Shown piece after piece: positions 1 to 40,073 of a stretch of DNA of 40,073 bases. The number at the start of each line of letters is the position of its first letter. The stretch's first letter is position 1. Below the pieces are notes generated by a model. That model was not told where the DNA came from. It made no database searches and saw nothing but the letters and a program-made list of their open reading frames with translations. Made by a program: the position numbers and the translations under genes. The DNA comes from Candidatus Buchananbacteria bacterium (lineage in GTDB: Bacteria > Patescibacteriota > Patescibacteriia > Buchananbacterales > UBA6539): NCBI GenBank assembly GCA_016930315.1, contig JAFGGX010000001.1, positions 1-40,073 on the forward strand, in the 5' to 3' direction.

Positions 1-307
1 AAGCCTCCAGCGCCCCAGCCAATTTAATTATTCAATGTGATTTTTAGAATATTTGTAGCTATTGCGTTTTATGGTTGCTTGTGTTACTATATTAGTAGTA
101 CTGTAGTGTAATGTTTGCGTCCAACGAATTACCCTGACCACACGAGGGTGATATGTGGTTGGCTAGTCCGTTAATGGATGCCAGGAAAGCGGGCCTCGAC
201 CCAGCCTCGACCTTTATTGTACCTTGTTTGAACCGGGTTTCGACCCAATCTCCGCCTGCCTATTAGGCAGCAGGGCATTTCATTTTTCCTCGTGGAGGAT
301 ACGAACC

Positions 308-421
308 ATGTACAAAACCACCGGACAACTCCGTCGCGATCTGCGACGAGGTTGTCAAACCTCCGCCGCCCCTTCCCCTGAACCCGGAAAGAGCACAATC
401 ATCAGCGAAGAGCCCGTCTAG
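308..421 (+). CDS. small ORF (37 aa: MYKTTGQLRRDLRRGCQTSAAPSPEPGKSTIISEEPV), hypothetical
   Basis: ATG at 308 preceded by GTGGAGGAT Shine-Dalgarno; followed by a strong intrinsic terminator at 480-518; locally high GC. Confidence 0.4.
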   Translation: MYKTTGQLRRDLRRGCQTSAAPSPEPGKSTIISEEPV

Positions 422-479
422 GACCTACTCGATAATGGCCTACGTGGCGCTGAATTGATTGTTTGAGCTCTCATGCCCT

Positions 480-518
480 CCAGGACCCGACCCTCGGTCC
501 TGGAGATTTCTTTTTTTT
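480..518 (+). terminator. Rho-independent terminator
   Basis: Perfect 8-bp stem CCAGGACC/GGTCCTGG followed by a T-rich tract (TTTCTTTTTTTT). Confidence 0.85.
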
Positions 519-568
519 AATTTTTTATTAGAAGTTTGTGATTTTTTTGTTTGTTATGGTCACAATTT

Positions 569-1210
569 TTAATTCAATTCAAAATAGCTGATCGGTTTGA
601 TATCATTTTTCTTTAAAATCTTGTTTAGCTTTTTAATATGCTTTGTATCTTTTTTTCTTTTTTTGTTTAAATTCGATTTACAATTCGGATCAAATTTTCC
701 AGGATGCATTAAAATTTCATAATATTTCTGGTCTTCAAGGCTTTTTAGCCAATTTTTTATTTCACGAAATTTTTTAACCGTCCCAAAAAAAGCTGGAGTA
801 GCAGTCGTTTTGCATTTTTCAAAAACTTCCCCTCGATTTCTAACCGGCAAGTTATTTTGTTGGCAAAAATCAGCAACCAATGGATATGAATCTTTAAAAT
901 CTTTAAACCGGTGAATGTCGATGTGTGACGGGTCGAAATTTAAAATCTCTTTGAATTTTTGGTATTGGGATTTTATTTGAGTTTCGTAATCATTTTGGCC
1001 CTCTTTAAATTCCAAATGAAGCCCGACGCTTAGATTTTTAGTTTTTAGTAGAGATATTAGCTCAGCAAGCTGATTTTGTTGGTCATCGGTAATCCGGTTA
1101 ACCATCACGGTTGTGGAGCGGACTAAATCTTTTTTGATCAGATTTAAAATTACCTCATTAAAGATTTTACTCGTGCCAAAATCGTCAGCGTTGATTATTA
1201 GGTATTTCAT
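569..1210 (-). CDS. ChbG/YdjC-like carbohydrate deacetylase family protein
   Basis: N-terminal MKYLIINADDFG motif, SVGLHLEF, HIDIHR and EILMHPG motifs typical of the YdjC family. Confidence 0.85.
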   Translation of the reverse strand: MKYLIINADDFGTSKIFNEVILNLIKKDLVRSTTVMVNRITDDQQNQLAELISLLKTKNLSVGLHLEFKEGQNDYETQIKSQYQKFKEILNFDPSHIDIHRFKDFKDSYPLVADFCQQNNLPVRNRGEVFEKCKTTATPAFFGTVKKFREIKNWLKSLEDQKYYEILMHPGKFDPNCKSNLNKKRKKDTKHIKKLNKILKKNDIKPISYFELN

Positions 1211-1270
1211 ATCTTTTATGTGAAGTCATTGGTATTTTATCCTAAATGAGCTAAAAAGTAAATAAATTTA

Positions 1271-1440
1271 GCGTCATTCTGAGTCCCGCGACCGCGGGAC
1301 GAAAGAATCTCTTTTGAGATCGCCACGCTCCACCAACCATTGGACTAAGCTCGCTCGCGATGACGCCTTAAGATAAATAAGAGATTCTTCATCCCGCCTA
1401 ATTTCACTTTAACTAAGCGGGCGGAATTCAGAATGACGAT
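1271..1440. repeat. Composite intergenic palindromic repeat (GTCATTCTGAG...GAATCTC / GAGATTCTTC...TTCAGAATGAC)
   Basis: Inverted ends gcgtcattctgag and ttcagaatgacg; internal hairpins gtcccgcgaccgcgggac and cccgcc...gcgggcgg. Confidence 0.7.
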
Positions 1441-1614
1441 GGATAAATATAGTAACCCCTCCTCGACTATACTAAAACGAAGCCGTCCTCCCCTTAAGAT
1501 AAGGGGAGGAGTTTTGTTTAAGTTGATTAGGTGGGGTTATGATTAAAAAATAAAAGTATTCGTAAATTCGTAACGATTCGTAATTCGTATCGGCTATGTT
1601 ATACTTAAATTACT

Positions 1615-2463
1615 ATGAAATTTGGTTTACATGTGTCAATTGCCGGTGGAATTTTTAACGCTCCTGTTAACGCAGCCGAAAAAAACTGCGAGGTTTTTCA
1701 AATGTTTACTCGATCGCCCCGAGGCGGCCAGGCGCCATCCCTGACGGCTGAAGTTGTCAGGGAGTTTAAAGAAAATTGCCAGAAAAACAAATTTAAAAAT
1801 TATTACGTCCATACTCCTTACTACATTAACTACGCCTCAGTCAATAATCGAATTGCTTTTGGCTCAGCTCAAGTAGTCAGGCAAGAATTGGAACGCTCCA
1901 GTCAACTTGGGGTAAAAGCCTTAATGACTCATTTGGGTAGTGGTAAAGATTTTGATCAAAAAACCGCTAGGCAAAAAGTAGTTGAAGGTTTATTAAAAAC
2001 GCTTGATGGCTATAAAGGAACAACTCAGTTTTTAATTGAAATTGCCGCTGGGGCGGGATTAATTTTAGGCGCCAGCTTTGAAGAGATTGCTTTTTATATC
2101 AATGAGGTCGAGAAAAAAGATAAACGGTTAAAAAATAAAATTGGTGTTTGTTTAGACACTTGTCATATGTTTGCTTGCGGCTATGATTTGCGCAATAAAA
2201 TTGCGGTTAAAAAAACGTTTAAAGATTTTGATCGAATTATTGGTTTAAAACGGTTAGTTTTAATTCACGCTAATGATTCTAAAACCGAATTTGGTTCGCA
2301 CAAAGATCGGCACGAACATATTGGCGATGGCCAGATTGGCAAAGATGGGTTTGCGGCGATTGTTAAGTTGGCCAAATTAAAAAATGTTGATTTAATTTTA
2401 GAAACACCGCACGATGGTAAAGAAATAAGAGATTTAAAATTACTGAAAAGTTTTCGGGATTAA
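1615..2463 (+). CDS. nfo: Deoxyribonuclease IV (AP endonuclease IV)
   Basis: MKFGLHVSIAGG start, MTHLGSG, GVCLDTCHMFACGYD, HANDSKTEFGSHKDRHEHIGDGQIG motifs. Confidence 0.95.
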   Translation: MKFGLHVSIAGGIFNAPVNAAEKNCEVFQMFTRSPRGGQAPSLTAEVVREFKENCQKNKFKNYYVHTPYYINYASVNNRIAFGSAQVVRQELERSSQLGVKALMTHLGSGKDFDQKTARQKVVEGLLKTLDGYKGTTQFLIEIAAGAGLILGASFEEIAFYINEVEKKDKRLKNKIGVCLDTCHMFACGYDLRNKIAVKKTFKDFDRIIGLKRLVLIHANDSKTEFGSHKDRHEHIGDGQIGKDGFAAIVKLAKLKNVDLILETPHDGKEIRDLKLLKSFRD

Positions 2464-2476
2464 CTTTTATTTCGCC

Positions 2477-2552
2477 TGTCATTCCGGACCTGCCTGCCGG
2501 TAGGCAAGCTTGATCCGGAATCTAGATTCCCGCTGGAGTTTATCCAATGACA
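2477..2552. repeat. Intergenic palindromic repeat (GTCATTCCGGA...TCCGGAATCTAGATTCCCGC)
   Basis: Nested inverted repeats ATTCCGGA/TCCGGAAT and CCTGCCTGCCGGTAGGCA between nfo and the metallophosphoesterase. Confidence 0.65.
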
Positions 2553-2569
2553 AATAAAAAAAATAATTT

Positions 2570-3070
2570 ATGAAATTTGCCATTATCTCCGATTCACACG
2601 ATAATTTACCAAACATTTATAAAATGTTGGAGTTTTTGAAAAAAGAAAATATTACAATCATGATTCATTGCGGTGATGTTTGCGCACCATCGGTGATGGC
2701 TGAAATCGCCAGTAAGTTTGATGGCCAGATGCATTTGGTTTTTGGCAATGTCGATGGCGACCAAGAAAAAATGAATGAATTGGCTAAAGACCTGCCCAAC
2801 CTGACTATCTACGGTGAGCGGGGTGAATTACAAATTGACAATAAAAAAATCGGTTTTGTCCATTTCCCGTGGGAAGCTGAAACGATGGCTAAAACCGGTA
2901 AATACGATTTAGTTTTTTATGGCCACGATCACAAAGCCTGGGAGAAAAAAGTTGGCAATTGCACTTTAAGAAATCCCGGCACTTTGGCCGGTTTGTTTTC
3001 TAAAGCCACTTTTGCTATTTATGATACTGAAATTGATAAAGCCCAATTAATTTTATTGGAGAGAATTTAA
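2570..3070 (+). CDS. YfcE/MJ0936-family metallophosphoesterase
   Basis: ISDSHDN, HCGDV, FGNVDGD, VFYGHDHKAW motifs. Confidence 0.9.
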   Translation: MKFAIISDSHDNLPNIYKMLEFLKKENITIMIHCGDVCAPSVMAEIASKFDGQMHLVFGNVDGDQEKMNELAKDLPNLTIYGERGELQIDNKKIGFVHFPWEAETMAKTGKYDLVFYGHDHKAWEKKVGNCTLRNPGTLAGLFSKATFAIYDTEIDKAQLILLERI

Positions 3071-3832
3071 TTTTTCCGGAGCAACTTTGTCAATCAAAGC
3101 TCTAGCCAAAATAGTCATTGGATCGACTAATTCAACCCCATCGATTTCTTTTTCCGGCAAAGCTAAAGGTATTTCGGTACAGCCAAGGATGATAATTTGC
3201 GCTCCTTGGTTTTTTAGTATTTGGACAAAATTCAAAAAGTTATCCCGAGCGGTTTGGCTGACCGGACTAACAGCTTTGATGCCCCAGCTTTGATTATAGA
3301 TCGAATCGTGAAGTTGATTTTGAATTTCTGCCGGCACTTCGGTTATCCCAAATCCCAGCGGCTCAAGAATCTGGTTGTAGACCCCTGCTCTTCTGGTGCC
3401 GGTAGTTGACATCAAGCCAATTTTTTTTACAGCTGGAAAGTTGGCTTTTATAAATTCGCCGGTTTCTTTAAGCATGTGCACCACCTCAATGTCTAATTGG
3501 TTTTGGCTTAGCAATTCTAAAAAGTGGTCAAAGATTTTGGGTGCATGAAAGGTGTTACAAGGAATACCCATCACTATTTGTTTGCCTGCCGTTTTGCCAA
3601 CAGCGGCCAGGGCTTTAGCCACTGTTAACATTCCTTCGGCCGGGTCTTGAGTAACTTCGCCCAATAGAAATTTTGTCCGATCAGGAATCGATTGAGAAAA
3701 AGACAAGTGGCAAACATCCAGATGGCCCTGGTCAGTCCCGCCGGCATTGGTATTTTCGATAATTTTTTTGTGGAGTTCAACGCCAGCCATTGGTCCGACT
3801 CCGCCGCCAATGCCGATAATTTTATTTGGCAT
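3053..3832 (-). CDS. Aspartate/glutamate racemase family protein
   Basis: IGIGGGVGPMAG, catalytic Cys contexts GIPCNTFH and ILGCTEIPLAL. Confidence 0.9.
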   Translation of the reverse strand: MPNKIIGIGGGVGPMAGVELHKKIIENTNAGGTDQGHLDVCHLSFSQSIPDRTKFLLGEVTQDPAEGMLTVAKALAAVGKTAGKQIVMGIPCNTFHAPKIFDHFLELLSQNQLDIEVVHMLKETGEFIKANFPAVKKIGLMSTTGTRRAGVYNQILEPLGFGITEVPAEIQNQLHDSIYNQSWGIKAVSPVSQTARDNFLNFVQILKNQGAQIIILGCTEIPLALPEKEIDGVELVDPMTILARALIDKVAPEKLNSLQ

Positions 3833-3861
3833 ATTTTTTATTAATTTGGTTTTGAAGTTTT

Positions 3862-4503
3862 TTAATTTCCATTATTTTGATTGAAATAATTATTAATGTG
3901 TTGATAAAGTTCTTTTGGGTTGTTAGCAAAAGCAGTCGGAGGGTTAGCTGCGAATCGTTCAGGCGGGTGAAAACCCCAAGTAACCGCGATTGATTGAATT
4001 TGTTTTTTGGCTGCCTCTAAAACATCACCAACCGTGTCAGTAATAAAAAGGCAATCGGCTGGCTGGGCTTGCTGTTTTTGTAAAACCATTTCAATTTTTT
4101 CGGTTTTGTCTAAATGAACATCGGCGCCTAGAATCAAATCAAATAAATGATCAAGCTGTTGGGTTTTTAAATATTCCTCAATTATATTGCTGACGGCCGA
4201 AGAGATAATAGTTAATTGGTAGTCGCTTGCCAGTTGATTAATGGTTTCGGTCATGCCGGGGTGAATTGCGGTTTTTAATAATTTTGGCTTGTATAATTCA
4301 AACCACTTTTTGGCCCATTGCTCTTGATCTTGTTGAGGGCGAGCAGATTTTAGAGAGGTATACAAGTTACCCATAAATAAATCGCGGAATTCTTCCGGAG
4401 AAATTTTTACTTCAAGGTCTTGGTGCAAGCCGTAAGCCAGTTCAAAAGTATCAACAATCACGCCATCAAAATCAAACAAAAGGATTTTTTTGTTTTGGGA
4501 CAT
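3862..4503 (-). CDS. HAD-superfamily hydrolase (phosphoglycolate phosphatase-like)
   Basis: LLFDFDGVIVDT, ISSA, DCLFITDTVGDV motifs. Confidence 0.9.
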   Translation of the reverse strand: MSQNKKILLFDFDGVIVDTFELAYGLHQDLEVKISPEEFRDLFMGNLYTSLKSARPQQDQEQWAKKWFELYKPKLLKTAIHPGMTETINQLASDYQLTIISSAVSNIIEEYLKTQQLDHLFDLILGADVHLDKTEKIEMVLQKQQAQPADCLFITDTVGDVLEAAKKQIQSIAVTWGFHPPERFAANPPTAFANNPKELYQHINNYFNQNNGN

Positions 4504-4508
4504 TGGTT

Positions 4509-5096
4509 TTACTTTTTTATAATTTGTTCAATTAACTCTGGAAATTTTTCGGTGCCCATGTCTCTAAAAATATAATGGCCATGATTTTTTAAGCTAATTA
4601 TTTTTCCACCTAGCACTTTACGAATTATTTTTAAGCTTTTTTTGCCGTCTGGCCGTTCGTCGTTTGAGGTAAAATAAATAATTTCTTTAACTCGATTTTT
4701 GATTGTCTTGTCGATTGGATAGGAATAAAATTCGATTCGCTCTGGCCTTTTGCTGTCAGGAATTTTCCACGGAGCGATTAAAATTAGTTTGGCGATTTTA
4801 GTTTTAGTGTCACCCAGCCAGCGAAGCAAAAATGTGGTGCCACAACTATGGCCAATCAAAATGGTATTTTGGCTAACTGGGCAGCGATCAAATTTAGCTT
4901 TGAATTTTTCGTAATCCGGCTCCCAGGGACTTGGCAATAGTGGCACTTGAGTTTTAATGCCGAGCTTAGTCAGTTGTTGCTTGGTCCAGGGAATCCAGTG
5001 TTTGTTGTAACTTCTGGTTTTTGGGTTCATCGCCTTTTCTTTGTTCGATGGGCAGCCGTGGACGATGATGCAATTGGTTTGGGAATTACTGGTCAT
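4509..5096 (-). CDS. RBBP9/YdeN-like serine (alpha/beta) hydrolase
   Basis: IIVHGCPSN, GHSCGT nucleophile elbow, LIAPW, NHGHY C-terminal His. Confidence 0.8.
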   Translation of the reverse strand: MTSNSQTNCIIVHGCPSNKEKAMNPKTRSYNKHWIPWTKQQLTKLGIKTQVPLLPSPWEPDYEKFKAKFDRCPVSQNTILIGHSCGTTFLLRWLGDTKTKIAKLILIAPWKIPDSKRPERIEFYSYPIDKTIKNRVKEIIYFTSNDERPDGKKSLKIIRKVLGGKIISLKNHGHYIFRDMGTEKFPELIEQIIKK

Positions 5097-5104
5097 TGGC
5101 GTAA

Positions 5105-5515
5105 TTAGTTAGTAAGTTCTTCTGCGGTAAAACCCTCCGCTAACATTTTTTGGAAGAGTGGGTAGATTTTTTTCATACCCTCAAGTCTTTTTCTGTTGCC
5201 ATCGGCTGTGATTGATTTAAATTGGCTTTCAGCTAAACGATTTTTATTGCTCAGCGCCTGGTCTAATAAATTAAAACCGTCATCGATTTCTTTTCCGGCT
5301 TGCTCTAAATCAATTTCAAGATCAGCAGACAGCTTGTCGATTGCCGCAATTATTTCAAGGCTTCTTTCGTCTGATTTATTTCTGTATTCTCCGCCCGGCA
5401 AATAACGGTAAAAATTATTCGTATCATAATCTGCAGAATTCTCAGATTCTTGTTGTTCCTCAGAACTTCTAAGATATTGGTTAAATAAACTTCCTCCATC
5501 ATTTTTTTCCGGCAT
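5105..5515 (-). CDS. Hypothetical protein (136 aa)
   Basis: Open frame co-oriented and tightly packed with neighbouring minus-strand genes; no family recognised. Confidence 0.6.
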   Translation of the reverse strand: MPEKNDGGSLFNQYLRSSEEQQESENSADYDTNNFYRYLPGGEYRNKSDERSLEIIAAIDKLSADLEIDLEQAGKEIDDGFNLLDQALSNKNRLAESQFKSITADGNRKRLEGMKKIYPLFQKMLAEGFTAEELTN

Positions 5516-5529
5516 ATTGTAGTTGTTAA

Positions 5530-5949
5530 TTATTTATTTGGAACAAGTGATGAATGATGATGAACAATTTTCCATTCGTCTCTTTCATTTTTTTGCCAGA
5601 CAAAGGTGAAACGAGCCTCGACAATTTTGCGATCATCTTTTGGGCCAACTTCAAAATTATACATGCCGGAATGAATATAACAATCTTCACCGATTGGTTG
5701 GATCTGCTCATCAATAATTTCTCCTTCTGGATCTTTCTCTAAAAAGTGTTCGAAATATTGTTCGGCACCGTCTCTGCCGTGTTTGAAATCAGGATTCAAG
5801 GTCGGTAAAAAACTGGCATTTTCTGTATAAAGTTCAGCAACTGCGGCTGGGTCTTTAGTTTGGAGGGCTTCATTCCAAACAGCGAAGTTTTTAACGGCTA
5901 GTTCTTTTAATTCTTGCTCGCGGCTACTTTCTGCTAATTCAATTTCCAT
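5530..5949 (-). CDS. NTF2-like / SnoaL-like nuclear transport factor 2 fold protein (SgcJ/EcaC type)
   Basis: WNEALQTKDPAAVAELYTENASFLPTL...ARFTFVWQKNERDEWKIVHHHSS pattern. Confidence 0.85.
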   Translation of the reverse strand: MEIELAESSREQELKELAVKNFAVWNEALQTKDPAAVAELYTENASFLPTLNPDFKHGRDGAEQYFEHFLEKDPEGEIIDEQIQPIGEDCYIHSGMYNFEVGPKDDRKIVEARFTFVWQKNERDEWKIVHHHSSLVPNK

Positions 5950-5974
5950 AATTTTTTGATTATTATTAATTATT

Positions 5975-6355
5975 TTATTTTATTGCTTTAAAATCAACTT
6001 GGTATTCCGGGATGCCTAACGATATCCCATATTTTTTAGCTTCGTCGTATTCTTGCTGGCTGGTTTTATCGATAAAAAATATTTTGTCGCGAAAAATTAT
6101 ATAATGATTGGTGTCGTTTTCAAAATCAGCATACCAGTTGTGTTTTGAATCTAGCGATTGGCTGATTATTTTAGCAATTCGGCCAGCTTGGTCTGCTGGA
6201 ATTTCAACAGTATGAAGTGTCCATTGAGCAATCCACGGCGTTTGATGTTTTTCGGTCACAGCCTCAATTTTAGTCGAAGTAATTTTTAGTTGGTTTAGAA
6301 TTAATTTATCTTCCAAGCTTTCTTCTATTATTACTCCTTTGTAATTTTTAGTCAT
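5975..6355 (-). CDS. Hypothetical protein (126 aa)
   Basis: Open frame in a co-directional gene cluster. Confidence 0.65.
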   Translation of the reverse strand: MTKNYKGVIIEESLEDKLILNQLKITSTKIEAVTEKHQTPWIAQWTLHTVEIPADQAGRIAKIISQSLDSKHNWYADFENDTNHYIIFRDKIFFIDKTSQQEYDEAKKYGISLGIPEYQVDFKAIK

Positions 6356-6421
6356 TTTGATTTATATTTTATCTTTCAATATATGCGAATCATGTAGCAG
6401 ATGTCGCGTGATGCTCTCTTT

Positions 6422-7057
6422 TTATATTAATGGTCTTTGATAATTATTTAAGACTTCTGAGTTTCTTATTAATATAGTTCTATTGGCAGTATAGGCTATG
6501 CCTTTATTCTGAGAATTTTCAAAACCGACATAAATGCAGATTTTATTTCTTCTACCCACTTCTTTTATGGCTGGTTGTAGGTCAGAATCAGAACTTGCCA
6601 GTATGGCTGTGTTTAGAGAGTCATCACATGACATGGAAACCATATCAACTGCTATTTTAACGTCGACTCCTTTTTCTTTGAATACTATAACTTCTTTTTT
6701 GCCAAAAGAAAGTGTCATTTTGTCTTGTACAATTTTTTCCGTTGGGTAGCCTCTAACATTGCCAGCCATAGTAACCTCAAATCCTTGGCCTTCACTTTCA
6801 AGGTAGGTTTTTAGGTTTCTAGTTTTTTGTATCAATAGTTCAGATTTTTCCGGTGTTGCTTTGTGTTTGTTGATCTTTGCAAAGTAAAAAATCCTACGGT
6901 CGACGTCAATGCCTTGTAGAATTTGATCGAACAGTCCTTTAAAATTAAATTTTGTCCAATCAATCTCGTCTTTTTCGTTGGTAATTTTTTCAGATATTAG
7001 AACATCTTTGATTTTCTTTTTAAAATTTTCTCCATCAATGAATAAAATATTTGCCAT
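6422..7057 (-). CDS. NYN/LabA-DUF88-like (PIN-like) domain protein
   Basis: ILFIDGENFKKKI N-terminus, central VDVKIAVDM, ASSDSDLQPAIKEVGRRNK acidic motifs of NYN domains. Confidence 0.85.
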   Translation of the reverse strand: MANILFIDGENFKKKIKDVLISEKITNEKDEIDWTKFNFKGLFDQILQGIDVDRRIFYFAKINKHKATPEKSELLIQKTRNLKTYLESEGQGFEVTMAGNVRGYPTEKIVQDKMTLSFGKKEVIVFKEKGVDVKIAVDMVSMSCDDSLNTAILASSDSDLQPAIKEVGRRNKICIYVGFENSQNKGIAYTANRTILIRNSEVLNNYQRPLI

Positions 7058-7073
7058 ATTTTTATATAAAAAA

Positions 7074-7101
7074 CCTCATCGGACCCGAGGGCTGGATGAG
7101 G
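7074..7101 (-). promoter_or_regulatory. Hairpin plus T-run in the leader of the NYN gene (attenuator-like)
   Basis: Minus strand CCTCATCCAGCCCTCGGGTCCGATGAGGTTTTTT about 15 nt before the ATG; promoter-like TTGACA-18 nt-TACTCT upstream (7144-7115, minus). Confidence 0.55.
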
Positions 7102-7397
7102 CGTTTATGTATATAGAGTATCATGCATAATATTCTATGTCAATATGGTGTTTTCCACATCCAATCTCTGTTAAGTTGTTGAATTTAGTCAAAAAATATC
7201 GTAATTTCGTTCAATATTATTGTTTTTAACGTTAGTCCGGCGACCGTAATATTTTAGCGAGCGCATTGAATAAAATTATCTTTCCATTACTTTTTTTAAA
7301 TTTTCCAAAACACTTTTATTTTTTTGGTTTTATGTAAGTTTGTCCTTGCAAGTTGTGATTAGATTTTTTATTGACGGAGAAACATTATCCATGTTAA

Positions 7398-7757
7398 CTA
7401 TTTCTTCAAGTGAAAAAATGACATTTTTTGTCCTTCTCTTAGTTCTATCTCTGGCAAATCATCAACATTTGTTTTTCCTACGAAATAATGTCCGGTTATT
7501 TCACGTTGTTGCCCCTGGACGTTGTGAACTATTTTTTGGCAGTAAATTTTTTTTATATCGAATACATCAATGTCAACTTCTTCGGCAATTTCACGTCTGA
7601 TAGTTTCATCCGGGCTTTCTCCTGGTTCAATTCCTCCTCCAAACAATCCCCACATATTTGGATTAGGGATGTTGGGCTTATTATCTCTAAGGACAAAAAG
7701 ATATTTATTCAAAGCATCATTTTTTATGAATATTTTGGATCCGTCAGTAATTTTCAT
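7398..7757 (-). CDS. NUDIX hydrolase
   Basis: Nudix box GGGIEPGESPDETIRREIAEEVDI. Confidence 0.92.
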   Translation of the reverse strand: MKITDGSKIFIKNDALNKYLFVLRDNKPNIPNPNMWGLFGGGIEPGESPDETIRREIAEEVDIDVFDIKKIYCQKIVHNVQGQQREITGHYFVGKTNVDDLPEIELREGQKMSFFHLKK

Positions 7758-7790
7758 GCAAAACTTAGAGAAATTTAATTTTTTTTTCAG

Positions 7791-7933
7791 TTAACGTTCC
7801 GCGTATATACGAAGTTTGTGATTTTTAGTGTGATAAAATTATCTTTTCACATCACACTGAAAATAGCAAATTTGGGTGGAGCGGACACAGTATTTCATTT
7901 AGCCAGAACGTAACCGTATATACGCCGTTAGGC
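7791..7933. repeat. Composite inverted repeat, attC-like
   Basis: Outer 11-bp repeat GCGTATATACG (7801-7811) / CGTATATACGC (7915-7925), inner 23-nt arms (7812-7834 / 7851-7873; 19/23 Watson-Crick), terminal GTTAGGC (GTTRRRY) at 7927. Confidence 0.55.
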
Positions 7934-7948
7934 GATGTAATTGAATTT

Positions 7949-8512
7949 TTATGCTAAGTTGCTGATATCTGACAAGAGGAAGAAAATATCACCTGGATTC
8001 ATAAAGTTCATATATAGGGAATCATTTTCCATAGTTTCTTTTATGGTTTTCCCTCGCCATGAGACAGGTAGACGATTAATACAGTCTTGCCTTTGTTTTT
8101 CGCCGTGTCCCCAAAAAAATTTATTTTCATGGGCACTAGCATTTCGGATGTGTCTCAAGAATTGCATTTCTTCTTTTTGACGTAGTGACTGAAAGTCGGG
8201 TTCATTCCATAGGACGTCTTTGATCGCAATTGTAAAAATTCTGTAGTAATTTATTAGTGTCGCAGAGTAGAATGGAGTCTCTTTATTAAATCCTTCACGT
8301 GCAATTATTTTTAAAATTGATTTGCTCGCTTTGATTTTTTTGTCAGTGACTGAACAGTCTAACTCAATGATGTAAGGATACGGCTGATAAAATTTTTCAG
8401 CTTCTGCAACAGAGACTTTCAGCCACGTTAGTGAGGTGATTATGTTTCTGAATGTGTCTATGTGATCGTCGATAGATTTATGAAATCGGAGAGGGGTGTC
8501 AATATTAGACAT
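7949..8512 (-). CDS. HEPN-like protein (Rx4H motif)
   Basis: Mostly helical-looking 187 aa with FLRHIRNASAHENKF, a match to the HEPN R-x4-H signature. Confidence 0.6.
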   Translation of the reverse strand: MSNIDTPLRFHKSIDDHIDTFRNIITSLTWLKVSVAEAEKFYQPYPYIIELDCSVTDKKIKASKSILKIIAREGFNKETPFYSATLINYYRIFTIAIKDVLWNEPDFQSLRQKEEMQFLRHIRNASAHENKFFWGHGEKQRQDCINRLPVSWRGKTIKETMENDSLYMNFMNPGDIFFLLSDISNLA

Positions 8513-8523
8513 ATAAAATTCAA

Positions 8524-9066
8524 TTATTTTATTTTGGCGATTTCTTGGAGTTTTTCTTTGAGTTCTTTATTCTCATTTTCTATTTTAGTGATATATTTTT
8601 TCCCAATTTTAAGGAATGAATAATAGTACAAGAAAGCGATTAAAAAAATAGAGATAATCTGAATAGTGTAAAGCCAGTTTTTTAATTTTTCGAGCGAGTT
8701 TATATCTAAATTTAAAAATGTGAGAGTTGGTTCATTTTTTAGTGCGATAATTTCATAGTCTAGTTCTAATACGACTTTTGCTGACTCAATGATATTATCT
8801 AAACTTTCCATAACATTTTCTCTAAAGTGATTTTGTTCTTGAGCGTCTTTTGAATTCATAAACATGTAAATGTCTTGCCCAACCATTGCAGAATCTCTAG
8901 CCTCTTTAGATATTAAAGAGTTTTCTTGTAGCCTCTTTGTAAGAATATCATTTTGTCGTTTATTTATTGCCTCACTAAATACTTGTATTAATATTGAAGT
9001 TAAGGTGATAAATATAAATATAATTATACTGATTGTTATCTCTAATTTTTTATGTTTAATTCCCAT
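8524..9066 (-). CDS. Two-transmembrane-helix membrane protein with central helical region and C-terminal coiled coil
   Basis: TM segments ITISIIIFIFITLTSILIQVF and LYTIQIISIFLIAFLYYYSFL; 11-nt gap to the downstream HEPN-like gene. Confidence 0.7.
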   Translation of the reverse strand: MGIKHKKLEITISIIIFIFITLTSILIQVFSEAINKRQNDILTKRLQENSLISKEARDSAMVGQDIYMFMNSKDAQEQNHFRENVMESLDNIIESAKVVLELDYEIIALKNEPTLTFLNLDINSLEKLKNWLYTIQIISIFLIAFLYYYSFLKIGKKYITKIENENKELKEKLQEIAKIK

Positions 9067-9211
9067 AGAAGCAAATTAATTATGCAATTTTGTACAACTT
9101 CTTTTATGCTAACTTGTATTTTTATCTATCTGATTATGATAAAATTATTCAGTAATCAGCCTGACATAATATAGCTATATCTTAGCTAAAAATGCGGCTT
9201 TTGTCCATTTT

Positions 9212-9252
9212 GAGATTCTTTCACTCCGACATCTGTCGGAGTTCAGAATGAC
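9212..9252. repeat. Palindromic repeat of the GAGATTCTTTC-[stem]-TTCAGAATGAC family
   Basis: gagattctttcactccgacatctgtcggagttcagaatgac: stem ACTCCGACA/TGTCGGAGT and the same flanks as the element at 1380-1440. Confidence 0.65.
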
Positions 9253-9279
9253 ATCTTTCGACAGGTTTTGGGTGATAAA

Positions 9280-9500
9280 AAGAAAACCACTGAGTTTGGT
9301 CCTTGCGGATCAGGCGTTATTAGCGCCCCTCAGTGGATTAAACCAATCAGCCTCATTCGAGCCCGGAGGGTTTGTCGTGCGGGTACAACATCTGGGTATT
9401 TATTCCAGCACCCTGATAATCTGCTAGTTGCAGATTCAAAGTCATGGTGAATGACCATGTCTCACAGTTTGTGGACAATCGCTAGAAACACGCCTCGCCG
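9280..9500 (+). ncRNA. Candidate structured RNA, class unknown (strand and ends uncertain)
   Basis: Multiple hairpins: CCACTGAG...CTCAGTGG, CTGGGTATTTATTCCAG, AATCTGCTAGTTGCAGATT, CATGGTGAATGACCATG; GC-rich in an AT-rich context; no convincing ORF. Confidence 0.45.
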
Positions 9501-9543
9501 TTGGTTAATTTGATTTTAGTTTTTTAATAAAATTTAGTCAAAT

Positions 9544-9774
9544 ATGCAAAGTAAAGAAATTCAAATTAAAATTATTCCTCGAGCAAAAAAAATTGAAGTG
9601 ATTGAATTTACGCCAAATAGTTTTAAGATTCGGTTAACCGCCGCGCCGGTTGATGGTAAAGCTAACGATCAATTACTAAAAATATTAGCTAAACACTTTA
9701 AAATTGCTAAGTCGTGCTTAGTGATTACTAAGGGCTTGACAAGCCGGAATAAAACTGTTAACATTCTATGTTAG
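9544..9774 (+). CDS. DUF167/YggU-family protein
   Basis: IKIIPRAKK, FKIRLTAAPVDGKANDQLLKILAKHF, SCLVITKGLTSRNKTVNI. Confidence 0.9.
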   Translation: MQSKEIQIKIIPRAKKIEVIEFTPNSFKIRLTAAPVDGKANDQLLKILAKHFKIAKSCLVITKGLTSRNKTVNILC

Positions 9775-9814
9775 TGTAAAGTCAAAAATAAATTTCGGTA
9801 ATTCAAAAATAAAA

Positions 9815-9840
9815 AATCCGCTCAAATTAGCGGTTTTTCG
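9815..9840 (+). terminator. Rho-independent terminator
   Basis: ATCCGCTcaaattAGCGGTTTTTCG. Confidence 0.75.
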
Positions 9841-9860
9841 TTTCTTAAATAACCTAGCTA

Positions 9861-9889
9861 TTGACAAAAAAATCAAAGTGTGCTATAGT
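9861..9889 (+). promoter_or_regulatory. Sigma70-type promoter for ncRNA
   Basis: TTGACA-17 nt-TATAGT. Confidence 0.8.
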
Positions 9890-9895
9890 GCTTAG

Positions 9896-10249
9896 TTATG
9901 TTGTTTGAAAATCGAATAGTATATTTTTCTTCCAAGAATCTGCAGACTGCCCTAAACGGGTTAAAGTCTCTCCTATGGGACGTGCTTACTGTGCCACCAG
10001 GAGGGTGCTTTCGTTGCCTGTGGGTCTTTGGATAGCAAGTAATTTGTACCTTTCAACGACAAACCTCCTTTCACTTGCTATCCGATGATCTGCAGGCACG
10101 ACAAGTACGGGGTTTACTTCTTGGAAAATCCGGTTTCGACTCGATTTTTCCTAGAAGCAAACTTCTTGTCTGCAGAGCCTTGGGTGAAAAACAACCCAAA
10201 GATATAACTCAAGAGCTGTCCCGCTTTTTTAGCGGGGCAGTTTTTTGTT
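9896..10249 (+). ncRNA. Structured non-coding RNA of about 350 nt, class not identified
   Basis: Strong promoter upstream, intrinsic terminator CTGTCCCGCTTTTTTAGCGGGGCAGTTTTTT at the end, no long ORF, many complementary segments including GGATAGCAAGT/ACTTGCTATCC, TTCCAAGAA/TTCTTGGAA and TTGGGT/ACCCAA. Confidence 0.7.
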
Positions 10250-10250
10250 T

Positions 10251-12107
10251 TTAATTTACTATCTCGTTAGTGGTAGTACTGGTCGGTTCAATTGGCGGTA
10301 CGGCATTAGGGTCAATCCCTACTAACCAAGTTTCTTTCCAAGCAACGTAATGACTGGTGAATTCTTTTTCTTTAACTTCGCCATCTGGATAAGTAACTTT
10401 GTAATCAAATTTGGCGTCGGCTCCATTGTGAGCATGTTCAACTATTTTTTTCTCGCCGGGGGCAAGTTGATCGGTTTCAATGTAGCGTGGTTCACCGGGT
10501 TTAGTAATATTGTAAACAATAGGGTCGGAAATTTCAACCTGTCGATTATCTTTTGTGCCATAAAGATCAAAAGTTAAAATGTCACCATCAATATGAGTGA
10601 TAAATAAAAGATAATGACCGGTGTCGTTTACAAATTTAAAATCCGGAGCCGGATCGTAAATGGTTGCGTCCATGCCAACCGGCGGTTCGTAATAACTAAC
10701 CCGATAGGAATGGTTTTGTCTGGCGGTAATTGGCAAACCAGAATAAAGGGCGGCGCGAAAAGCGGTGGTGCCAATTTGGCAAAGACCGCCGCCGTATTCG
10801 GGGATAGTGCGGTCGCCTTTAATTACCAGTTCTTGCAGATAGCCATGTTCACCGTCAATTTCACCTAAAGTTTTTAGCAACGAAAATTCTTCATCCGGCG
10901 CAATTAAAGTTCCGTTAACCGCGGCCGCACCGACTACAATATTTACGCGGCGGTTTTTTGGACTGCCGGCAAAATTGGAACTGCCGCTGCCGACCAAATC
11001 TTTGATGCCTAAATCATTTACGTTTTCGGTGGTGACTTTCGCCGGAGTAGATTCAACCACCAATTCAACATCATCGTTTGTACCTAAAACAATGGCCTGG
11101 TTGATCCTTAAATAACTATTTTCTAAATCAAGTTTTTTGCCGTCTTGGCTGGCTTGGAATTCCGTGACTTTATTATTGGTCAATTTAAACTTAGCGTCAG
11201 TGGCTTGAATGTCAATTGTTTCACTGATTGGTTTAAGGAATTCCAGCACTTTTTCTTTATTTAAGCCAATAGAAACTTGGCCGTGGTCTTTTTGAAACTC
11301 CAGCCAAGGCACAAATTGAGGTTGGTTTAATTTCCAAAAAAGATCGCCGTTGGTTAGTTTAATTGAATCAATGGCTAGAATTTTTGGTAAATTATTTAAA
11401 GCCATCGCTGTGTCTTGTTTTTTGACCGTTGGCACGGTGGTGATTAAATCCAAAGTGATTGGGTCAAAATTTAATTGGTTGATTTGGGCTTTAAATTTGT
11501 CGATTGTTTTTTGATAATTAAAACCAAAGCCAGTTTGTTCCTCGGTGATTAAATAATTTTTGCCATTGATAACCAAGCCAGCATTTTTAGCCGGTTGTTC
11601 ATATTGATCAAAAGTCGTTTTTAAATTATCAATTAAATTATTTTCGTCGAGTTGATAATTGACGTTAACCACTCTGGTTTTTAATAAACCGTTCAGTTGG
11701 TTAAAAATATTTTGCCACCAGCTTTGATTGCGGCCGATTGAATAAGCTTGGTCGACAGTTTTTGACCAGTCAAAAGTTAAAACCGTTTTGGCTAAGTCTG
11801 GATCGTTGATTGCTACAACAATTGGATGAACGGTAAGAGTTTTACCGTCGTAAATAAATTGTGAACCTTTGTCTTGAATATTTTTTTCGATATTTTTGAG
11901 TTGAGTCAAAACCTCAGCTTTAGTTTGCGACCCAACATCCAAGTAGCCAATTTTTACGCCGGGAAAAATTCGTTGATCATAACTTTTTTGGTAAGCAATG
12001 TCGGCCCCGACTAAAAGTAAAATGATAATTAAAAAAATGGTCGGCAAAATCAACCATTTCTTTTGGCGCTCAACGGCGTTTGGTTTTTGTTTGTCTAGCT
12101 TAAACAT
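10251..12107 (-). CDS. VanW family protein with N-terminal TM helix
   Basis: C-terminal RRVNIVVGAAAVNGTLIAPDEEFSL...PEYGGGLCQIGTTAFRAAL...NHSYRVSYYEPPVGMDATIYDPAPDFKFVNDTG. Confidence 0.92.
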   Translation of the reverse strand: MFKLDKQKPNAVERQKKWLILPTIFLIIILLLVGADIAYQKSYDQRIFPGVKIGYLDVGSQTKAEVLTQLKNIEKNIQDKGSQFIYDGKTLTVHPIVVAINDPDLAKTVLTFDWSKTVDQAYSIGRNQSWWQNIFNQLNGLLKTRVVNVNYQLDENNLIDNLKTTFDQYEQPAKNAGLVINGKNYLITEEQTGFGFNYQKTIDKFKAQINQLNFDPITLDLITTVPTVKKQDTAMALNNLPKILAIDSIKLTNGDLFWKLNQPQFVPWLEFQKDHGQVSIGLNKEKVLEFLKPISETIDIQATDAKFKLTNNKVTEFQASQDGKKLDLENSYLRINQAIVLGTNDDVELVVESTPAKVTTENVNDLGIKDLVGSGSSNFAGSPKNRRVNIVVGAAAVNGTLIAPDEEFSLLKTLGEIDGEHGYLQELVIKGDRTIPEYGGGLCQIGTTAFRAALYSGLPITARQNHSYRVSYYEPPVGMDATIYDPAPDFKFVNDTGHYLLFITHIDGDILTFDLYGTKDNRQVEISDPIVYNITKPGEPRYIETDQLAPGEKKIVEHAHNGADAKFDYKVTYPDGEVKEKEFTSHYVAWKETWLVGIDPNAVPPIEPTSTTTNEIVN

Positions 12108-12117
12108 CGACTTGAAA

Positions 12118-12375
12118 TTAGAGATTGGGTTCTTTTTTTAAAATTTGGTTGAGAATTGTTTTGGCAATTTTTTCTCGTTCGTTTTCCTCGCTTTGATTAG
12201 TGCTGGTCGTTAATTTTATTTTTTGATTTTGAGCTGCGTCGTCCGGTAAGTTTTTGATTGGCCAAAGAATTTTTTGGCCGTCGGATAATTGGATCACGGC
12301 CATTTTTTCTTGAAATTCCAAAATTACTCCCATTTGACTGTATTGCTGATCAGATTGATTTGAGTCGGAGGTCAT
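12118..12375 (-). CDS. Hypothetical protein (85 aa)
   Basis: Short frame immediately upstream of, and co-directional with, the VanW gene. Confidence 0.65.
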   Translation of the reverse strand: MTSDSNQSDQQYSQMGVILEFQEKMAVIQLSDGQKILWPIKNLPDDAAQNQKIKLTTSTNQSEENEREKIAKTILNQILKKEPNL

Positions 12376-12615
12376 GTTTGGCCAGTAAAATTTTTAAGTT
12401 AAGAGGAAAATATCAAAAGTGTTTATATCTTAAAGGATTTTTTTGGTTTTGGCAAGGATTTTTTAAACTAATTTTAGGTAATTTGTCGCTGATTATCTTT
12501 TTTGATTTATTAATTTCAGCCGCTGGTATTTTTGCTCTAGTCGTTTTGGGCTGTAGAGGGCTAGATTTTTTGATTATTCAAAATTGCTTTTTTTATGTTA
12601 GTTTTTGCTTAACTA

Positions 12616-12644
12616 TTGACAAAAAAAGTTAAATGTGATATAAT
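12616..12644 (+). promoter_or_regulatory. Consensus sigma70 promoter with extended -10
   Basis: TTGACA-17 nt-TATAAT, TGA immediately before the -10. Confidence 0.88.
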
Positions 12645-12704
12645 TCAATATCGAGTCAGAATAGATTTAAATTTTATAATAAAATATCTAAATTAAGCCA
12701 AATT

Positions 12705-14978
12705 ATGATTAAAAGAATTATCACATATTCAATAATTTTACTGTTTTTAGCCAGTTTATTGGCTATTCCTTTGAATTCTGTCTCCGCGATTGAATCTTTA
12801 AGAATCCAAAATATTAGCGTTGTTACTACTGATACCAGCGCTACTATTAGTTGGCAAACCAACAAAAAGGCTGACGGCCGGATTGATTATGGTCCAAATA
12901 CCGGTAGTTATCCTTATCGTTTGGATACCAACAAAAAGACCGACAATCAATCAATCACTATTTATGGTTTAACTCCGGAAACCAGATACTTTTTTAAAGT
13001 GACTTCTAGAGATGAATTCACTGAAGTGTATTCTTACGAACAAAATTTTAAAACTATTAAAGCCGTTGACACTACTGTGCCGGTTATTAGTCATGTAGTG
13101 GCTATTTATGTAACCGGTACTACTGCTACCATTCAATGGGTAACCAATGAACCATCAACCACTGAGGTTGAATATGGTAAAACAGAAAGGTATGGTTCCC
13201 GAGCGGTTGATGGCCGGTTAGTAACTGTCCATGATATTACTATCAAAGGTTTAGGTGAAGCGACTGCCTATCAGTTTAGGGTTGCTTCAAAAGATAAAGA
13301 TAACAATGCCGCTCGTTGGTATAATATGTCTTTTAGAACTAACGATACCAATCTTACCGATAAAGGTGCATTAACTATCTATGACGTTAAGCCAAGTTCA
13401 GAAAATGATCCGGACTTAACTCAAACCAGCGCGGTAGTGAGTTGGAGAACCAACAAATTAGCTAGCGGTAAAGTTTATTATGGCACTAGCCAAAATAATT
13501 TAAACAAATCAATTAGTCTATTGCCGCCAAGAGATTTTGTGGGTAGTTTAGGCTTAACCAATTTAGCGGCTGATACGGTTTATTATTATCGAATTGAAGC
13601 CACCGATGTTTTTGGTCGGACGGTAAAATCCGAAGGCCATTCGTTCAGAACTAAAAGTGGCTACAACACCGTTGATGTGACAACTGACAGCGGTCAAGTT
13701 TTAGGCGCTTCAACCCAAGGCCTGATTGTCTATTTACCTTTTGACGAAGGCAAGGGCAGTTTGGCTGAAGATATGTCGTATAATGGCAACGATGGTTATT
13801 TAGATCCAACTAATCCACCAGCCTGGGCAACCGGTAAGTTTGCCACTGCTTTAAATTTTTCTGGTAATAAACAAAACGTTTCTGTGCCAGACAATGACGA
13901 AATTAGTTTACGTGATCAAGTTAGTATGATGGCTTGGGTGAATTTAAACGGTTTTGGTAGTTACAATAAAATTATTACCAAAGAAGACTCCTACGAAATT
14001 TTACTTGGGCCAAATGATGGTGTGTTAAGAATGGCTATTTATTCTCAAGGTGCTTCTGATTGGCAATGGTTAAATACTCCAACCAAACCTTTAGTCAAAG
14101 GTCAGTGGCAGTTAGTAGCCGCTACTTATGATGGTAAAGTGATGAAACTTTACGTTAACGGCCGCGTGGTTGCCCAACGTCAGTATGCAGCTTTAATCAA
14201 CGACACTTCTTACCCAATGTATATTGGTGGTAACGTGGTTGATAACAAAGAGTGGTTTAATGGTTTAATTGATGATGCGGCTGTGTTTAATTATGCTTTG
14301 AGTGAAGCAGAAATTCAAAATGTTTATCAAAGCGGTGTGGCTGATTATTTAGATTCAGTTGGCATCCCAACTCAGAATTCTTCTCCGGTTGGCGGCCAGG
14401 TTTTGGGTGTTACTTATGTTGAACCTCAGTCAAAATATGTTTGTAACCCAAACTTAGGTTATGTTAAGTTTACCGCTTTGTATAAAACCGCTGACAGTCC
14501 AGACGTTTGGGCCATTACCGAAAATAATCAAAGACACTACATCACCAGCCCAGATTCATTTAACCAGTATGAATGTAGCTGGAGTCGGGTGAAGTTGGTT
14601 TCGAATGAAACTTTAAACAGTTACCCAATTGCTTCTTTAGTGAAGGGTTTAGATAACTCAGTTGTTTATCATTTGTTTCAACGACCACAGCAAAAATGGT
14701 TGAAATTGGCTATTCCTTCACCAACCGTGTTTATTAGTTACGAAAATAATTTTTGGGGCAATATTATCCGAATTAATGATTATGATCTGAATTCATATCC
14801 AGATGCTAAATTGATTAAGACAGCTGATAATTCAAACATCTATTTGTTAGAAGGCAATACCAAAAGATTGATTCCAAACCAGGCAGTTTTTGATGCTTAT
14901 GGTTTTAGTCAGCCAGAAGTAGTTACTATCAACCAAATTCACATGGATAGTTATACAACTGGTCAGCCATTGCAATAA
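12705..14978 (+). CDS. Secreted surface protein: three FN3-like domains, LamG/concanavalin-A-like domain, C-terminal repeat region
   Basis: Signal peptide MIKRIITYSIILLFLASLLAIPLNSVSA; repeated TSATISWxTNxxxxGxxxYG...TxYFFKV; LAEDMSYNGNDGYL...VAATYDGKVMKLYVNGRVV...FNGLIDDAAVFNYALSEAEI. Confidence 0.9.
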   Translation: MIKRIITYSIILLFLASLLAIPLNSVSAIESLRIQNISVVTTDTSATISWQTNKKADGRIDYGPNTGSYPYRLDTNKKTDNQSITIYGLTPETRYFFKVTSRDEFTEVYSYEQNFKTIKAVDTTVPVISHVVAIYVTGTTATIQWVTNEPSTTEVEYGKTERYGSRAVDGRLVTVHDITIKGLGEATAYQFRVASKDKDNNAARWYNMSFRTNDTNLTDKGALTIYDVKPSSENDPDLTQTSAVVSWRTNKLASGKVYYGTSQNNLNKSISLLPPRDFVGSLGLTNLAADTVYYYRIEATDVFGRTVKSEGHSFRTKSGYNTVDVTTDSGQVLGASTQGLIVYLPFDEGKGSLAEDMSYNGNDGYLDPTNPPAWATGKFATALNFSGNKQNVSVPDNDEISLRDQVSMMAWVNLNGFGSYNKIITKEDSYEILLGPNDGVLRMAIYSQGASDWQWLNTPTKPLVKGQWQLVAATYDGKVMKLYVNGRVVAQRQYAALINDTSYPMYIGGNVVDNKEWFNGLIDDAAVFNYALSEAEIQNVYQSGVADYLDSVGIPTQNSSPVGGQVLGVTYVEPQSKYVCNPNLGYVKFTALYKTADSPDVWAITENNQRHYITSPDSFNQYECSWSRVKLVSNETLNSYPIASLVKGLDNSVVYHLFQRPQQKWLKLAIPSPTVFISYENNFWGNIIRINDYDLNSYPDAKLIKTADNSNIYLLEGNTKRLIPNQAVFDAYGFSQPEVVTINQIHMDSYTTGQPLQ

Positions 14979-15011
14979 TCTTGACTTATCAATCAAATTA
15001 GGCTAGAATAT

Positions 15012-15052
15012 AAACCGTTAACATTCAACTTTTGCTGGTTAACGGTTTTATT
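15012..15052 (+). terminator. Intrinsic terminator downstream of the FN3/LamG gene
   Basis: AAACCGTTAAC ... GTTAACGGTTT followed by T-rich sequence. Confidence 0.7.
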
Positions 15053-15088
15053 CTACCGTCAATTGTAAATAGTTAATAGTTATTACGT

Positions 15089-15163
15089 GGCCCTATCGTC
15101 TAGTGGTTAGGACATCAGGTTTTCATCCTGAAAACCGGGGTTCAATTCCCCGTGGGGCTACCA
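15089..15163 (+). tRNA. tRNA-Glu (anticodon TTC), CCA encoded
   Basis: Acceptor GGCCCTA/TGGGGCT, anticodon arm TCAGG-TTTTCAT-CCTGA, T-arm CGGGG-TTCAATT-CCCCG, 3' ACCA. Confidence 0.95.
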
Positions 15164-15171
15164 TCCAAAGA

Positions 15172-15194
15172 ATCGCCGAGCAGGCGGTTTTTTG
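15172..15194 (+). terminator. Terminator downstream of tRNA-Glu
   Basis: ATCGCCgagcaGGCGGTTTTTT. Confidence 0.65.
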
Positions 15195-15326
15195 GTTTGG
15201 TAATTTTAGAATTCCTGTGGTGATATTTAATCAGTGGCGGTAATGCTAACAACTTGGTATAATACTAGCGTTGTGCATAAAAGATGCGCAATTTCATTCT
15301 AAAAAATTATATAATTTTTTAAATTT

Positions 15327-17775
15327 ATGAAAAAAACAACTACTTTTTATTTATCTCTTATCGTTACTTTTGGAGCTTTTTTAATCATGGGTTTTCCAGT
15401 TGTAACATTGGCTGGCCAAGTTGATTCGTCAATCGTTAAACTTTGGACGCCTAATTATACTCTTAATAGAAATTTAGGAGTGGCCCCAACTAGCGTTAAC
15501 GTTGTTTGGTATATAGAGCTCGGCATCTATTGCTCAAAAGACCATGACTGATATTTATCTTAAATATGGGACAACCACTGACTATGGTAGTACAAAGAAT
15601 TTAGAATCGAGATCAAATAGTGTAAGTGTTGCTCTGAATGATTTGCAACCGAACACCACTTATCATTTTTCCTATGGCTTTACCGATGGAAATGGCGATT
15701 CTTATAGTAGCCCTGATTTAACCTTCACGACTTTAGCCCAAGCATATGATATTACTTCAACATTTATATCTCGAGGTTCTTATGTGCTCAGCTGGAAAAC
15801 TGTTACGCCTATGCTTTGCTCATCTGGCAATTCAGCTAGTCAATATGGTGAAAAAACAAAGGGTACAAATCATGTGTCGGCCTTTATAGCAAAAGGAAGG
15901 ATTGATAGTCTTTATGGTAAAGGACCAGCCCAGACTGAAACGTTTACAGTAATGTGTACGCAAGAAGATAGTCTAGAGCAGGCCGAGGCTATGACTAATC
16001 TAGGTAGTATTAGCTATTCTGTGCCCAGTTATGATGCGGAAGCGGAATTCAATAGAATGATTGACTTGGGAACGTGTTGCGTTGATGAAAATACCTGGAA
16101 GTTTAACAAAAATTTAGATTGTCAAACATGGACGGAAGTTTATGATGCTAATGGTCTTGAATATGTTGCTCCTTATAGTAAAAATTATACAAATATTAAT
16201 CAGTACACATATACTCCTGAATACCAAAAATCTGTTTCGAAATCTGTTAGTGTAGAGCTTTTTTGTAAGGAAAGTGGTAGCCAATATTATACTAATATGG
16301 GTTTGGCCAATTTGGGCTGCAGTTTTAATTCTTGTTCGTCGCAAATCACGCCATCTGAGCCTGCTCCAACGCCGGTAGTCAGCTCGCCGACAAGTGTGGC
16401 AACAAAATTAGTTAAATCAAGTGAAACAAAAGTTACGAGCTCGGTTAAGGAATACCCATCGCCAAAAATTGATGGTAATTACATCGCGTATTTGTCTGAC
16501 AACCAGACAACTAAAGAGTCATCTCTAAATATTTATGATATCAGACAAAAGAAGATCGTTAAAATTTTTACCGAAAGCGACCTTATCAATCAATCTTTGA
16601 CTGGAAGTAAGGTAGGCGATTTTGGTTGTTTCGATGTTAATGGTTCAGACGTTTGGTTTTTTTATCAGACAAAGGGAGAAGGAGAAGAATATGATAAAAG
16701 AGTTTATATTTACAACGCTGACTCCGGTTCGTTAACGACAAAATATAAAGCTGATGGTCAGGGAGTTTTTTCACCATATGGATGCGGTTTTGATTTTGCT
16801 GGCGATAAGGTAGTGTATAGTGCTGGTTTTATTCAGCAGTTAGATTTATCAACCAAAGGAATTAAGCAGTTGATGGGTAGACAAGTTTATTTTTTAGCCG
16901 TTGATAATGGCAAGTTATATTATAATGATTCTACGGGAGTAGAAAGCGTATTTAAAACCTATGATTTAGTAACTGGGATTAGTTCCGCCATTGATTTATC
17001 TTATCTTGAGAAATTCGCTGGTAAAAATAACGGGTCGAATTATGCCTTTGTATCTGTTAAAAATGGTGGACTGATATTCAGGGTAGATAGTCAAGGTGAG
17101 CCAGCTTATTATTTGTATAATTTATCAACTAAAGCGGTAAATTTATTACCGGAATTAACTGGCAATGTGTGGGATTTTGATTTTACTGCCTATAGGGCTT
17201 TAACGATGCTTGGATTAGATACGGTGAATGCTGAATTATATTTTAGTAATTTTGGGACTGTTAATTCCACACCAAGCTCTTCTAATACCAACACTGCCGG
17301 TTCCACGCCGAGCTCTTCTAGTTTTACGTCTACTTGGTCTGACGCAGAAAAAGCCCTAGTAAAAAAGATAGACAGCTCCCTGACTAGTAGGTTAAAAGGT
17401 AATATTTTATTGCAGGTTCAAGAGCATGGTGAGGCATGGTATGTTGATCCAAACTCTCTTAAAAAATATTATATGAAAGATGGTGCGACTGCTTATCAGA
17501 TGCTGAGAAAATTTGGTTTAGGTATCAAAGATTCTGACTTGGCAAAAATACCAACAGAAGGGGACGATTCACTCGGAGATCAAGCTTTAGTTAATAGATT
17601 GAGAGGTAGGATTTTATTGCAAGTTGAGCAAAACGGTGAAGCTTGGTATATAAATCCAAAAGATGGAAAAAGATATTATTTAAAAAATGGTGATGAAGCT
17701 TACAAAATTATGCGTTTTTTGTCTCTAGGCATTACTAATAGTGATTTACGTAAAATTGCCGTTGGAGAAATTTAG
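15327..17775 (+). pseudogene. Secreted FN3 + beta-propeller-like protein, apparently frameshifted near 15511-15544 (ORFs 15327-15551 and 15544-17775)
   Basis: ORF1 carries the signal peptide and start of an FN3-like strand (SVNVVWYIE); ORF2 continues with IYLKYGTTTDYGSTKNL...LQPNTTYHFSYGF; same modular style as the 12705 gene. Confidence 0.65.
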
Positions 17776-17799
17776 TTAATTTTGGTTTAATGGCTAAAA

Positions 17800-17823
17800 C
17801 CGTCTGAAAGGACGGTTTTTTGA
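17800..17823 (+). terminator. Intrinsic terminator
   Basis: AAAACCGTCtgaaagGACGGTTTTTT. Confidence 0.85.
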
Positions 17824-17863
17824 TATTTTTGCTAAATATTATTATTAATGTATACTTATATTT

Positions 17864-19114
17864 ATGAAAAATACCAAGTTAGAAATTATGGTGCCGGCTG
17901 GTTCGTTTGAATCTTTAACGGCGGCTTTACAGGCTGGGGCAAACTCGGTCTACTTTGGTATTGAGCAGCTGAATATGCGGGCTAAAGCGGCTAATAATTT
18001 TAAAATTACTGATTTGCAAGAGGTGGTCAAAAAGTGTAAAAAAGCTCGGGTTAAAACTTATTTGACGGTTAATACTATTTTGTATGACCACGACTTGAAA
18101 TTAATGAAACAAATTTGTGATGCGGCCAAAGCCGCTGGAGTCACGGCAATTATCGCCAGCGACATTGCTGCTATTCAATATGCCCACTCGATTGATTTGG
18201 AAGTTCATATCTCTACCCAATTAAACGTCACCAACATAGAAGCGGTGAAATTTTTTGCTCAGTTTGCCGACGTGGTAGTTTTGGCCCGTGAATTAACTCT
18301 AAAACAAATTCAAGAAATTAATCGTCAGATTATTGAGCAAGATGTCCGCGGACCAAAAGGTGAATTGGTAAAAATCGAACTGTTTGCTCACGGCGCTTTG
18401 TGTGTGGCAATTTCCGGTAAGTGTTATATGAGTTTAGCTACCTCTAACAGTTCAGCTAATCGGGGAGCTTGTCTGCAAAACTGTCGGCGCTCTTACAAAG
18501 TGATTGATGAAGAAACTGGCACTGAATTGCAAATTGATAACAAATATATTATGTCGCCCAAGGATTTGTGTACAATTGGTTTTTTGGATCAGTTGGTTGA
18601 TGCGGGGGTGAGCGTTTTTAAATTAGAAGGTCGGGGTCGGTCGGCTGATTATGTTTATACCGTCACCAAAACTTATCGTGAGGCGTTGGATAGTATTTTA
18701 AACAAAAAATATTCTCAGAAAAAAATTGATGGTTGGATTAAAGATTTAGAAAAAGTTTTTAATCGAGGCTTTTGGCATGGTGGTTATTATTTGGGCAAGC
18801 AACTTGGCGAATGGAGCGGCGTTTATGGATCGCAGGCCAAGGTAGAAAAAACTTACATTGGTCGGGCCAAGAAATATTTTCCAAAAGTAAAAATTGGAGA
18901 ATTTAAACTCGACACCGGTGGATTGAAATTGAGTGATGAATATATTATTTCTGGACCAAGTTGTGGTGTGATTCAAGGCAAGGTAAAAAGTTTATATGTT
19001 GATGGCGAAAAATCCAGCCAAGCAATCAAGGGTGATTTAATTACTTTGCCACTGGATCAAAAAATTTATAAAAACGATAAGTTGTTTAAGTTAATTGCTA
19101 AAACCAATGCCTAA
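17864..19114 (+). CDS. U32 family peptidase-like protein
   Basis: LEIMVPAGSFESLTAALQAGANSVYFG...ELFAHGALCVAISGKCYMS...NRGACLQNCRRSY...FKLEGRGRSADYV. Confidence 0.93.
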   Translation: MKNTKLEIMVPAGSFESLTAALQAGANSVYFGIEQLNMRAKAANNFKITDLQEVVKKCKKARVKTYLTVNTILYDHDLKLMKQICDAAKAAGVTAIIASDIAAIQYAHSIDLEVHISTQLNVTNIEAVKFFAQFADVVVLARELTLKQIQEINRQIIEQDVRGPKGELVKIELFAHGALCVAISGKCYMSLATSNSSANRGACLQNCRRSYKVIDEETGTELQIDNKYIMSPKDLCTIGFLDQLVDAGVSVFKLEGRGRSADYVYTVTKTYREALDSILNKKYSQKKIDGWIKDLEKVFNRGFWHGGYYLGKQLGEWSGVYGSQAKVEKTYIGRAKKYFPKVKIGEFKLDTGGLKLSDEYIISGPSCGVIQGKVKSLYVDGEKSSQAIKGDLITLPLDQKIYKNDKLFKLIAKTNA

Positions 19115-19352
19115 AATTGTTCACTTTCGTCGTGATTGTATCGGCTGTAATTCTTGTGCAGAATACGCGTCTGATTATTGGGAAATAATTGAAAAAGACG
19201 GCAAGGCTTTGCTGAAGCGATCGACCAAAAAAGGTGATACTAATGTTTTGGACATCTCTGATTTTGAACTGGCTGAAAATTTGTTGGCGGCCGGCAGCTG
19301 TCCGATGGGTATTATTCATATATTGGATGATCAGGGCAAGCGGCTAGGCTAG
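19107..19352 (+). CDS. Ferredoxin (4Fe-4S type)
   Basis: RRDCIGCNSCAEYASDYWEI...GSCPMGII; ATG at 19107 overlaps the stop of the U32 gene. Confidence 0.85.
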   Translation: MPKIVHFRRDCIGCNSCAEYASDYWEIIEKDGKALLKRSTKKGDTNVLDISDFELAENLLAAGSCPMGIIHILDDQGKRLG

Positions 19353-19463
19353 ACAAATAGCCAAGTTTGTGATACCATTTTGGCATTAGAAAAATGTTTG
19401 TCAATTGAGACTTTCTCTAAAATTTGAGGCAGTCTTTTTTGATAAAACAGTTATGTCAAACAT

Positions 19464-19877
19464 ATGGATTATAAAAAATATTATAAAAAAAGATTTTTAG
19501 GCCATTTAATTTCGATGCCGTTTATTTGGGGCATATTGCCTTTTATGTTAGCTTTGGATTTAGTGGCCGAAATTTATCATCAAGTTTGTTTTCCTCTTTA
19601 TGGCATTAAAAAATTTAAACGTTCAGAATATATTGTAGTTTTAGATCGTAACCGTTTGCAATATTTGAATCCGTTTGAAAAAATCGGCTGCATGTATTGT
19701 GGCTATGCTAATGGCTTGGTTGAATATTTAAAAGCGATTGCCAACCGAACCGAAAAATATTGGTGTGGGGTAATGCATCAAGCTAAGCCGGGGTTAAGAA
19801 TTCAGGCCCATCAAATTGAACAAAATTTTTCGGAATTTGGCAATGAAGAAGAATTTAAAAAGAGATATTATAATTAG
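19464..19877 (+). CDS. Conserved-looking hypothetical membrane-associated protein with CxxC
   Basis: Hydrophobic segment ISMPFIWGILPFMLALDLV, CMYCGYANGLVEYLKAIANRTEKYWCGVMH. Confidence 0.7.
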   Translation: MDYKKYYKKRFLGHLISMPFIWGILPFMLALDLVAEIYHQVCFPLYGIKKFKRSEYIVVLDRNRLQYLNPFEKIGCMYCGYANGLVEYLKAIANRTEKYWCGVMHQAKPGLRIQAHQIEQNFSEFGNEEEFKKRYYN

Positions 19878-19889
19878 TGGTTGTCAGAT

Positions 19890-19942
19890 AAAGAAGTCAC
19901 CCAATCCTTTTTTATGAATAATATGCGATTTGGGTGATTTTT
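19890..19942 (+). terminator. Intrinsic terminator
   Basis: AAGTCACCCAATC ... GATTTGGGTGATTTTTT. Confidence 0.65.
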
Positions 19943-19957
19943 TGATAGAATAAATAT

Positions 19958-21199
19958 ATGAAAGATGGCGATCAATATGATGTAATTGTAATTGGCGGCG
20001 GAGCAGCCGGGATGATGGCAGCCGGCCGAGCAGCCGAAAACGGTAAACGAGTTTTGTTATTGGAAAAAAATAAAAATTTAGGTGAAAAATTAAAAATCAC
20101 CGGTGCTGGCCATTGTAATATTACCAATGCCGAAGAAAACATTCATTTGTTGTTGGCTAAATATGGATCGGCAGCTAAATTTTTATTTTCAGCTTTTGCT
20201 CAATTTGGAGTTGCTGACACTTTTGAATTTTTTCAAAAACGCGGGTTACCTTTGGTCGTTAAAGAAAATAAGCGCGCCTTTCCAAAAACTGAAAGCGCGT
20301 TGGATGTTTTTAAGGTTTTAGAAAAATATTTAAAACAAGGGCAGGTCAAAATATTAGCCAATTCTAAAGTTGATAAATTTGTAATCAAAAACAGTCGAAT
20401 CGAAAAAATTATTGTGGGTGAAAAAGAGTTTGTTGCCAAAAACTATATTTTAGCGACTGGCGGCAAAAGCCATCCCGAAACCGGATCAACCGGGGATGGC
20501 TTTGTTTGGCTTAAAAATCTTGGGCACAAAATAATTAAACCGACTCCAACCGTGGTGCCGTTGGCGGTTAAAGATAATTGGGTTAAACAATTAGCCGGAG
20601 TAACTTTGCCAAATATTAAAATTAATTTTTTTGTTGATAGTAAAAAGAGTTTAAGTTTAAAAGGCAATGTCTTGTTAACCCATTTTGGTTTGTCCGGCCC
20701 ATTAATTTTAAATGCCGCCGGTCGAGTGGCCGATTTTTTGCAGGCCGGTGAAGTTACCGCTACAATTGACACTTTCCCCGATTTTGATTTGGGCGGTTTA
20801 GATAAACACATTACCGGCATATTTGATCAAAATAAAAATAAGACTTTAAAAAATGCTATTAAATTAATTACCCCTAAAGGCACTGGCAATGTTATTTTGA
20901 GTTTAATAAAAATTGATCCGGAAATAAAAATTAACAGCCTGACCAAAGATCAGCGCAAAATAATTGTAAATTTGTTAAAAGCTTTACCGGTAGAAATTAC
21001 CGGTCTGATGGGCTACAATCGAGCCGTGATTAGCGATGGCGGTGTACCTTTAACCGAGATTGAAATCAAAACCATGCGCTCAAAATTATGTAATAATTTG
21101 TATATCATTGGTGATTTATTACATATCAGCCGGCCATCTGGCGGTTATTCATTACAATTGTGCTGGACCACGGGCTTTATCGCCGGTAATTCAGTTTAA
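19958..21199 (+). CDS. HI0933/BaiN-like NAD(P)/FAD-dependent oxidoreductase
   Basis: VIVIGGGAAGMMAAGRAAENGKRVLLLEKN, GAGHCNITN, LATGGKSHPETGSTGDGF, LYIIGDLLHISRPSGGYSLQLCWTTGFIAG. Confidence 0.93.
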   Translation: MKDGDQYDVIVIGGGAAGMMAAGRAAENGKRVLLLEKNKNLGEKLKITGAGHCNITNAEENIHLLLAKYGSAAKFLFSAFAQFGVADTFEFFQKRGLPLVVKENKRAFPKTESALDVFKVLEKYLKQGQVKILANSKVDKFVIKNSRIEKIIVGEKEFVAKNYILATGGKSHPETGSTGDGFVWLKNLGHKIIKPTPTVVPLAVKDNWVKQLAGVTLPNIKINFFVDSKKSLSLKGNVLLTHFGLSGPLILNAAGRVADFLQAGEVTATIDTFPDFDLGGLDKHITGIFDQNKNKTLKNAIKLITPKGTGNVILSLIKIDPEIKINSLTKDQRKIIVNLLKALPVEITGLMGYNRAVISDGGVPLTEIEIKTMRSKLCNNLYIIGDLLHISRPSGGYSLQLCWTTGFIAGNSV

Positions 21200-21295
21200 T
21201 TTTTTTAAAAAATTATTGCTAGCCATATTTTTTATAATTAGAAAAAGATCAAGAAAACTTGACTTTTTTTGTTATTTATGCGATACTTAAGACCC

Positions 21296-21532
21296 ATGAC
21301 TAAAAAGATTGATAAAGAGCTACAAGCTAATCAAGACCTGGTAACCCGCGAGGCTTTTCTTGAATTTTATAATCAGGGTATTCCTGAAAATTTTTCTCAA
21401 GTTACTATCCAAGATCTTAAAGATTTTGAGGCTGCTAACCCCAGATTGTTTAAAGATTCTAAGCTATGGTCGCTTGACAAGCACCGTAAACGCTTAATGG
21501 ATTGGTTACCGCGCCACAGTAGTCACAAATAG
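21296..21532 (+). CDS. Hypothetical protein (~78 aa; track frame starts at 21269)
   Basis: Open frame between two plus-strand genes; internal ATG at 21296 is a more typical start. Confidence 0.6.
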   Translation: MTKKIDKELQANQDLVTREAFLEFYNQGIPENFSQVTIQDLKDFEAANPRLFKDSKLWSLDKHRKRLMDWLPRHSSHK

Positions 21533-21564
21533 TTAATTTAATATTTTAATATTTTTATATTTTT

Positions 21565-22887
21565 ATGTCGCAATCGAAAGTAACGGCTGGTTTTAATGGT
21601 TTGGGCATTGCTCCGTCATTGTTAGAAATTTTAGCCAAGTTAAATTTTACTACTCCAACCGCTATTCAGGCTCAAGCGATTCCGATTGCCGTTACTGGCA
21701 AAGATATCATTGGAATTGCCCAAACTGGAACCGGTAAAACCTTGGCATTTGGTATCCCGTTAATCCAACGTTTAGCCCAAATTAAAAAACAAGGGTTGGT
21801 AGTTTTACCAACTCGTGAACTGGCCTTGCAGGTTGATGAAGTTTTAGCCAAGCTTGGCCGTGGCATTGGTTTAAAAACCGCTGTATTAATCGGCGGCGCT
21901 TCGATGTATTTACAAAAACAAGCCTTAAGAAAAAATCCCCATGTTTTAATTGCTACCCCTGGCCGGCTAATTGATCATTTAGGTGAAAAAACCGTCAGAC
22001 TAAATAACACCGGTGTTGTGGTTTTTGATGAAGCCGACCGAATGTTGGATATGGGTTTTTTGCCACAAATTAAAAAGATTTTAGAAGCGTTACCGCCTCA
22101 ACGTCAGATGATGCTTTTTTCGGCTACCATGCCGCCGGAAATTATGAAGATTGCTTCGAGTTACATGCAATTGCCTACTCCGGTAGAAATTGCTCCGACC
22201 GGTACTACGGCATCTAAAGTAACGATGGAACTTTTTATTGTTCAAAAAGAACAAAAAATTCATTTACTGCAAAAGATTTTAGAACAGCATCGCGGCTCAG
22301 CTTTGGTTTTTACTCGAACTAAATATGGCGCTAAAAAAGTAGCCCAGCAAGTGCGTAATTTTGGGGTCACGGCTAGCGAAATTCATTCCAATCGGTCTTT
22401 GGGTCAAAGAAAAGAAGCACTGGAAGGCTTTAAGTCCGGTCGTTATCGGGTTTTAGCTGCTACTGATATTGCTTCGCGCGGGATTGATGTGGTGGGAATT
22501 GAGCTCGTGATTAATTTTGATTTGCCGGCATCGACTGACGACTATGTTCACCGAATTGGTCGAACGGCTCGGGCCAGCGCTTCTGGTCATGCAATTACTT
22601 TTGCTATGCCTAATGAACGTCGCGAAGTGCGCGACATTGAACGGTTGATTCGCAAACCATTGCCGGTCTCAGCTTTACCAAACTTACCTCAGGTTAAAAG
22701 AACTCAATCGGCTATTGATCAACCACATCATTTTTCTTCTAGATCAAACGCTCAAAGCAGTCAAAATAATAGTCGACGCCGCCGCCCACCAACAAAAAGA
22801 GATAATTTTTTAAGCCAGTTTCCTAATCACAGTCGTCGTAATCAAAGACGTCGTCCATCAACCAGTGGTCAGGCGCGATTTAGATAA
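21565..22887 (+). CDS. DEAD-box ATP-dependent RNA helicase
   Basis: AQTGTGKT, PTRELALQ, TPGRLIDH, DEAD, SAT, HRIGRTAR; basic C-terminal tail. Confidence 0.95.
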   Translation: MSQSKVTAGFNGLGIAPSLLEILAKLNFTTPTAIQAQAIPIAVTGKDIIGIAQTGTGKTLAFGIPLIQRLAQIKKQGLVVLPTRELALQVDEVLAKLGRGIGLKTAVLIGGASMYLQKQALRKNPHVLIATPGRLIDHLGEKTVRLNNTGVVVFDEADRMLDMGFLPQIKKILEALPPQRQMMLFSATMPPEIMKIASSYMQLPTPVEIAPTGTTASKVTMELFIVQKEQKIHLLQKILEQHRGSALVFTRTKYGAKKVAQQVRNFGVTASEIHSNRSLGQRKEALEGFKSGRYRVLAATDIASRGIDVVGIELVINFDLPASTDDYVHRIGRTARASASGHAITFAMPNERREVRDIERLIRKPLPVSALPNLPQVKRTQSAIDQPHHFSSRSNAQSSQNNSRRRRPPTKRDNFLSQFPNHSRRNQRRRPSTSGQARFR

Positions 22888-22902
22888 AACACTAAAGCCA
22901 GA

Positions 22903-22933
22903 AAAAATCCTGAATTAATTTTTTGGGATTTTT
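22903..22933 (+). terminator. Intrinsic terminator of helicase gene
   Basis: AAAAATCCtgaattaattttttGGGATTTTTT. Confidence 0.6.
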
Positions 22934-22941
22934 TGATTAAA

Positions 22942-22970
22942 AAAAGGCCGGAACCAAGGTCCCGGCTATT
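22942..22970 (-). terminator. Intrinsic terminator of radical SAM gene
   Basis: Minus strand AGCCGGGACCTTGGTTCCGGCCTTTTTTT. Confidence 0.8.
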
Positions 22971-24940
22971 TAGTTTGACTTTTCAGTTCCGAAAACACAG
23001 TCTCGGAAAAATCTGGTGCCAAACCGTAAGGCATATACCACTTCGGTAGTGGCATGCATCCACGTTTTGGGATGCAAAGATTCACATGGATTAAGTAAAC
23101 CCCATTTCTTCGAGACATACTTTTCCCAGTGTTGGTTGAGCCAAATGTTGTCCATTGGTCCGGTGAAGGTGCGTTTTAGCCAAGTTGCTATCCCGCTTGG
23201 GGTTAGTTCAATTGGCTTTTTTTGTTTTCTGAGTTGAGGGTTGGTGCGGCATTGAATTTCGAATTCTGCTTGAGTGTAGGCGCGTTGTATAATTCGAAAT
23301 TCAGTTAATCCTTTGCCGAGGTATCTGCAATGTCTGTAGATTTCGGAGAGTATAAACTTCGGCAAAGAAATGGTTGTGCCCGGTCGCAAGTTTTTCAGAG
23401 AACGGACTCTGTAGAGGCCAGCGACCATGGGGTGGGAGTTTTCGGTGAAGTACGACCACCGATACCAGATAATCTTTTGGGCTATTCGCAAACGATTTTC
23501 TGGCGTGGTGAATCGACTAATGATTCTGACTAGGTTTTCTGGCCGGTAGAAGCGTTTAACGGCCTGGTTAAAAGCCGTAATCCATTCTTGGCCACTCATG
23601 TTTGGGTGTTTAAATACCGGATGCATTGTGTCGTAATCGTTGAGATCTGGTGAAAGTTGCATGCCGGTAAAAACTGCCCTGACATGGTCCTCTGACCCGG
23701 GCAAGACGGTGAGAACAAAAAACGAAACCGTGTCTGCTCCAGCTTGGATAAGAGCATCGACATCTCGTTTGATGGATTCAACCGAGTCGTGAGGAAAACC
23801 AATGACGTAGCCGCCTTCAACACTGATGCCGTATTGGTGGCATTGAGCAAAAAGCTTCTTGAGGTTATCGATGTTGTTTTGCCTTTTGCCGGCGTCTAAC
23901 AGGTTGGCTGGGTTCATTGATTCGATGCCAAAAAATAGTCCTTTCCCACCAGCTTTAGCAAAGGCTTCGATAAATCCTTTTTGCTTATCGCCGGTGTTAC
24001 AAGTAACGTCGGCTTCGGCCCAAAGGGTAAATCGATATCCTCGCCTTTTGAGTTGGCGGAGTTGTTCGAACAATTCGCGCCAGTTTTTGTTTCTGGCGAT
24101 GTTGTCGGAGGCAAAAAGGACGGTGATCTCCTTGCCGTAGGAGATACATTGTCGTTTAATCCAGCTCACAATATCTTCGACATTACGACAACGTACCTTT
24201 CGGCCGTGGGAGTTAATTGATGCGCAGAATTTGCATCGGTAGGGGCAGCCTCGGCTGTCATCTATCGAAACAACTGCGGCTACAAAATCATCCAAGTAAT
24301 CTCGGGGGTAGGCGGTTTGCATTGCTTGGAGTTCGGTTGGTGAACCACACTCGTAGTATGGTTTGATTTCTCCGGTCAAATAATCCCGTAGGATTTTGTA
24401 CCACCAGTTTTCGTGATCGACTTCACCATGCACAACAGTGATTTTGGGGTCATCGATCATCTTTTTGATTTCCGGTGGCATCCTGTGAGGACAGGGAATG
24501 TCTTCACGTGCTCTGGCTGGATCGGTAACGCCAATACCCTTGAATAGGGTGTTGATGCTAGCGGTGATATGTGAACCACCGATAAAAACATGGGCACCAT
24601 GTTTTTTGGCGTAGTCGGCCAGATTTTGAGCTCGTGGCATCTGGTTGGTTTGAACTGCAACCAAGCAGACAATCAGTTTCTCTCCGGGTCGTCTTTTTCT
24701 TTCGACTCTATTGCAAAACTGCTTGTGTTGGCGACAGATTGCGTCCTCATACATTGACACTCTGGTGGTCAACGAGGCGAACGGTTTTCGTCGAAACGCT
24801 TGTTGGGTTAATTCAGACAACAGCCTGAGCGTGCCACAGGGAATTACCCCGTCTAAGTACATTTCGACAAATCCTGAATTGTCGTAACGTGACGGGTGAA
24901 TCAAAAGTACTTCTAGACTTTTTATCTTGGCGTGAGACAC
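22970..24940 (-). CDS. B12-binding-domain radical SAM protein
   Basis: N-terminal GAHVFIGGSHITA region; DDSRGCPYRCKFCAS (CxxxCxxC); GLFFGIESMN; YVIGFPHD; GTG start preceded by GGAGGTGAT. Confidence 0.9.
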   Translation of the reverse strand: MSHAKIKSLEVLLIHPSRYDNSGFVEMYLDGVIPCGTLRLLSELTQQAFRRKPFASLTTRVSMYEDAICRQHKQFCNRVERKRRPGEKLIVCLVAVQTNQMPRAQNLADYAKKHGAHVFIGGSHITASINTLFKGIGVTDPARAREDIPCPHRMPPEIKKMIDDPKITVVHGEVDHENWWYKILRDYLTGEIKPYYECGSPTELQAMQTAYPRDYLDDFVAAVVSIDDSRGCPYRCKFCASINSHGRKVRCRNVEDIVSWIKRQCISYGKEITVLFASDNIARNKNWRELFEQLRQLKRRGYRFTLWAEADVTCNTGDKQKGFIEAFAKAGGKGLFFGIESMNPANLLDAGKRQNNIDNLKKLFAQCHQYGISVEGGYVIGFPHDSVESIKRDVDALIQAGADTVSFFVLTVLPGSEDHVRAVFTGMQLSPDLNDYDTMHPVFKHPNMSGQEWITAFNQAVKRFYRPENLVRIISRFTTPENRLRIAQKIIWYRWSYFTENSHPMVAGLYRVRSLKNLRPGTTISLPKFILSEIYRHCRYLGKGLTEFRIIQRAYTQAEFEIQCRTNPQLRKQKKPIELTPSGIATWLKRTFTGPMDNIWLNQHWEKYVSKKWGLLNPCESLHPKTWMHATTEVVYALRFGTRFFRDCVFGTEKSN

Positions 24941-25084
24941 AATCAATCACCTCCAGTCTGGATTTGATTTAGCTCAATTGACAAAGAGCTTTCAGCCCTT
25001 TAAACTTCTCATATAAAGCCTTTGCCGTCAAATCTGTTTGAGTTGTTTTATGGTATAATTTTTATATTAATTTTAAATAAACCA

Positions 25085-25585
25085 ATGCGCGTTCCAATTA
25101 GAAAACCGGGAAAATATTCCAATCAAAAATTTGATCAATATCTAACCCAAGAAAAATTTGATCAATTTAAAAATCAGTTAGATAAACTTAAAAATTTTAG
25201 TCAGCCCAAAGCGATTGCCGAAGTGCAACGGCTAGCTGAATTGGGAGATTTTTCGGAAAATGCTGCTTATCAAATGGCTAAGGGTAAGTTGCGTGGGATT
25301 AATCAAAAAATTTTGGAATTAGAACAACAAATCAAACAGGCAAAAATTATTAAGCCCGTTGATAATGTTAACAGCGTCCAAATTGGTAATCGGGTTACAA
25401 TTGAAATTGATGGTTTGGAACAAACTTATTTGTTGCTTGGTTCAACCGAAACCAATCCAACCCAAGGAGTAATTTCTTATCAATCGCCGATTGGTTCGGC
25501 CATTATTAATCATCAAATTGGCGACATTGTTTTGATTAAGTTGAAAGACAAGGTGGTTGAATGTCGGATTGTAGCAATTATTTGA
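25085..25585 (+). CDS. GreA/GreB-family transcript cleavage factor-like protein
   Basis: AELGDFSENAAYQMAKGKLRGINQKILELEQQI...SPIGSAIINHQIGDIV; TATAAT upstream favours the internal start at 25085 over 25022. Confidence 0.88.
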   Translation: MRVPIRKPGKYSNQKFDQYLTQEKFDQFKNQLDKLKNFSQPKAIAEVQRLAELGDFSENAAYQMAKGKLRGINQKILELEQQIKQAKIIKPVDNVNSVQIGNRVTIEIDGLEQTYLLLGSTETNPTQGVISYQSPIGSAIINHQIGDIVLIKLKDKVVECRIVAII

Positions 25586-25667
25586 ATATAAAGTTATAAA
25601 AAGTTTCCGCCCCTCGACTCTTCGTCTCGGGGCGGTATTGAATAAGGTTCAATTCACTCCTCTCCTT

Positions 25668-26708
25668 TTAGTGAATGAACCAACCACTTGGCGTTGGCTT
25701 CAGGTTGATCAGACAGATATCGTTGTGGCTGAATTGTTCGCCGTCTGGCAGGTGGCTTATCTCGGAAACCATCATGTCTCCACAGACATCAATTCGTCCT
25801 AGCCGACACCAACCCAGGCCTGAAACGGCCGATGAGATCAATTGACTTGCGTTGGTGGTTAGGTTGATGATGTGGATTGTTCCATGTTTATCCTCGTAGA
25901 TGAGCCTGTCTTGATTTAAGATTGGCTCTATCCCGGGGTAATAAACTTCTTGGAACGTTTGACTTGTTTCGTCATCGATGTTGTAGAGTGATACGCTCGA
26001 GTCGTAAAAGTTCACCCACGTAACCCATCTACCATCCGTACTAAAAGCCGTTTCGAGCTCCGAGGTGTTGGTAATTCTGGTTACTTGGTCGGTGGTGAGG
26101 TTGAGCAAGAAAATGTCTTCATCGTTTTCAAGCCGATCAGGGTTAGCCGAATAGACAACCCACGGATAGCTTAGGTTCGGTTGACTGGACAGAATGTTCT
26201 GTTTGATCGGTTGATTTTGTCCAGTTGTCAAGTCGATGATATTCAAGTTGACTAAGCCGTTGGCCGTGTTTTCTGACCAAAGTAAGCGATCGCCGTCAAC
26301 GCTGACACCAGCCAAGTAATTGGTGGTAGTAGCAATCGACTTGCTCAGCCCAGTTTCGAAATCATATTGCCAAATTGTGGATCCGGCAATGGTGCCATTA
26401 GGCTGACTCCAAAAACATCTTGAACCAGAGAGAGCCCATAGAGCTAGGAATTTCGTAGGCGCGGTCAGGTTGACGACTGATTTGGTTTTCAGATCGTAGG
26501 CGACGATTTGTTCTTTGACGGCTGGGTGCTGCCCGGTAACCTTTACCCAGACTGCCGCTCGGTCAGAGAGTTTTGGGGTGTAGGAGTTTTGATCGTTGCC
26601 TCCGCAGTAGATGACTTGGTAGTCTGGTACCAGTGGTGGCTGCTGGGCTAGGCTGAGAGTGGTCCAGCTCAACATCAACAAAGACAGGAACAAAGACAGA
26701 TTTTTCAT
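25668..26708 (-). CDS. Secreted TolB/WD40-like beta-propeller protein
   Basis: Signal peptide MKNLSLFLSLLMLSWTTLSLAQ; repeated blades (RAAVWVKV..AYDLKT, RLLWSENT..IIDLTTGQ, WVVYSANP..LLNLTTDQ); AAGGAGAAGC RBS before ATG at 26708. Confidence 0.8.
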   Translation of the reverse strand: MKNLSLFLSLLMLSWTTLSLAQQPPLVPDYQVIYCGGNDQNSYTPKLSDRAAVWVKVTGQHPAVKEQIVAYDLKTKSVVNLTAPTKFLALWALSGSRCFWSQPNGTIAGSTIWQYDFETGLSKSIATTTNYLAGVSVDGDRLLWSENTANGLVNLNIIDLTTGQNQPIKQNILSSQPNLSYPWVVYSANPDRLENDEDIFLLNLTTDQVTRITNTSELETAFSTDGRWVTWVNFYDSSVSLYNIDDETSQTFQEVYYPGIEPILNQDRLIYEDKHGTIHIINLTTNASQLISSAVSGLGWCRLGRIDVCGDMMVSEISHLPDGEQFSHNDICLINLKPTPSGWFIH

Positions 26709-26809
26709 TGGTGCTTCTCCTTGAAAAGAGCTCGGTAAACATAACAACAACGTATTAATTTATCAACTTTTTGGTATAATGTCAAGGATAAAATTTAGCG
26801 TTTATTTAG

Positions 26810-26838
26810 TTGACAAAAAAAGTTATATGTGCTATCCT
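26810..26838 (+). promoter_or_regulatory. Sigma70-like promoter of cold-shock gene
   Basis: TTGACA-17 nt-TATCCT. Confidence 0.7.
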
Positions 26839-26999
26839 ATAGTCAAGTAGCATTAGACTAGTAATTTAGATAGTTAAATGGCTCCTTTACTGCGAGTCTT
26901 TTTTACACCTAAATATTACCTATGCTAATCGTAAGTTCAAGTAGAAATTAAGTCGAATTTCTGCCTAACTACGCATTAATTCACTTTCTTTCTACATCC

Positions 27000-27197
27000 A
27001 TGCAAGGTACAATCAAAAAATTGACCGATAAGAATTTCGGTTTTATTACCCCAGATGATGGTGGCAAAGATTACTTCTTCCACGCGAACGAAGTAGTCGG
27101 CGTTTCTTTCAGCGAATTAGCTGAAGGCGACAAAGTGACTTTTGAAGTCAACGATACTCCAAAAGGTCCAGCCGCTGTTCAAGTCCAAAAAGCCTAA
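27000..27197 (+). CDS. Cold-shock domain protein (CspA family)
   Basis: GTIKKLTDKNFGFITPDDGGKDYFFHANEV. Confidence 0.95.
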   Translation: MQGTIKKLTDKNFGFITPDDGGKDYFFHANEVVGVSFSELAEGDKVTFEVNDTPKGPAAVQVQKA

Positions 27198-27224
27198 ATT
27201 TTTTTAGCGTTTAAAAGACAACAA

Positions 27225-27252
27225 AAAATCGCCGAACAGGCGATTTTTTGGT
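27225..27252 (+). terminator. Intrinsic terminator of csp gene
   Basis: AAAAATCGCCgaacaGGCGATTTTTTGG. Confidence 0.85.
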
Positions 27253-27258
27253 TGGTTT

Positions 27259-27564
27259 TTATTCTTGTTCGCCAACTATTTCTTGATTTAAATTTTCGAT
27301 GAAATCCTTAATTGAATCTTCACCCTCAAAATCAAAATATGGTTTTTTATCTTTAGGCGAACTCAATAATAAAACATGAAATAGTTGATATTTGCCTGCT
27401 TCCTCTCTTCCATATTTTTTTTGTAACGATAAAGCAAATTCATTGCAGCGGTTGTAAGTTTTTTCATAGTCAACATCTCTACACTCATCTATTAAATTTT
27501 TTAGTCTACTTATTTCGGCCGTTTGCTCTATTTCGATTTTTTGTCCTTCATTTTTTTCAGTCAT
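27259..27564 (-). CDS. Hypothetical protein (101 aa)
   Basis: Open reading frame with plausible acidic composition; no family recognised. Confidence 0.55.
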   Translation of the reverse strand: MTEKNEGQKIEIEQTAEISRLKNLIDECRDVDYEKTYNRCNEFALSLQKKYGREEAGKYQLFHVLLLSSPKDKKPYFDFEGEDSIKDFIENLNQEIVGEQE

Positions 27565-27634
27565 ATTAATTCTATTTTAGTACTATTATTTGGGCTAGTC
27601 AATTTTTGTATAAGTTTATTTATGATAATAGTTA

Positions 27635-27655
27635 ATTGCAAATGATTTGCAATTG
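27635..27655. promoter_or_regulatory. Palindromic Fur/Zur-type operator
   Basis: AATTGCAAA-TGA-TTTGCAATT, perfect 9-bp arms, 30 bp upstream of the Fur-family gene. Confidence 0.75.
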
Positions 27656-27684
27656 TTTTTAATTTATGTTAAGTTATTTTTTGT

Positions 27685-28062
27685 ATGGATAAAATAATCA
27701 ACCGGTTAACAGCCAATGGCTATAAATTAACCAAACCACGGCTGGCTGTTTATCAATACTTAGCCAAACGGCACCAGCCGGCTAATGCCAAAATGATTTA
27801 TCAAGCCATCGGCCAAAAACACGATTTGACTTCAATCTATCGGAGTTTGGATTTATTGGCCGAGTTGCAGATGATTTTTAGCGATGAAATTAAGGGTCAA
27901 AGATATTATTATGTCAGCAACGTCGCTCATCATCACATTGTTTGCCGGCATTGCGGCTTGATTGAATGCGTACCTTGTCATCACGATTTTTCCCGTTTAA
28001 AAAAATTTAGCCAGATTAGTCACCAAGTTTTGCTGTCTGGTTTGTGTAAAAAATGCGCTTAA
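27685..28062 (+). CDS. zur: Fur-family transcriptional regulator, probably Zur
   Basis: KLTKPRLAVYQYL, DLTSIYRSLDLL, HHHIVCRHCGLIEC, CKKC; first gene before znuACB. Confidence 0.85.
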   Translation: MDKIINRLTANGYKLTKPRLAVYQYLAKRHQPANAKMIYQAIGQKHDLTSIYRSLDLLAELQMIFSDEIKGQRYYYVSNVAHHHIVCRHCGLIECVPCHHDFSRLKKFSQISHQVLLSGLCKKCA

Positions 28063-28078
28063 TCATTAATTATTTTTT

Positions 28079-29047
28079 ATGAAAAAATCTTTATTAGCAA
28101 CTATTGTCATCGTCATTTTATTAGGTTTGGCAGTTATTGTCGGTTTGGCTTTGGTGCAAAATAAACCGGCCAAGCAATCTACCGATCAGTTGACGGTGGC
28201 CGCTACCATTTTTCCAATCGCCGATATTGTTAAAAATATCGGTCAGCCTTATATCAACGTAGTTACTGTTTTGCCGCCGGGTGCCAGTCCACACACCTTT
28301 GAATTACGCCCGTCAGATATTAAAAGTCTGCAAAATGCCAGAGCAGTTTTTGCCGTTGGTCATGGCTTGGATGAATGGATTAGCCCTTTATTCAATAGCT
28401 TGCCTGATTTAAAATTAATTACGGTTGATAATAATATTAAGCTGCAGACTTTTGGCAGTGAAAATATTCCCAGCCTTGAAGACGAATCCGAGAATCATGA
28501 AGGCGACCATGAAGATCATCATGATCATTCAGATAGTGATTTAGATCCGCATTATTGGCTGTCAACCGATAATGCTAAAATTATTGCTCAAACTGTGGTC
28601 GACCAGTTAACAATTATAGATCCAATTCACGCCCAAAACTTTAAAGATAATTTAAAAAATTATCAGCAAGCTTTGGATGATTTGAAAAGCCAGAGTTTAG
28701 CAATCTTGCAATCCGGTCAAATTAATGATTTAGTGGTTTTTCATGAGTCTTGGGCTTATTTTGCCGATGAGTTTGGTTTAAAAATCGCTGGGATTTTTGA
28801 ACCTCAGCCGGGCCAAGAACCGAGCCCAAAATATCTGCAAAGCCTGTATCAAACCACTCAAGCCAGCGGGGTGGAAGTAATTTTTACCGAACCGCAGCTT
28901 TCTTCGGAAGTGATTAAGTCGTTTGTGAATGATCTGGGCTTAAAGATGATGATCCTCGATCCAATTGGTGGACTGGATAGCCGGCAAAGTTATGTCGATT
29001 TAATCAAATATAATGTTGAGACTATTCACGATGCTTTTAATCAATAA
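28079..29047 (+). CDS. znuA: Zinc ABC transporter substrate-binding protein (ZnuA-like)
   Basis: Signal/lipobox-lacking TM N-terminus; PPGASPHTFELRPSD; His/Asp-rich loop NHEGDHEDHHDHSDSDLDPHYW; VVFHESWAYFADEFGL. Confidence 0.9.
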   Translation: MKKSLLATIVIVILLGLAVIVGLALVQNKPAKQSTDQLTVAATIFPIADIVKNIGQPYINVVTVLPPGASPHTFELRPSDIKSLQNARAVFAVGHGLDEWISPLFNSLPDLKLITVDNNIKLQTFGSENIPSLEDESENHEGDHEDHHDHSDSDLDPHYWLSTDNAKIIAQTVVDQLTIIDPIHAQNFKDNLKNYQQALDDLKSQSLAILQSGQINDLVVFHESWAYFADEFGLKIAGIFEPQPGQEPSPKYLQSLYQTTQASGVEVIFTEPQLSSEVIKSFVNDLGLKMMILDPIGGLDSRQSYVDLIKYNVETIHDAFNQ

Positions 29048-29049
29048 TT

Positions 29050-29763
29050 ATGGTTGATGATATTTTAGAAGTTAAAAACTTAAGTGTCGATTTTGGTGGG
29101 CAAAAAATTCTTAATGATTTAAGTTTTGCGGTAAAAAAAGGAGAATTAGTGGCGATCATCGGACCCAATGGTTCGGGCAAAAGTACCTTGTTTAAAGCGA
29201 TTTTAGATTTGATTGATTACCAAGGCGAAGTAAAGGTTTTTGGCCAGAAAGTCCGGGAGAATTATAAACAGATTGGGTATGTGCCCCAGCGGTTTAGCTT
29301 TGACAAGGGCTTTCCATTGACTGTTGGCGAATTTTTGAATTTTAGTTCAGACAAAAAAAATAAAAAACGAATTAATTTTGTTTTAACGGAAGTGGATATG
29401 GACAAGCAGCAAGATAAGTTGCTGGGCCAATTATCCGGCGGTCAATTGCAGCGAGTTTTAATTGCCCGCGCTTTGCTTAACGAACCGAAACTTTTGCTGC
29501 TTGATGAGCCAACCGCCGGCATTGATTTGGAAGGTGAGCACGATTTTTATCAAATTATTGAACATCAAAATAAGCGCCACGCCATGACGATTTTGATGAT
29601 TTCTCATGAAGTCAACATGGTTTATGGCTTTGCCAGCCAAGTTTTGTGCTTGAATCGTGATTTATTTTGTTTCGGCCATCCCAAAGAAGTGGTGACCAAA
29701 GAAGTGATGGAAAAACTTTATGGTCAAAAAGTTAAATTAACGCCTCATTCTCATTTACATTAG
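29050..29763 (+). CDS. znuC: Zinc ABC transporter ATP-binding protein (ZnuC-like)
   Basis: GPNGSGKST, LSGGQLQRVLIARAL, LLLDEPTAGID, SHE. Confidence 0.93.
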   Translation: MVDDILEVKNLSVDFGGQKILNDLSFAVKKGELVAIIGPNGSGKSTLFKAILDLIDYQGEVKVFGQKVRENYKQIGYVPQRFSFDKGFPLTVGEFLNFSSDKKNKKRINFVLTEVDMDKQQDKLLGQLSGGQLQRVLIARALLNEPKLLLLDEPTAGIDLEGEHDFYQIIEHQNKRHAMTILMISHEVNMVYGFASQVLCLNRDLFCFGHPKEVVTKEVMEKLYGQKVKLTPHSHLH

Positions 29764-29765
29764 AT

Positions 29766-30587
29766 ATGGATTTATCAATTTTTCAATTTCCTTTTATGCA
29801 ACGGGCGCTGATTGCCGGAATTATTTTAGCGGCGCTGTTGGCGTTGTTGGGTGTGTTTGTGATGTTAAAAAAAATGACTTTTTTTGCCGACGGGATTGCT
29901 CACGCGTCTTTAGGTGGAATTGCTTTGGGTCTTTTATTATCATTTAACCCGTTGATTGTTGCTTTGCTTGCCAGTCTGGTTTTTGCTCTAATTATTTATT
30001 TGGTTGAAAAAAAATATCAGTTTGCTTCTGATACTACGATTGGCATTATTTTTACCGGCGGCATGTCGTTGGGTTTAATTTTGATCAGCTTTAAAAGTGG
30101 TTATCAACCCGAGTTGATTAGTTTTTTATTTGGTAATATTTTAAGCGTGGGCCTTAGTGAATTATGGTTGATTGGGCTGGCTTCGGTATTAATTTATTTA
30201 ATTGTTTGGCGTTATTTTAAGGCATTTATTTTATTAGCTTTGGACTCGGAGACAGCTGAGATTTCCGGTTATAAAACTCATATTTTACAGCCGGTTTTGT
30301 ACATGTTATTGTCAGCCACGGTGGTTTTGGGTATAAAAATTTTAGGGATTATTTTAGTCAGCGGGTTATTGATTATTCCCGTGGCGGTGGCCCGGTTATC
30401 GGCCAAATCATTTAAGTCTTTTGTAATTAGAAGTATTATTTTTGCCGAATTGATTGTGCTAATCGGTCTTGTTGTTTCTTATTATTTGGATTCACCAACC
30501 GGTCCAGTGATTGTTTTGGTTGGGATAGTGATTTTTATTTTGCAAGCGGCTTGGTCGAGTTTATTGAAGCGCAAGATAATCAAGTAG
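29766..30587 (+). CDS. znuB: Zinc ABC transporter permease (ZnuB-like)
   Basis: Multi-TM protein, FADGIAHASLGGIALG motif of the ABC-3 permease family. Confidence 0.92.
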   Translation: MDLSIFQFPFMQRALIAGIILAALLALLGVFVMLKKMTFFADGIAHASLGGIALGLLLSFNPLIVALLASLVFALIIYLVEKKYQFASDTTIGIIFTGGMSLGLILISFKSGYQPELISFLFGNILSVGLSELWLIGLASVLIYLIVWRYFKAFILLALDSETAEISGYKTHILQPVLYMLLSATVVLGIKILGIILVSGLLIIPVAVARLSAKSFKSFVIRSIIFAELIVLIGLVVSYYLDSPTGPVIVLVGIVIFILQAAWSSLLKRKIIK

Positions 30588-30608
30588 TTATAATTTAAAT
30601 AAAAATAA

Positions 30609-30638
30609 AAAGAAGCTTCAAGGCTTCTATTTTTTTGG
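30609..30638 (+). terminator. Terminator of znu operon
   Basis: AGAAGCttcaagGCTTCTATTTTTTT. Confidence 0.8.
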
Positions 30639-30692
30639 CTTTAACACTTAATTTGAAAGTGCTATACTATAAAATAGTTATTAATTAAATAT

Positions 30693-31865
30693 ATGAGCAG
30701 CAATATTTTTTTATTTATCGCTATTGTTTTTATTTTTACTTTTTTGGTTGGAAGATTGTTAGAAAAAGTAAAAATTCCTTGGATTTTTGGCGCTTTGATT
30801 TTAGGGGTGGGGCTGGCCTTTAACAATCCATTTAGCGGTATTACTAACTCTAACACTTTTAATTTTTTGGCGCAGCTGGGGATGTATTTGTTGCTTTTTA
30901 TTATCGGCTTGGAAATTGACCTAGATCAGCTAAAAAGTAAAAGTGGTTTTATTTTCCGGTCAACTTTTTTTATTATTTCGTTTGAAGCAATTTTTGGCGC
31001 ATTATTAATCCATTTTGTTTTTTCTTACAGCTGGCTGGTTTCTTTTTTGGTGGCTTTGAGTTTCGCCACAGTCGGTGAAGGAATTTTAGTGCCGATTTTA
31101 GACGAATTTAAAATGATTAATACCAGGTTAGGTCAGTCGATTATTGGCATTGGCACGATGGACGATATTATTGAAGTGGCCATGTTAATCGCAGTAGTAG
31201 CTTTAACCGGTTTGCAGGGTCAACATAATATAATTTTGATTCTCAGTTCATTGGCGTTGTTGTTTATAATGATTTTTGCCATGATTTTGTTTAGAAAAGA
31301 AGGTAAACATTTTGCCCAGTTGAAAAGTGAAAGTTTATTTTTGTTAGCGATGTTTGTTTTTTTTATTTTTGTCGGTATTGGTCATTATGCCGACTCCGAG
31401 CCACTGGCGGCGTTGTTGGCCGGAATTGCGTTTAAAAACTTTTTACCGGCACGACATTTGGATTTAATTAAAGATGAGATTAGAATTATTGCCTACGGCT
31501 TTTTTACGCCGTTATTTTTTTTGTGGGTTGGTAGCGCAATGAATATTCATTATTTAGTTAATTCATTTGGTTTGGTTTTGTTGGTGGTATTAATTTCCGG
31601 GGGGTTAAAAATCATTGGTAGTTTATTGATGGGTAAAAAAGAATTAGGAACTAAAGGCGCAGCTTTGTTAGGTTTGGGTTTGTCGGTTCGATTTAGTACC
31701 AGCATTATTATTATTAAAATTCTTTTTGATAATCAACTAATCGGCAGTGATTTGTATTCAATTATTGTTGCTTCCAGCATCTTTTTTACTTTCTTTTTGC
31801 CAATTTTATTTTCTCATCTTTTGGTTAAGTGGAAGTCAAGTTTTAATCAAAGTCAAAATTTTTAA
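30693..31865 (+). CDS. Cation:proton antiporter (Kef/CPA2-type)
   Basis: About 12 TM helices; IPWIFGALILGVGLAF, LGMYLLLFIIGLEIDLDQL, IIGIGTMDDIIEVAML. Confidence 0.88.
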   Translation: MSSNIFLFIAIVFIFTFLVGRLLEKVKIPWIFGALILGVGLAFNNPFSGITNSNTFNFLAQLGMYLLLFIIGLEIDLDQLKSKSGFIFRSTFFIISFEAIFGALLIHFVFSYSWLVSFLVALSFATVGEGILVPILDEFKMINTRLGQSIIGIGTMDDIIEVAMLIAVVALTGLQGQHNIILILSSLALLFIMIFAMILFRKEGKHFAQLKSESLFLLAMFVFFIFVGIGHYADSEPLAALLAGIAFKNFLPARHLDLIKDEIRIIAYGFFTPLFFLWVGSAMNIHYLVNSFGLVLLVVLISGGLKIIGSLLMGKKELGTKGAALLGLGLSVRFSTSIIIIKILFDNQLIGSDLYSIIVASSIFFTFFLPILFSHLLVKWKSSFNQSQNF

Positions 31866-31867
31866 AT

Positions 31868-32125
31868 ATGACTCCTAAAAATCCATTTCTGGCTGCTCTT
31901 TTTTCGCTTTTTGTTGTTTCATCTATTATTCATATTTTTTTGTTAATTATTTATAGTTTCTTTAAATTTAGCGATCAAAATTTTAATTTTTTTAGTATCG
32001 TTGGTTTCAATTTATTTTTTCCAAAAATTAGCGAAGGTCTCATTAGTCAATTAATTTCAATTTTAGTTATTTTGGGTATTTATTTTTTCTCTTTGTTTAT
32101 ATTTATCAAAAAAAATAAAAATTAG
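31868..32125 (+). CDS. Small membrane protein, hypothetical
   Basis: 2-3 hydrophobic segments; starts 3 nt after the antiporter stop. Confidence 0.65.
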   Translation: MTPKNPFLAALFSLFVVSSIIHIFLLIIYSFFKFSDQNFNFFSIVGFNLFFPKISEGLISQLISILVILGIYFFSLFIFIKKNKN

Positions 32126-32132
32126 ATTATTA

Positions 32133-32174
32133 AAAAACAGCAAACTCAAAAATTGGTAGTCGCTGTTTTTTAAT
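32133..32174. terminator. Bidirectional intrinsic terminator
   Basis: AAAAAACAGC...GCTGTTTTTT between convergent genes. Confidence 0.75.
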
Positions 32175-32176
32175 TT

Positions 32177-32941
32177 TTATTTCACTTGGTAATTAAGATT
32201 TACATCAACAATAATTTCATTACCGCCGCTTGGAATTGAGGTGTTGACTGTTTGGCCGCCACCCATACCCAAACCGCCTTTACCATCAGCATAATATTGA
32301 ATCGGCCCTGGGGCTTGAACAATATTGTCCCACCAGCCAACCACTTTGCCTAATTTAATCCCAGCGGCTTGAGCTAAAGTATCAGCTTTTTGTCTGGCGT
32401 CGGCAATCGCTTTAAGGCGGGCAGCTTGTTTGAGTTGCTCTAGATTAGAAGCGTCAAAACTAATACCGTTGATTTGGTTAACGCCGGCTTTGGTTGCTTG
32501 GCTAACAAGATTAGCGATAATGTCGGAATCGGGTTGGAGGTTTTTAACTTTAACAATCAACTGTTGATTGGCGTTGTAACCGGCCAAAGTGGAAATATTA
32601 TCAACGTAGTCATATTGAGTATAAACCGAATAGCCTTGAGTTTGGATATCATCATCAGCAATGTTGAGAGCTTTGATTGAGGCAATCACTTTATCCATTT
32701 TAGTCTTAAGCTGGGTGATGGCTGAATCGGGCGTTTTGGCTCGGTCAATTTGAATGCCAAGGTTGATAATAGCAATATCGGGCTGGTAAGCAACCTTACC
32801 TTCGCCGGTAATACTAACTTGCCAGATTTGTTGGTTAACGATTCTGTCTCTTAAAATTGAAACTGTCACCACGCCGGCGATTAGCAACATAGCGATTAGA
32901 CTGAGGATTATTTTTGGATTTGACCAATTTTGTTTTTCCAT
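32177..32941 (-). CDS. SIMPL (DUF541) domain protein
   Basis: ITGEGKVAYQPDIAIINLGIQ..., LKAIADARQKADTLAQAAGIKLGKVV, NEIIVDVNLNYQVK; start MEKQNWSN favoured over upstream start. Confidence 0.88.
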   Translation of the reverse strand: MEKQNWSNPKIILSLIAMLLIAGVVTVSILRDRIVNQQIWQVSITGEGKVAYQPDIAIINLGIQIDRAKTPDSAITQLKTKMDKVIASIKALNIADDDIQTQGYSVYTQYDYVDNISTLAGYNANQQLIVKVKNLQPDSDIIANLVSQATKAGVNQINGISFDASNLEQLKQAARLKAIADARQKADTLAQAAGIKLGKVVGWWDNIVQAPGPIQYYADGKGGLGMGGGQTVNTSIPSGGNEIIVDVNLNYQVK

Positions 32942-33056
32942 AAATTTTAAAATTTTATTTAAACGACCTTTCTTATAATTATTATACGACAAACGGGGTA
33001 AAAAGTAACTTTTTTTAAAATCGTCAAAGTCGATTTTTTTTGTTATCATTATCTAT

Positions 33057-33764
33057 ATGCCTGCAATTAATGAAATCAAAAAAGAATTTAACCGACTGGC
33101 TAATAAAAGCCAAGCGGTAATTTTGCAGCGTTTTTTTAAAACGGCGAAGGGTCAGTATGGTTATGGGGATATTTTTTTGGGTATTAAAGTACCGGCGCAA
33201 AGACAGCTGGCCAAAAAGTTTTTTGATCTCAAACTCTCAGAAATTCAGCAGTTATTGAATAGTCAGATCCATGAACATCGTTTAACCGCTTTGTTTATTT
33301 TGATTGGCCAATATAAAAAATCAGATCAAAAAAATAAGCAGAAAATTTTTAATCTTTATTTAAAAGATACTAAAAAAATTAATAATTGGGACTTGGTTGA
33401 TTTGTCGGCCCCAAACATTGTAGGCGATTTTTTATTAGATAAGCCCAGAAACATTTTATATCAATTGGCTAAGTCAAAAAATTTATGGGAGAAACGAATT
33501 GCGATTTTGTCTACCTTTGCCTTCATTCGTAATCATGAATTTGAGGACACTTTTAAAATCAGTGAAATTTTATTGCAAGATGAGCATGATCTTATCCACA
33601 AGGCAGTTGGTTGGATGCTAAGAGAGGTGGGCAATCGAGATCAAAATATTGAAGAGCAGTTTTTGCGGAAGTATTATAAGGAGATGCCTCGGACCATGTT
33701 GCGCTATGCAATTGAGAAATTTGTTGAAAATAAGCGAAAAAAGTATCTATTAGGCCAATATTAA
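33057..33764 (+). CDS. DNA alkylation repair protein (AlkD-like)
   Basis: FFKTAKGQYGYGDIFLGIKVPAQRQLAKKF, NNWDLVDLSAPNIVGDFL, KAVGWMLREVGNRD, MPRTMLRYAIEKF. Confidence 0.93.
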   Translation: MPAINEIKKEFNRLANKSQAVILQRFFKTAKGQYGYGDIFLGIKVPAQRQLAKKFFDLKLSEIQQLLNSQIHEHRLTALFILIGQYKKSDQKNKQKIFNLYLKDTKKINNWDLVDLSAPNIVGDFLLDKPRNILYQLAKSKNLWEKRIAILSTFAFIRNHEFEDTFKISEILLQDEHDLIHKAVGWMLREVGNRDQNIEEQFLRKYYKEMPRTMLRYAIEKFVENKRKKYLLGQY

Positions 33765-33787
33765 AATTTGTCAAATAAGGACAATTA

Positions 33788-33821
33788 AGTAACTAAAATT
33801 CACTATTAGTTACTTTTTTAT
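33788..33821 (+). terminator. Intrinsic terminator of alkD-like gene
   Basis: AGTAACTAaaattcactatTAGTTACTTTTTTA. Confidence 0.8.
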
Positions 33822-33838
33822 ATTTTTAAGAATAGTTC

Positions 33839-33868
33839 TTGACAATTAAGAATATTATATTGTATAAT
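33839..33868 (+). promoter_or_regulatory. Consensus sigma70 promoter
   Basis: TTGACA-18 nt-TATAAT upstream of HTH gene at 33897. Confidence 0.85.
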
Positions 33869-33896
33869 TTTAAGGTAAATAGACTTAAATTAAAGC

Positions 33897-34085
33897 ATGT
33901 CTAGCTATCGGATTTTAACGCCGGAACAAGTAGCTAAAATAATGCAGGTAGGCCTAAAAACGGTTTACCGCTGGATTGCTGCTGGCAAATTACCGGCTAG
34001 TCAGGTTGGCTATAAAACTTATCGGATCTTTGAGCAAGATCTGCTTTTATTTTTGCGTCAAAATCGAGTTAAAAGGGGAAAATAA
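33897..34085 (+). CDS. Helix-turn-helix (excisionase/HTH_17-type) DNA-binding protein
   Basis: ILTPEQVAKIMQVGLKTVYRWIAAGKLPASQVGYKTYRIFEQDLLLFL. Confidence 0.88.
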   Translation: MSSYRILTPEQVAKIMQVGLKTVYRWIAAGKLPASQVGYKTYRIFEQDLLLFLRQNRVKRGK

Positions 34086-34157
34086 GCAAAATTTATGGGT
34101 TTAAGAGGTTTGTCACAATCTAAAATGAATAATTTGGTCAAAAATGTCCAAAAACCA

Positions 34158-34186
34158 TTGACTTTTTGTCTTTTTTATGCTAAGAT
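34158..34186 (+). promoter_or_regulatory. Sigma70-type promoter
   Basis: TTGACT-17 nt-TAAGAT. Confidence 0.6.
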
Positions 34187-34383
34187 GAATATACGGTATA
34201 GTGGAATAGTGGGATACTTTTCACATACTAAAAACAAAAAGCAAAAACAAAAGCAGTCTAACTATTCTGAAGTTTTACTGCGAGCCAATTTATTGCCTCG
34301 AAATAATACGTTTTGCTTTTTGTCAAAGCGTTTTTTTGTCGAAAAAATCGTACATCTAGTTAATCAAAATAAAAATAAAAAGT

Positions 34384-34605
34384 ATGATTGCCGGACACTA
34401 CCGTCTCTGCGACATATTGAATCGGATCGATCGCAACAAAATCACCTTGATTCGTTGGGAAGAACAGGGATTAATTCCCAAGGCTCAAAAAGACAGTCGG
34501 GGTTGGCGTTATTACAGCAAAGAACAAGTCGATCAGATTATCAATATGGTCAAACAGACCAATTACTTTCGTCAGCAAGCGGATCAACAGATAAACTCAA
34601 AATAG
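34384..34605 (+). CDS. MerR-like helix-turn-helix protein
   Basis: [47 protein letters not shown]. Confidence 0.75.
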
Positions 34606-34651
34606 TTTTAACATTTTTGAGTTTTTATTTTTTTCAAAATAATAGAGTTTA

Positions 34652-37600
34652 ATGTCTCAATTCACTGCTAAAATTAATCGGATTATTTTAACCACCCTTT
34701 TTGGTTTGGTGGCTTTAGTGGTGTTTATTTTTAATTTAAATATATTTAGTCCGGCTCAGGCCGCTACCGGTATTCCAAATGTGATTAACTACCAAGGTAA
34801 ACTTAACGACAGCAATGGTAATCAGGTTACCGATGGCACCTACAATGCTAAGTTTGTGATTTACGATGCGGCCAGCGGGGGAAATTGTTTGTGGACGGCG
34901 ATTGGCGCTTGTGACACTTCAGACTATGGCACCACTACTGTGACTGTAACTAATGGAATTTTTTCAGTGCAGTTGGGTAATAGCAGTCAAAATTCAATTG
35001 CTACCTCAACTATTGATTTTAACACCGACGCCCTTTATTTGGGGGTAACTATTCGAGGCACGGCTGCCAGTCCAGTCTATGACAGTGAAATGAGTCCGAG
35101 AAAACAATTAACTTCTTCACCGTATGCTTTTAATGCCGGTCAGGTTGATGGGATTAATGCCACTTCCACGGCCGCGGTGGCTAATTATTTGTTGGCCTTG
35201 GACGGTAATGGCAACTTAGATTTATATACCGGTGGAGTATCTTCGACTCGAGCCACAACTAGTGAATTTTTGTTGGTTGGTAATGACGGCGGTCTTACTA
35301 ATCTTGATCGATCCGGCGGTGATTTATTTGTTGGCGATAGTTTGCAATTCGGTTCTGAATTATTTGGTCCATTGGCTCGGCTTAGTGTTTTAAATGCTAC
35401 CACCACTAACATTGGCGCTCTGACTGTTTATGATAATGCAACTTTCAGTGGTAATTTAACCGTTAGTGGCTACGTTACGAGTACGGTGGCTTTCTATACT
35501 CAAGGTATTTTACATGTTGGCGGCACAACGGAATTAGAAGGGCTAGTTTCCGGCACTGGTTTTGATAGTAGTGTGAATACTTTGGTTGACTCCAGAATTA
35601 CTGATCAGTGGCGGGCTTTGCCTAATGGTTTAGCTTCTTTAAATGCCAGCGGTAAAGTGCCTAATTCGCAGTTAAGTCCATTGGCGATCAGCAATACTTT
35701 TGTAGTTTCTTCAGAGGCAGAAATGTTGGCTTTGAGTTCGGCTGAAACCGGCGATGTGGCCATTCGGACTGATATTAACACCTCTTATATTCTAAATGGC
35801 ACCTATAGTGTTTTGACCAATTGGCATGAATTATTAACGCCAACTGAAGGGGTAATTTCGGTTAATGGAGTGTCTGGAGTGGTAGTATTAAGCACCGATG
35901 ACGTTTCGGAAGGCTCAGCTAACAAATATTATACTGATGACCGAGTTGATTCTCGGATTACTGGCCAGTGGAGAGGGTTTGCTAATGGTTTAGCTTCGTT
36001 AGACGCTAGTGGAAAAGTACCTACTTCTCAGATTGGTTCATTACCAATCACTAATACTTATGTGGTTGCTTCTGAAGCGGCGATGTTAGCTTTAACCTCG
36101 GCTGATACTGGTGATGTGGCCGTGCGTAGTGATGAAAATAAAACTTATGTTTTGCAAGGCACCGACCCGACTAGTCTTGGTGATTGGGTTGAATTACTTA
36201 ATTCTGCCTCAGTAACTTCGGTTAATGCTAAGACCGGGGCGGTCACTCTAACTACCAGCGACATTACCGAAGGTTCTAATTGGTATTGGACTAACCAGCG
36301 CTTTGATGATCGTTTGAATGCGACTAGTACTTGGGCGACAACTTTGCAGATCAATGGCGGTGCTCTGGGCGTTGGTATTGCTCCAAGTTATCCGTTGGAA
36401 GTAATTGGTAATGCTTCTACCAGCGACAAACTTTATATTGGCCATGATTTGTATGTTGGTCATGCTTCGAGTGGTGATAGTGATTCTATTTATTTTGATC
36501 AAGGCGCTGAAACATTTCTTTGGAGTAATCCTTCCGATCGGTTTGAATTAAGCAATGGTTTGTATGTCAGTGGTAATGCGACAACGACCGGTAGTCTGCA
36601 TATTGGCAATACCTCTTTAAGATTGGAAGATGGTTCAATTTATCAATCGACTGGGAATTTAATATTATCAACCGCTGCCGGCTTGATTAATGTTGATGAT
36701 GATTTGACGGTTTCTGGCTATGCTTCTTCAACTGCTGGATTATTTACTCAAGGTGCTGGACATTTTGGCAGTAATTTAACCGTTGATGGAAACGCAACAA
36801 CCACTGGCAATCTTAGAGCGGGAGGATTGTTTAATCTTAATGGGCTGACTTCTTGGTGGGACGGCTCTTATTATAGGGTTGGTGCTGCTTCTCCTACTGA
36901 CATTATAAATATGACTGCCGTTCATTTAGGTTATAATGATTCCGATAATTTTGAATTGTACCTCGGTGGTAATATATTTAATAGCAATACTAAAGATTTT
37001 CATTTTAGAACTAATGACAGTTTAAATCGTTTAGAATATCAGTTTAATAATGCGAATACGGCATTAATGGCTTATCTTGATGAGAGTGGAAATTATTGGA
37101 CGGCGGGAAATATAACATCAGCTGGTTATGCTTCTTCAACTGCTGGATTGTTTACTCAAGGCTCTGGGCATTTTGGAACTAATTTAAAAGTTGACGGTAA
37201 TGCAACGACAACTGGTAAAATAACTGCTGGTTCGGTAAATCCAACCACCAATGCTACAATTTGGGCTGATGCTGGAACTAATACCGGAGCGGTTTATGGC
37301 CGTAGTGCAAGCGATGCTTCTTATGGTATTTTAGGTTATGACGGCGGCCAAGATTTAGATTTTGGCGTTTATGCTTCTGGCTATAATGCTGATTTTTATG
37401 GACCGGGTTTTTCTCAATTTGGTGAGGTTGGTATCGGAGGATCTACTCCAGTCAGCAATCAAGTGCTAGCTGTTGGTAGTAGTAATCAGTTTGTAGTTGA
37501 TTCTTCTGGTAATGCAACGACAACTGGTAATGTTTATCTTGGTTCAAGTAGTTCTAACTTTGTTTTGTTAGATGATGGAGCTGTTGATAGTGCAAATTCT

Positions 37601-40073
37601 CCTTACAGTTCAGCTGTTTTGCGGTTTGATACTCAAAGTTCAACTATAGCGACTGGCTTAGACCAAATTTTTACTATTCAGGGTAAGGGTGCGGTGGCCG
37701 AAAGTGGTAGTGCACAATATCCATACCTTTCTTTTGGTGGATCCGGATATTCCAATAGTACGGACTTTTTTAGTGTTATGTTGTCTGGTGTTGGAGTTAA
37801 TTTGGGTAGTGGCTCTGATGATGATTATATTTACTTTGATGGTTGGAGTTCTACAGGTAGAGTTGGCACAGAATATTTAGAATGGTCAAATGGTTCAGAT
37901 ATATTTATATTGTCTGACGACCTTGATGTTACTGGAAATCTTGGGGTTGGAGATATTACCCCTGATTCTAAGTTTGATGTTAATGGTGATTCAACTTTTT
38001 ATGGTGGGGTGGTGATTTCCAGTTCTGATGCCCAAACCAATGCTACTGATGGGTTGTTGCAAGTTTGTAATGGTGCTTGTACTGCGGCTAATATTGCAAC
38101 TACCGCTGGTGAGTTGTATGTTGAGGGGGACATTGAAAGCGATGCAAACTTGAATGTGGCCGGTACTGCTACTTTTGGTAATGTAGTAAATTTAACTGCC
38201 AGTGGCTCGTCTGTCTATTATGGTTATAGTGCCGCCTTGACTTATACCGGCTCTCATGATATGAGTGCAATGGATTACTATTCTTTGTCAGATCCGACCA
38301 CTGCTACTAATATTCCTGGCTATATTAGAGGTATTGCTGGAGTTGCTCAAATTCAAAATACTACTGGCTTAAATGATATTAGCATTATTGAAGGCAATGT
38401 TAGTAGTTTTGGTTTTGATACGGTAAGCATAACGGGCGGTACCTATGATTTGGTTGGTGTTAGGTCTTATGACAACTTTGCAAGCGTGACTGGGGCTAGT
38501 AATGCTACAATTACAGACATTGGTTTTAAGGCAGAAATATCTGGTGCGATTGGAACGACTTTTGGTAATTATAAATATGGCCTTAACGCAGTTGTTACTG
38601 GGGATGCTTATGCTAATTATGGCGCGTATGGTTCTGCGGCTGATGCGGTAACTAATTATGGTTTGTATGGTACTGGTACCGGTAGCGACCTTACTTATGG
38701 CGTTTATGGTGATGGGCGGTCTGCGAGCGGAGACGGTACTGTTTATGGTGGCTATTTTATTGGACAGGCGTCTAGTATTTCAGATTATGGTGTTTATGGG
38801 CGTGCTTCTGGGTATTCTAATAATGGTACAACATATGGCGGTTATTTTACGGCTGACTCTGGTGAAACTAATTATGCTTTGTATACAAATACCGGTAGCG
38901 TTTATATTGGAGCTTTGACGGGTGGTAATGGTACGGTTTATGTCAATGGTGGTATTTTGACCCGTACTAACCCATCTTCTAGAGATTATAAAGATAGTAT
39001 TCAGCCGATAGATCTGCAAGCTTCTAGAATTCTTGACTTGCAACCAAAATCATTTATTTGGAAAGACAGTAATAGTCCGGATTTCGGCTATATTGCCGAA
39101 GAGGTGCGAAATATTGTGCCAGAATTATATTTAGACGATGGCACTACCAAAGGTTTTGATGTGGCTAAGTTGCCATTTTATATTATTGAAGTTTTAAAAC
39201 AACAACAAGCGCAGATTGATAATTTGTCAGTTGGTGGCGCTACTAGTTCGGTGAGTGGTAATTTAACAGTTGAGTCAGCCATTAGTAGTACCGATAGTTT
39301 GGTGGTAGAAAATGCGGCTGCTTTTTATGGTACCATCCATGTGATTGGCGAGGCTGGATTTGAATCAGACGTAACATTTAGTAAAGATGTTAATGTCAGT
39401 GGTAAATTGTATTTATCAAAGGATCAGGTTGGTACAGTTACCGTTCCAGCCAATGCCACGAGTACTGAGGTGGTATTTGATAATCCATTTATTACTGTGC
39501 CAAAGATTTTCGCCAATTTGTTAGGTGATTCCAGCAACCCAATTTTTGTCAATTGGTTGGTGGCCGATAAAACGGTAAATAGTTTTAAAATTATTATTTC
39601 TCAAGCTCAAGATATTGATTTAAATTTTGATTGGATTGCTTTGGGATTGCACACCGGCGCCGACAAAACTTTTAATGCGCCGCCAATTATTTCATCTATC
39701 ACTGCCTCTGATGCCGAAGTTAGCCCGGGCGAAACTATTAGATTAGATGCAACTGTTTCCGACGCAGATTCCGACAATTTAACTTACCAATGGGCAGTTT
39801 TACCGGACTTAGGGCAACTCACTGACTCAGATACCAATCAAGCTTATTGGCATTTAGACCAAGCCGATAGCAATACTCAAGTCACTTTTACTTTGACGGT
39901 TTCAGACGGTAGTTATTGGGTTTCTTCAACTAAAATTATTAGCGTGGTAGTTGATCCAGCTGATCTTAGTAATGCAACCACTACCTCAGCTATTTTAGGT
40001 TGTACCGACTCAACCGCCACTAACTATAACAGTGAAGCGACCGAAGATGACTCCTCTTGCACCTATCAACAAG
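34652..40073 (+). CDS. Giant secreted tail-fibre-like surface protein with internal peptidase S74 (intramolecular chaperone) domain; 3' end beyond window
   Basis: Continuous frame from ATG 34652 to the window end (>=1807 codons); N-terminal MSQFTAKINRIILTTLFGLVALVVFIFNLNIFSPAQA; phage-fibre modules NGLASLDASGKVPTSQ and SVNAKTGAVTLTTSDI; S74 segment SSRDYKDSIQPIDLQASRILDLQPKSFIWKDSNSPDFGYIAEEVRNIVPEL. Confidence 0.9.
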   Translation, partial: MSQFTAKINRIILTTLFGLVALVVFIFNLNIFSPAQAATGIPNVINYQGKLNDSNGNQVTDGTYNAKFVIYDAASGGNCLWTAIGACDTSDYGTTTVTVTNGIFSVQLGNSSQNSIATSTIDFNTDALYLGVTIRGTAASPVYDSEMSPRKQLTSSPYAFNAGQVDGINATSTAAVANYLLALDGNGNLDLYTGGVSSTRATTSEFLLVGNDGGLTNLDRSGGDLFVGDSLQFGSELFGPLARLSVLNATTTNIGALTVYDNATFSGNLTVSGYVTSTVAFYTQGILHVGGTTELEGLVSGTGFDSSVNTLVDSRITDQWRALPNGLASLNASGKVPNSQLSPLAISNTFVVSSEAEMLALSSAETGDVAIRTDINTSYILNGTYSVLTNWHELLTPTEGVISVNGVSGVVVLSTDDVSEGSANKYYTDDRVDSRITGQWRGFANGLASLDASGKVPTSQIGSLPITNTYVVASEAAMLALTSADTGDVAVRSDENKTYVLQGTDPTSLGDWVELLNSASVTSVNAKTGAVTLTTSDITEGSNWYWTNQRFDDRLNATSTWATTLQINGGALGVGIAPSYPLEVIGNASTSDKLYIGHDLYVGHASSGDSDSIYFDQGAETFLWSNPSDRFELSNGLYVSGNATTTGSLHIGNTSLRLEDGSIYQSTGNLILSTAAGLINVDDDLTVSGYASSTAGLFTQGAGHFGSNLTVDGNATTTGNLRAGGLFNLNGLTSWWDGSYYRVGAASPTDIINMTAVHLGYNDSDNFELYLGGNIFNSNTKDFHFRTNDSLNRLEYQFNNANTALMAYLDESGNYWTAGNITSAGYASSTAGLFTQGSGHFGTNLKVDGNATTTGKITAGSVNPTTNATIWADAGTNTGAVYGRSASDASYGILGYDGGQDLDFGVYASGYNADFYGPGFSQFGEVGIGGSTPVSNQVLAVGSSNQFVVDSSGNATTTGNVYLGSSSSNFVLLDDGAVDSANSPYSSAVLRFDTQSSTIATGLDQIFTIQGKGAVAESGSAQYPYLSFGGSGYSNSTDFFSVMLSGVGVNLGSGSDDDYIYFDGWSSTGRVGTEYLEWSNGSDIFILSDDLDVTGNLGVGDITPDSKFDVNGDSTFYGGVVISSSDAQTNATDGLLQVCNGACTAANIATTAGELYVEGDIESDANLNVAGTATFGNVVNLTASGSSVYYGYSAALTYTGSHDMSAMDYYSLSDPTTATNIPGYIRGIAGVAQIQNTTGLNDISIIEGNVSSFGFDTVSITGGTYDLVGVRSYDNFASVTGASNATITDIGFKAEISGAIGTTFGNYKYGLNAVVTGDAYANYGAYGSAADAVTNYGLYGTGTGSDLTYGVYGDGRSASGDGTVYGGYFIGQASSISDYGVYGRASGYSNNGTTYGGYFTADSGETNYALYTNTGSVYIGALTGGNGTVYVNGGILTRTNPSSRDYKDSIQPIDLQASRILDLQPKSFIWKDSNSPDFGYIAEEVRNIVPELYLDDGTTKGFDVAKLPFYIIEVLKQQQAQIDNLSVGGATSSVSGNLTVESAISSTDSLVVENAAAFYGTIHVIGEAGFESDVTFSKDVNVSGKLYLSKDQVGTVTVPANATSTEVVFDNPFITVPKIFANLLGDSSNPIFVNWLVADKTVNSFKIIISQAQDIDLNFDWIALGLHTGADKTFNAPPIISSITASDAEVSPGETIRLDATVSDADSDNLTYQWAVLPDLGQLTDSDTNQAYWHLDQADSNTQVTFTLTVSDGSYWVSSTKIISVVVDPADLSNATTTSAILGCTDSTATNYNSEATEDDSSCTYQQ

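Follow-up and report, generated by a model that had tools for sequence, protein, structure and literature searches.

A predicted structured RNA with a conserved bulged hairpin core in Candidatus Buchananbacteria and most genomes of its class

The window (the whole 40,073-nt stretch of Candidatus Buchananbacteria DNA that was analysed) carries, between two protein-coding genes, a strongly structured segment with transcription signals of its own (Table 1). Its promoter is composed of a −35 element TTGACA (9861-9866) and a −10 element TATAGT (9884-9889) separated by a 17-nt spacer, matching the sigma-70-type consensus at 11 of 12 positions, and the exact 5′ end of the RNA is deduced from the position of this promoter. 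At the opposite end, a stem of 15 pairs (10211-10245) is followed by a run of T's, and no ORF of 60 or more amino acids was found within 9861-10249. The minimum free energy of the RNA (9898-10246) is −145.5 kcal mol−1, against −90.1±5.0 kcal mol−1 in 100 shuffles (z=−11.1). A first-pass annotation had described a near-consensus promoter, a clean terminator, the lack of any long ORF and an RNA about 350 nt long, highly structured and of a class not recognised; all four descriptions held, the last also because the RNA is without an Rfam family and its homologues covary strongly. Judged from these sequence signals, the segment holds as an independent transcription unit for a real, strongly structured, non-coding RNA.

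Table 1. Features of the RNA locus and its flanking genes, in window coordinates.
Feature	Position	Strand	Basis or remark
DUF167 (YggU family) gene, upstream neighbour	9544-9774	+	Pfam PF02594, 2.3e-21
Promoter TTGACA-17-TATAGT	9861-9889	+	11/12 consensus match; predicted transcription start ~9896
Non-coding RNA, long (type I) form, ~350 nt	9896-10250	+	Fold z=−11.1; same-family relatives
P1, 5′ strand UCUGCAGAC (outer part CCAAG, 9932-9936)	9939-9947	+	Partner 10168-10176
Small hairpin A, GCCC...GGGU	9949-9961	+	Predicted fold
Hairpin B, CUCUCC/GGAGGG stem enclosing UGUGCC motif	9967-10005	+	Motif conservation
P2, 5′ strand UUGCCUGUGGGUC	10014-10026	+	Partner 10087-10099
P3 stem GGAUAGCAAGU/ACUUGCUAUCC and loop	10028-10083	+	Compensatory changes in 8/11 pairs
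Conserved loop segments UUUGUACCUUU (10043-10053) and ACCUCCUUUC (10063-10072)	10043-10072	+	Conservation in long forms
Core hairpin, unit conserved class-wide, 86 nt	10090-10175	+	Covariance model R1, 85.8 bits
One-sided 10-nt bulge, CGACAAGUAC here, consensus CGACAAGCAU	10099-10108	+	Proposed recognition site
Apical stem with G.U pair and UUCG loop	10130-10143	+	Near-invariant pairs
Intrinsic terminator	10211-10250	+	15-pair stem and T run; z=−6.3 for 10182-10246
vanW gene, convergent downstream neighbour	10251-12107	-	Pfam VanW, 1.1e-37, and PG_binding_4

The RNA sequence is present once in its host genome (897 kb in 53 contigs). Using blastn, full-length relatives of 70-76% identity were found in five of the six genomes from the same family, and in further families within the order and the class the match was limited to a shorter conserved part of ~90 nt. 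When the window was scanned with the 4,227 families of Rfam 15, a check that the first-pass annotation had proposed, a tRNA was the sole match above the gathering threshold; ten related loci likewise gave no family at that threshold, and the best match of a permissive scan over the RNA was RsaA (24.2 bits versus a cut-off of 50; E=0.094). No description of this RNA was found among freely accessible journal papers. The family thus defined by sequence appears to be new and previously undescribed, and its way of working may prove familiar.

Alignment of 34 copies of the conserved part gave a core consensus in which a lower stem of 9 bp is followed by a one-sided 10-nt bulge (CGACAAGCAU, facing about 1 nt). 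The upper stem above it starts with G's opposite U's and continues through an irregular segment into an apical stem of the form GG-Y-UNCG-R-CU. In this alignment, 94.2% of the counted pairs are standard and two-sided changes occur at 16 of the 24 pairs, a score reached by none of 500 shuffles; shifting the partner strand by one column reduces pairing to 50-56%. Across 99 distinct cores, 95.4% of pairs are formed and the covariation score is 0.566 (0.199 in shuffles), in an alignment that was fitted to the model and is thus biased toward it, as the 34-core alignment is not. The covariation of the core is overwhelming, which answers the check on homologues that the first-pass annotation had also suggested. 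A search with a covariance model trained on 34 rows (the window copy and relatives) gave a single match in the window (85.8 bits, E ~6e-20; runner-up 11.5 bits), the window copy being one of the rows.

Variation is distributed unevenly over the core. The lower stem is 98.2% paired over the 99 distinct cores, with double changes at eight of its nine pairs and up to five pair types per position. The bulge contains GACAAG in 90 of the 99 and ACGACAAGCAUGG in 70. Of the 97 sequences readable at the apical stem, 95 keep its G.U pair and all 97 the adjacent G-C pair. A near-fixed bulge beside a freely varying stem looks like a recognition site held in a scaffold.

To model R1, 334 of 381 genomes of the class were matched, including 291 of 319 high-quality ones and representing 262 of 291 genera, nearly always with a single core per genome (two in family f36). 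In a phylum sample of 380 genomes, R1 matched 31 of the 33 class members and, weakly, just four outsiders. A sequence pattern derived from the ~90-nt conserved part identified 19 loci among 84,980 species genomes, all of them in Patescibacteria records (Buchananbacteria, Komeilibacteria and other Parcubacteria) or metagenome bins; from the names of these records, we take the class that carries the core to be GTDB ABY1. At four loci (L094, L098, L111 and L155) the contig ends, or turns to N, at or inside the RNA gene; in genome G073 (L155) the N's begin inside the RNA. Perhaps the hairpin is hard to sequence or assemble, and with contigs broken at the RNA gene some genomes only seem to lack it. 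Family f54, both of whose sampled members are without the core, exemplifies the rare absences from complete genomes. We have very little doubt that the RNA family is real and conserved.

Three architectures were found: (i) the short form, in the majority of the class, with hairpins of ~110-150 nt in which a promoter and a leader of ~20-60 nt precede the core hairpin and the terminator, which often has its stem in common with the core; (ii) the double form of family f36 (for example, L013, L034 and L048), with two cores per RNA and UUUGUCACCUUCCA in between; (iii) the long form, represented by the window, L003-L008, L010-L012 and L014. From the sequence comparison, the 86-nt core is the class-wide conserved unit and the ~350-nt form of the window an elaborate exception.

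In the long form, the core is one element of a junction that also includes P1 as its outer helix, a second helix (P2) and an arm (P3). Covariation supports P1-P3: 90.5% of cells are paired, double changes occur at 18 of 41 pairs and none of 500 shuffles is as good. This result bears on the variable pairs, as invariant positions, namely the inner P1 half and the greater part of P2, lie outside what covariation can support. Compensatory changes were found at all nine outer pairs of P1, its nine inner pairs being invariant, and P2 is paired in 94.7% of cells with few double changes. UGUGCC or GUGC is present in hairpin B of all 11 long forms, and this hairpin folded alone is unexceptional (z=−1.3). 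The two strands that in short forms build the lower core stem could alternatively, in the long form, be paired with P1 and P2.

About half of the helices named in the first-pass annotation were correct. The pairings GGATAGCAAGT/ACTTGCTATCC and TGCCTG/CAGGCA correspond to P3 and P2, respectively, and GGAAAATC/GATTTTTCC lies inside the core. A further pairing, TTGGGT/ACCCAA, is an alternative that competes with P1 at its outer end. Two proposals found no support: for TTCCAAGAA/TTCTTGGAA, the partner of the 5′ CCAAG is instead the CTTGG near 10180, and both halves of the supposed local hairpin GAAGcaaaCTTC are paired to upstream partners within the core. The reported triple occurrence of TCTGCAG (9939-9945, 10089-10095 and 10169-10175) was confirmed, and is explained by its location on three strands of one junction.

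Several long-form loci carry further inverted repeats. In L005 (~1710-1820), the P3 loop holds an insertion of ~115 nt with long inverted ends (CCCGCCCGAATTTTG...CAAAATTCGGGCGGG) that resembles a small mobile hairpin element. L010 has an additional long 5′ hairpin at 1115-1300 (GGGGAATAGCAGG...CCTGCTATTCCCC) and, past the RNA at 1625-1780, a long perfect inverted repeat (AAAACAACCATTTTCTATTTTATAA).

The P3-loop segment ACCUCCUUUC resembles the 3′ end of bacterial 16S rRNA in general. A base-pairing regulator of translation, in which this loop would mimic the 16S rRNA 3′ end and pair with Shine-Dalgarno sequences, or in which the bulge would pair with mRNAs, was thus considered. Consistent with it, CCUCCUUUC or a near variant occupies the same loop in 9 of the 11 long forms amid varying surroundings, and in L010 and L012 the motif comes after a hairpin, as GGAUCCUCCUUUC, just as at the 16S end. 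However, the loop is absent from L008, L011 and the short forms, to which most of the class belongs, and so cannot provide a function common to the family. For the bulge, a search of 76 class genomes for exact 11-mer complements, beyond whose reach lie short, imperfect or G.U pairings, revealed none that is recurrent or universal: extra copies are scattered, and in many genomes (for example, G012, G016, G017, G024, G058, G065, G074, G075 and G079) the only exact complement is the RNA gene itself. Taken together, we regard a base-pairing regulator as unlikely. Two vague resemblances of the bulge were also discarded: that to the complement of 16S helix 34 is at about chance level, with no universal complement, and that to the CsrA consensus misses the required GGA.

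The genomic context was examined at 100 loci, which are distinct cores with double forms counted twice. A convergent vanW gene lies downstream at 64 of them, and the upstream gene is DUF167 at 31, ClpP at 16 and RuvB at 16 (vanW and DUF167 of the window were checked by Pfam; ClpP and RuvB were named from reading their sequence). A promoter matching at least 10 of 12 consensus positions precedes 80 of 98 related loci, versus 7.9% of shuffled upstream sequences, and the nearest downstream ORF is on the opposite strand at 62 of 76 loci. The own promoter, the changing upstream genes and the convergent downstream gene therefore argue for an independent gene that would act in trans. Next to vanW in the window, 12705-14978 (+) encodes a large protein that looks secreted, contains domains of the fibronectin type III and laminin-G-like kinds and is possibly located at the surface.

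This context bears on two further explanations. As a cis element, the segment would serve as a terminator or antisense partner of vanW, or as the 3′ end of the upstream gene; the frequency of the convergent vanW, which recurs outside the class, and the continuation of the core stem into the terminator in several short forms would fit such a role. Yet about one-third of the loci are without an adjoining vanW, the upstream gene is variable and the RNA has its own promoter; moreover, termination needs no invariant bulge, and core and vanW do not overlap. The probability of a cis element is accordingly rated as slight. For a riboswitch or leader, the window offers no same-strand regulated gene, as the downstream vanW is convergent and the RNA is therefore not its riboswitch. 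A metabolite-sensing RNA or a self-cleaving ribozyme could nevertheless account for the invariant internal loop and apical G.U, features that an active site or an aptamer would show as well. At most loci, however, a riboswitch would have no output, as the same-strand downstream gene is missing, and none of the 4,227 Rfam families, known ribozymes included, matches; we give this explanation an equally small chance.

Four genomes outside the class carry a short-bulge variant, in which CAC-CUCGGGG or CAC-CGGGGG replaces CAC-GACAAG-CAUGGGG: the hairpin is retained and the GACAAG half of the bulge is not, so that the recognition sequence differs between parts of the family. Three of the four loci (L110, L112 and L152) have the same convergent vanW within ~50 nt, L112 also with ruvB upstream, and the fourth (L111) sits at a contig end. 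As this synteny is independent of the model, the outside loci were taken as true homologues. In a second model with three of the outsiders in training, the scores of those three rise, and untrained G436 was matched at 1.1e-8. Two other out-of-class matches, in G392 (E=0.04) and G710 (E=0.007), look like chance inside other sequence and were dismissed. A further weak out-of-class match, L113 (G422:C7:11482-11555, -), has a promoter and ruvB upstream and a different stem, and is possibly a more distant relative.

A core with intact bulge and matching stem was also found in two viral contigs (L159, 4210-4306 (+), and L160, 98-2 (-); 44.4 bits, 2.5e-9), which are identical over 4.3 kb and therefore represent one phage lineage. 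This is a double-stranded DNA phage with Erf, a RecE-like exonuclease, ParB and PAPS reductase, and its core is flanked on one side by a hypothetical gene and on the other by a small gene whose product looks like a nuclease from its sequence, with no match in PHROGs. With the whole RNA as query, blastn gave no match in phage records. Among the pattern matches in viral contigs, 49 of the 53 second-scan loci were without a model match and hence due to chance, which indicates that the model is specific; L157 and L158 were likewise matched by the pattern and rejected by the model. The phage copy would make sense as a decoy or as a borrowed use of a host factor.

With no universal exact complement of the bulge in the 76 genomes searched, protein contact, imperfect RNA contact, ligand binding and catalysis therefore remain as its possible roles. 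Conservation of the bulge could equally reflect binding of a small molecule, the core of a ribozyme or a tertiary contact. Protein is favoured because the RNA is a separate, single-copy, near-universal gene with no cis target and because the phage copy keeps the bulge intact. We propose that the RNA would be transcribed from its own strong promoter and act in trans, its helices presenting the one-sided bulge CGACAAGCAU and the G.U-containing apical stem for reading by a dedicated protein, with which it would form a ribonucleoprotein as the stable RNA component. Additions specific to single clades, such as the long three-helix form with its ACCUCCUUUC loop and the two cores of another lineage, would be attachments to this core. 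A trans-acting structured RNA family whose core bulge binds a dedicated protein is a reading that we judge somewhat better than even. From these features we infer a protein partner, the bulge as its contact and an abundant RNA, which probably serves a housekeeping function.

The RNAs retained by almost all members of a bacterial class are very few, namely RNase P RNA, tmRNA, SRP RNA and 6S RNA, and these have central jobs. Patescibacteria are tiny parasitic or symbiotic bacteria (episymbionts) with stripped-down genomes; given such genomes and the reported loss of SRP, an extra near-universal RNA is unexpected. The RNA would thus offer a handle on what took the place of, or was added to, the core machinery that these episymbionts have lost, and its copy in a phage hints at a partner worth hijacking. 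Even on the most cautious view, Rfam lacks a family here with which hundreds of genomes could be annotated.

Among the known class-wide RNAs, RNase P RNA and tmRNA share with the RNA their universality and, for the window form, the length of ~350 nt. Both lie elsewhere in the host genome (G000): the sole RF00010 match is at C6:12438-12867, away from the RNA locus, and RF00023 is matched above cut-off at C23:9128-9520, with ARAGORN finding no tmRNA in the window. 6S RNA has a large two-sided bubble of weakly conserved sequence. The RNA is 6S-like in its strong promoter, near-universality and single copy, and RF00013 has no match in 18 class genomes that have tmRNA and mostly RNase P RNA, so that the place of 6S RNA looks empty; this is a weak test, as the model finds only 5 of 14 control genomes. 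The class-wide form, however, is a ~86-nt hairpin with a one-sided, sequence-conserved bulge, lacking a large two-sided central bubble between helical arms. The 6S-like reading put forward in the first-pass annotation was thus not borne out, and a lineage-specific 6S-type RNA that binds RNA polymerase would be very unlikely.

The minimal form is reminiscent of the bacterial small SRP RNA (4.5S, RF00169) in being a ~110-nt hairpin with one conserved internal loop and in single copy. In the 18 class genomes, neither RF00169 nor RF01854 was matched (0 of 18 each), and the SRP domain IV motif CAGGYCCGGAAGGRAGCAGC was absent at up to three mismatches. This agrees with a published survey in which Parcubacteria are without both ffh and 4.5S RNA (PMC4508563); with Ffh reported absent, there is therefore no obvious partner for a replacement of SRP RNA by this RNA. 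A bolder reading extends the preferred one, that of a protein-binding RNA: it would be a housekeeping ribonucleoprotein RNA dating from the origin of the class or perhaps earlier, placed in a central role left by the loss of SRP and 6S RNA and copied by phage to bind or divert the same host protein. Such a central role could be, for example, the global control of transcription or translation. We put this forward tentatively and consider it possible, albeit rather doubtful.

The closest parallels are the orphan structured RNAs OLE, raiA, ROOL and GOLLD, which are likewise independent, highly structured and phylogenetically restricted RNAs from comparative genomics; of these, OLE works as a ribonucleoprotein (PMC9723947). 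As judged from its sequence signals, the RNA described here belongs in this company, being non-coding, with its own promoter and terminator and a structure that covaries across genera. It differs from them in matching no Rfam family, in its single copy and one-sided 10-nt bulge, in its much smaller common core (86 nt), and in being near-universal in its class rather than patchy.
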